A stretch of 42,817 bases of DNA, taken from the NCBI GenBank assembly GCA_017511965.1, contig JAFWHT010000020.1, positions 1 through 42,817 on the forward strand. The letters run 5' to 3'. The DNA is from Candidatus Saccharimonadota bacterium (lineage in GTDB: Bacteria; Patescibacteriota; Saccharimonadia; Saccharimonadales; Saccharimonadaceae). Below, one piece after another: positions 1 through 42,817 of this stretch (the first letter of the stretch is position 1; the number at the start of each line of letters is the position of its first letter). A program made the position numbers and the translations under genes. The notes beneath the pieces were generated by a model that saw nothing but the letters and a program-made list of their open reading frames with translations, ran no database searches and was not told where the DNA came from.

Positions 1-1278
1 TCAGTCACTGATGACTTCCAAGGTTCTTCCTTTAAATCTACCTACAGAGCCTATGTCTCTCCTACTCAACCTGCTGGTAGTTATGTAGGGAGAGTGAGAT
101 ATACTATGGTGCATCCAAGTAGTGCTATTCCTAATCAACCAATGACTACTGAAGCAGGTAAAATTGGTTATTATCCTAATGCTAATGGTTTTGTTGTAGA
201 CACTATGGGAGACCAAGAATATACTGGTTATACCAGCACAGTGGGTAACTTAGTTACTCCACTCACTCCAGGTGGAGAAGCCACCCTCTGGGCTTCTAAC
301 TTCAAACGCCCAGGATATGGCTTTGTAGGCTGGTCTGATACTTATGACTATGTTGCTAATGTAGGCAGTGCTACTAACCCTAATGCTAAAATCTATGGAC
401 CAAACGAAACCATCACTACACCATCTAATCTAAACGAAGAAGGTTTATCACTCTACGCCGTCTGGGTTGAATCAGCTGGTACTATTCAAAACTGGAGTTG
501 TCCAAACAACACTACTATGCCAATCGGAACAGTTACAGCTCTAACTGACCTAAGAGACAATAATACCTATGCCGTAGCAAAACTAAAAGACGGCAAGTGT
601 TGGATGATTGAGAACTTAAGGCTTGGTGGGAATAATCCAATTACTCTTACCCCAAACGATTCTGATGTGTATAGCAATTTTACGCTTAACTCTTCTGTAG
701 AACCAATTCTTGCAAATTGGTGTATTACGCTAGATGCCATTTGCACTAATCAATCTCTACTCAACGCAGACAATTCACTCAATCCAGTGTCTATCACAAC
801 AACTCCAGATGCTCCTATACTTAGCTATGGCAATTATTATAACTGGTATTCTGCTACGGCGGGGACTGGTACATATAGTGCCGCCACCAATAACACCCAA
901 GTATCCAGCTCAGTCTGCCCAAAAGGATGGAAGCTACCAGCAGGTGGCAAAGGTGCTAATGTTAATACTAATGATTACAGAAAAATGTCGGTCGCAGTAA
1001 CCGGTATGGAGCCAGGAAGCAACTCTGAATATAACGGCGACATGGGTATTAAGGCAATAAGCATTTTAAGGTCATATCCTAATAATTTCGTTTTCAGTGG
1101 CATGATCGAAGTAGTTCCCGCAGAGCAACGTCGTAGTGCGACCGGCCACTACTGGACATCTACTGTTTATTCTTTAGAACGTGCTGCATATCTTTTCGAT
1201 TATAATTATGTATTAGTCCGTCCATCCAATGCAGCAGATAAATTTATGGGGTTTACTATCCGTTGTCTCGCTAACTGA
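1..1278 (+). CDS. FISUMP-domain surface protein, 5' end outside window
   Basis: The frame is open to the left edge, so the N-terminus is missing. Reading from base 1, the protein first shows the end of a beta-sandwich domain (YVSPTQPAGSYVGRVRYTMV) that is also present in the complete FISUMP protein at 9136-10764. Next comes an InlB/Flg_new-type repeat with the landmarks RPGYGFVGWSD and LYAVW, and then a FISUMP domain with LRDNNTYAVAKLKDGKCWM, SVCPKGWKLP, YWTSTVYS and a final IRCLAN. FISUMP and InlB-repeat proteins are normally exported and displayed on the cell surface; the specific function is unknown. It ends in TGA and is followed at once by a 165-nt hairpin and an antisense-regulated mini-ORF, the same order as beside the FISUMP gene at the right end of the window. 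Confidence 0.85.
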   Translation, partial: SVTDDFQGSSFKSTYRAYVSPTQPAGSYVGRVRYTMVHPSSAIPNQPMTTEAGKIGYYPNANGFVVDTMGDQEYTGYTSTVGNLVTPLTPGGEATLWASNFKRPGYGFVGWSDTYDYVANVGSATNPNAKIYGPNETITTPSNLNEEGLSLYAVWVESAGTIQNWSCPNNTTMPIGTVTALTDLRDNNTYAVAKLKDGKCWMIENLRLGGNNPITLTPNDSDVYSNFTLNSSVEPILANWCITLDAICTNQSLLNADNSLNPVSITTTPDAPILSYGNYYNWYSATAGTGTYSAATNNTQVSSSVCPKGWKLPAGGKGANVNTNDYRKMSVAVTGMEPGSNSEYNGDMGIKAISILRSYPNNFVFSGMIEVVPAEQRRSATGHYWTSTVYSLERAAYLFDYNYVLVRPSNAADKFMGFTIRCLAN

Positions 1279-1283
1279 TTGGA

Positions 1284-1448
1284 AGAATCTTAAACTCTAA
1301 TTTTCCGAAACATTAAAAATTACCCGATAAAAATTATAATTCTACAGACCGAGCACGGAACTGGTAATTCCGGCGGAGGTCTGCCTAGAATTATAATTTT
1401 TATCCAGGCGTAATTTTTAGTTGAGAAAAATTAGATGTTTAAGATTCT
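1284..1448. repeat. Long imperfect palindrome P1
   Basis: The two arms of about 68 nt pair over AGAATCTTAAAC (1284 onward), TCTAATTTT, AAAAATTAC, the 19-nt stretch GATAAAAATTATAATTCTA and CAGACC, broken by small bulges. The tip holds a minor hairpin (CGGAA-TTCCG). It begins 6 nt after the stop codon of the upstream FISUMP gene. It is too long for an ordinary terminator and has no T-run directly after the stem. It belongs with the other long palindromes listed here (12883, 28794, 33846, 34253, 35469, 41008) by form, not by sequence. Confidence 0.8.
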
Positions 1449-1517
1449 ATCTAACCAGCCGAAGCCGTCGCAAAAAGCAACTAAACACCAATTACCCCCA
1501 CTTCTCCCGGATTCTAT

Positions 1518-1525
1518 GCTACAAT
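1518..1525 (+). promoter_or_regulatory. Extended -10 for the mini-ORF mRNA
   Basis: TGCTACAAT (TGn plus TACAAT) lies here with no recognisable -35 element. A start near 1532 would make the mRNA begin in the ATGGGGTTGAC segment that can pair with the 3' flank at 1690-1700. This is inferred from the motif only. Confidence 0.45.
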
Positions 1526-1580
1526 AATCCTATGGGGTTGACACTTAAAAATTAATGCACGGTAAGGAGAAAGGAGGGTT

Positions 1581-1652
1581 ATGGAAGTTGAAGTAGAAAA
1601 CATAAAAGTTGCTATAAAACTAAAATTTGCTCCTCGTAAGAAGAGCAAATAA
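1581..1652 (+). CDS. 23-aa basic amphipathic mini-protein (type I toxin-like)
   Basis: ATG is preceded by a very strong ribosome binding site (AAGGAGAAAGGAGGG). The product starts MEVEVENIKVAIKLK and ends in a basic tail APRKKSK; alternating residues suggest an amphipathic strand. The last codons form a hairpin TTTGCTC/GAGCAAA (1626-1632 with 1643-1649), which on the minus strand is the intrinsic terminator of a short antisense RNA. The segments ATGGGGTTGAC (1532-1542) and GTCAACCCCAT (1690-1700) are perfectly complementary, so the two ends of the transcript could pair, as in Hok- or AapA-type toxin mRNAs. The layout repeats at 40818-40930. Function is inferred from architecture; a leader peptide or chance ORF is not excluded. 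Confidence 0.55.
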   Translation: MEVEVENIKVAIKLKFAPRKKSK

Positions 1653-1659
1653 CTAACCT
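1616..1659 (-). ncRNA. Candidate antisense RNA to the 23-aa ORF
   Basis: A minus-strand promoter TTGACT-17 nt-TAGAAT (1694-1689 and 1671-1666) predicts a start near 1659. About 10 nt into the transcript begins the stem TTTGCTC...GAGCAAA, followed on the minus strand by TTTTAGTTTT, a good intrinsic terminator. The RNA would be about 44 nt and fully complementary to the 3' third of the mini-ORF and its stop codon. The homologous arrangement at 40818 has the same TTTTTAGTTTT tail. Confidence 0.55.
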
Positions 1660-1665
1660 AAACTA

Positions 1666-1694
1666 ATTCTACCGCACACTAATCATAAAGTCAA
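1666..1694 (-). promoter_or_regulatory. Sigma70-type promoter of the antisense RNA
   Basis: On the minus strand the -35 is TTGACT (1694-1689) and the -10 is TAGAAT (1671-1666), with an ideal 17-nt spacer. The -35 is part of the GGGGTTGAC repeat that can pair with the 5' end of the sense transcript. Confidence 0.6.
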
Positions 1695-1723
1695 CCCCAT
1701 TTTTATAAACTTAGGAAAAATAT

Positions 1724-2950
1724 ATGAAGTTTTTATTACTCGGCTTCGGCAAAGAAGGCAAATCTACCGAAAAATATCTAAAAACTCATTTCGAAAATCC
1801 CGAAATTGATATTTTAGAAAACTTTAACCCCACCGAAATTAAACATAACGATTATTCACGCTATGATATAATTTTTCGCTCTCCCTCTGTTCCACCTCTA
1901 AATCTAAAAAACGAATCAAGTATTACAGAATACTTTTTTGAGCATTGTCCTTGCGAAATTATCGGTGTTACTGCCACCAAAGGCAAAGGCACTACCTGTT
2001 CATTTATAGAATCCATCTTAAAAGCCGAACACGAAAATGTCTACCTAATTGGCAATATCGGCACTCCCGCTCTCGATGTCCTCGACAAACTAAAAGCTAC
2101 CGACGTTGTTGTCTATGAATTATCCAGTTTTCAACTTTGGAATCTCCAAAAATCCCCAAAAATTGCCGTGCTTGGCACACTCGAGCCAGACCACCTAAAC
2201 GTCCATAAAGATTACGATGATTACATAAGCGCCAAGGCAAACATCACCAAATTCCAAACCAAACACGATTATCTAATTTACTACAAAGACAACCCCGAAA
2301 CAACAAAAATCGCAAATACCACCATCGCCCAAAAAATCCCTTATCCTTTTGAAGTCTCCGACGAAATTAAAAATGCTATCAACCTCCCCGGTAAACACAA
2401 CTTGAATAACGCCCTCGCCGCTATTTCCGCCGTCTCCGCCTATAAAAATATATCACCAGATGAATATCTCAAAACTCACCAGGCCGAGATTATAAATGGT
2501 CTAAAAAGCTTTAAAGGTCTCCCACATCGGCTCGAATTCGTTCAAGAGATAAACGGCGTCAAATACTACGACGATAATTTCAGTACCAATCCTTCTTCAA
2601 CTCGCGTCGCCGTAAACGCTTTTCCAAATAACGATATTTCCATCATTATCGGTGGTCGCGACAAAACCAACTACAAAGACCTCGACGAAATCTACGAAAT
2701 TTTAAAATCCCCAAATATCAAACATATTATCTTAATCGGCGAATCTGGCCATGAACTCGCCAAAAGATATAAAGACAGCCGTTTCACTCTTTCCGAATCA
2801 CTAGAAGAAGCTATCGAGTCAGCCAAAAACTCAGCCAAACCCGGCGACATCATCCTAATGTCTCCCGCCGCCGCTTCCTTTGATATGTTCGAAAACGTCT
2901 ACGATCGTGGCAAACAATTCAAAAATTTAGTCTATTCTCTAACTCAGTAA
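1724..2950 (+). CDS. murD: UDP-N-acetylmuramoylalanine--D-glutamate ligase MurD
   Basis: MurD adds D-glutamate to UDP-MurNAc-L-Ala in cytoplasmic peptidoglycan precursor synthesis. The 408-aa protein has the Mur ligase ATP loop at residues 81-91 (GVTATKGKGTT; the usual form is GxTGTNGKTT), the YELSSFQL motif of the central domain, and the C-terminal ligase motifs DDNFSTNP, IIGGRDKTNY and LMSPAAASFDMF...RGKQF, which separate MurD from MurC/E/F. The length is slightly below the usual 430-450. It starts downstream of the mini-ORF locus with a weak purine-rich ribosome site (TAGGAAAAA). Its 3' end overlaps the convergent M16 peptidase gene by 32 nt. Confidence 0.93.
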   Translation: MKFLLLGFGKEGKSTEKYLKTHFENPEIDILENFNPTEIKHNDYSRYDIIFRSPSVPPLNLKNESSITEYFFEHCPCEIIGVTATKGKGTTCSFIESILKAEHENVYLIGNIGTPALDVLDKLKATDVVVYELSSFQLWNLQKSPKIAVLGTLEPDHLNVHKDYDDYISAKANITKFQTKHDYLIYYKDNPETTKIANTTIAQKIPYPFEVSDEIKNAINLPGKHNLNNALAAISAVSAYKNISPDEYLKTHQAEIINGLKSFKGLPHRLEFVQEINGVKYYDDNFSTNPSSTRVAVNAFPNNDISIIIGGRDKTNYKDLDEIYEILKSPNIKHIILIGESGHELAKRYKDSRFTLSESLEEAIESAKNSAKPGDIILMSPAAASFDMFENVYDRGKQFKNLVYSLTQ

Positions 2951-4190
2951 TAAATGCTTTATCTGTCGACGAAACCGCAGCAAAGCCTCGGATTCCTGTC
3001 CCTGCAAATTCGCGCGCTAGCTCAATCATCTTAGATTTATCAATTCCCTGAATCAAGTTTGGCATATTGTCATATTTTTCTACCGTCTCATTCGTAAAAT
3101 ACCCATCGGCATAATAATCCGCAATTTGCCCAACCGTCTGCGCCCCCATTTGAAATCTACCAAGCGCGTAAGATTTTGCCGATTCAAAATCTGCGTCCGC
3201 CACTTCACCATTCAAAACCTTCGTCAGCTCAACTTGAATCAGGTCAAACAACGCCTCTGCATTTTCGATATTTACTTCTCCATCAAAATCCCAATAGGTA
3301 TTTGTTGCGTTCGAGGCCACCGACGAGCCCATCCCATACACCAAGCCACGTTTTCTTGCCGTCCCAAAAATTCGCGAAGAAGTTGTGCCATTTAAGATAT
3401 GATTCAAACAATTCATCGCAAAAATCTCATTTGGTTCTAAGTGTCGTGGCGTCACCAAAGAAAACCCAAAAGTAATGTTTGACGCATCTTTTCGCCGAAT
3501 CGACACGGCCTCACCCGTCGACAAATCCGTAAACGGAAAATCAAACTTCTCCCCCTCTTTCAAATCCCAATTTTCTAGCATTCGCTTTAGTTTTTTGCGT
3601 CGCCCCTTTAGCCTCCCCGCCACAATAAACAACATATTTTTCGCCGTATGTGTTCGTCGATAATGCTCACGAATGTCTTTCAGCTCGATATTCGAAATTG
3701 TTTTTAATCTCTCACCGAGGTCTAATACATCCTCCCCCACTGCTTGCTGTACTCTAGGCCACAGCACTCGATAATAATCATTCATATATCCAGTTAATTC
3801 CGAACGCACGTTTGCCTTTTCGCTTTTCAACTCTTCCTCGTTAAATCTTGGCGAGCAAATCGACACTCTCTGTAAATCCATAATTCTTTCCCATTCAAAA
3901 TCTGCGCATTCCGTCTCGTAACAAACCGAAATATCCGAAGTCCAAGCGTTATGATAGGCTCCGTTTTTCGTAAACTCCGCCTCAAAAGCCTGCTCGCTAT
4001 GAAATTTTGCATTCGCCCCAAACGCCAAATGCTCAACTAAATGTGGAATCTCATACACTTCTTTTCTTTTTGCATAAAGCATCCCCGCTCTAAACTGCAC
4101 CCGTGTCGCCATCACGCTTGCGCCCGGAATATCTATAAAAAGCCCCCTCGCTCCATTTCTTAGCTCTACTATCTCAACTGAATGTCTCAT
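2919..4190 (-). CDS. M16-family zinc metallopeptidase (insulinase/pitrilysin type)
   Basis: The 423-aa protein carries the inverted zinc motif HxxEH as HLVEH at residues 50-54, and a downstream acidic region (ELKSEKANVRSE) in the position of the third zinc ligand. The second half looks like the inactive M16_C domain. M16 enzymes degrade or process peptides; the substrate here is unknown, and only one M16 gene is present although many bacteria carry pairs. There is no evident signal peptide, so a cytoplasmic location is likely. Its ATG overlaps the secA stop (TAATG), which suggests translational coupling to secA. Confidence 0.88.
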   Translation of the reverse strand: MRHSVEIVELRNGARGLFIDIPGASVMATRVQFRAGMLYAKRKEVYEIPHLVEHLAFGANAKFHSEQAFEAEFTKNGAYHNAWTSDISVCYETECADFEWERIMDLQRVSICSPRFNEEELKSEKANVRSELTGYMNDYYRVLWPRVQQAVGEDVLDLGERLKTISNIELKDIREHYRRTHTAKNMLFIVAGRLKGRRKKLKRMLENWDLKEGEKFDFPFTDLSTGEAVSIRRKDASNITFGFSLVTPRHLEPNEIFAMNCLNHILNGTTSSRIFGTARKRGLVYGMGSSVASNATNTYWDFDGEVNIENAEALFDLIQVELTKVLNGEVADADFESAKSYALGRFQMGAQTVGQIADYYADGYFTNETVEKYDNMPNLIQGIDKSKMIELAREFAGTGIRGFAAVSSTDKAFITELENRLNF

Positions 4191-6862
4191 TAACGTTTCT
4201 TTTTTGACCTTTTCTTACGCTTAGAATTCTTTTTTGCAGTCGGTTTATTTGTTTTTTTCACCCCCGCACCAGAAGTCTTTTTCTTAAATTCAGCATCTAG
4301 ATTTTTATCCCCTGCCGATACTTCGTTTACGCCCTTACTTACTTGCCCCTCTGCCATCTTGGTAAGCTCTGATTCGTATTCTTCGCCATCCATCACTTCG
4401 TCAGCCGCCGCCTCTGAAGGCGTAATCGTAAGGAGTATCTTCAAAACTTCTTCGCGCAAATTCCTCTGCAATCCATCAAACAGCTTTTGTGATTCCGAAC
4501 GATATTCAACCAACGGATCTCTTTGCCCAACCGAACGCCAGTGTATCCCCTCGCGTAAATGTTGCATATTCTCAAGGTGTTGCATCCATAATGTATCCAG
4601 TACCTTCAAATAAACTTCTCGCTCAACTTTTCGCATCGTCTCCACCCCAAACTCATCTTCTTTCTTCTTGTAAGCTTCTTCTACTGCTTCAAGCGCTAAT
4701 TTATAGCGATCTTTTTCTTTTCTCTTAATCCCAATCTCATGAATTAAATCCGTGTCAAAATCAAACACCGCCTTAAATTCTGCTTCAAAATTTTTATTTA
4801 CTCGCGACGAAAATTCTGTCAAACTTTTAACTTCGTCTCGCATTAGCCTCTGAATCTCTGGATAAATCTCTTCCCCGTCTAAAATCTTTCGTCGCATCGC
4901 ATAAACAACTTTTCGATGGCGATTAATTACGTTGTCATACTGAACGACGTTTTTCCTAGAATCAAAGTTAAATCCTTCGATTCGTTTCTGAGCCGACTCC
5001 AACGTTTTTGAAATCGCTCGTGTCTGAATCGGTGTATCCTCGTCAACCCCAAGCCGTGTCATCAGCATCTTTACCCTATCACCTTGGAAAATTCGCATCA
5101 AATCGTCTTCGCACGAAACAAAGAACTGCGTTGTACCCGGATCGCCCTGCCGTCCACCTCGGCCTCTAAGCTGGTTATCAACTCTACGGGCATCGTGCCG
5201 TTCCGAGCCAATTACCACGAGACCACCAAGTTCGCGCACACCATCACCAAGTTTAATATCCGTACCACGCCCCGCCATGTTTGTAGCTAGCGTAATCGCC
5301 CCTCGCTCACCCGCCTTCTCGATAATCGCCGCCTCGCGCTCGTTATTTTTTGCGTTCAAAATCTCATACGGCAACTTATACGAATCAAGATACCTAGCAA
5401 TTTCTTCGTTATTCGCAATCGAACCAGAGCCTACCAACACCGGCTGACCTTTTTCGTGGTATTTTTTAATCTCCTCTGCAATCGCTTTTAGTTTCCCCGC
5501 CTTCGTCTTATAAATCAAATCATCCTTATCAACCCTAATAATCGGCTTGTTTGGTGGAATCTGAATTACATCCAGAGCATAAATTTGCTGAAATTCTTCC
5601 GCTTCTGTAAATGCCGTACCGGTCATCCCTGATAATTTCTTATACAATCTAAAGAAATTCTGGAATGAAATCGTTGCTAGCGTCATTGATTCTTCTTTTA
5701 CGGCAACCCCCTCTTTTGCTTCAATTGCTTGATGCAACCCCTCGTTATAGCGTCGCCCCTGCATCAAACGCCCGGTATGCTCATCAACAATAATCACTTC
5801 ACCAGAGTTTGTTACAACATAATCTTTGTCACGCTTAAAGATAATCTCTGCCCGAATCGCTTGTTCAAGATGATACACTAGGCGCGTATTTTTTGTTGAA
5901 TATAAATTATCCACTCCTAAAATCTTCTGCACCTTTTCAATGCCCTCATCTGTCAAAGTTACCGAGCGTCGTTTTTCATCAAAAATATAATCCTCCGGTG
6001 TCAACCTGCTTGCCACCTTAGCAAATTGATAGTATGCTTCCGGATTGTCTGCCGCCGGCGCCGAAATTATAAGTGGCGTTCTTGCCTCATCAATCAAAAT
6101 CGAGTCAACCTCATCGACAATCGCAAAGTTTAGCTCTCTCTGCCTTAAAAGCGCCACTTCGCTCGTCATATTATCACGCAAATAATCAAACCCAAACTCA
6201 TTATTCGTCCCATAAGTAATGTCGGCATTATAAGCTTCTTTTCTAGTTGCTGGCTTTAAATGTCGAAATCTTGCGTCTGCATGGTCTTCGTTCTCGTACT
6301 CGGCATCATATACAAACGATGCATTGTTAATGATTACACCAACAGACAAACCCAAAAAATCATAAATCGGACCATTCCAACCCGCGTCACGTTGCGCTAA
6401 ATAATCGTTCACCGTCACCACGTGCACTCCACGCCCCGTCAAACCATTCAAATATGCCGGAAGCATCGCAACCAAAGTCTTACCTTCACCGGTTTTCATT
6501 TCTGCAACTGCACCTTCATGCAAAACCATACCACCGATCAATTGCACATCATATGGCCGTAGTCCCAAAATTCGTCTCGAAGCCTCCCGCGCTACCGCAA
6601 AAACCTCCGGCAAAATCTCATTTAAAATTTTTGCCTCATCATTCGCCTTCTTAATTTTCTTCCGAAACACCTCTGTCTGCGCTGACAGTTCTTCGTCATC
6701 CATCGCCTCGTATTTAGATTCTAACTTATTAATCTCTTGCGCTCGCTTCCACAACCTCTTTAAAATTCGCTTCTGCGCATCTCCAAAAACTCCCTGCAAA
6801 AACTTCGTTAGCGCGGTCTTATCGGCCAACTTATCAGTCGGTTTCTTTTCTTTTTTCGCCAT
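4190..6862 (-). CDS. secA: Preprotein translocase ATPase SecA
   Basis: SecA is the motor that drives unfolded exported proteins through SecYEG; the FISUMP and cutinase-VWA proteins in this window are likely clients. The 890-aa protein has Walker A MKTGEGKT (residues 122-129), the NBD1 motif FAIVDEVDSILIDEARTPL, the preprotein cross-linking region, and the NBD2 stretch TNMAGRGTDIKLG with QLRGRGGRQGDPG. The usual C-terminal SEC-C zinc motif is absent; the protein ends in a lysine/arginine-rich tail (about the last 25 residues), which may bind lipid or nucleic acid. It follows hpf, a neighbour pair common in bacteria. Confidence 0.97.
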   Translation of the reverse strand: MAKKEKKPTDKLADKTALTKFLQGVFGDAQKRILKRLWKRAQEINKLESKYEAMDDEELSAQTEVFRKKIKKANDEAKILNEILPEVFAVAREASRRILGLRPYDVQLIGGMVLHEGAVAEMKTGEGKTLVAMLPAYLNGLTGRGVHVVTVNDYLAQRDAGWNGPIYDFLGLSVGVIINNASFVYDAEYENEDHADARFRHLKPATRKEAYNADITYGTNNEFGFDYLRDNMTSEVALLRQRELNFAIVDEVDSILIDEARTPLIISAPAADNPEAYYQFAKVASRLTPEDYIFDEKRRSVTLTDEGIEKVQKILGVDNLYSTKNTRLVYHLEQAIRAEIIFKRDKDYVVTNSGEVIIVDEHTGRLMQGRRYNEGLHQAIEAKEGVAVKEESMTLATISFQNFFRLYKKLSGMTGTAFTEAEEFQQIYALDVIQIPPNKPIIRVDKDDLIYKTKAGKLKAIAEEIKKYHEKGQPVLVGSGSIANNEEIARYLDSYKLPYEILNAKNNEREAAIIEKAGERGAITLATNMAGRGTDIKLGDGVRELGGLVVIGSERHDARRVDNQLRGRGGRQGDPGTTQFFVSCEDDLMRIFQGDRVKMLMTRLGVDEDTPIQTRAISKTLESAQKRIEGFNFDSRKNVVQYDNVINRHRKVVYAMRRKILDGEEIYPEIQRLMRDEVKSLTEFSSRVNKNFEAEFKAVFDFDTDLIHEIGIKRKEKDRYKLALEAVEEAYKKKEDEFGVETMRKVEREVYLKVLDTLWMQHLENMQHLREGIHWRSVGQRDPLVEYRSESQKLFDGLQRNLREEVLKILLTITPSEAAADEVMDGEEYESELTKMAEGQVSKGVNEVSAGDKNLDAEFKKKTSGAGVKKTNKPTAKKNSKRKKRSKKKR

Positions 6863-6900
6863 ATGCCTCCAGACTAATTAACTCCCCCCATTTTACCACA

Positions 6901-7263
6901 TTATTTTCTTCTGATAAAGAGCTTTTTTAGGCTTCGTTTTTGCCGATGTGGTTGCACTTCAAGTTTATAGCGCCGAATTTGTCCGGTCAATTTTGCCTCA
7001 ACCAAATCCACTCCTGCAAAAACATTCGAACATTCATCCTTTGCCGCCAAAACCTTCCCGCCCGGAATTTCCATCGCTACCGATAATTCATATTTTTCAC
7101 CTTTACTCTTTCCGATTGTCGTCACAATCACCTTTAAGACCACATCCTTCTTAAATCCCCTCGGCAAATACTTATCCAGCTTTCCCAATCGCTTTTCAAC
7201 ATATTTTCTAAGCGGTTCCTCAACCTTATAATCTTTACCATTTACTTCAATTTTTTCAATCAT
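6901..7263 (-). CDS. hpf: Ribosome hibernation-promoting factor (HPF/RaiA family), short form
   Basis: The 120-aa protein starts MIEKIEVNGKDYKVEEPLRK and has the beta-alpha-beta-beta-beta-alpha pattern of the HPF/YfiA fold, including YVEKRLGKLDKY and a second helix containing DLVEAKLTGQIRRYK, then a basic tail ending in RRK. Short HPF proteins bind the 30S decoding centre and silence ribosomes when growth slows. The dimerising C-terminal domain of long HPF is absent. It has a good ribosome site (AAGGAGGAG) inside the end of serS and lies between serS and secA in one run of genes. Confidence 0.87.
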   Translation of the reverse strand: MIEKIEVNGKDYKVEEPLRKYVEKRLGKLDKYLPRGFKKDVVLKVIVTTIGKSKGEKYELSVAMEIPGGKVLAAKDECSNVFAGVDLVEAKLTGQIRRYKLEVQPHRQKRSLKKLFIRRK

Positions 7264-7264
7264 T

Positions 7265-8509
7265 TTAAATCTCCTCCTTATTATTTAAATATGATCTCAA
7301 TACTTCGGGGACCTTCATTTTCCCACCCGCTTTTGCATAATTTTCAATTAACACCACCAAAGCTCGCGCCAAAGGAATCGCTGTTCCGTTCAAAGTATGC
7401 ACAAATTCTATACTGCCATCCTTTCGGCGCACTCGCGCATTAACAGCTCGCGCTTGAAAATCGGTACAGTTCGAACAAGAAGTAATTTCTTGGTATTTTT
7501 GATTAACCAAAGACCAGTATTCCATATCATATTTTTTCGCCGCTGGCGCCCCAAGATCCCCAGCCGCAACATTAATAATACGGTAAGGAATCCCCAACCC
7601 TTGCCAAATTTCTTCTTCTATCTCTAGTATTTTTTCATGAATTTCTTGGCTTTGCTCTGGCAAACAAAATACATACATCTCTAATTTATTAAATTGGTGT
7701 ACTCTAAATAATCCACGCGTATATTTACCATACGTCCCTGCTTCTTTCCTAAAACATGCCGAATATCCTGCATATAATAAGGGTAATTTCTCCTCATCCA
7801 AAATCTCGTCCATATGATAGCCAGTAAGAGGCATCTCTGCTGTCGCTATAAGTGCCAAGTCTTCCCCTTCCACAAAATACTCATCCGATTGCTCGCTTGT
7901 ACGTGGATTAAACCCACATCCTTCCAAAACTCGTGACGACACCAAATCTGGCACCGTCATAAAAGTAAATCCGTGTTCTAAAACTTTTTTTAGTCCATAC
8001 TGTAAAAGCGCATTTTCAAGAAGTGCCAACTCATTTTTAAGATAATAAAACTTCGCTCCTGCAACCTTCGCGCCTCGCTCAAAATCAACCCAATCGCGAC
8101 TCACGGCGTAATCTAAATGGTCTACCCCTTCAGCTTTCTTCTCGCCCCAACTTTTTACCTCGGTACTACATTCTTCTCCCCCTAGTGGCACATCCTCAAA
8201 TATGATATTTGGTACCAATTTCAGCTTTTCTAAAAGTTTATTCTCAACCTCATCTAGGCCAATCTCGAGCGTCGCAATTTCTTCTTTTACCTTTTTTCCT
8301 TCTTCAATCAAACTCGCTTCCGGCTTGCCACCTTTCATTTTTGTCGCAATTTCATTTCGTCTTCGTCTTAATTCTTCTACTTGCGCCAACATACTTTTGC
8401 GTTGGTCGTCTAACTCCAAAATCTCTTTGATATTTATTTTATAACCCTTTTCTTTCGCCGATTTTTCAACCAACTCCAGATTTTCCCGGATAAACTTCAC
8501 ATCTAGCAT
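7265..8509 (-). CDS. serS: Seryl-tRNA synthetase
   Basis: SerRS charges tRNA-Ser (and the tRNA-Sec of species that have it). The 414-aa protein starts MLDVKFIRENLELVEKSA, has the long N-terminal coiled-coil arm (residues about 30-105), the class II motif 2 region with FRKEAGTYGKYTRGLFRVHQF, the conserved SSCSNC-like segment TSCSNCTDFQARA, and motif 3 LNGTAIPLARALVVLIENY. Length matches the family. It heads the serS-hpf-secA-M16 run; the next gene starts 1 nt after its stop. Confidence 0.96.
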   Translation of the reverse strand: MLDVKFIRENLELVEKSAKEKGYKINIKEILELDDQRKSMLAQVEELRRRRNEIATKMKGGKPEASLIEEGKKVKEEIATLEIGLDEVENKLLEKLKLVPNIIFEDVPLGGEECSTEVKSWGEKKAEGVDHLDYAVSRDWVDFERGAKVAGAKFYYLKNELALLENALLQYGLKKVLEHGFTFMTVPDLVSSRVLEGCGFNPRTSEQSDEYFVEGEDLALIATAEMPLTGYHMDEILDEEKLPLLYAGYSACFRKEAGTYGKYTRGLFRVHQFNKLEMYVFCLPEQSQEIHEKILEIEEEIWQGLGIPYRIINVAAGDLGAPAAKKYDMEYWSLVNQKYQEITSCSNCTDFQARAVNARVRRKDGSIEFVHTLNGTAIPLARALVVLIENYAKAGGKMKVPEVLRSYLNNKEEI

Positions 8510-8561
8510 ACTTCCATTATATCACGTTTAATCTACATTAATTTATAATTATTATCGCATC

Positions 8562-8590
8562 TTGACTAAAACACAAAAGTACGCTATAAT
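8562..8590 (+). promoter_or_regulatory. Consensus sigma70 promoter for a small RNA
   Basis: TTGACT (8562-8567), a 17-nt spacer and TATAAT (8585-8590) make one of the best full promoters in the window. The predicted start is 8597, exactly the first base of an 8-bp terminal stem. Confidence 0.8.
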
Positions 8591-8596
8591 TAAAAT

Positions 8597-8663
8597 GTGC
8601 TTGTAGGGTTTACCCTAGAACCGACCAAGGAATCTCCTAAGTCTGGAAACAAGCACTTTTTTG
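8597..8663 (+). ncRNA. Small structured RNA with a three-way junction, unidentified
   Basis: Promoter and terminator bracket about 67 nt with no ORF. The ends pair perfectly (GTGCTTGT 8597-8604 with ACAAGCAC 8649-8656) and are followed by six T, so the closing stem is also the terminator. Inside are a hairpin TAGGG-TTTA-CCCTA (8604-8617) and a second arm, CCGAC/GTCTGG enclosing AGGA-ATC-TCCT (8621-8646). The fold does not match 4.5S, 6S, tmRNA, RNase P or a riboswitch that I recognise. It lies between the divergent serS start and the convergent 131-aa gene, so it is a stand-alone gene and not a leader. Confidence 0.7.
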
Positions 8664-8667
8664 ATTA

Positions 8668-9063
8668 TTAATTATATTTCATAATGCTTTGAAAATAATA
8701 TCTTCCTTTTTTCCCAATTTTCTTTATCACGACTCTAACTCTAGTAGAACTTTTTCCAACCTTTGCCTCTAGAGCCTTATATTCTACAACTACTTCTTTG
8801 CCGTCGATAATTTCTTCTCTTATTCTCGTTTCGATTTCATTTTTACATTTTCTAATTACCGGCCTAATTAATGGGATTAGAACCATCCTGTTATAGATCT
8901 CGCTATTTTTTCGACGGTGTTTATTTTTAAAAATTAAATGTTTAAACCCCGCCATATTAAAATATACTTGTTCTTTTATCGCGTCAGAATAAATCGGAGT
9001 AAGTCTATTGTAGAAATTTTTATATTTTTCAATTACATCTTTAAGACTTTCAGTATTTTTCAT
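8668..9063 (-). CDS. 131-aa basic protein, possibly a PBECR-type nuclease fold
   Basis: Not firmly recognised. The pattern VYFNMAGFKHLIFKNKHRRK followed by a proline-containing helix (LIPLIRPVI) and a C-terminal strand pair (STRVRVVIKKIGKKGRYYFQSIM) resembles the phage-Barnase-EndoU-ColicinE5/D-RelE-like nuclease (PBECR) group, found in phage and conflict contexts. The protein is very lysine/arginine-rich and its codons are more AT-rich than those of its neighbours, which could mean transfer. Its promoter (TTGAAA-17-TAGGGT, 9099-9071) ends 7 nt before the ATG, so the mRNA should be leaderless. No antitoxin gene is next to it. Confidence 0.6.
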   Translation of the reverse strand: MKNTESLKDVIEKYKNFYNRLTPIYSDAIKEQVYFNMAGFKHLIFKNKHRRKNSEIYNRMVLIPLIRPVIRKCKNEIETRIREEIIDGKEVVVEYKALEAKVGKSSTRVRVVIKKIGKKGRYYFQSIMKYN

Positions 9064-9070
9064 ACCAAAA

Positions 9071-9099
9071 ACCCTACCATGGACTCGTCAAATTTTCAA
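9071..9099 (-). promoter_or_regulatory. G-tract promoter (site A) of the 131-aa gene
   Basis: On the minus strand: GGGGG then TTGAAA (9099-9094), a 17-nt spacer ending CATGG, and TAGGGT (9076-9071). The same layout with GGGGGTTGCAA and CATGGTAGGGT occurs at 41111-41139, and GGGGGGTTGCAA with TATAAT at 38263-38292. Confidence 0.5.
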
Positions 9100-9135
9100 C
9101 CCCCTGAAACCGCTTAGGTTTAGATTTTTGGAAAG

Positions 9136-10764
9136 TTAGCGAGAGACGCAACGAATTGGAGAACCGAATATCCGAGCATCAGTGTAAACGTACTGAGGAT
9201 AGATCCCACCGGAATCGAAGCCAAAGTAGTACGCATCAGTACTAGTACTAACCGTACTAGACCAACCTATACCACTATGACCGGCAAGATAGAGCGCAGA
9301 AGTATTAACATCACCCGAACGTGGGTAATATAATGGTGCCTTTTCTAAGTTTTCAGGAGAGATAGCCGTGTTGCCTGTATAATTAGCGTAAAGATAAGCT
9401 AGTCTAGAGAATTCGTCTTTTGAGCCGGCTTGGGTGTAGTCTGGAGATGCGCTAGTAATGGTTGGCAATCTCCAACCTTTTGGACAAATAGAATTGGGTG
9501 GATTATTGGATACATCGGCAAAAGTAGACGTAGTATAGCTTGATGTATCGTTGCTAGCTACAGCTGCGGAGAAGTTGTAATAGTTTCCAACGTGACCATG
9601 GGTACCATTAGAGACATATGGAGTAGTAGAGAAGAAAGCGGAATAAGTAGAATTGAGTTTAGCAATGTAGTCACAGGTTCGATTACCGAGGTTAACGGAA
9701 GAACATAAGTTAGAATTGTAGAACGGAGAGTTCTTCCAATACCAGTTGCCTGAGTCTACGGAGTACGGAGTATTAACATCGTTAACCCAGTCAGTAACAG
9801 AGCCAGAAGTGTTTGCGTTAGTAACAGCGTTGATGGTGCTTCGCATTGGCGTCCAAGAGGCTACAGTATTAAGGTCTGTATCTTGATTAGTAAGAGCAAC
9901 GCTAGAGTCTAGGTTTAAGTCTAAGTTCTGCGTCATCCAGCATTTGCCGTCTTGGAGTTTGGTAATCCAGTAGATTTTGTTGTCGCGGGTGTCTATGGCT
10001 TGCATTTGTGAAGCTTCGTCTGGAATAGTGGCGGCGTCACAAATAGCTGTGCTCATGTCTTGTAAAGTATAGTAGCCATTGACTTTGGTTTTGCCGGCTT
10101 TCTCGTAAGACTCTAAGAGTGTAATGCCAGGAATTGGTGCTGCTGCGTTGTTTGGATGTACTATAGTGTAGCGTACTTTGCCTGTGTACGAGCCTGCAGA
10201 TTGTCCTGGGGCAATATAAACTGCATAGCTTGCGTCTATGGCAGAGTCTACTGTTATTGAGCCAGTTACAGAACTAACTTCTGCTACTTTAGTATAGCTA
10301 CTTGGCACTGATGTAAAATCTCCAAATGGACTAATTATAGTGGGGGCATAAGAGCCACTGGTGTTGGTTTCTAGTTTCATGGCCCAGTTGGATGTATTGC
10401 CAGAAGTAGCTGTGCCGGTAGCGATATTGGTAGCGCCGGTGCTAGTGGTAATCATGTTAGTGTTGCCAAAAGTATCATCCGAATAGCCTATTGCATAAAC
10501 TGCAAAGCTATCTCCGGTATTACAAAAGACACTGATTCTGGTTTTGCCGATGTCGTTTTTATACTGACCGTTTTGCATGTCTACCGTATAAACCTGCCCT
10601 GCACCTGATGGGGTAGAGAGTGTGCAGGATTCTGCTACCATGACAGAAACGTCGTCTACGACGGAGTCGGCCATCACTCTAACACTCGAAAGTATTAAAC
10701 CACAAATAAACGTCAGTCCGAGTAACCCGCCCGAAACCATATATAATATATTATTTCTTTTCAT
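9136..10764 (-). CDS. Secreted FISUMP-domain protein, complete
   Basis: The 542-aa protein begins with a Sec signal or membrane anchor (residues about 8-32, MVSGGLLGLTFICGLILSS...VMA). Residues about 35-210 form a Ser/Thr/Gly-rich beta domain (ESCTLS...SVFCNTGDSFAVYAIGY...AVYIAPGQSAGSYTGKVRYT). A linker (SAICDAATIPDEASQMQ) leads to a FISUMP domain from about 255 to the end: DTRDNKIYWITKLQDGKCWM, YYNFSAAVA, SICPKGWRLP, GWSSTV and a final PIRCVSR. The InlB-type repeat of the other two proteins is lacking. It is expected at the cell surface; the ligand is unknown. TATAAT at 10797-10792 and AAGGGT ahead of the ATG give a normal leadered start. Confidence 0.88.
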   Translation of the reverse strand: MKRNNILYMVSGGLLGLTFICGLILSSVRVMADSVVDDVSVMVAESCTLSTPSGAGQVYTVDMQNGQYKNDIGKTRISVFCNTGDSFAVYAIGYSDDTFGNTNMITTSTGATNIATGTATSGNTSNWAMKLETNTSGSYAPTIISPFGDFTSVPSSYTKVAEVSSVTGSITVDSAIDASYAVYIAPGQSAGSYTGKVRYTIVHPNNAAAPIPGITLLESYEKAGKTKVNGYYTLQDMSTAICDAATIPDEASQMQAIDTRDNKIYWITKLQDGKCWMTQNLDLNLDSSVALTNQDTDLNTVASWTPMRSTINAVTNANTSGSVTDWVNDVNTPYSVDSGNWYWKNSPFYNSNLCSSVNLGNRTCDYIAKLNSTYSAFFSTTPYVSNGTHGHVGNYYNFSAAVASNDTSSYTTSTFADVSNNPPNSICPKGWRLPTITSASPDYTQAGSKDEFSRLAYLYANYTGNTAISPENLEKAPLYYPRSGDVNTSALYLAGHSGIGWSSTVSTSTDAYYFGFDSGGIYPQYVYTDARIFGSPIRCVSR

Positions 10765-10808
10765 ATAAACCCTTATGATTACTTATCTCTATTATATCAT
10801 GCTAATGG

Positions 10809-11555
10809 CTATTTGTATAAAATTTCATAAAGTTTTTTCCAGTCTTCTAATTCTAAATCCGCCGGCCGCGCATCTAGGCTAATTCCTAAATCTAAAAATC
10901 CTTTTTTTAGCTCATCTCGCGACAAAATCCCAGCCAAATTCGCAACTAATTTTTTTCTCGGCGAGACAAACCCCAATCGAATTAATTTAAAAACTTCATC
11001 CGAAACAATCTGATTTTTTAACGGTTCCAAAACAATCACCTTGCTATCAACTTTCGGTGGTGGCGTAAATTCTTCTCTAGAAACTTCCGGCCCCGCAAAA
11101 ACTTTCGCCCGATTTTTCACCATAAGCGACAAAATCGACTCTTTTGGACTCAAAATCCGCTCTGCCACTTCTTTTTGAATTAATAAAACAATTCGCTTCG
11201 GCCGATTCGAGACCGTTAGTAATTTCTCGATTATTGGACTCGTAATATAATATGGTATATTCCCAGCTACTACATAATCTCCGGAAATCTGCGAAAAATC
11301 AAACTTTAAAATATCCTCGTTTAAAACTTCCAAATTCTTACCCGGAAACGATTTTGGCAAATTTTCCGCCAAGCGCGCATCGTACTCGACCGCCATAACC
11401 TTCGAAAATCGTCGAAGCAAACTTGAAGTCAAAGTTCCAAGCCCCGGCCCAATTTCCAAACAAAGTCCACCCTCGCCAGCCAAATCCGCAATCTGTTCTA
11501 AAATTTCTCGATTTTTAAGCCAATGTTGCCCTAAAGATTTATTAGTACCAACCAT
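10809..11555 (-). CDS. rsmA: 16S rRNA A1518/A1519 dimethyltransferase RsmA (KsgA)
   Basis: RsmA dimethylates two adjacent adenines near the 3' end of 16S rRNA late in 30S assembly. The 248-aa protein has KSLGQHWLKN at the start, the SAM-binding motif CLEIGPGLGTLT, and the catalytic motif NIPYY (about residues 119-123) followed by ITSPIIEKLL, plus the family C-terminal FTPPPKVDSKV and RRKLVANL-like region (SPRKKLVANL). It overlaps the upstream rpfB-like gene by 14 nt. The order rpfB-ksgA is well known in Actinobacteria, and yabE-rnmV-ksgA in Bacillus. Confidence 0.94.
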   Translation of the reverse strand: MVGTNKSLGQHWLKNREILEQIADLAGEGGLCLEIGPGLGTLTSSLLRRFSKVMAVEYDARLAENLPKSFPGKNLEVLNEDILKFDFSQISGDYVVAGNIPYYITSPIIEKLLTVSNRPKRIVLLIQKEVAERILSPKESILSLMVKNRAKVFAGPEVSREEFTPPPKVDSKVIVLEPLKNQIVSDEVFKLIRLGFVSPRKKLVANLAGILSRDELKKGFLDLGISLDARPADLELEDWKKLYEILYK

Positions 11556-12576
11556 GCCCGTGCCAAAACTCTAGCGCTTGTACCCAGCCTCCATAACGCC
11601 CATTTACATATTTAATCATCCATCTGATCTGTGTTACTGGGTTTGTTTCCCAATCTGCCCCCTCCGAAGCTAACTTCTCTCTCGGCAAAGCCTGTGGAAT
11701 CCCATAAGCCCCCGAAGACGGATTTGTCGCATTTACCCTACAACCACTCTCGCGATAGATCAAATCGAGCGCAACAGAAAGTTCTGCCTCCGAGACTCCC
11801 GCCGCTCGTGCCCATTCTGCACAAGTTGCCCATTCTGGTCGAATCGCTTGCTTCGCACCAACCGCAATCACTCTCGAAACCGGCTCTCTAACAATTTCTT
11901 CCGAAATCACTTCGCGCGAAACCTCCACATTGTCTATATATAATACATTATAAGAAACTCGCTTTGTCCCTACTTCGCCAACTCGTCGCACTTCGCTGGC
12001 TCCCACTGCCAAATTATAATCTTTTACTGTTTCTTCACCGAATGAAATTTCTTCCTCTACCGTTACCGTTCGCCCACCATTTCGCCGAATTTCATAAACT
12101 GTCGCTACTCCTGCCTCTAGAAAATTCGTATTCAAAACTGCCCGAATTTCATCTCCATCATACACAGTCACCCCTGCCTCGCTAAAAATCTCTCGTGGAT
12201 TATAGCTCGCCGACATCAGATATTTTTCTTTTACTCCATCTCGCACAATCACCGGCCGAGCCCGAAAGATATTAATATAAAAGTTGTCTGCATTAATTTC
12301 GGTCTCCAAGCCCGGCTCAACCTTATCGCCATTGTTAATTATTACTCCCGCTACTTCCAAAGCATCTTTCACTGTCCCTGCATTAGTTTTGATCGTTAAT
12401 TTTTCGCCATCATCATAAAAAGTTACAAAATTTGCCGTCTCTAGCGCCACTGCTTTTTCTTCTGTATCTGCAAAGGTCTTACTCGGCCCCATTTTTATCA
12501 AAAAAACAAAAATTAGTACCGCAGTTATTACCCCCACTAAAATCAAAACCTGTTCGATTCTCCTCGAAAGTTTCAT
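11542..12576 (-). CDS. RpfB/YabE-like G5-domain protein with lytic transglycosylase-like C-terminus
   Basis: I place the start at ATG 12576: it gives MKLSRRIEQVLILVGVITAV, a membrane anchor or signal, and TATAAT (12589-12584, extended TGT) lies exactly 7 nt upstream. A longer TTG start at 12654 would lie inside a terminator hairpin. The protein then has two DUF348-like ubiquitin-fold repeats (VTFYDDGEKLTIKTNAGTVK..., and ARPVIVRDGVKEKYLMSAS...), a G5 domain (about 160-240, with ETVKDYNLAVGASEVRRVGE), and a SLT/lysozyme-like domain (LIYRESGCRVNATNPSSGAYGIPQ; the E is the likely catalytic acid). It likely cuts peptidoglycan at the surface, as resuscitation-promoting factors do. It is followed by rsmA. 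Confidence 0.88.
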   Translation of the reverse strand: MKLSRRIEQVLILVGVITAVLIFVFLIKMGPSKTFADTEEKAVALETANFVTFYDDGEKLTIKTNAGTVKDALEVAGVIINNGDKVEPGLETEINADNFYINIFRARPVIVRDGVKEKYLMSASYNPREIFSEAGVTVYDGDEIRAVLNTNFLEAGVATVYEIRRNGGRTVTVEEEISFGEETVKDYNLAVGASEVRRVGEVGTKRVSYNVLYIDNVEVSREVISEEIVREPVSRVIAVGAKQAIRPEWATCAEWARAAGVSEAELSVALDLIYRESGCRVNATNPSSGAYGIPQALPREKLASEGADWETNPVTQIRWMIKYVNGRYGGWVQALEFWHGHGWY

Positions 12577-12609
12577 ATTTCCCATTATAACATACATAAG
12601 CAGAATCAG

Positions 12610-12762
12610 TAAATAATAAAATCCGCTTCTTTTCAGAAAACGGATTTTTCTCAACTAATTTCTAGGTAGAAGGTCAAAACACTTAACCAAAACAACTCTA
12701 CACTCTTCCACCCTACTTTGCCAGATTTGGACTTCTCTCAACGTCAGCTCAGTCCAAATCCT
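12610..12762 (-). ncRNA. Candidate small RNA (or attenuator) upstream of the rpfB-like gene
   Basis: The minus-strand promoter at 12796-12769 predicts a start near 12762. The transcript opens with a perfect 10-bp stem GATTTGGACT/AGTCCAAATC (12760-12751 with 12733-12724), then a hairpin GGTTAA/TTGACC, and ends in AAAATCCG...CGGATTTT followed by ATTATTT (12648-12612), which looks like an intrinsic terminator. The rpfB-like gene has its own promoter at 12589, so the RNA could be independent; it could also act as a leader that attenuates read-through. There is no convincing ORF. c-di-AMP (ydaO) riboswitches precede rpf genes in Actinobacteria, but I cannot match that consensus here. Confidence 0.55.
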
Positions 12763-12768
12763 AATCCT

Positions 12769-12796
12769 ATTTTAGCATAGCCATAATGCTTGTCAA
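12769..12796 (-). promoter_or_regulatory. Promoter of the 12610-12762 RNA
   Basis: TTGACA (12796-12791), a 16-nt spacer and TAAAAT (12774-12769) with an extended TGC. The -35 is a perfect consensus, rare in this window, where most promoters rely on the extended -10. Confidence 0.7.
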
Positions 12797-12882
12797 CCTT
12801 GTTTTTTCTGAATTTTTATGTTTTAATATATTCCCCACCCAACAGGGGTAATTCACTAAAAACCGAACAAACTATTCTTGAC

Positions 12883-13072
12883 GATTTTGTTATTTTATTT
12901 TATGAGTATGAAGCAAGCCCGATTGATTTTCACAACTTTTCCTCATCCGAGACGAGTAAAGTTTTGAGTGAGGTATCGAGCGAAAAACTTGATCGAGGCG
13001 AGGATTGAGTGAAATGTTGTAAAAATTAATACGGCGCGAAGCGACAACGAATAAAAATAAAATAACAAAATC
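12883..13072. repeat. Long imperfect palindrome P2
   Basis: The arms are about 85 nt each. The outer ends pair perfectly (GATTTTGTTATTTTATTTT at the left with its complement ending at 13072), and further paired blocks include TTTTnACAAC with GTTGTAAAAA and CCTCnnCCGAGACGAG with CTTGATCGAGGCGAGG. Short reading frames inside are not convincing genes. The element ends 4 nt before the extended -10 of the next gene, so it occupies the place of its -35 region. The rest of the gap (12797-12882) shows nothing clear. Confidence 0.75.
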
Positions 13073-13088
13073 ATGCTATAATTTGTAT

Positions 13089-13694
13089 ATGAATTGGAGG
13101 AAATGGCTTGATGATTTTGTTTTAGCAGGAAAAGGAATCTTGCTTGCAACAAAAGAAAAACGTTTTTGGTATGGTTTTATTCCGAGTTTTTTCTTTTTCG
13201 GGTTATTGATGAATTTACTTTATGGTGGCACTTCAAAATTCAATTTAATGTTTGCGCTTGGTTTTCCGGCTAACCTAAAAATAATCGGTGAAAATTTTTT
13301 AGCTATTTTTGGTGTCGGACATCCCTTTCTTGATTGGCTCTCGATTTTTGCAATTTCTATGCTCCAAAGCATTTTAATCGGCTTGATCATTTTACTCTGG
13401 AACAAAAAACGAGAAGAAAAAGCTGAAAACCTCGAAAAAGCCGGTATTATTACTGGACTTATCGCTCTCGGCGCCGGCTGTCCAACTTGTGGCACAACAC
13501 TCCTAACTCCACTACTTGGCACTATTTTTTCCACCGGCGGTCTTGCCATTGTCGGCACGGTCTCTGTCATTATAACTTGGCTCGCAATTATTATAGCTAT
13601 TCTTTCCTTAAAACGCCTCGGCCTCGAAATCTATGTTATAATTATTAATGAAAAATTTTTGAAAAAGAAGGAGGTCCATGAAAAAACTCGCTAG
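13089..13694 (+). CDS. Membrane protein with intramembrane CPTC motif, partner of DsbA
   Basis: The start is ATG 13089, because TATAAT (13077-13082, extended TGC) lies 6 nt upstream; a TTG at 13083 would lie within the predicted leader. The 201-aa product has about four to five membrane segments (roughly residues 22-44, 80-106, 119-148, 153-174). The third holds ALGAGCPTCGTTLLTPLLG, a CxxC motif at a helix edge. The dsbA-like gene starts 17 nt before this one ends, so the two are co-translated. I infer a quinone-linked or transfer role in reoxidising DsbA, as done by DsbB or VKOR elsewhere, but the family is not one I can name. A metal transporter is an alternative. Confidence 0.75.
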   Translation: MNWRKWLDDFVLAGKGILLATKEKRFWYGFIPSFFFFGLLMNLLYGGTSKFNLMFALGFPANLKIIGENFLAIFGVGHPFLDWLSIFAISMLQSILIGLIILLWNKKREEKAENLEKAGIITGLIALGAGCPTCGTTLLTPLLGTIFSTGGLAIVGTVSVIITWLAIIIAILSLKRLGLEIYVIIINEKFLKKKEVHEKTR

Positions 13695-14364
13695 AATTCT
13701 TGGCATTATCGCCGTTGCTTCTGTTCTTATATTCGCTATTATTAGTAGCATGGTAAAAACTCCTAATGTTGAAAAAGTCTGGGATCCTGCCACCACCGTC
13801 GGCAACCTCGACGCAAAAAACTACTTTATTGTTTATTCTGATATTATGTGTCCTTACTGTGTCGCTTTCGAAAATGCCATTTTCGAAAATGAAGAAAACT
13901 TCGAAAATTACATCGAAACCAACGATATCTTAGTTGAAATTCGTCTCTCCGACTATCTCTACGAATTCGGCGAGTCCCATCCTATTAGCTCTCGTTATTC
14001 TGCACTCGGAACTTATTGCGCCAAAAACGAAGGCAAATTCTGGGACTACTATCGGATCGCTATTACCACCGTATGGAACGATTATTTCAAAAACAATGTC
14101 AAACCTTCCTCTTCCGAACTAAACCCTAACCATAAAGAATACTGGATTAAACTCGGCGAAAAAGTCGAACTCGGCGAAAAATTTGCAAACTGTGTCGAAA
14201 ACGACGAAACCTTAGACGAAATTATCACAAATACCAGAAAAACTGCGAATCTCGCTTCTGGTATGCCTTTCTTTAAATTTAATAGATTTACCAGCTCTGG
14301 CTTCGATACAAAAAACTCTTACGAAGACGTCCTTATGTTTTTTCAGGCTGGCTTAGAGAGCTAG
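13678..14364 (+). CDS. DsbA-like membrane-anchored thiol oxidoreductase
   Basis: A 228-aa thioredoxin-fold protein. An N-terminal membrane anchor (residues about 4-25) is followed by the active site DIMCPYCVAFENAIF (CxxC as CPYC, residues about 58-61) and a cis-proline loop GMPFFKFNR. The helical insertion typical of DsbA lies between. Such proteins form disulfides in exported proteins; the FISUMP proteins and the cutinase-VWA protein in this window contain several cysteines and are plausible substrates. A strong ribosome site (AAGGAGG) precedes the ATG within the end of the CPTC gene. The 3' end overlaps convergent rarA by 32 nt. Confidence 0.87.
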   Translation: MKKLARILGIIAVASVLIFAIISSMVKTPNVEKVWDPATTVGNLDAKNYFIVYSDIMCPYCVAFENAIFENEENFENYIETNDILVEIRLSDYLYEFGESHPISSRYSALGTYCAKNEGKFWDYYRIAITTVWNDYFKNNVKPSSSELNPNHKEYWIKLGEKVELGEKFANCVENDETLDEIITNTRKTANLASGMPFFKFNRFTSSGFDTKNSYEDVLMFFQAGLES

Positions 14365-15505
14365 GCAGATAACTTTTATCAAGGTGAAACCCAGCTTCCC
14401 ATTTTTGACCTTTAGAAAACCCTAAATCTTTCATTAGTTTCGTTGGTGCATTCCGAAGATGAATCGGTACTGGTTCGCCTCGCGTCTTTCGCGCCATCTC
14501 TAAAGCCTCGTACCAAGCATCTGTCGTCGCTCGTGACTTTTTTGATTTACTAAGGGCTACACAGGTATGTGCTAAAATTAGCCCCGACTCTGGCATCCCA
14601 ACTCTTTCAACTGCTTGAAAACATGCCGTAGCCAAAGAAAGTGCACCGTTCCCTGCAAGTCCAATATCTTCACTCGCAAAAATCACCATTCTTCGCGCAA
14701 TAAACTTCGGATCTTCTCCTGCCTCAACCATTCGCGCCAACCAATAAAGCGCCGCCTCTACGTCTGATCCCCGCATCGACTTAATAAACGCCGAAATCGT
14801 ATCATAATGATTATCACCCTTTTTATCGTATCCTGGCATCTTTCGCCCCGCCGCTTCAATTGCAACATTTTCATCCACCTTCTTAGCCAAAGATAACGCC
14901 AACTCCAAATCTCCTAAAGCACTTCTTGCGTCCCCACCCGAAAGTTCCGCAATCAAATCAATTGCTTTTTTCGAAATCCGCTTTGTGACCTTTTCGGCTT
15001 TGATTGCTCGTTTTAAAACCTCTAGAATTGCATTTTTATCCAAAGGCTGAACTACAACCACCCGCGACCTCGACAAGAGTGGTGAAATAACTTCAAACGA
15101 CGGATTTTCCGTCGTCGCCCCAATCAAAGTAATCAATCCTGATTCGACATGTGGCAAAAACGCATCTTGTTGCGCCTTATTAAACCGATGAATCTCATCG
15201 ACAAAAAGCACCGTCCTTGTCCCAAGATTCCAATTTATTCTCGCTCGCTCAACAACCTCCGAAACGTCCGCTTTCTTCGCTGTCACTGCCGAAATCTCCA
15301 CAAAATCTGCCCTAAATTCATGCGCTAAAATCCGCGCCAGCGTTGTTTTACCAGTTCCTGGCGGCCCCCAAAAAATCAAATTGACCGGCTCTTTTCTTCG
15401 AACAATCTCTGTCAAAATCTTCCCTTCACCAATAATCTTTTCTTGCCCCACAACTTCCGATAATTTCACAGGGCGCATCCTCTCTGCTAACGGTACTCTA
15501 TTCAT
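14333..15505 (-). CDS. rarA: Replication-associated recombination ATPase RarA (MgsA)
   Basis: RarA is an AAA+ ATPase of the clamp-loader group that acts at stalled replication forks. The protein has Walker [14 protein letters not shown], Walker [20 protein letters not shown], sensor 1 [12 protein letters not shown] and arginine-finger SRSRV, then the tetramerisation domain with [20 protein letters not shown] and the C-terminal [13 protein letters not shown] block. I choose ATG 15505 ([12 protein letters not shown]), since TATAAT (15518-15513) lies 7 nt upstream; the six extra codons to 15523 would overlap that promoter. Length is about 390 aa, close to the family's usual 420-450. Confidence 0.94.
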
Positions 15506-15585
15506 ACTGTATATTATATACAATATCTTTACAAAATTAAATTTTTTATGCTATAATGACAGTAATATAAGTAAGGAGTTATAAA

Positions 15586-15972
15586 ATGGACGAGCTCGTC
15601 TCACTATTATCAACTGGTAGCCTTAGCAGTGGCCCAGATGGCTGGGAATACGCTAGCGTCATCATCGGCGCCCTTGGTGCCATCGGCTTATGGGTATTTT
15701 TCACCTTTTTTGCCAAAGGTGCCGAAAAACGTAAACCTGCCGAAGATTGCAAAAAATTCTTCCTTATGCAGGGTAATTTTGCCGAGGATTTCACCAAAAT
15801 CGTCTACTTCTATATGAGTATTCGCACCCTCGTAGCCTCACTCGAGCTCTTTGGAGTCGAAGGCAGTGGTTTTTGGTTGTTCCTAAAAACCGCCATCGGC
15901 CAACTCGTCTGGTACCGCTTCGTCTACGAAGTTATTATGGCAGTTGTCCGCAAAAATGCCGACAAAAAATAA
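15586..15972 (+). CDS. Small membrane protein of unknown function, 128 aa
   Basis: Not recognised. Residues about 22-46 (ASVIIGALGAIGLWVFFTFF) form one membrane segment, and residues about 75-118 contain one or two more (IVYFYMSIRTLVASLELFG, FWLFLKTAIGQLVWYRFVY). A charged stretch (KGAEKRKPAEDCKK) lies between. It has a standard ribosome site (AAGGAG) and an extended -10 TGCTATAAT near 15551, and is closed by a clear terminator, so it is a single-gene unit. Nothing in the neighbours explains its role. Confidence 0.75.
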   Translation: MDELVSLLSTGSLSSGPDGWEYASVIIGALGAIGLWVFFTFFAKGAEKRKPAEDCKKFFLMQGNFAEDFTKIVYFYMSIRTLVASLELFGVEGSGFWLFLKTAIGQLVWYRFVYEVIMAVVRKNADKK

Positions 15973-15984
15973 TCTATTCTAGCA

Positions 15985-16011
15985 AAATCCCTACTTTTAG
16001 TAGGGATTTTT
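15985..16011 (+). terminator. Intrinsic terminator after the 128-aa membrane protein gene
   Basis: Perfect 11-bp stem AAATCCCTACT/AGTAGGGATTT with a TTT loop, running into a T-run. It ends just before the -10 (TATAAT 16016-16021) of the transporter gene. Confidence 0.88.
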
Positions 16012-16042
16012 GTTGTATAATAATCAAAAAGGAGGTCCCTAT

Positions 16043-16801
16043 ATGTTAGCGCCAAACGATATCGCTAAAAAAACAATCGAGGTGGGAAAAACAAAAGCTA
16101 ACCTAACTGCTGGAAGAATGCTTATTCTCGGTATTTTCGCCGGCATTTTTATTGCTCTTGCCGGTGTTGGCGCTACACTCGGAAACATCTACGGTGGTAA
16201 GCTCGCCGGCGCTCTAATTTTTCCAGTTGGCTTAGCTATGGTTGTTATCGCTGGTAGCGAACTTTTTACCGGCAACAACCTAATGGTTACATCGTGGATT
16301 AAAGGAAAAATAACCCTAAAAAAACTACTAAAAAACTGGCTACTAGTTTTTATCGGCAATTTTCTAGGCGCTTTATTCGTCGCCTTTTTTGTAGTTTATA
16401 GTGGTGTTTTAGACGGCGCCGCCGATTCGGTTGTTGCAACCGCTATCTCAAAAAATAATCTCGGCTTTATTGAGGCTTTAATTCGAGGTATCTTTTGTAA
16501 TTTTCTAGTTTGTATTGCAGTTTGGATGGCCTTCTCTGCCGAAACTACCGGTGGAAAAATCATTGCAATTTTCGGGCCAATTTTCCTTTTTGTTCTCTGT
16601 GGTTTCGAACATTCTGTTGCGAATATGTTTTATGGTCCTGCCGGCATTTTTATTGGACTTAAAAATGGTATCGCTCTCGAAAATCTGAGTTCCCTTAGCT
16701 TCTTATTAAATAATCTCCTGCCTGTCACCCTCGGCAACATTATCGGCGGCGCCGGAATTGTCGGTTTTGGCTACTACTTAATCTACATACGAAAAAAATA
16801 A
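16043..16801 (+). CDS. Formate/nitrite transporter family protein (FocA/NirC type)
   Basis: ATG 16043 is preceded by AAAGGAGG at the right distance; an upstream ATG at 16010 lies inside the previous terminator. The 252-aa protein has six hydrophobic segments and the family motifs GSELFTGNN, the conserved RGIFCNFLVCIAVWMAF block and the central-histidine region GFEHSVANMFYGP. FNT proteins are pentameric channels for small monovalent anions such as formate, nitrite or hydrosulfide. Which one applies cannot be read from the sequence; a fermentative episymbiont could use it to move formate or lactate-like acids. It is monocistronic, with TATAAT at 16016-16021. Confidence 0.92.
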   Translation: MLAPNDIAKKTIEVGKTKANLTAGRMLILGIFAGIFIALAGVGATLGNIYGGKLAGALIFPVGLAMVVIAGSELFTGNNLMVTSWIKGKITLKKLLKNWLLVFIGNFLGALFVAFFVVYSGVLDGAADSVVATAISKNNLGFIEALIRGIFCNFLVCIAVWMAFSAETTGGKIIAIFGPIFLFVLCGFEHSVANMFYGPAGIFIGLKNGIALENLSSLSFLLNNLLPVTLGNIIGGAGIVGFGYYLIYIRKK

Positions 16802-16817
16802 ACCTACACAGGTTTAT
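16798..16817. terminator. Possible bidirectional terminator
   Basis: ATAAACC-TACACA-GGTTTAT, a 7-bp stem between the transporter gene and the convergent tRNA genes. There is no long T-run in either direction, so it may only be a weak terminator or a processing signal. Confidence 0.4.
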
Positions 16818-16818
16818 C

Positions 16819-16895
16819 TGGTGGGCGATAGAGGAGTTGAACCTCTGACCTCGTCTACGTCAAAGACGCGCTCTAGCCAACTGAGCTAACCGCCC
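16819..16895 (-). tRNA. tRNA-Val (anticodon GAC)
   Basis: The minus strand folds into a full cloverleaf: acceptor GGGCGGT/ATCGCCC, D arm TTAGCTCAGTTGGCTAGAGC, anticodon stem CGTCT/AGACG with loop TTGACGT, and a T arm with GGTTCAACTCC. The CCA end is encoded (16821-16819). Last of three tRNAs in one unit. Confidence 0.95.
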
Positions 16896-16903
16896 AAGCA
16901 AAG

Positions 16904-16980
16904 TGGTGAGTCGGGTGGGAATCGAACCCACGACACCGGGCTTAAAAGGCCCGTGCTCTAACCAACTGAGCTACCGACCC
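16904..16980 (-). tRNA. tRNA-Lys (anticodon TTT)
   Basis: Cloverleaf with acceptor GGGTCGG/CCGACTC (one G-T pair), anticodon stem CGGGC/GCCCG with loop CTTTTAA, a T arm GTGGGTTCGATTCCCAC, and encoded CCA at 16906-16904. Confidence 0.95.
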
Positions 16981-16988
16981 AGGTTAGA

Positions 16989-17064
16989 TGGTGGTTCCGG
17001 CTGGACTTGAACCAGCGACACAAGGCTCTTCAGGCCTCTGCTCTACCAACTGAGCTACAGAACC
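16989..17064 (-). tRNA. tRNA-Phe (anticodon GAA)
   Basis: Cloverleaf with acceptor GGTTCTG/CGGAACC, anticodon loop CTGAAGA, T arm with GGTTCAAGTCC and encoded CCA. It is the first tRNA of the unit; its 5' end lies about 10 nt after the minus-strand -10 box. Confidence 0.95.
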
Positions 17065-17073
17065 ATAAAACAC

Positions 17074-17097
17074 ATTATACCACACTTGTGTTATAAT
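17074..17097. promoter_or_regulatory. Back-to-back promoters of the tRNA unit and hisS
   Basis: The stretch is almost a palindrome: ATTATACCACA, CT, TGTGTTATAAT. On the plus strand it gives TGTTATAAT for hisS (-10 at 17092-17097, ATG 7 nt later). On the minus strand it gives TGGTATAAT for the tRNAs (-10 at 17079-17074). The two polymerase sites overlap, so only one can be occupied at a time. Confidence 0.7.
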
Positions 17098-17104
17098 TAA
17101 AAGT

Positions 17105-18454
17105 ATGAAAAAGATTAACACTTCGCCAATTGCTGGCGCACAAGAACTCTTACCAAAAGCTCAAGCCAAATTCGATCAACTCAAATCCAAAATTACCGAC
17201 ATCTACCAACAGCACGGCTTCTTACATATCGAAACTCCAATCATCGAACGTTCCGAAATACTCTTTGCCAAAGCCGGTGGCGAAACTGAAAAACAAATTT
17301 ATAAAGTTTTTAAGACTGGCGAATCTGGCGCCAAAACCAAAGAAGCTCTTCGCTTCGACCATACTGTTCCACTTGCTCGTTATGTTGTCGAACACGAAAA
17401 CGACCTCGCTTTTCCCTTCAAGGTTACTCAAGTTGCTCGTAATTTCCGTGGCGAACGCCCCCAAAAAGGTCGCTTCCGCGAATTGTACCAATGCGATATT
17501 GATGTCATCGGACGAAATACTTTATCCTTAAGTTACGACGCCGATATAATCGCCACTCTATTAGAAGCATTTGAGGCGTTTGATCTAAAAACTCCCGTCC
17601 TTGCTCGTATTTCTAATCGCAAAATCCTCTCTGGTATCCTAGAAGAATTAAAGCTCCGGGAACATTCCGCCGAAATCTACCATATTATCGATCACGCCGA
17701 AAAAGTTACTATCGAAAAAACCAAATCCGACCTCGAAGAATTAAAGCTCGAAAAATCCATCGTGAAAAAACTCTTAGATTTTATTAAATTAAACGGCGAG
17801 CGCTCAGAAGTAATTACAAGTCTCTTAAATATGGAAATAAAAAACGCCAAGTTTAATGAAGGAGTAAATGAACTAGATCAAATTCTTCACCTTCTCGAAA
17901 CTATGGAACTCGGCGAAAAAATCTCAGCCGATATGAAAATTGTTCGCGGACTAGATTACTATACTGGCACTGTATTTGAATTCATCCTCCCCGAATATAA
18001 AAATATCGGCTCAGTTTGTGGTGGTGGCAGATACGACAATCTTGCTACCTATTTTTCCGACAAAACTTCTTTCCCCGGCGTTGGTGGCTCTATTGGTCTC
18101 ACTCGTCTTTTCAGCATTTTCGAAGAACTAAAACTCATCAAAAAATCCGAAAACATTCTCACTGACTATGCTATTATTCCTGTCACCGAAGCAGAAGTCG
18201 AATACGCTTTTAGCACCGCCAAAGATTTACGGGGGAAAGACAAAAGCTCTACTGTAGTTTTGCTCGACAAAAAATACAGCGACAAAATGTCTTATGCTGC
18301 CAAAGTTGCTCGCTCTGGTATCGTCATCGGCAAAGAAGAAGTTGAATCTGGTCGTCTCGAAGCTAAAAATTTCGAAACCGGCGAATACGAAATCGTTTCC
18401 GGCATAGCAGTAGAAAACCCTTTGTCCGATCCGTCTGACTTTTGGGCCGACTAA
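17105..18454 (+). CDS. hisS: Histidyl-tRNA synthetase
   Basis: HisRS charges tRNA-His. The 449-aa class II enzyme has the family landmarks TPIIERSEILFAKAGGETEKQIYKV (motif 1 region), RFDHTVPLARYV, motif 2 with FRGERPQKGRFRELYQCDIDVIG, the HisA signatures RGLDYYTGTVFE and GGGRYDNL, and a C-terminal anticodon-binding domain. It appears leaderless (TATAAT 17092-17097, then 7 nt). Its stop overlaps the convergent ABC transporter gene by 4 nt. Confidence 0.95.
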   Translation: MKKINTSPIAGAQELLPKAQAKFDQLKSKITDIYQQHGFLHIETPIIERSEILFAKAGGETEKQIYKVFKTGESGAKTKEALRFDHTVPLARYVVEHENDLAFPFKVTQVARNFRGERPQKGRFRELYQCDIDVIGRNTLSLSYDADIIATLLEAFEAFDLKTPVLARISNRKILSGILEELKLREHSAEIYHIIDHAEKVTIEKTKSDLEELKLEKSIVKKLLDFIKLNGERSEVITSLLNMEIKNAKFNEGVNELDQILHLLETMELGEKISADMKIVRGLDYYTGTVFEFILPEYKNIGSVCGGGRYDNLATYFSDKTSFPGVGGSIGLTRLFSIFEELKLIKKSENILTDYAIIPVTEAEVEYAFSTAKDLRGKDKSSTVVLLDKKYSDKMSYAAKVARSGIVIGKEEVESGRLEAKNFETGEYEIVSGIAVENPLSDPSDFWAD

Positions 18455-20229
18455 TCTTCGTCCAAAAACGCACCCGATTGCTTTGACCAAAGCTTTTTGT
18501 AAGTTCCACCTTTTCTTAGCAAGCTCTCGTGTGAGCCTTGTTCGATAATTACTCCGTTCTCCAGTACCACAATTTCATCTAAACCTGCAATCGTCGAAAG
18601 TCGATGTGCCACCACAATCGACGTTCGCCCTTTCATCAAATTATGCAAAGCCTCCTGAATCAAACCTTCCGATTCTGAATCTAGCGCCGAAGTCGCCTCG
18701 TCTAACACCAAAATTGGCGCATCTTTCAAAATTGCTCGCGCAATCGCAATTCTCTGTCTTTGTCCACCCGACAACTTCACGCCCCTTTCACCCACTAATG
18801 TTTCGTAGCCTTCTGGCAATTCTTTAATAAATTCATCTGCATTCGCCAGTCGAGCCGCCCTCATAACTTCTTCCTTAGTCGCCGAAGGCCGACCATATAA
18901 TATATTCTCGTAAACCGAACGATGAAAAAGCGCCGATTCTTGTGGAACATACGCAATTGCCTCGCGCAAACTTTTTTGCGTTACATCGCGAATATCTTGT
19001 CCATCGATAAAAATTCCGCCAGCTTTTACGTCGTCAAACCTAAGAAGTAATTTTGTAAGCGTCGTCTTACCCGAACCAGAAACTCCCACCAGCCCAAAGC
19101 TCTTACCCGCCGGTACCGTCAAAGTAAAATCCGAAAACAATTTCTCTTTTTGTTTTTCGTGTTGAAATCCTACATGCCGAAAATCAATCACTGCATCCGA
19201 AATCTCTAAAGGCTTATCGGTCTTATCGTCAATAATTCTTGGCAAGTCTAAAATCTTCACAATCTCTTCGGCATCGCCAAACGAACGATTTACATTTCTT
19301 AAAATATGATTGATTGTCCACATATTAGAAAGCAACGAACTTGACAACGAATACAAAAATACAATCTGCGCCAAATCCAATCCAAACCACTCATGACTTA
19401 AAACTACCAAAATAATAATCGCCACAAAAGTTATTGCATTTACGATATTCATTGATAGATTTCGAATAAACGAAACTTTCGCCACGCCAAACGTTGCTTT
19501 TTTAACTCGCGTCGTCGCCCGTGCAAATCTTGCTTTCTCAAAACTTTCTCGCGCATAAGATTTCACCGAGACTTCATTAGTAATTGAATCTGCCAACTGC
19601 CCAGTTTGCTTATTTTCCGATTTTGCAAGCTCAATATCACACGAAATAGTTTTGTAATAAGTCACAATTGCTACAATTGAATACACCAGTGCATAAGTCA
19701 GCAAAATCATCGCAAACGGCAAACACACAAACGCTGACGTTACAATCGAAAATACCACTGTCAAAATCAAAGGATAAATATCCCAAGTAAAATTCGATTT
19801 CAATCGAATAAATGCACTTGGCAATTTATTTGCCGCCGACGTTAAAGAGCCAGAAAACTTATTATTGTGAAAAGTCATCGACTGATTTATGACTGCATCA
19901 AACGCAATTTGCGATAAGTATTCTCCACCAATCGCATCAATCGACCAATCCACCCAATCAAGTATCCGAATAATTCCTAAATTGTTTATCAGCGCCGGCA
20001 CTATCGTAATCAAAATCAATCCCGTATAATTCGCTAGCTCAAAATCACCTTCCGATAGTTTGCCCATGATACTCGACGTACCATATGGCACCACTATATT
20101 CGAGATAAAAATCCATACTGGTGCTAACAACAAAATAATTAAGGTTCGTATTTTGCATTGCATTAATGCCTGCCAAAAATAATACAATGTTCGCCGATAC
20201 AATCCTGATTTTTTTACCTTTTTCGTCAT
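18451..20229 (-). CDS. ABC exporter, fused membrane and ATPase domains
   Basis: A 592-aa half-transporter of the MsbA/lipid-multidrug exporter type. Residues about 15-330 hold six membrane helices; the C-terminal ATPase has Walker A GVSGSGKTTLTK, the Q-loop YVPQESALFHRSVYENILYG, signature LSGGQRQRIAIARAIL, Walker B ILVLDEATSALDSES and the H-loop VVAHRLST. It should act as a homodimer (or with a second half outside the window) in the cytoplasmic membrane. The substrate cannot be read from sequence. TATAAT lies 7 nt before the ATG, so it is probably leaderless. Confidence 0.92.
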   Translation of the reverse strand: MTKKVKKSGLYRRTLYYFWQALMQCKIRTLIILLLAPVWIFISNIVVPYGTSSIMGKLSEGDFELANYTGLILITIVPALINNLGIIRILDWVDWSIDAIGGEYLSQIAFDAVINQSMTFHNNKFSGSLTSAANKLPSAFIRLKSNFTWDIYPLILTVVFSIVTSAFVCLPFAMILLTYALVYSIVAIVTYYKTISCDIELAKSENKQTGQLADSITNEVSVKSYARESFEKARFARATTRVKKATFGVAKVSFIRNLSMNIVNAITFVAIIILVVLSHEWFGLDLAQIVFLYSLSSSLLSNMWTINHILRNVNRSFGDAEEIVKILDLPRIIDDKTDKPLEISDAVIDFRHVGFQHEKQKEKLFSDFTLTVPAGKSFGLVGVSGSGKTTLTKLLLRFDDVKAGGIFIDGQDIRDVTQKSLREAIAYVPQESALFHRSVYENILYGRPSATKEEVMRAARLANADEFIKELPEGYETLVGERGVKLSGGQRQRIAIARAILKDAPILVLDEATSALDSESEGLIQEALHNLMKGRTSIVVAHRLSTIAGLDEIVVLENGVIIEQGSHESLLRKGGTYKKLWSKQSGAFLDED

Positions 20230-20274
20230 ATGTGTTATTATATAACATATATAATATATTGTAAAAGGAGTAGT

Positions 20275-20802
20275 ATGGCAGATTTCAACAAAATCTTAAC
20301 ACCGGGCGATTATGAAAATGGCGAGTTAAATGTCGTCATCGAAATTCCTACCGGCTCAAATCATAAAATCGAATGGGACCGCGAGCATGCCTGCTTTATG
20401 CTTGATCGCGTTGAGCCAATGGCTTTCGCAAAACCTTGCAACTATGGCTTTATCCCTCAAACCCTCGACGAAGACGGCGACGAACTAGACGTTCTCATGA
20501 TTACCGACCAACCTCTCACTACTGGTATTTGGATGAAAGGCAAAATTCTTGGTGTCATGCGTTTCGTTGACGATGGCGAAGTCGATGATAAAATCATCTG
20601 CGTCCCTGAAGATGATCGCAACAATGGCGACGTTTATAGTAGTCTAGAAGATTTACCAAAACGCACTCTCGAGCAAATCGAGTTTCACTTTAATCACTAC
20701 AAAGATTTAAAGAAACCTGGCACCACCGAAGTTAAGGCTTTCGAAGGTTTAGATTCCGCCAAAAAAATTATTGCAGCTTCGATTGAGCGTTTTAAGAAGT
20801 AG
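20275..20802 (+). CDS. ppa: Inorganic pyrophosphatase, family I
   Basis: Hydrolyses pyrophosphate to drive nucleic acid synthesis and aminoacylation. The start is ATG 20275 (MADFNKILTPGDYENGELNV) with AAAGGAG ahead; an ORF open from 20230 only adds untranslated leader. The 175-aa protein has IEIPTGSNHKIEWD, the conserved NYGFIPQT and the metal-binding DEDGDELDVLM (DxDxxD signature), then VPEDDRN and HFNHYKDLKKPG. All expected active-site blocks are present and the length is normal. The 3' end overlaps the next convergent gene by 11 nt. Confidence 0.96.
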   Translation: MADFNKILTPGDYENGELNVVIEIPTGSNHKIEWDREHACFMLDRVEPMAFAKPCNYGFIPQTLDEDGDELDVLMITDQPLTTGIWMKGKILGVMRFVDDGEVDDKIICVPEDDRNNGDVYSSLEDLPKRTLEQIEFHFNHYKDLKKPGTTEVKAFEGLDSAKKIIAASIERFKK

Positions 20803-21289
20803 GCTCATCAAGATTTATTTTCTGCATCGTCTCCATAAATTCAATTTGACGCTTTGCGTCTTCGGATGTCATTCCTTCAAAAGTTTTTTCAGACATCATC
20901 ACAACTACATATTTACCATTGGTTAAAATTTTTGAAATCATTTCGTCATCAGTTTTTTGACTCTTCAAATAATCAGCGTTCTTTTTTGCAAGCGCCTGAT
21001 CGCTATATTCATAATATATACTTTGCCCAGTTACTTCATCTCCAGAATAGAAAAACACTAAATATGCTTTTTCTGGCATACTTTCAGTCCCACTAATATC
21101 GGCACTAAGTAACCCTTCGCTAGCATCCAATTCTAACACCGACTTTGTGTCATCCGAAACAAAAAACGATTCATTGATGTTGTTGTTCGATAAAACTAAA
21201 GCTATCACTATCACTGCAACCAATACTACTACCGACGCCACTCCTACAATCCAGGTCATCAAATCCTTATTGCTCTTCTTTTTTATCAT
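20792..21289 (-). CDS. Single-pass membrane protein of unknown function, 165 aa
   Basis: Not recognised. A basic N-terminus (MIKKKSNKDLM) and a long hydrophobic helix (residues about 12-34) anchor an acidic extracytoplasmic domain (residues 40-165). It contains ELDASEGLLSADISGTESMP, aromatic-rich strands (AYLVFFYSGDEVTGQSIYYEYS) and a helical C-terminus. There is no lipobox cysteine. It has an extended -10 TGTTATAAT and a strong ribosome site (AAAGGAGG), unlike the leaderless genes around it, which may mean high expression. It could be a small surface or chaperone-like protein; no partner is evident. Confidence 0.75.
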   Translation of the reverse strand: MIKKKSNKDLMTWIVGVASVVVLVAVIVIALVLSNNNINESFFVSDDTKSVLELDASEGLLSADISGTESMPEKAYLVFFYSGDEVTGQSIYYEYSDQALAKKNADYLKSQKTDDEMISKILTNGKYVVVMMSEKTFEGMTSEDAKRQIEFMETMQKINLDEPTS

Positions 21290-21336
21290 TTTGCCTCCTT
21301 TATTATAGTTTATATTATAACATAAGCTTTATAAAC

Positions 21337-22689
21337 TTAGAGCTCAGATATTTTTACGCGAGTCTGCTTGGTAGTATCACGATTTCTCACCGTTACCGTT
21401 TCGTCGTTTAGCGTATCAAAATCCACCACTACACATTCAAAAGTTCCGATTTCATCTTGCTTGCGATATCTCTTACCGATATTACCAGCATCATCCCATG
21501 TTACATTGCCATATTTTTTACGCAAAATTTGATAAACGTCTTTCGCTTTTTCTACTAATTCTGGTTTGTTTTTAAGTAGTGGTGAAACACAGAATCTATA
21601 CGGCGCTAGATTTTCTGGCAATTTTAATACCACTCGCTTTTCACCATTTACCTCATCTTCGTAGTAGGCATTTGCAAGCACTGCCAAAAATAATCGTTCT
21701 ACTCCGACCGATGGTTCAATCACGTGTGGAATAAATGTTTCCCCAGTTATTTTATCGCGATATTCCATCGACTTTCCCGACTCACGCTGGATATTAGAAA
21801 GATCAAAATCCGTCCGATAAGCCAACCCCATCAACTCTTCTTCGCCATTCGGATAATCAAACATAAAATCAATCGTTCGCTTACTATAGTGCGCTCTACC
21901 TTCCGCTGGTACCTCTAATTCGTGAATTTTTTCTGCCGAAAGGCCCATTACATTTTCCAAAAAATCATGTTGTGCCTTGCGCATCTTTTCAAAGTTTTCT
22001 TCCCAACTTTCTGCGCGCACAAAGTATTCAATTTCCATTTGGCTACATTCACGATCGCGCAAAATAAAATCACGCGGACTGATTTCGTTACGAAATGCCT
22101 TGCCTTGTTGTGCAATACCAAACGGCAAATCTGGATAAATCGTATCTACCACATTTTTATAATTTACAAAAATTCCTTGCGCTGTTTCAGGGCGAAGATA
22201 AGCAACTCCCTTCTCGGCTAATTCTGGATTTTCCGAAACGTCTTCCGGCAAAACTGCTCCAACGTGAGTGCTAAACATCATATTAAATTTTCGAATTGGA
22301 CCCCAATTTTCTTTACCACAAATTGGGCACTTCGTATGCGTTTTCAAAAATTCTTCCGTCGTTACAGATTCACTAATTCCTTCTGCAATTTTATCTGCTC
22401 GAAATCTATTCTTACATTCCTTACATTCAACTAGCGGATCTGCAAATGTCGCCGTATGCCCTGACGCTACCCAAGTTCGTGAATTCATCAAAATAGCCGC
22501 GTCCACTCCATATATATCCTCGCGCTCTTCTACAAAATACTTCCACCATTCATCCATAATTTTTCTTTTTAAAATTACTCCCAAAGGCCCAAAATCCCAA
22601 GTTCCTGCCATTCCCCCATAAACTTCTGAACCCTGAAAAACAAATCCCCGCCTTTTACATAAACTCACAATATCTTCTAATTTACCCAT
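21337..22689 (-). CDS. glyQS: Glycyl-tRNA synthetase, dimeric (eukaryote/archaeal-like) type
   Basis: Charges tRNA-Gly. I choose ATG 22689 (MGKLEDIVSLCKRRGFVFQG): TGGTATAAT ends 7 nt upstream, and the family normally begins at this point; a longer frame to 22734 runs through the promoter. The 450-aa enzyme has YGGMAGTWDFGPLG, a zinc-ribbon-like segment (CKECKNRFRADK ... CPICGKENWG), the motif 2 region FRNEISPRDFILRDRECSQMEIE, motif 3 with EPSVGVERLFLAVL, and a C-terminal anticodon domain. This is the single-chain alpha2 type, not the GlyQ/GlyS alpha2beta2 type. Confidence 0.95.
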   Translation of the reverse strand: MGKLEDIVSLCKRRGFVFQGSEVYGGMAGTWDFGPLGVILKRKIMDEWWKYFVEEREDIYGVDAAILMNSRTWVASGHTATFADPLVECKECKNRFRADKIAEGISESVTTEEFLKTHTKCPICGKENWGPIRKFNMMFSTHVGAVLPEDVSENPELAEKGVAYLRPETAQGIFVNYKNVVDTIYPDLPFGIAQQGKAFRNEISPRDFILRDRECSQMEIEYFVRAESWEENFEKMRKAQHDFLENVMGLSAEKIHELEVPAEGRAHYSKRTIDFMFDYPNGEEELMGLAYRTDFDLSNIQRESGKSMEYRDKITGETFIPHVIEPSVGVERLFLAVLANAYYEDEVNGEKRVVLKLPENLAPYRFCVSPLLKNKPELVEKAKDVYQILRKKYGNVTWDDAGNIGKRYRKQDEIGTFECVVVDFDTLNDETVTVRNRDTTKQTRVKISEL

Positions 22690-22708
22690 ATATATTATTA
22701 TACCAGAA

Positions 22709-23386
22709 TTAAGTCTTACTAACAATCTTTGCAAATTGCAAAATCTTTACTACTACCTCGCTCGAAATTTTTACTCTCCTTATCACATCAAAATCGCTCG
22801 TTATCATTAATCTCAACATTTTTATCTCATTTACTCCAAATTCACCATTTTCCTTTTCAAAAAAAGTTCCCTCCGCCTTATCAAAATCATACCACTTCGA
22901 CGCCTCCAATCTTTCACCATTTATATCACGGTATAAGTTAATTTCTTCCCCACTCGCCCGAGTTAAATTCAACAAAAACCATGCTTCAATCAATTTTAAA
23001 TTATAGCCATTATTTAGTGCTATCAAACTCTGTCCCAAAATATCAAAAAATTCTTTCGCGTCCGAATTTTCTGCCACCGAGTTAATTTTTTTCAAAAACA
23101 AAGAAGCCAACTCCATTCGTTCATAATTTTTTAAAATCTCACTATAATGCTTTAGCATTTTTGCGCCTGTCACTATTCCTAAATCGCCTCGTCCAAAATG
23201 GATATTAAAATCCACCAAAGAAAAAATTTCTATCCCACCCGCAAGTTTAGATTTTTCACGTCGCACTCCTTTGGCGATTGCTGAAATCTTTCCACTTGGC
23301 GTAATGATATTTAAAATCCTATCTGCTTCTGCGTAATTTGTCCGCTTTAGCACATATCCAAACGTTCTCAAATACTCACTTGACAT
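22709..23386 (-). CDS. recO: DNA repair protein RecO
   Basis: RecO works with RecR (and RecF) to load RecA on single-stranded DNA. The 225-aa protein starts with the OB-fold pattern RTFGYVLKRTNYAEADRILNI, TPSGKISAIAKGVRREKSKL and GGIEIFSLVDFNIHFG, then has a helical C-terminal domain. The four-cysteine zinc site of longer RecO proteins is absent, as in many short forms. Its start overlaps the end of a receiver-domain gene by 11 nt, so it is the last gene of a kinase-receiver-recO run, an unusual association. Confidence 0.85.
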   Translation of the reverse strand: MSSEYLRTFGYVLKRTNYAEADRILNIITPSGKISAIAKGVRREKSKLAGGIEIFSLVDFNIHFGRGDLGIVTGAKMLKHYSEILKNYERMELASLFLKKINSVAENSDAKEFFDILGQSLIALNNGYNLKLIEAWFLLNLTRASGEEINLYRDINGERLEASKWYDFDKAEGTFFEKENGEFGVNEIKMLRLMITSDFDVIRRVKISSEVVVKILQFAKIVSKT

Positions 23387-23714
23387 AAGCCAAAATCTCC
23401 TCCGGAGTCATCGTTTCCTTATTCAAAATTCCCACTACGCCATAGTTCGATAAATCTCGCCCACTAAAATCAAGTGACGACACAACCACCACCGAAATCT
23501 TGCTAGTATCTACATACGAAACTAATTCATTCAAAAATGTAAAACCATCAGGCCCGTCCAATAAAATATCCAAAAAAATTAACTCCGGCAGTTCACCGCG
23601 AGCGATCAATTCCATCGCTTCAATCGCATTTGCAAAAATTCGCACATCAGCTCTGCCACAAGCCCGCTTAATACATTTTGCCATCGTTAAATCATCGTCA
23701 ATTACAAATATCAT
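23376..23714 (-). CDS. Stand-alone response-regulator receiver domain
   Basis: A 112-aa CheY-like receiver and nothing else. It shows the acidic pocket (DDD at residues 6-8), the phosphoacceptor D49 in IFLDILLDGPDG, the serine of strand 4 (VVVVSSLD) and the conserved lysine in GILNKETM. There is no output domain, so it may act by binding another protein. It lies directly after the histidine kinase gene (adjacent bases) and overlaps recO. The pair most likely forms one phosphorelay. Confidence 0.9.
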   Translation of the reverse strand: MIFVIDDDLTMAKCIKRACGRADVRIFANAIEAMELIARGELPELIFLDILLDGPDGFTFLNELVSYVDTSKISVVVVSSLDFSGRDLSNYGVVGILNKETMTPEEILAYVK

Positions 23715-24395
23715 CTAAAATAAACTCATCTGCCGAGATACCGGCAAGTTAACATAAAAACTTGTGCCGTCTTGGTGGCGCACTGCTCCAATTTCTGCAT
23801 TCATAAACTGAGCAAATTTTGACGCAATATAAAGCCCTAATCCCGATGAACCTGGCCGCATCGCAATTGAAGTTGGTTTCAAAATTTGTCCTGTTTTCAA
23901 TTCTTTAAATATATCAGTTGGTAATGTTGGCCCAAAATCCCGCACCGCCACTCGCAATTTGCCTTTGGTTTCAAATACCGACAATTGCGACCGAGTATTT
24001 TTATTTGAATAATGCACTGCATTAATCAAAAAATTATAAATCACACTTTGTAATAATTCCCGATTCGCCATAGCCAGTCGCGAACGATTAGTATATTTTA
24101 CTAAAAGCTCACGTTCGCCTGCTTCAAACAAATACTTTAATTCACTCGTTACTGCATCACATACCTCTCGCACTGCCACTGGTTCCATTTTAAACATCCC
24201 CTCTTCTAATCGTCGCATCTTCGCCAAATCATTGACTTGTCGCATCGCTCGCTCTGACACTTTTATCATTTCCGTACGAATCTCTTCATCATCAACACTT
24301 ATTTCACCTAAAGCCAACGCCAGCTGTCGAAGTACCGCAAGCGGTGCTTTTAATTCATGCGCCGCCACCAAAATCCCATCTACCTCACTTTCCAT
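23715..24395 (-). CDS. Cytoplasmic histidine kinase without sensor domain
   Basis: A 226-aa HisKA plus HATPase protein. The phosphoacceptor is H13 in AAHELKAPLAVL, so the protein begins almost at the dimerisation helix and has no input domain or membrane segment. The ATPase has an N box FLINAVHYS, a G1-like box RDFGPTLP and a G2 box GSSGLGLYIASKF. With no sensor it could respond to a partner protein or to cell physiology. TATAAT precedes the ATG by 7 nt. It is co-transcribed with the receiver and recO. Confidence 0.9.
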   Translation of the reverse strand: MESEVDGILVAAHELKAPLAVLRQLALALGEISVDDEEIRTEMIKVSERAMRQVNDLAKMRRLEEGMFKMEPVAVREVCDAVTSELKYLFEAGERELLVKYTNRSRLAMANRELLQSVIYNFLINAVHYSNKNTRSQLSVFETKGKLRVAVRDFGPTLPTDIFKELKTGQILKPTSIAMRPGSSGLGLYIASKFAQFMNAEIGAVRHQDGTSFYVNLPVSRQMSLF

Positions 24396-24417
24396 ACTAT
24401 ATATTATATTATATTTT

Positions 24418-25224
24418 CTACGCGTTAAAAGTGATAGTGTTTAGTAATTTATCAAAATCCGGCTGGAACAAAACCGAATCAGTCTGCATGATTACAGTTT
24501 TATCACGAATCTTAAACACTACAATAAATCCATTTAATTCTGTTTGTGGAATTTTTCCAGTATAGCGATTTCCTACGATATCGCCATTTTTCCCAAACGT
24601 CACCGACTCCATCGTCAAATTCGCATTCTTTTTTTCCATTGCTTTTTGATATTCAGCCGCCACTTCGTCAAAACTTTTATCACGAATCGTTACGCGCAGT
24701 GCGTTGATAGTGTCTTTTCCGACTGCATCAACTTGGATCGGATTAAAGTAGGCGTTAAAATCACCGCCTTTATCCGCTGCTGCCGCTACATACACACTCC
24801 AAGTTTTTGGATATTCAAACGTCAACTGCCCATAATCCACTGGCCCCGAAAAAACCTTGTACGGGTATTTTTCTCTTTCTAAAAACTCTGCTTCCATTTT
24901 TGTTGCTTGTTCATCTTTTGCTTCTGCTACTGCAATATCAATTTTCCCCTCTACATCCGTCCTTGCTTCATCATACTGTACATACATCCAAATAAACAAC
25001 CCAATAAACGTCACTGCAACTAGTGATACCAAAATTATTACTATTGTTTTTATTAATTCTGCAATGTTTTTCTTCTCTTTTGGTAGCACTGTCACCTGTT
25101 GCACCATTGGCGCTCCATTCGCCGTGGTTTGTGGACCAGCTGGCTGAATCGGCATTGCCGGTTGAATCGGCTGAACCGGTTGAACTGGCGGAATTGGTGC
25201 CTGAGGTATTTGTCCATTATCCAT
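24418..25224 (-). CDS. Proline-rich single-pass membrane protein, 268 aa
   Basis: Not recognised. The cytoplasmic N-terminus (residues 1-42) is a Pro/Gln-rich tract built on repeats such as PVQPVQPIQPAMPIQP. A membrane helix (about 56-82) leads to a short coiled region (EGKIDIAVAEAKDEQATKMEAEF) and an extracytoplasmic domain (about 115-268) with FEYPKTWSVYV and RVTIRDKSFDEVAAEYQ, resembling the PsbP-like fold seen in many surface proteins of Gram-positive type. The TGATATAAT box lies 6 nt before the ATG. Similar proteins are common in Saccharibacteria; the role is unknown. Confidence 0.75.
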   Translation of the reverse strand: MDNGQIPQAPIPPVQPVQPIQPAMPIQPAGPQTTANGAPMVQQVTVLPKEKKNIAELIKTIVIILVSLVAVTFIGLFIWMYVQYDEARTDVEGKIDIAVAEAKDEQATKMEAEFLEREKYPYKVFSGPVDYGQLTFEYPKTWSVYVAAAADKGGDFNAYFNPIQVDAVGKDTINALRVTIRDKSFDEVAAEYQKAMEKKNANLTMESVTFGKNGDIVGNRYTGKIPQTELNGFIVVFKIRDKTVIMQTDSVLFQPDFDKLLNTITFNA

Positions 25225-25241
25225 AAGTATATTATATCACA

Positions 25242-25439
25242 CTATTTACTAAAATCTACTGATAAAACTTCGACTTCATTTTTTAATTCATCTAGATCTT
25301 TTTTCAAATCCGTTGCGAGTTTTATCGCTTCCTTATATTTTTTTACTGCTTCGTCCAAATTAAATTCTTCCGAATAAAACCACTCTGTACTTTTTTCTAA
25401 TTCTGCTAGTTTTTGATTTAATGTTTTATTCTCTTTCAT
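25242..25439 (-). CDS. xseB: Exodeoxyribonuclease VII small subunit
   Basis: A 65-aa helical protein, LNQKLAELEKSTEWF then FNLDEAVKKYKEAIKLATDL, the expected XseB pattern. Several copies coat the extended arm of XseA. The gene overlaps xseA by 14 nt in the usual order. Confidence 0.87.
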   Translation of the reverse strand: MKENKTLNQKLAELEKSTEWFYSEEFNLDEAVKKYKEAIKLATDLKKDLDELKNEVEVLSVDFSK

Positions 25440-26511
25440 AAATCTCCTTTATTTCTGCTTTAATTTCTTTTTCGAATGTTGTAATTTTTACAACATTACC
25501 TAATGATATTTTACCATCCAAAATCGCATAGCCTTGTTTTAAGACTTTTTCCGGATCATGCGCGATTAAAATTTTCATCTGACTCTCTAAAAATCTTTGA
25601 TACTCATCAACTTTAGTCAAAATAGACTCTTTTGTTCTTAGAATTTTATCTTCTACATTATTTTTTTCGCTCTCAATCCGTTCAACTAAAGTCTTCCCAA
25701 ACCTCTCAACCACTTCGTAAACTCGCCTTTTTGCTTCTTTTTTGTCTGGCGTTAAAATTTCTGCTACGTTCGACGGTGTAGAAGCGCATAAATCTGCAGC
25801 GAGATCCGCCAACGATTCATCAACTTCGTGCCCAATCCCTGTCACTACCGGAATCTTCGAACTCGCAATCGCCCGTACCAATGCTTCGTCATTAAAACAA
25901 GACAAATCGTCTGCCGAGCCACCACCACGAATAATCGCGATTGTCTCCACTTCTGATTTTTCGTTAAAATACTTTAGGGCACGAATAATCTGATCCGGCG
26001 CATCTATTCCCTGCACCTGAGTATGCGCAACTTCAATTCGAATTCCACCCCATCTAGCATTCATAATTTTAATAAAGTCTGCATACCCCGCCGCTTGCGT
26101 CGACGAAATTACGCCAAGTCGCGCCAAATCTTTTGGCAATTCCCGTTTTTTCGTCGGATCAAACAAGCCTTCGTCCGTTAATTTTTTCTTCAAAAGCTCA
26201 AATGCTTTTTTCAAACTCCCCTCGCCAACCGGCTTAATTGCCTGAACTGTCAACGAAAATTTTCCCCACTTTGTTAATTTCGGCGTCGCCCGAACAACCA
26301 CCTTCATTCCATCTTCAATCGGCATCCGTAGCTGATAAAGCGTCATAAAACAACTTACGCTCGACTCCTCATCTTTCAAATCAAAAAACACCCACTTTCC
26401 TTGATTAACTTTAAAGCTCGCTACCTCACCCTCCACCATCACACTGCCGTAAGCATAATCCAACGTCTGATTCACAACTTCGATAAACGTAGTAGGGGTA
26501 AAGGCGTTCAT
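25426..26511 (-). CDS. xseA: Exodeoxyribonuclease VII large subunit
   Basis: Exo VII degrades single-stranded DNA to oligonucleotides in repair. The 361-aa XseA has an N-terminal OB domain (VMVEGEVASFKVNQGKWVFF), and the catalytic domain with GVISSTQAAGYADFI, the IIRGGGSADDLSCFNDEALVRAI block and IPVVTGIGHEVDESLADLAAD. The helical arm is shorter than in E. coli XseA (about 456 aa). Its ATG overlaps the stop of the flippase-like gene (ATGA), so translation is coupled. Confidence 0.94.
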   Translation of the reverse strand: MNAFTPTTFIEVVNQTLDYAYGSVMVEGEVASFKVNQGKWVFFDLKDEESSVSCFMTLYQLRMPIEDGMKVVVRATPKLTKWGKFSLTVQAIKPVGEGSLKKAFELLKKKLTDEGLFDPTKKRELPKDLARLGVISSTQAAGYADFIKIMNARWGGIRIEVAHTQVQGIDAPDQIIRALKYFNEKSEVETIAIIRGGGSADDLSCFNDEALVRAIASSKIPVVTGIGHEVDESLADLAADLCASTPSNVAEILTPDKKEAKRRVYEVVERFGKTLVERIESEKNNVEDKILRTKESILTKVDEYQRFLESQMKILIAHDPEKVLKQGYAILDGKISLGNVVKITTFEKEIKAEIKEIYERE

Positions 26512-27548
26512 TTTCTATCCTTTATTGCTTTATAATACGGTACTGAGCCTGAGACAATTGTAAAGACTAGGGTAATCACACGAGTCATCACGGTCACAAT
26601 CGTTGCCGTCGGAAAATCTACCCCTAGCGCAATCATCACTCCCGCCATCCCGAGCTCATAAAGTCCATACGGCACAATTCCATCAAACACCGAGCCAATC
26701 GCTTCGCCAACCATAATATATGCCAAAAGTTCCGGTCGCCCAAGCGACAAAGCGACGATATAGTACGTGCCAATCTCGCACAAACTGTAAATTATTCCCC
26801 ACAATATCGGACTCTTTAGATATTTTTTATTTTCCCTCGCAATTTTTACGCTCTCATAAATATCCAAAAAATAATTTTTTACTTTTTCGTAATGCAAAAT
26901 TCGTCGCTTCAACCCAAAAGTCACAATCATAATAAAAATATCTGTCAATTTATCTATCGAACGCGCAAAAAACTCAATCCGTTTTTTGCTACTCGCAACA
27001 TAAACAATTAACGACAGCCCAACAAATACGCCAGTATTCATGAGAAGGGCGACTGGTATAATCCACTGCGCTTCCATTGGCACCAACCCAAACAAAAATA
27101 AAGCAAAAATCGCAATTAGCGCTTGTAAATAATTTATTACCGTCGTAATTGCATAACGAAAAATATAAAGAAAACTCGCTTGCCCCGCCGAAACATTAAA
27201 CGGCAAAAGTCGATAAGTTAAAAACGCCAGCCCACCAACCCCTCCCGCCGGTACTGCATGATTAACAAAATTCAGCTCTGTCGAAATTCGAAAAATCTCC
27301 TTTTTTGAAAACTTTTTAACATTCGAACGATTTTTTAAATACGAAAAAAATATCTGCCCACACGCATAATACATAAACAACTGTTCTGGAATTAAGGCCA
27401 ACAAAACAAAACCATTCGTCTGTCCAAGATGCTCAAACGTTTCTACCATGTCTGCTCGGTTTTCATAAACTACAAAACCAACCAAAATCGCAGTCAAAAC
27501 TATCAAAAAGGTCTTAAAAGAAACGCTTAACTTCTTTTTCTTAACCAT
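26508..27548 (-). CDS. Flippase-like / LPG-synthase-type membrane protein (UPF0104)
   Basis: A 346-aa protein with about eight membrane segments. It has features of the lysylphosphatidylglycerol-synthase TM / UPF0104 family: an early basic N-terminus, a conserved NHAVPAGGVGGLAFLTYRLL loop, and a late segment with SVFDGIVPYGLYELGMAGV. It lacks the soluble aminoacyl transferase domain of MprF, so a role in lipid flipping is more likely than lipid aminoacylation. TATAAT (27560-27555) lies 6 nt before the ATG. It heads the run with xseA and xseB. Confidence 0.83.
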   Translation of the reverse strand: MVKKKKLSVSFKTFLIVLTAILVGFVVYENRADMVETFEHLGQTNGFVLLALIPEQLFMYYACGQIFFSYLKNRSNVKKFSKKEIFRISTELNFVNHAVPAGGVGGLAFLTYRLLPFNVSAGQASFLYIFRYAITTVINYLQALIAIFALFLFGLVPMEAQWIIPVALLMNTGVFVGLSLIVYVASSKKRIEFFARSIDKLTDIFIMIVTFGLKRRILHYEKVKNYFLDIYESVKIARENKKYLKSPILWGIIYSLCEIGTYYIVALSLGRPELLAYIMVGEAIGSVFDGIVPYGLYELGMAGVMIALGVDFPTATIVTVMTRVITLVFTIVSGSVPYYKAIKDRK

Positions 27549-27566
27549 AACTATATTATAGCACTT

Positions 27567-27839
27567 TTAGCGAACTTCGACGCGAACTCTTGGCAAAGAT
27601 TTACCCGAAAAATGTGTCTTTTTAGTCTTAACAAAAGTTACGACTCCGTCTTTTGCCGCATGAATCGTAAAGTTACGTGACATATAAGTTCCCGGACCGG
27701 CAATTTTTGTCGCGCCAGTTTGGCGAACTAAAACCTCGCCGTTTTTCACTTTTTGGCCACCAAAACGCTTCACGCCAAGGCGTTGACCAGCATTGTTATG
27801 TATATTCTTGGCGGTACCGCCAGCTTTTACGTGTGACAT
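27567..27839 (-). CDS. rpmA: 50S ribosomal protein L27
   Basis: The 90-aa protein has the L27 pattern KAGGTAKNIHNNAGQRLGVK, GGQKVKNGEVLVRQTG and GPGTYMSRNFTIHAAKDGVV. L27 supports the peptidyl-transferase centre. The start is close to the mature N-terminus and no protease-cleaved extension is visible. L21, the usual neighbour, is not here; the gene instead follows a methyltransferase gene, with TAATG overlap. Confidence 0.94.
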   Translation of the reverse strand: MSHVKAGGTAKNIHNNAGQRLGVKRFGGQKVKNGEVLVRQTGATKIAGPGTYMSRNFTIHAAKDGVVTFVKTKKTHFSGKSLPRVRVEVR

Positions 27840-28966
27840 TACTTTTTCCTTAAAATTATTATATCTCTCGCGACAATCTGGCTTTTACGATAATAAAGCA
27901 ATCCCTCGCGCGTTTTTATATTAACATTATACCCCAAATCGCTTATCTCGTCAAGAATATCTAACCTTTCATATTTTTCGTTTTCTCGAAGCCACGCCGG
28001 AATCGCAATAACCACCGGCACATCTTTCTTTATTTGACTACTTAAATTCTTCAAAAATCCTAAGACAGTAGCACTACATTCTTGTTTTTGCTCTAGAAAT
28101 TCCATCTCGTTCGGAATTTTGCTAAACGGTTTTCCAAGATACCCCTCGCAAGCCACCGCCGAAATGGGTTGAGCCCATTTATGGTTCGTTGCATCCCCAA
28201 CTTCAAGTTGAAAGTTTTTAAATTTAAAGTGAGTTAAATTCTTTTTACTGTATTCAATCATTCTTTCACTCAAATCAGTCCCATACGCCCTGTAACCCAT
28301 CAAAATCGCCTCTTGCAAAACTACACCCGTCCCACAAAACGGATCCAAAATCGTGCTGCCATTCGAAAGCGGCCCACAAAGATTAATTAAAATCTGCGCT
28401 AGTTTCGGTGGTAACATCCCAACTTTTGCGTCCCTTGCTGGCCTCGCCTGATCACGCCGCGCATAAGCGTCGATATCCTGTACGCCAATAACCCTAAACC
28501 ATTCATCATCGATTTTAATTAACTCTACTTTTCTTTCATTCTTTCCCGACAAACCATTATGAAGAGACGTCGCCGTCGATAAAACTGCTTCTTTATTTTC
28601 GACAACTCTCACGCTTCGCCCATGTCGCACCAAAATCTTTTTCAGTTTCAACGCCTCCGCGCTCGCCGTTTTTCGCGACGATTTTCTCGAATAATCCGAA
28701 ACCCCTATCGTAATCTTCCCCTCCGGCAAATCCATAAAATACTCAATCGGTTTTTTGTCTAATTCGACAGCGAGCTTAAGCGTCCCACCAAGACGCTCTA
28801 TGGCGGGTGGCACAAAAGTATCTTCTGAGGGAATTTCGGAGCCCGGCAGGGCGAGATTTAGCGCGCCGTCCGAAAAAGATATTTTATGCCACCCACCACC
28901 ATAGAGCGCATTGAGCTCTGCTATCGAAATTTCTGGTTGCCTACCCAAGACTGCTAAATATCTCAT
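27839..28966 (-). CDS. Trm11/TrmG10-like RNA (guanine-N2) methyltransferase
   Basis: A 375-aa protein with an N-terminal THUMP-like region that begins MRYLAVLGRQPEISIAELNA and ends LGGTLKLAVEL, and a C-terminal Rossmann domain with the SAM motif ILDPFCGTGVVLQEA and a second block GYRAYGTDLSERMIEY. The usual DPPYG catalytic motif is not seen; the equivalent position reads VACEGYLGKPFSK, so substrate or chemistry may differ. Archaeal/eukaryotic relatives methylate tRNA position 10. Residues about 20-58 are encoded by palindrome P5. TATAAT lies 6 nt before the ATG. Confidence 0.82.
   Translation of the reverse strand: MRYLAVLGRQPEISIAELNALYGGGWHKISFSDGALNLALPGSEIPSEDTFVPPAIERLGGTLKLAVELDKKPIEYFMDLPEGKITIGVSDYSRKSSRKTASAEALKLKKILVRHGRSVRVVENKEAVLSTATSLHNGLSGKNERKVELIKIDDEWFRVIGVQDIDAYARRDQARPARDAKVGMLPPKLAQILINLCGPLSNGSTILDPFCGTGVVLQEAILMGYRAYGTDLSERMIEYSKKNLTHFKFKNFQLEVGDATNHKWAQPISAVACEGYLGKPFSKIPNEMEFLEQKQECSATVLGFLKNLSSQIKKDVPVVIAIPAWLRENEKYERLDILDEISDLGYNVNIKTREGLLYYRKSQIVARDIIILRKK
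28794..28908. repeat. Imperfect palindrome P5 inside the trm11-like gene
   Basis: The arms pair through CGCTCTAT/ATAGAGCG at the outer ends, CGGGTGGCA with TGCCACCC, then CAAAAGTATCTT with AAGATATTTTA. Palindrome length is 115 nt, in frame, over residues about 20-58. Conserved residues lie close to both arms, so an insertion is less certain than for tatD. Confidence 0.6.
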
Positions 28967-29011
28967 GGTTTAATTATAGCACGGCCTAGAGCCTATCCAA
29001 TCAAATCTGGT

Positions 29012-29045
29012 CTTGACTTTTTATAAAGTCTATGCTTAAATAAGC
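29012..29045 (+). promoter_or_regulatory. Promoter of the small basic membrane protein
   Basis: TTGACT, a 17-nt spacer and TTAAAT with an extended TGC, ahead of AAAGGAGA and the ATG at 29076. One of the few complete -35/-10 promoters here. Confidence 0.6.
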
Positions 29046-29075
29046 TCAAGCATTATTAAATAAAAAGGAGAAATA

Positions 29076-29279
29076 ATGGCTCAAGCAAAAAAGAAACAAG
29101 CGACCAAAACTGCGAAAAAAGGTACTCGCGCAAAAGCCGGCACCGCCAAAAAGCGTACTTGTTGTGCAAAAAAAGCTTGTCAAAATAACCATGATCGCAA
29201 CCATATCTACGTTGTTACGGTCATGGGCATGATTACAGCAATTTTACTCTGCGCAAATGCAGCAATGCTAATGGTCTAA
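29076..29279 (+). CDS. Small Lys/Ala-rich protein with C-terminal membrane helix
   Basis: A 67-aa protein. Residues 2-34 are a histone H1-like basic tail (AQAKKKQATKTAKKGTRAKA...), with C29, C30 and C35 in a small cysteine cluster; residues about 44-66 (HIYVVTVMGMITAILLCANA) form one membrane helix. It could tether nucleic acid to the membrane, but this is inference only. It has a full promoter and a strong ribosome site, suggesting high expression. The last 4 nt overlap convergent mnmA. Confidence 0.75.
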   Translation: MAQAKKKQATKTAKKGTRAKAGTAKKRTCCAKKACQNNHDRNHIYVVTVMGMITAILLCANAAMLMV

Positions 29280-30328
29280 ACAATTATCCCACCGCCGAGT
29301 ACAATCTCGTCGGCATAAATTACAGCGCTCTGCCCCGCGGCCGGGCGCTTAATTTTGTTTTCAAAATATAATTTTGAACCGTCAAATTTCGCCGGAACTA
29401 GCGGCGCCCGATGCCGCAGCCGAACGGAGACTTGTTTTGGAAACTGTTCAAATTTCCTTATAACGATATCTTTCAATTCTAGCTCGTCCGTCCACAAATT
29501 CTCATCATTCAAATTCTTCGAAACATAGACGATGTTTTGTTCAATATCCTTTTTCACGACATAATATGGTAGTCCATCATTAATTTCCCCCCTCACTCCA
29601 TTCAAATACAACCCGTGCCTTTGTCCAATCGTGTAAAACACTGCGCCCTCATGATAACCCAAAACTTTTTCGTCCTCAACTCGGCGAATTTCACCCGGCT
29701 TTAAATCAATATATTCTTTCAAAAAATCCTTCATCCCGACCTCGCCCACAAAGCAAACTCCCATCGACTCTTTTTTATACGCATTATGAAGTCCATTTTC
29801 TTCGGCCAGCTTCTTTACTTCCGGCTTTTTCATCTCCCCAATCGGAAAAATTGTCTTTTTCAAAGCCTCCTCCGGCATCCGATAAAGAAAATACGTCTGA
29901 TCTTTATTCTCATCCACGGCTCGCATCAATTGACCATCTTTCGTTCTTGCATAGTGCCCGGTGGCAATAAAATCAGCCCCTCTTTCCATTGCTTTCTCAA
30001 AAAAGAGCTTAAACTTAATTTCTTGATTACACATAATATCCGGATTCGGCGTCCTCCCGGCTCGAAATTCAGAAAGCATATATTCAACAACTTTTTCAAA
30101 ATACTCTTTCTCAAAATCCCAAACTTCAAAGGGAATCCCAAGTTTTACCGCAACCCGCTTCGCATCCGCCAGATCCTCCGCCCACGGACATTTCATTCCT
30201 GGCAAATCCTTCGACCAGTTTTTCATATAAACTCCAACAACCTTGTAGCCTTGCTGAACCAAAAGCATCGTCGCCACGCTCGAATCAACCCCCCCGCTCA
30301 TCCCCACAAAAACGAGAGGTTTACTCAT
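29276..30328 (-). CDS. mnmA: tRNA-specific 2-thiouridylase MnmA
   Basis: Adds sulfur to U34 of Lys, Glu and Gln tRNAs (the tRNA-Lys with TTT anticodon in this window is a target). Start chosen at ATG 30328 (MSKPLVFVGMSGGVDSS), which overlaps the iscS stop by 8 nt; an upstream ATG at 30364 would add 12 residues. The protein has the PP-loop SGGVDSS, the catalytic cysteines in IMCNQEIKF and GVCFVGE, ATGHYAR and the central GQRHGL block. It sits directly after its sulfur donor gene. Confidence 0.95.
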   Translation of the reverse strand: MSKPLVFVGMSGGVDSSVATMLLVQQGYKVVGVYMKNWSKDLPGMKCPWAEDLADAKRVAVKLGIPFEVWDFEKEYFEKVVEYMLSEFRAGRTPNPDIMCNQEIKFKLFFEKAMERGADFIATGHYARTKDGQLMRAVDENKDQTYFLYRMPEEALKKTIFPIGEMKKPEVKKLAEENGLHNAYKKESMGVCFVGEVGMKDFLKEYIDLKPGEIRRVEDEKVLGYHEGAVFYTIGQRHGLYLNGVRGEINDGLPYYVVKKDIEQNIVYVSKNLNDENLWTDELELKDIVIRKFEQFPKQVSVRLRHRAPLVPAKFDGSKLYFENKIKRPAAGQSAVIYADEIVLGGGIIV

Positions 30329-31451
30329 GCGCAACTCTTTCTCTCTCGGCCCGAACAACTTCATTAATTATCCGTGCCGCCTCGATTATCTGTTCTTTTG
30401 TGTTTGTCTCCCCAAACGAAATCCTAAGCGATCCAGCAATCTCGGAATCTGTTAGCCCAATCGCCGCAAGTACGTGTGAGCGTACCCCCTTAGAAGCCGC
30501 ACATGCCGCCCCGGTCGCCACATAAACCCCTTTTTCTTCAAGAAGGAACACTAATCGTTCCGCATCTATACCATTATAGCACAAAACTACGAAATTGTCA
30601 AGCATATGCTTTTTCACTGGCAGCTCATACCCCTGTAATTCGTCTAAAAATACTTTTTTAAACTCTGCGTATTTTTTTCGATTTCCGTTCAAATGCTCCT
30701 TGGCCAGAGAGACTGCCTTAGCAAACCCAATCACCCCCGGAACATTTTCCGTCCCTGAGCGAAGCCCATTTTCTTGCCCTCCGCCAACCGTCAAAGGATT
30801 CAAGCGAACCTCATGCGAAACATATAAAGCCCCCACTCCCTTCGGCCCATAAACTTTCGCCGCGTTCAAAGTCAAAAGATCAACCCCAAGCCTCGCAACA
30901 TTCACGTCGAGCAAATTCAACGCTTGTGACGCATCAGAATGTAACAAAATCTGTCGCTTCACTCCACGCCTCAATCTATCCATTCGCACCTCACGCACTA
31001 GCGCCCCAATCTCCGCTATTGGCTGAATAACTCCAATCTCATTATTTACTAACGAAACGCTAATCAATTCCGTCTCGTCCGTAATCTTCCCCCTTAAATC
31101 TTCCATATCAATCAACCCACTCGGCAGAACTTTTATCGCCTCCCCACCATACTGCTCCGCCACCCGCCTAACCGAATCATGCTCAGTAGTGAGATACAAA
31201 ACTCCGCCAGAGACCCCCGCCATAGCCAAATTATTCGCCTCCGTCGCCCCTGCCGTAATAACAAGATCCGATCCCTTTGCGCCAATCGCGCGCGCAATCA
31301 CATTTTTCGCTTCCTCATATTCCTTTGAAACCTTCTTTGCAGGCAAATACGGACTCGACGGATTAAAAAACTCCTCCAAAAAATACGGCCCGCTAGCCTC
31401 AAAAACTTTCTTAGAAACTGGCGTCGCCGCCGCATGATCAAGATAAATCAT
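30321..31451 (-). CDS. iscS: Cysteine desulfurase (IscS/NifS family)
   Basis: A PLP enzyme that takes sulfur from cysteine and gives it to MnmA and possibly Fe-S assembly. The 376-aa protein has MIYLDHAAATPV, the cofactor block TAGATEANNLA, the HSDASQAL aspartate block, the lysine K199 in LNAAKVYGPKG and the catalytic C317 in TGAACAASKG. The residue before the lysine is Ala where the family usually has His, which is odd. Coupled to mnmA. TATAAT (extended TGG) lies 7 nt before the ATG. Confidence 0.93.
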   Translation of the reverse strand: MIYLDHAAATPVSKKVFEASGPYFLEEFFNPSSPYLPAKKVSKEYEEAKNVIARAIGAKGSDLVITAGATEANNLAMAGVSGGVLYLTTEHDSVRRVAEQYGGEAIKVLPSGLIDMEDLRGKITDETELISVSLVNNEIGVIQPIAEIGALVREVRMDRLRRGVKRQILLHSDASQALNLLDVNVARLGVDLLTLNAAKVYGPKGVGALYVSHEVRLNPLTVGGGQENGLRSGTENVPGVIGFAKAVSLAKEHLNGNRKKYAEFKKVFLDELQGYELPVKKHMLDNFVVLCYNGIDAERLVFLLEEKGVYVATGAACAASKGVRSHVLAAIGLTDSEIAGSLRISFGETNTKEQIIEAARIINEVVRAERERVAHE

Positions 31452-31523
31452 ATCTATAATTATACCATAAAACTAAAATAATACTTTTAGCAGCATAATG
31501 CGCTATGTGTTATAATTAGAGCA

Positions 31524-32984
31524 ATGAAAACAGCTTTTGATGCGAATAAATTTTTACGGGTTCAAAAAAAGAAAATCGAACAACGTATTAAAATGTTCGA
31601 TAAACTTTATCTCGAATTTGGCGGGAAGTTAATCGACGACCAACACGCCGCACGCACTCTACCCGGCTACGCGCCCGATCTAAAAATCAAACTCCTCCAA
31701 GAATTTAAAGACAAAGCCGAAGTAATTCTTTGTATCAATGCCGACGCAATCGAAAAATCAAAAATCCGCGCCGACCGACTTTTAACTTATGAAGACGAAA
31801 TTATTCGTTTGATTGAATTTCTTCGCAAAAAAGGCCTAGCTGTCGACAATGTCGTCATCACGCTCTACGAAGGCCAGAAAAAAGCTGACGATTTCGCGAA
31901 AAAATTAAAAGATTATAAGATTAAGACCTATTTTCACACTTTCACAAAAGGCTACCCAACCGACGTCGACATGATTGTTTCCGACGAAGGCTATGGCGCA
32001 AATTCCTATATCAAAACAACAAAACCCCTCGTCGTCGTTTCGGCACCAGGCCCCGGTTCCGGAAAACTCGCAACTTCCCTTTCTCAGCTTTATCACGAGT
32101 CAAAACGTGGCACAAACGCCGGTTATGCAAAATTCGAAACTTTTCCAGTTTGGAGTTTGCCTCTAAAGCACCCAGTCAATCTCGCCTACGAAGCCGCAAC
32201 TGCCGATCTCGATGATAAAAACATGATTGATTATTTCCATCTCGAAAAATACGGCGAGTCCGCCGTCAATTATAATCGCGATCTCGAAACTTTTCCGGTT
32301 TTAAAGGAAATCTTAACCCGTATTTCTGGCAAAAGCATCTATCATTCACCAACCGACATGGGCGTTAATGTTATTAGCGAATGTATTACCGACGACAAAG
32401 CCGTTCAAAAAGCCGCGAAGGATGAAATTATTCGACGCTATCTTCGCGCTCTAACCGATCTTAAAAAAGGCCTTGTTGACGAGGCAGTCCCAGAGCGCAT
32501 TAAACTTCTCATGAATGAGCTCGAAATCTCCGAAGATGACCGCCCAGTGATTAAAAAAGCTAACGAAAAACGTAAAAAATCTCAAAAACCAAGCGCCTGT
32601 CTTTTTGCCGATAAAAAATATATCGTCGGACGAAAAACTGATTATCTTTCGCCAATTTCGAGTACTTTTATTAACGCTATCAAAGTTCTAACAAAAATTC
32701 CCGACGAGGTCGACCTCATCGCGCCCGCCGTTCTAAAACCAATTTTAGACATCAAAAATAAAACCTCAAATTTCACAAAAAGCCATTTAGGTCTTGATGA
32801 TGTTTTAATTGCGCTTTCAATCTGCGGAACGACCAATCCAATTGCTAAAAAAGCCTTGGAGAGTATCGAAAAACTAAACGGCGCCGAGCTTCATGCTACT
32901 CACCTAATTCCCAACGACGAACTAATTATCCTCACTAACCTCGGTATCAACGCTACTTCTGGGACTGAACTTGACCTCACTTGA
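31524..32984 (+). CDS. DUF1846 family protein
   Basis: The 486-aa protein matches the DUF1846 family in length and landmarks: FDANKFLRVQKKKIEQRI, FGGKLIDDQHAARTLPGY, VVSAPGPGSGKLATSLSQLY, ETFPVWSLPLKHPVNLAYEAATADL and SPTDMGVNV. Family structures show a Rossmann-like, ATPase-resembling fold, but no function is established. TATAAT with TGT lies 7 nt upstream, so it is probably leaderless. The 3' end overlaps the convergent small membrane protein gene by 63 nt, the largest overlap in the window. Confidence 0.9.
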   Translation: MKTAFDANKFLRVQKKKIEQRIKMFDKLYLEFGGKLIDDQHAARTLPGYAPDLKIKLLQEFKDKAEVILCINADAIEKSKIRADRLLTYEDEIIRLIEFLRKKGLAVDNVVITLYEGQKKADDFAKKLKDYKIKTYFHTFTKGYPTDVDMIVSDEGYGANSYIKTTKPLVVVSAPGPGSGKLATSLSQLYHESKRGTNAGYAKFETFPVWSLPLKHPVNLAYEAATADLDDKNMIDYFHLEKYGESAVNYNRDLETFPVLKEILTRISGKSIYHSPTDMGVNVISECITDDKAVQKAAKDEIIRRYLRALTDLKKGLVDEAVPERIKLLMNELEISEDDRPVIKKANEKRKKSQKPSACLFADKKYIVGRKTDYLSPISSTFINAIKVLTKIPDEVDLIAPAVLKPILDIKNKTSNFTKSHLGLDDVLIALSICGTTNPIAKKALESIEKLNGAELHATHLIPNDELIILTNLGINATSGTELDLT

Positions 32985-33335
32985 GTCGTCGCGAATCAAA
33001 ATTAAATTCCCACTACTAAGTCGATATTCATACTCATCGTTTAAATCATATAGCCACGCCGTCTCAATTTTGATCTTCCCGTCTTCAAGCGCCCAAATAA
33101 AATCGTAATCATTTAAATGGTTATTCGTCGTAAGTTTCCCTTTTCCAATTTCTGTAAAATCCCAAATCACACCAGGCTCATCTTCACGCTGAAAACTCCC
33201 GACCGAAACCAAGTATTCTCCATCTTGAAGTGCCACCTGCTGGCTCAGTCTCAACACCAAAAAAACTATACCAGCCACTAGCGCAACAAGACCGATTACA
33301 AAAACTATGATTGAAATCTTTTGTTTTCGTTCCAT
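32922..33335 (-). CDS. Small single-pass membrane protein, 137 aa
   Basis: Not recognised. An N-terminal membrane helix (residues about 7-29, IIVFVIGLVALVAGIVFLVL) is followed by an acidic extracytoplasmic beta-rich domain (GEYLVSVGSFQREDEPG, GKLTTNNHLNDYDF, EYRLSSGNLILIRDD) like the lipocalin-type fold of many small surface proteins. TGTTAAAAT lies 6 nt before the ATG. Its last 63 nt run antisense to the DUF1846 gene, so the C-terminal 20 residues are constrained by it. Confidence 0.75.
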   Translation of the reverse strand: MERKQKISIIVFVIGLVALVAGIVFLVLRLSQQVALQDGEYLVSVGSFQREDEPGVIWDFTEIGKGKLTTNNHLNDYDFIWALEDGKIKIETAWLYDLNDEYEYRLSSGNLILIRDDSSEVKFSPRSSVDTEVSEDN

Positions 33336-33364
33336 GTTTTTATTTTAACAATAGAATTTTAATT

Positions 33365-34237
33365 TTACAAGTTAAACAATTTCGTCGTATTCTCAGTCGT
33401 AATCTTCGCAATTTCTTCTACCGGAGTTTCCAGTTTTTCCGCCAGCCACCTAGCAACATCCGGAATAAATGCCGGCTCATTTTTTTTGCCACGGTGTGGT
33501 ACTGGCGCCAAAAACGGTGCGTCAGTTTCGAGCAAAATCCGATCTAAAGGCGGCGTCGGCAAAGTCGAATAAGTCGCCATTCCATTCACGCCAACATAAA
33601 AATCCGTTTCATTTAAAATCCGTCGCAAATTCTTTTTATTATCCGAAAAACTGTGCACCACCCCGCGCGTTTTTGGAAAATTCTTTACAACTGCAAAAAA
33701 ATCATCAAACGCTTCCCTTACGTGGAACGAAACCGGCAAATTATTATCTTTCGCAAGTTGCAACATCTCCTCAAAAAGTTCAATCTGCGCCTTACGATCA
33801 TAACCCTCATAATGATAATCTAACCCTACTTCACCAATAGCAACAGGGCGGGTGGCCGAACCTGTTTTACTCGGCATCGTAAAGTTTTGATTTGAATTTT
33901 CAACACGTATATTCCTGACGCGCCCGACAGGTTCGTCCCGAAGGGACGGTTCTGCCGGCGCGCCAGTGTATGACGTGCTTGAAAATTCAAGTCCAGATGC
34001 CGAGAAAATAGGTTCGGGCAGGTCCCGCCCCGCTTCTGACGGATGTATGCCGTAAGTCCAATAAACATTTTCATGCTTTTCAGCGAATTCTTTCGCCACC
34101 AAAGAATCCTCATGCGACGTGCCGATACAAATAACTTTCTCAACCTTATTTTCTCGCCCTCGCCTTAAAGCTTCTTCCGCCTCTTCTTCCGAAAAGAATT
34201 CCCTATCATGCAAATGACAATGCGAATCAACGAACAT
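33365..34237 (-). CDS. tatD: TatD-family metal-dependent DNase with palindrome-encoded insert
   Basis: TatD enzymes are TIM-barrel DNases that act in DNA repair. The 290-aa protein has the metal site FVDSHCHLHD (residues 2-11), IGEVGLDYHY (catalytic glutamate, E137), FHVREA, VVHSFS and the late ETDAPFLAP. Residues about 70-131 differ from the family: they replace the usual short helix between TYGIHPSEAG and PVAIGEVGL with about 61 low-complexity residues, encoded exactly by palindrome P3. The catalytic residues are intact, so the enzyme may still work. TATAAT lies 6 nt before the ATG. Confidence 0.9.
   Translation of the reverse strand: MFVDSHCHLHDREFFSEEEAEEALRRGRENKVEKVICIGTSHEDSLVAKEFAEKHENVYWTYGIHPSEAGRDLPEPIFSASGLEFSSTSYTGAPAEPSLRDEPVGRVRNIRVENSNQNFTMPSKTGSATRPVAIGEVGLDYHYEGYDRKAQIELFEEMLQLAKDNNLPVSFHVREAFDDFFAVVKNFPKTRGVVHSFSDNKKNLRRILNETDFYVGVNGMATYSTLPTPPLDRILLETDAPFLAPVPHRGKKNEPAFIPDVARWLAEKLETPVEEIAKITTENTTKLFNL
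33846..34030. repeat. Long palindrome P3 inserted in frame in tatD
   Basis: The 185-nt element pairs at GGGCGGG/CCCGCCC, CCGAACCT/AGGTTCGG, CTCGGCATC/GATGCCGAG, TTGAATTTTCAA and further blocks up to the tip near 33938. It is more GC-rich than its surroundings at the ends. It covers tatD residues 70-131 without breaking the frame. Confidence 0.8.
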
Positions 34238-34252
34238 AGCTAAATTATAGCA

Positions 34253-34403
34253 AGAAAATTAAAAACTTTCTATGAGTGCAATAAAAAGGCTGAAAATTCC
34301 AAAAAATAGCGATGGAAAGCCGGTACTGAAATACCGGAAGGATTCCATCGGATTATTTTTTGGAATTTTCACCTCTGCACGAATAGAAAGTTTTTAATTT
34401 TCT
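34253..34403. repeat. Long palindrome P4 between typA and tatD
   Basis: The outer 21 nt pair perfectly (AGAAAATTAAAAACTTTCTA at the left, continuing one more base), followed by GAAAATTCCAAAAAATA with its complement and CCGGTA/TACCGG at the tip. It takes up the whole space between the typA stop codon, which it includes, and the -10 box of tatD. It could double as a terminator for typA, but it is far larger than needed. Confidence 0.82.
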
Positions 34404-36291
34404 ATCCACGATTTTCTCTTTTTCTTTTTATCGGGTCGAGCTGTCTTTTTCGTAAACGCAAAGACTGTGGCGTAACTTCTAGCAGTTCGTCGTCAAGCAA
34501 AAAATCCAAACATTGTTCTAGGGACAATTGCGTATATGGCGTCAGCTGAATCGCGCCATCCGACGCATGTGTTCGCATATTTGTCAGTTGTTTTTCTCGA
34601 CAAACATTAATATCGAGATCATCTTTTTTGTTCGAAAGCCCAACAATCATTCCTTGATAAACCGGAACTTGTGGCGGGATAAACAAAACACCTCGCGCCT
34701 GCGCCGAGTCTAACGCGTACGCTGTCGAAACCCCATCTTCAAATGATATCAACGCCCCATTTCTTTCCGGCTTATATTTTTCTGTGACCGGGCGATATCC
34801 CGAAGGAATCGACGACATAATTACCGTTCCTTTTGTCTCGGTCAACAAATTATTCCGAAGTCCAATTAGTCCAGCCGTCGAAATCTCATAAACAAATCTC
34901 GTCGTTCCAGAACTCGTTATGTCTTGCGATTTCATTTCGGCGCGTCGGATTCCAAGCTCTTGCGAAACGGCGCCAACATATTCCGACGCAACTTCAATTG
35001 TCAAATCTTCCATCGGTTCCGAACGCACCCCATCGATTTCACGATAAACTACCTCTGGTCTTCCGACCTCCATTTCGTAGCCTTCGCGGCGCATCGTCTC
35101 AATCAAAACCGAAAGATGAAGCTCTCCCCGCCCCGAAACTTTAAAACCAAGCCCGTCTGGCTCTAATTTAAGCGCAATGTTAGTCTCTAGTTCTTTTTCA
35201 AGCCGTTCTGCAATTTGGCGTGAAGTCGTAAATTCGCCTTCACGGCCCTTTAATGGCGAAGTGTTTGGGCCAATATAAATCGAGAGTGTCGGTGCTTCGA
35301 GCGAAATTCCAGGCAAAGCTTTTGGATTATCGCCCGTCGCAATTGTATCGCCAATGTTCGCTTCCGAAACCCCCACGAGCGCCACAATATCCCCCGCAAT
35401 CGCCTCCGGCACCTCTTCTTTTGAGAGCCCCCGATAGGAGAAAATCCGATCAATCTTCGCATGCTTCTCGACGGGTCCTGCCGCCGCATCTTCCCCCGTC
35501 GTCGCAGGGGCTCCGCCGGGGGTCCCCCAAGCGGCGTCACCCGTCGATGTATCATGCAGAACTTTAACCCCTTGCCCCTTCTTCAACTTTCCACTAAAAA
35601 TCTTCCCAATCGCATACTTACCAAGATAATTGTCCGCTGCGAGCGCCGCGACTAAAAGTTGCGCATCAGAAGAATCCGAATTTACGCTCGGCGCCGGAAT
35701 GTCATTAATAATCGCATCAAATATAACATGTAAATCATCATCTAAATCCGTCGAAACTCCCGCCCGGCCCTCGCGCGCAATTGCATAATAAACCGGATAA
35801 AACAGTTGCGATTCGTCCGTCGCGAGCTCCAAAAACAAACTCTCAATCTCGGACAAAACCTCCGCCACGCGCGCCGCCGGCTTATCAATTTTATTAATCA
35901 CTACTACCGGCTTTAAACCCAACCCAAGCGCTTTTGATAAAACAAATTTCGTTTGCGGCATCGGCCCTTCCTGCGCATCAACAATTAATAAAACCCCATC
36001 CGCCATATTCAGAGTTCGCTCAACTTCGCCCGAAAAATCTGCGTGCCCCGGCGTATCAATGATGTTAATCTTATAATCTTGATAGTAAACACAAGTCTGC
36101 TTCGCTGTAATCGTAATTCCTCGCTCGTGTTCCTGATCACCCGAATCCATAATCAAAGTTTGCGACATCTCGGCTTGGTTGTCACGAAAAGTTCGCGACT
36201 GTTTCAAAAGCCCATCAACCAGCGTCGTTTTACCGTGGTCAACGTGCGCTAGTATAGCTACATTCCGAATTTTATCTTTACTAAAAACCAT
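34402..36291 (-). CDS. typA: Ribosome-associated GTPase TypA/BipA
   Basis: TypA is a translational GTPase of the EF-G group involved in 50S assembly and stress adaptation. The 629-aa protein has G1 [11 protein letters not shown]2 region [10 protein letters not shown]3 DTPGHADF and G4 NKIDKPAA, then domain II, the TypA-specific [20 protein letters not shown] block and the C-terminal [12 protein letters not shown] region. Residues about 249-275 are an extra Gly/Ala/Thr-rich loop in domain II, encoded by GC-rich palindrome P6; without it the length fits the family (about 605). TGGTATAAT lies 7 nt before the ATG. Confidence 0.95.
35469..35546. repeat. GC-rich palindrome P6 in frame in typA
   Basis: The 78-nt element has outer arms CGACGGGT/ACCCGTCG and GCCGC/GCGGC, and a strong internal stem of CCCCC/GGGGG. 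Its GC content clearly exceeds that of the surrounding gene. It encodes typA residues about 249-275, a loop extra to the family. Confidence 0.72.
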
Positions 36292-36330
36292 GCAAATTAT
36301 TATACCATAATTTCATGATATAATAAAGGA

Positions 36331-36510
36331 ATGCAATATCAAGTCTATGAACCAAAACGTTGTTGGGTTGGCGATACGCATAAAATTATTTACGATACCA
36401 AAGAAGAAGCCGAGCTTGCCGCAAAGGTTGCCGAGTATGACCATCACGTCAATAACCTAACCGTTTATAAATGCGATTATGGCGACCACTACCATCTAAG
36501 CTCAAACTAA
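36331..36510 (+). CDS. 59-aa small protein with Cys/His-rich end
   Basis: Short gene: MQYQVYEPKRCWVGDTHKII at the start and a C-terminal YKCDYGDHYHLSSN, whose cysteine/histidine spacing recalls half of a zinc ribbon. A helix with KEEAELAAKVAEYD lies between. TGATATAAT (36316-36324) ends 6 nt before the ATG, the same layout as the other leaderless genes, and the frame is clean. The stop overlaps the convergent cutinase-VWA gene by 4 nt. It diverges from typA. Function unknown. Confidence 0.78.
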   Translation: MQYQVYEPKRCWVGDTHKIIYDTKEEAELAAKVAEYDHHVNNLTVYKCDYGDHYHLSSN

Positions 36511-38225
36511 CGTCGCCCAGTATTTGGTGCTTTCGGAATAAACATAGGCGCTTCAATCCCCACCGCATCCTCAGCTACCCCTAAGCTCATTGCACCAAAA
36601 CCCACTCCCGCACTTATCAATACTTCTACGCTGTCTCCACTCATTTCCCCTCTAATCGGTATTAGAGTTAATCTATTTTCCATCCCCAAATCCAATCCCG
36701 ACACCACCACCTTGTCCTCATAAGTTACCCCAACAATCCAATCATTCAAAACTACTGCTATCTTTTCTGCATCGGTATTAAATTTCACCTCGTGTTCACC
36801 ATCCGCAATCAATTCGCTAGAAATCACTTCTATACTAGGCTTCTCCACCATCGACTCATCTTCCTCTACTCTCGGCAAACTATCAAATCTATTCATAATA
36901 TAATCCGTTAGCAGACCTAACTCCCCCATATTTGTCATTACTATTCCATCCGTTCGCCCCGCCAATTCTTCATAACTCGGCGCCACTCCTTCTTCCGTAA
37001 TGATATAAAAATTCACTGGGTCTATCTCTTTACTCAATCGCACTACTTCATCCAAAGTTACCCCGTCTCGATCCGGCAATAAAAACGGTGCATCGGTTAA
37101 AACTACTATCGATTTTGTCGCTCCAAATGTCCATTTTAAATTCTTCATTGCATAGAATGATGCCGAAAGCAAAGATTCCTCCCAATCTCCCCCTCCATCT
37201 ACTTGAATCGCATTGATTGCCGCCGTAAATACTTCTAGCGTACAAGTTTCAAAATTACAATGTTCTACCGGCTCATACTGATCCAAAAGGTCACGATAAT
37301 CGTACAGCGCCACGCGTCCACCCGCCTCAAAAGTCTCACGCGCCAACCGCAATGCTTCTACCTTGTACATATCAATCATTGCACTCATCGACCACGTCGA
37401 ATCAATCAAAATTGCCGTATCACGCGAAGTCGCCACCCTTGCCTTTATCCCAAACTCTTGACAAATTCTACTAAAAATTACCTTTGCCGCATCTTGATAA
37501 AGCGATTTTCCAATGTAATTTGTGTGGTCGCTCATATTCGCCCCCGAACTACAAAAGAAATCCCGCCCATTACACCAAGTTCCTACTTTACCGGCAAACC
37601 CCTCCGGCGCGTAAGGCTGATTTGCCCCCAATTTCCCTTTATACGCATGGCAATCCGGTACATACATCCGATAATCAGACAATCCTTTACCTCTACACGC
37701 TTTCGGAAATATCCCTTTACCTTCTGGCAAATAAATTTTTGGGTCCCCAAATGTTGCTACATAAATCACTTTATCCGCCTTCAAATTGCGAATCGCTCGC
37801 GAAATCACCATCGCTCCTTGCGAATAGCCTCCCAGCACATATTTTGTATTAGGACACTCCGTGTTTACTAGTTGTATTAAATTTTCCACTCCTTGCCGTA
37901 CACTCTCGCCAAATTCATATGCTTCACCTCTACCAAAATATGCCCCAAGCGTCACCAATAAATTATCTATCCCAACCGGAACTGCCGGATATTCTAGATC
38001 AATAAATTCATAACTTAAACTAACCGTTTTTAATCTTTCTTCAATTGTCGATTTGTATTCCAAATAATTCTTGTCCACCCATCTTTCCCCACCCGATCCT
38101 CGCACAAATAGCACCCTCACATCCGGACACCCACTTGCCTGCACCGTAGCTCTCATTGGCACCACCGTCGCCACCACCACCATCGCTATCACCATTAAAA
38201 TTTGATATTTTATTTTTTGCTTCAT
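36507..38225 (-). CDS. Secreted cutinase-like esterase fused to a VWA domain
   Basis: The 572-aa protein has a signal peptide (residues 1-31), a cutinase-type alpha/beta hydrolase domain (33-250) with CPDVRVLFVRGSGG, nucleophile S135 in GGYSQGAMV, the D222 region in NGRDFFC and H234 in SDHTNYIG, then a von Willebrand A domain (about 268-430) with a MIDAS-like D275-S-T-W-S279. A final beta domain follows, ending PKAPNTGRR; APNTG resembles a sortase sorting motif but no membrane helix follows. It is probably exported and may act on host cell envelope lipids or bind a surface; this is inference. The site-C promoter and GCGAGGT precede the ATG. Confidence 0.85.
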   Translation of the reverse strand: MKQKIKYQILMVIAMVVVATVVPMRATVQASGCPDVRVLFVRGSGGERWVDKNYLEYKSTIEERLKTVSLSYEFIDLEYPAVPVGIDNLLVTLGAYFGRGEAYEFGESVRQGVENLIQLVNTECPNTKYVLGGYSQGAMVISRAIRNLKADKVIYVATFGDPKIYLPEGKGIFPKACRGKGLSDYRMYVPDCHAYKGKLGANQPYAPEGFAGKVGTWCNGRDFFCSSGANMSDHTNYIGKSLYQDAAKVIFSRICQEFGIKARVATSRDTAILIDSTWSMSAMIDMYKVEALRLARETFEAGGRVALYDYRDLLDQYEPVEHCNFETCTLEVFTAAINAIQVDGGGDWEESLLSASFYAMKNLKWTFGATKSIVVLTDAPFLLPDRDGVTLDEVVRLSKEIDPVNFYIITEEGVAPSYEELAGRTDGIVMTNMGELGLLTDYIMNRFDSLPRVEEDESMVEKPSIEVISSELIADGEHEVKFNTDAEKIAVVLNDWIVGVTYEDKVVVSGLDLGMENRLTLIPIRGEMSGDSVEVLISAGVGFGAMSLGVAEDAVGIEAPMFIPKAPNTGRR

Positions 38226-38262
38226 ATTTACCTCGCATTTTCTTTAATTTTATATTGCGAGG

Positions 38263-38292
38263 ATTATAGGCACATCGTCAAAAAAATTGCAA
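38263..38292 (-). promoter_or_regulatory. G-tract promoter (site C) of the cutinase-VWA gene
   Basis: On the minus strand: six G, TTGCAA (38292-38287), an 18-nt spacer containing TTTTTTTGACGA, and TATAAT (38268-38263). The flank GGGGGTTGnAA...TTTGACGA is shared with site A at 9071-9099. Confidence 0.55.
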
Positions 38293-38337
38293 CCCCCCAA
38301 GCCTCAAAAATTTAACATAAAAATTTTCTAGATTAAT

Positions 38338-39573
38338 TTATTTGACAACCAAAAATTTATTTTTACCTTTTTTAATAATTGCCGTTTGCTTTAGCTCAAT
38401 ATCTTCTAAAGCCTTAACCCCATTTATCGTAATCGCGCCTTGCGAAATAAATTCTCGCGCCTTTTTCTTTGACTCTGCAAGTCCATTATTAACCAGCGCA
38501 TCAACTAGCAAAATTCCCTTCGAAACTACCGGCAGATATTCTGCAAACTCATTAATTTCATCTTCCGAAAAACTCGTAAAATCCGTCTCCCGGCTAAATA
38601 ACATTTCGGTCAAATTCTCTACTGCTTCCATCGCCGGTTTTCCGTGAACAACTTCCGTCACACCACGCGCAAGCGCTCTCTGCGCAATTCGCTTTTCCGG
38701 CGCCTTAGCATGTTCTGCCAGAATCTTTTCGATTTCTTCTTTTTCATAAATCGTGTAAATTTTAATCAAATACTCAACCGACTCATCCGGCTGATTTAAC
38801 CAAAACTGATAAAAATCAAACACCGATGTATAGTTGCCACCACCATTATCCGAACTCGCGAGCCAAATCGCATTTCCTTCCGATTTCCCAAACTTCCGTC
38901 CCGTTACCGGATCAATCACCAGCGGCGTCGACCAAACATCTGCCTCGCCCTCTTCAAGTCGTTTAATCAAATGAATTCCACTTGTACAGTTTCCGTATTG
39001 GTCTGCCCCACAAAGTTGCAAATCAATTCCGTGTTCACGATAAAGGTGCAAAAAGTCATAGCCCTGAATTAAAGTATACGAAAATTCTGCATAGCTTATC
39101 CCCGAACCACCTTCACCAATTCGATTTTGCACAAATTGCCGATCGAGTAGCTGTGTCATCGAAAACGCCTTCCCCACCTCACGCAAAAAATCCAAGTACT
39201 TTATCTCGCGGAACCAATCATAGTTATCAACCATCGTCGCATTATTAGAGTTTATTATTCGTTCTACTTGTTCTTTGATGCATTTCTTATTGTGCTCAAC
39301 CTCATCAAGCGATTTTAAATCCCGCTCACCATTTTCTTTTGGATCACCAATCTGGCCCGTTGCACCACCAACTAAAAGATACGGCTGATACCCATGCCTA
39401 ACAAAACAAGCGCACATCAAAAGTGCCGCCAAATTACCAATCGTTAAAGAATCCGCCGACGGATCCGCCCCCCAGTAAAATTTTTTATTCTCGCGCGTGT
39501 CTAGATTCGCCGGATTCTCGATTGTCGTCTCGGCTTTAAACCCACGCCAAATTAATTCTTCTGATAATTTCAT
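38338..39573 (-). CDS. tyrS: Tyrosyl-tRNA synthetase
   Basis: Class I synthetase for tRNA-Tyr, 411 aa. It has the HIGH-equivalent GADPSADSLTIGNLAALL, the tyrosine pocket QGYDFLHLYREHGIDLQLCGADQ, the KMSKS-equivalent KFGKSEGNA and a C-terminal S4 domain (LVNNGLAESKKKAREFISQG). It overlaps rnhA by 4 nt (ATGA), yet has its own TGATATAAT 6 nt before the ATG, inside the rnhA 3' end, so it may be made both ways. Confidence 0.95.
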   Translation of the reverse strand: MKLSEELIWRGFKAETTIENPANLDTRENKKFYWGADPSADSLTIGNLAALLMCACFVRHGYQPYLLVGGATGQIGDPKENGERDLKSLDEVEHNKKCIKEQVERIINSNNATMVDNYDWFREIKYLDFLREVGKAFSMTQLLDRQFVQNRIGEGGSGISYAEFSYTLIQGYDFLHLYREHGIDLQLCGADQYGNCTSGIHLIKRLEEGEADVWSTPLVIDPVTGRKFGKSEGNAIWLASSDNGGGNYTSVFDFYQFWLNQPDESVEYLIKIYTIYEKEEIEKILAEHAKAPEKRIAQRALARGVTEVVHGKPAMEAVENLTEMLFSRETDFTSFSEDEINEFAEYLPVVSKGILLVDALVNNGLAESKKKAREFISQGAITINGVKALEDIELKQTAIIKKGKNKFLVVK

Positions 39574-40004
39574 AGATTTATTATATCACCTTTCCTTGCT
39601 TTATTAGCCCACGAGTCGGCAAGCTCGTTAAAATTAATTCCGCTATGTCCTTTTTCCCAAACCAATCGAACATTATATTTTTTATAAAGTTCGTACAATT
39701 CTTTCACTAAATCTAAATTTTTAATCTCACCCTTAGACTTTTGCCAACCTCTTCTAGCCCACGAATCAGCCCATTTTGTGAGAACATTAATCCAAAACTC
39801 CGAATCCGAATGAATCTCGCAACCCTCCTCTCCAGCATACTTAATCGCCTCAATCATCGCCGTTCCCTCCATCCGAATGTTTGTTGTATCTTTATCACAT
39901 CCAGTTCGCACTGGTTTTGCCTCGTCTCCAAAAACCTCTAAAACCGCCCAGCCCCCCGGCCCAGGATTTGGCGAAGCACTCCCGTCTGTCCATAAAATCT
40001 TCAT
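39570..40004 (-). CDS. rnhA: Ribonuclease HI
   Basis: Removes RNA from RNA-DNA hybrids. I choose ATG 40004 (MKILWTDGSASPNPGPGGWA): TGGTATAAT (40016-40011) lies 6 nt upstream, and a longer frame to 40088 runs through the promoter into the FISUMP cassette. Catalytic acids are visible in WTDGSASPNPGPGG, RMEGTAMIEAIKY, IHSDSEF and near the end GHSGINFNELADSWANKAR. The 144-aa length fits the family. Confidence 0.95.
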   Translation of the reverse strand: MKILWTDGSASPNPGPGGWAVLEVFGDEAKPVRTGCDKDTTNIRMEGTAMIEAIKYAGEEGCEIHSDSEFWINVLTKWADSWARRGWQKSKGEIKNLDLVKELYELYKKYNVRLVWEKGHSGINFNELADSWANKARKGDIINL

Positions 40005-40008
40005 ATCC

Positions 40009-40020
40009 CCATTATACCAC
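40009..40020 (-). promoter_or_regulatory. rnhA promoter abutting the FISUMP cassette
   Basis: Minus-strand TGGTATAAT lies at 40019-40011. The identical 47-bp repeat of the cassette begins at 40031, only a dozen bases away, so the cassette has no room for its own start region on the plus strand. Confidence 0.65.
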
Positions 40021-40030
40021 GCTAAAAAAT

Positions 40031-40077
40031 AATGTCCCACAACGTACCTTGTCCGACACTCGGGATAATAAGACTTA
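40031..40077 (+). repeat. 47-bp inverted repeat, left copy (IR-L)
   Basis: Identical base for base to the complement of 41930-41976. In both copies the frame encodes NVPQRTLSDTRDNKTY, the start of the FISUMP domain. Sequence on both sides diverges at once. An imperfect palindrome TTGTCCGA-CAC-TCGGGATAA lies at 40049-40068, which could be a recombinase core. Confidence 0.93.
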
Positions 40078-40768
40078 CTGGGTTGCAAAGCTAGCTGATG
40101 GTAAATGTTGGATGACGCAGAACTTGGATCACGACATCAATTCTGCCAGAACTTATACTCCAAACGATACAGACATCCCCGCCAACTGGAAACCAGACAA
40201 ATCAACTTATCCTACTAGCACTACGACTTGGGACAATACCAACAACGGCTACAACATCCAACAATCTTACGATCCAGGTAATAAAATTTGGGATGGCACA
40301 CTAAGCTCTACTGGTTTAACTCTAGACGCTATGACTCAGGGCACCAATCAACACTACCACATTGGTAATTATTATAACTTTGGTGCCGCAGTAGCCATGA
40401 ATGATACAAGTAGCTATACTGCACAAAATCAAGACTTAGACCAATCCATCTGTCCCAAAGGCTGGACTTTGCCAAAATCAGGTAATGTTACCATTGCCGG
40501 CTCTTTCCAGTATTTAGTAAATCAGTACAACTGGACAAGTCATACTATGGCCAATCCTAATATATGGGCAGTTCCACTGTATTTCACGCTCGGTGGTCGC
40601 TGGTACGGGATATCAAACTCTATAGCGAGCTCCGGGCTTTTCTGGTCATCAGTCGTGTACTCGTCCGACGCCACTTACTGTTTGGGCGGAGGTTACGATG
40701 GTGGCGTCAGTCCCGCGAACAACCTCAATCGCCACTACGGTCGATCGGTACGTTGTGTGTCTCGGTAG
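40031..40768 (+). pseudogene. Silent FISUMP C-terminal cassette (no start codon, no signal peptide)
   Basis: From the repeat onward the frame encodes a full FISUMP domain: WVAKLADGKCWMTQNLDHD, the block QHYHIGNYYNFGAAVAMND, QSICPKGWTLPK, FWSSVVYSS and RSVRCVSR before TAG. Upstream of the repeat the frame runs through the rnhA promoter and antisense rnhA, without homology to any FISUMP protein and with no ribosome site or suitable start. It lacks the signal peptide and InlB-type domain found in the expressed gene. It best fits a donor or alternative 3' end for the gene at 41197-42817, reached by inversion or gene conversion. A decayed 5'-truncated copy is the alternative, but the intact frame over 245 codons speaks against decay. 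Confidence 0.85.
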
Positions 40769-40782
40769 GTTCACTAACCCCC

Positions 40783-40811
40783 TTGCGCTTTTCTAAACGA
40801 TTTGTTATACT
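40783..40811 (+). promoter_or_regulatory. Promoter of antisense RNA 2
   Basis: TTGCGC (40783-40788), 17 nt, TATACT (40806-40811) with an extended TGT. Predicted start near 40818. Confidence 0.5.
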
Positions 40812-40817
40812 AAAACC

Positions 40818-40886
40818 ATAAAGGCGACGCCTAGCCGTCGCCATGGTTTGCTAGATCACCACTCTATACGAATGGTGATCTTTTTA
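40818..40886 (+). ncRNA. Candidate antisense RNA to the 24-aa ORF
   Basis: About 69 nt. The first hairpin is GGCGACG-CCTAGC-CGTCGCC (40823-40842). The second, GATCACCA/TGGTGATC (40854-40861 with 40873-40880), is followed by TTTTTAGTTTT, a clear intrinsic terminator. The terminator hairpin covers the last codons and stop of the minus-strand mini-ORF, exactly as at 1616-1659. Confidence 0.6.
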
Positions 40887-40930
40887 GTTTTCGAACCGAA
40901 CCAGATTCTAAGAGAAAGCTCTATCCTCAT
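40856..40930 (-). CDS. 24-aa basic amphipathic mini-protein (type I toxin-like)
   Basis: ATG 40930 follows the ribosome site GAAAGGAG at the right distance. The product starts MRIELSLRIWFGSKTKK and ends ITIRIEW; alternating polar and hydrophobic residues suggest a two-strand amphipathic hairpin with a basic turn and net positive charge. It shares size, charge and alternation with the mini-protein at 1581-1652, though the sequences differ. After the stop, the hairpin GGCGACG/CGTCGCC followed by TTTATGGTTTT could end the mRNA. An upstream promoter may be site B (41139-41111), which would give a leader of about 175 nt containing palindrome P7. Confidence 0.55.
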   Translation of the reverse strand: MRIELSLRIWFGSKTKKITIRIEW

Positions 40931-41007
40931 AATTCGTTCTCCTTTCTGTTTTTGTGTCTAGTGTTTCCAACTTTGGGGAGATAAATCTAGGCTATCTAGG
41001 TTCACCG

Positions 41008-41081
41008 TGTATAAATCCCCCCGTCCAGGAGCGAACTATGCGAACTAGTTCGCTCACTGCGGAGGGAATCTATATTACTCA
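41008..41081. repeat. Palindrome P7 in the leader of the 24-aa ORF
   Basis: Centred on GCGAACTAGTTCGC (41041-41053 region), with arms GAGCGAAC/GTTCGCTC (41029-41036 with 41048-41055) and a looser outer stem AATCCCCCCG with CGGAGGGAAT. It is located between a FISUMP gene and its mini-ORF, as P1 is at 1284. Confidence 0.6.
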
Positions 41082-41110
41082 CAAACTAAAATTTTCGCCA
41101 ACCTGCATTC

Positions 41111-41139
41111 ACCCTACCATGCCTTAAAAATAATTGCAA
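41111..41139 (-). promoter_or_regulatory. G-tract promoter (site B), likely for the 24-aa ORF mRNA
   Basis: Minus strand: GGGGG, TTGCAA (41139-41134), a 17-nt spacer ending CATGG, and TAGGGT (41116-41111). CATGGTAGGGT is identical to site A. The gap from here to the FISUMP stop at 41197 shows nothing else. Confidence 0.45.
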
Positions 41140-41196
41140 CCCCCAAAGCCCTAAAAACCATGCATAAACGTTTTCACCTATAAAAATTTTTATTAA

Positions 41197-42817
41197 TTAT
41201 CGCGCGACGCAACGGATAGGGCCACCATAAGCCGAGTTATATGATGCTGGAAATTCAGAATATGATATATAAAATACGTCATTCCCACCCAATAGTGATT
41301 GTTTACTAAATGCTAATAACTTCGGTTTTCCATTATTTGGCTCAGAAGTTTTATAACCAGACGACGATATACCCATACGATACGGATACCCAGAAAATGA
41401 GCCCGCATCTATTGAACCAGCAGCTATGTAATTGAATGGCGAGGCTATAATTCGCTGGATATTAGCAGTAGCATCACTTCCAAATTCATAAACAGTATAA
41501 AGTAGATTATCAAAAGATTTTTCGCCAGAAGCCTTAGGAAGCCTCCAGCCTTTCGGGCAGATTGAATCTGGCATATCTGCAGTGTGATTTACAGCCGTCG
41601 TTCCAGCATATGCGGCGTACCAATTATAGCTATTCCCAAGATGCCAATATGGCTGACCACTAGTTTGAGTTGGACCATTATAATATGGCGCTTCACCGAT
41701 AGTTGTAGAATAACCATTCGCATAATATACATTACCAAAATCATAACTTCTTGATGCATTTATACTATTCCAGTTAGCTGCATATGCAGTTCTAGTATTT
41801 TCTTGTGGAGTCCAACTGGTTTTACTATTTAAATCCGTGGTAGCGCTAGTTAAAGCTACTGAGGTAGAGAGGTCTAAATCGAGATTTTGAGCCATCCAAC
41901 AATTTCCATCTGCAAGCTTTCTTACCACATAAGTCTTATTATCCCGAGTGTCGGACAAGGTACGTTGTGGGACATTGTCAGCCGAGAAGTAATCATTAGT
42001 GTTTTCGGCTGTAGCAGTGTTCTTTGGTGTGTAAGTATCATTACATATCGCACTGGTCATTTGTTGCATGTTGGTAATTGATGTGAGACTGTTCTTTGGT
42101 TGCCAGATAGCATAGAGTGTTACGGTACTTTCATTGTTAGTATTTAAGTTAGATACACTTTGTTCGTCAGTATATGTAGCAGTAAGTGCAGTTTTATCAG
42201 TAGACCAACCCAGGAATCTAAAGCCAGGGCGTGTAAAGCCATTAGGGCTAAGGGTTTTGGTTTCATTAGGAAGGAAAGTTTGAGTGGTAGTAGAACCTGA
42301 TACAGCTTCGGTAGTGTTATAGGTAGTTTGTCCAGTTTGATTAGCATCAAAGACTACAGCATATGCATCACATGCAATTGGTGTAGTAAGAAAGTAGCTG
42401 ATTACATTATCCCCTGCACCAGCAGTTGATTCGGCTAGTTTGTAAGAACCAGCTTCGGTAGTAGGTGCAACACTAACGCCATAGTAGACTGGGTAAGTGT
42501 CAGTTGTAGTAGCACCAGCACCAGTTTGTCCATTGCCTGAAGCAGATGATTTGGTAGTTAGTTCGGTCATAGCATCATTTAAGCCAATAAAAGTCCCAGT
42601 AGCAAGATTATTGGTCATACTATAACCCCAAGTACCTAAGAAACTTCCACCACTACCATCCTCGCCTATGATGGGAAGTGGGTTTTCTTTGGTACCCATT
42701 GTGGGGATAATCTTGCTACTAGGACTGCTATTTGCTTTGTCAGCTAGTCCAGTTTGTTCGTTTACTTTATATAATGTAGAATCGGCTGGGCCTTTGATAG
42801 ACAGAGTATAGCCCAAA
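41197..42817 (-). CDS. FISUMP-domain surface protein, N-terminus outside window
   Basis: Open to the right edge. The N-terminal part present is Ser/Thr/Gly-rich beta sequence (SFLGTWGYSMTNNLATGTF; YYGVSVAPTTEAGSYKLAES), like the domain before the FISUMP part in the 9136 gene. Then follows an InlB/Flg_new repeat (FTRPGFRFLGWSTDKTALTA ... TLYAIW), a linker with TSAICNDTYTPKN, and the FISUMP domain from the 47-bp repeat onward: NVPQRTLSDTRDNKTY, ADGNCWMAQNLDLDL, YWHLGNSYNWYAAYAG, SICPKGWRLPKAS and PIRCVAR. It should be the expressed member of the inversion pair. The C-terminus after the repeat is about 60-70% like the cassette by eye. Confidence 0.88.
   Translation of the reverse strand, partial: LGYTLSIKGPADSTLYKVNEQTGLADKANSSPSSKIIPTMGTKENPLPIIGEDGSGGSFLGTWGYSMTNNLATGTFIGLNDAMTELTTKSSASGNGQTGAGATTTDTYPVYYGVSVAPTTEAGSYKLAESTAGAGDNVISYFLTTPIACDAYAVVFDANQTGQTTYNTTEAVSGSTTTQTFLPNETKTLSPNGFTRPGFRFLGWSTDKTALTATYTDEQSVSNLNTNNESTVTLYAIWQPKNSLTSITNMQQMTSAICNDTYTPKNTATAENTNDYFSADNVPQRTLSDTRDNKTYVVRKLADGNCWMAQNLDLDLSTSVALTSATTDLNSKTSWTPQENTRTAYAANWNSINASRSYDFGNVYYANGYSTTIGEAPYYNGPTQTSGQPYWHLGNSYNWYAAYAGTTAVNHTADMPDSICPKGWRLPKASGEKSFDNLLYTVYEFGSDATANIQRIIASPFNYIAAGSIDAGSFSGYPYRMGISSSGYKTSEPNNGKPKLLAFSKQSLLGGNDVFYISYSEFPASYNSAYGGPIRCVAR
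41930..41976 (-). repeat. 47-bp inverted repeat, right copy (IR-R)
   Basis: Exact complement of 40031-40077, inside the expressed FISUMP gene. It codes for the same 16 residues in the same phase, so recombination between the copies keeps the reading frame. Confidence 0.93.

Follow-up and report, generated by a model that had tools for sequence, protein, structure and literature searches.

A headless FISUMP module facing a full gene across an exact inverted repeat in a Saccharibacteria genome

Saccharibacteria live on other bacteria, and one of their genomes carries, at the end of a contig, an arrangement that raises a question about how their FISUMP proteins diversify. Two C-terminal domains of this family face each other between inverted copies of a 47-bp sequence, and from this geometry an invertible switch had been predicted. 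Is the segment a switch, or the product of recombination among related genes? The window, that is, the whole stretch of DNA analysed, is 42,817 nt long and constitutes an entire contig (C37) of a draft metagenome-type assembly of 695,404 bp in 39 contigs, 97% complete, in which many contig ends fall in FISUMP genes. Congeneric genomes bear the name Candidatus Saccharibacteria in their records, and ruminant guts are their main source.

The inverted repeat and the two domains beside it

The features that bear on the question, in window coordinates, are these:

39570..40007, minus strand: rnhA, with a TATAAT box at 40011-40016 between it and the left repeat
40031..40077, plus strand: left copy of the exact 47-bp inverted repeat, the first FISUMP-domain codons (NVPQRTLSDTRDNKT)
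40031..40768, plus strand: headless FISUMP C-terminal module of 245 aa (the cassette), a complete predicted domain without start, signal peptide or ribosome site
40577..40768, plus strand: variable region of the cassette, of the type made by diversity-generating retroelements (DGRs), conserved codons alternating with hypervariable ones
40774..40890, plus strand: 3' flank of the cassette, with a promoter-like TTGCGC-TATACT and two hairpins, the second followed by T5
41197..42816, minus strand: convergent FISUMP gene, running off the contig; 43.1 bits against TIGR02145, above the cut-off of 41.65
41197..41976, minus strand: C-terminal FISUMP domain of the convergent gene, repeat included
41930..41976, minus strand: right copy of the 47-bp repeat, an exact match to the left copy
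41977..42816, minus strand: N-terminal half of the convergent gene, a List_Bact repeat plus linker, its 5' end on another contig

The two 47-mers are identical, inverted and in the same codon phase (NVPQRTLSDTRDNKT...), and all four of their edges are sharp: the first base outside is T at one copy and C at the other, the first base inside C as against T. The two tails do not differ at any of the 47 positions and then fall to 67% identity over the next 60 bp. The original description of an exact pair in one codon phase, with flanks that diverge at the first base, held in every respect on re-checking. A chance origin was rejected, as an exact match of this length in 43 kb is negligible by chance. 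The genome contains two copies only (2 mismatches allowed, first 21 bases); a search of 146 further genomes of the genus that tolerated up to 3 mismatches did not find the repeat, nor did an exact search of viral contigs. It has no clear dyad (shuffles 0.14). The left copy contains the -35-like hexamer of rnhA (GGGACA, 40033-40038), and the rnhA TATAAT box is intact despite the adjoining repeat. Farther from the repeat, 36507-38225 on the minus strand encodes a protein that looks secreted and combines cutinase and von Willebrand A domains.

The cassette has 245 sense codons, a stop at 40766-40768 and no N-terminal half; its stop-free frame extends 186 nt farther upstream, antisense to rnhA. 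The claim that the plus-strand copy is headless yet intact, with its codons open and no start, signal peptide or ribosome site, was likewise borne out. Its TIGR02145 (Fib_succ_major) score of 41.1 bits lies just under the cut-off (E 3e-10), AlphaFold2 renders it as one confident domain (pLDDT 96.3), and it has lost none of the 32 columns that are invariant in 42 relatives. A decayed pseudogene was rejected, since the cassette has no stops and no conserved residue is lost. Such a full set of conserved residues would match the expectation for a maintained switch and would count against reading the cassette as a relic. That said, the exact repeat already marks the arrangement as recent, so that intactness is weak evidence of function. 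The cassette is presumably silent at present. Searches with a PDB sequence profile and with Foldseek gave no significant match for the module; family and literature grounds suggest a C-type-lectin fold. No phage records encoding the module were found.

The cassette is followed by DNA that it shares with another family member. Its 3' flank matches that of the FISUMP gene on C28 (55 bp at 89%, 40 bp at 97.5%), so the module seems to have been displaced along with its flank. The flank may possibly encode a small RNA, given stable hairpins of which the second has a T-run (z -4.2); an Rfam scan of the window's last 4.8 kb gave no match. Similar -35/-10 motifs occur downstream of other FISUMP genes.

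The convergent gene is incomplete on this contig, and matching N-terminal halves lie at three other contig ends. Judged from sequence, two of these clearly look like signal peptides, and on that basis the product of the convergent gene is probably exported. Its tail and that of the cassette are 37% identical in protein. The two domains do face each other, cassette on the plus strand and gene tail on the minus strand, and the swap foreseen for an inversion of 1.85 kb works out: inverting 40031-41976 in silico joins the N-terminal half of the convergent gene to the cassette tail in a single open frame of 525 aa, and the other tail becomes headless. The repeats thus resemble those of a shufflon in being in frame and so placed that inversion would exchange the C-termini of one protein that is probably exported. 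With an in-frame product, a confident and complete domain and no conserved residue lost, the locus is inversion-competent.

Recombinases, relatives and assembly

The original prediction left the recombinase to be encoded elsewhere or the inversion to the RecA pathway, and proposed a search for serine or tyrosine recombinases near other FISUMP genes. That search found none. No match to PF00589 (Phage_integrase) exists in the 97%-complete genome, and no XerC/XerD was found by this route. Two large serine recombinases are encoded, by open frames 697 and 558 aa long; they lie on C21 and C13, two contigs free of FISUMP genes, and neither adjoins the candidate invertible segment. The IncI shufflon (R64 pilV / Rci; PMC5430464) is similar in its inverted repeats within coding sequence, where inversion would give a surface adhesin a different C-terminus without a change of frame. 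It differs from the window in having multiple segments and several repeat copies with a 19-23 bp core, where the window has two copies of 47 bp, and in having a cognate tyrosine recombinase, usually adjacent, where no rci-like enzyme is found next to the window's repeats or anywhere in the genome. Moreover, one orientation alone is assembled here.

At the tyrS-rnhA locus, 20 relatives have full FISUMP genes in varied slots or none at all; in other species of the genus a full gene stands upstream of rnhA or separates it from tyrS, or there is none. The site appears, from these comparisons, to be one of gain and loss of FISUMP genes over time. The convergent arrangement is also singular: a survey of 157 FISUMP ORFs in 117 partly overlapping loci yielded 21 adjacent pairs, 16 tandem, 4 divergent and one convergent, which is the window pair. 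Nowhere else do two facing neighbours have exact inverted repeats of at least 28 bp at their FISUMP starts. Inverted repeats at L115 and L207 were rejected as matches to the window pair because they lie outside the domain-start motif. The one at L115, with an arm in a FISUMP tail, resembles a template/variable-region pair.

The contigs of this assembly overlap at their ends by exactly 141 bp, the length expected of a de Bruijn assembler run at k = 141. Such an assembler reads through a repeat of 47 bp, and it tends to branch or stop at places where the two orders are both common. It follows from the overlaps that both repeats were spanned, and the assembly is unbroken at them and gives one orientation only (there is one genome per species), which speaks against the alternative order being frequent but leaves room for a rare one. 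The geometry and the in-frame swap of the predicted switch stand, while no recombinase, recurrence or second orientation lends support to a dedicated one.

Probable exchange among FISUMP paralogues and the origin of the segment

The genome contains roughly 25 FISUMP paralogues. Comparison of 23 of these genes (253 pairs) revealed 96 exact blocks of at least 30 bp in 47 of the pairs, many of them 60-140 bp long, while between genomes 3220 pairs yielded two exact blocks of at least 35 bp. This within-genome excess is not explained by codon conservation, and the tracts appear to be the result of recent recombination or duplication. The 47-bp repeat is therefore real and recent but unexceptional, because exact blocks of 40-140 bp are commonly shared among these paralogues, although most such tracts sit within longer similar stretches and few are as isolated as the window's. 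A conserved motif, DxRDNKxY, marks the start of the FISUMP domain. Seven of 19 sharp right ends of blocks of at least 40 bp, the window pair included, fall in this motif, which makes up 5.2% of bases; the seven are non-independent and represent about three or four events or clusters. In C26/C30/C37, and again in C10/C37, one 5' sequence runs into different tails. The identity of the two 47-mers seems better explained by family-wide recombination at the domain start than by a dedicated switch.

Fragments of FISUMP genes truncated at the 5' end, without inverted repeats, also occur in relatives (L117, L203). Two further headless candidates, L138 (a stop) and L114 (a frame break), proved to be split genes and not truncations; none of the four has a matching inverted repeat.

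We consider it probable that the cassette is a silent, displaced C-terminal module produced by recombination among paralogues, one that homologous exchange could invert, probably at a low rate. The segment would be a 5'-truncated FISUMP C-terminal module with its own 3' flank, inverted between a full FISUMP gene and rnhA, and its origin would most likely be recombination among the paralogues of this Saccharibacteria genome. These would swap their 5' modules, for export, and their 3' modules, which carry the binding domain, at DxRDNKxY, and the 47-bp repeat would be the tract left by such an exchange, both tails having recently had the same 5' junction. The window would then preserve one exchange between facing partners, one of them without its 5' half. 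An exact, in-frame pair of inverted repeats could let homologous recombination turn the 1.85 kb round on rare occasions, which would bring the other tail onto the exported N-terminus. We infer both this order of events and the low-rate, RecA-type inversion. Recombination of paralogous surface genes elsewhere is alike in its exact intragenomic tracts, sharp ends at domain borders and 5' modules set on different 3' modules; the window differs in that one partner lacks its 5' half and is inverted beside the other, so that exchange equals inversion.

Other readings of the same locus can be weighed against this one. A working, shufflon-like switch, in which the repeats alternate two binding domains on one stalk through RecA or a distant serine recombinase, would account for the exact in-frame repeats at a domain boundary, the intact product after inversion and the undecayed cassette domain, and the genome does encode two serine recombinases. 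These enzymes are on FISUMP-free contigs, however, a tyrosine recombinase is lacking, the repeat and convergent arrangement are confined to one species, and the contig runs unbroken through repeats without a clear dyad; we regard such a switch as unlikely. A silent, intact module could also act as a donor for gene conversion of the tails of the full gene or its paralogues, as in pilS/pilE or vls, and the family-wide exact tracts do imply conversion or crossover. There is just one such module, though, beside one gene; its tail shares no tract of at least 40 bp with the other beyond the 47 bp, at the low protein identity noted above, and FISUMP-rich relatives have full genes instead of silent arrays. 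The donor role is hence quite improbable.

Finally, the arrangement might be an artefact, either a chimeric join beside rnhA or a wrong orientation through the repeat. A fragmented draft whose contigs so often end in FISUMP genes invites this suspicion, as does a comparable headless case in the fragmented relative that carries L117. The contig overlaps are longer than the repeat, however, which was accordingly spanned, and a misjoin through the repeat would only swap tails: it could not create the junction between rnhA and the repeat, where there is no shared sequence. An artefact is very unlikely.

Hypermutation of FISUMP tips

The displaced module belongs to a family whose tips are diversified by another route. 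Two DGR loci were found in the genome (G000):

C8:33088-37720 (L058): complete DGR, with a FISUMP target, template TR1 (35720-35903) and an intact reverse transcriptase (35937-37175, 413 aa)
C7:3832-7836 (L067): second DGR, with template TR2 beside a broken reverse transcriptase frame

The first of these combines reverse transcriptase, template and a target with adenine-specific mismatches. TR1 differs from its C8 target at 11 adenines and 1 non-adenine, and from two further targets at 14 and 2 and at 21 and 3, respectively. The differences between TR2 and the C7 target comprise 15 adenines and no other base, a perfect signature despite the broken enzyme, so this target was diversified before the break or by the other reverse transcriptase. 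FISUMP tails on C4, C28, C36, C27, C29 and C31 also match TR1 or TR2 with adenine-biased mismatches, and are apparent remote targets of the two templates.

The cassette tail bears the same kind of mark. Its variable region has the NNY-type excess of first- and second-position changes relative to codons 26-182 (Fisher p 0.0009), and its column pattern agrees with DGR-type variability. No cognate template for this tail type is present in this assembly; templates for it occur in relatives, where all mismatches fall at adenine (27/27 at L079 in G009, 30/30 at L145 on JAFWLE010000010.1). Of 170 genomes of the genus, 92 carry the reverse transcriptase. DGRs with Fib_succ_major targets have been published (PMC4159848), as has a DGR clade restricted to Patescibacteria/CPR (PMC8144416), so the DGR part of these observations is not new in kind. 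The systems of those two reports (PMC4159848; PMC8144416) share their target domain with the loci described here, which have an intact reverse transcriptase, TR1 and TR2 as templates, and adenine-biased mismatches in the variable regions of several FISUMP genes; the cassette's relatives are themselves exact targets of DGRs. Unlike the event in the window, a DGR rewrites about 150-190 bp; it moves no 738-bp module and makes no 47-bp inverted repeat. The DGR signature thus leaves the inverted module unexplained, yet it indicates, on sequence grounds, that FISUMP tails are under diversification.

Our literature search found no paper on FISUMP in Saccharibacteria, nor on inversion there. Secreted FISUMP proteins in such large numbers, their tips variable through DGRs, could plausibly serve to bind partners. 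Tentatively, diversification might proceed on two tiers, with DGR hypermutation of the tips and reassortment of whole domains onto different stalks at the domain-start motif; the same tentative reading would make the window an in-frame inversion pair caught within that scheme. If a single motif does let domains pass from stalk to stalk, point hypermutation and domain swapping would operate together in these reduced genomes, and pairs like the window's would offer a measurable readout of the swapping. If the cassette is a relic, it would still be a clear example of turnover in such families.

Two smaller open reading frames accompany the retroelements. The C8 locus has a companion ORF of 207 aa that is also found at the second DGR locus and has no Pfam, PADLOC or PHROG match, and a ParE-type toxin ORF (PF05016) lies between the DGR target and the template at C8:35230-35529.
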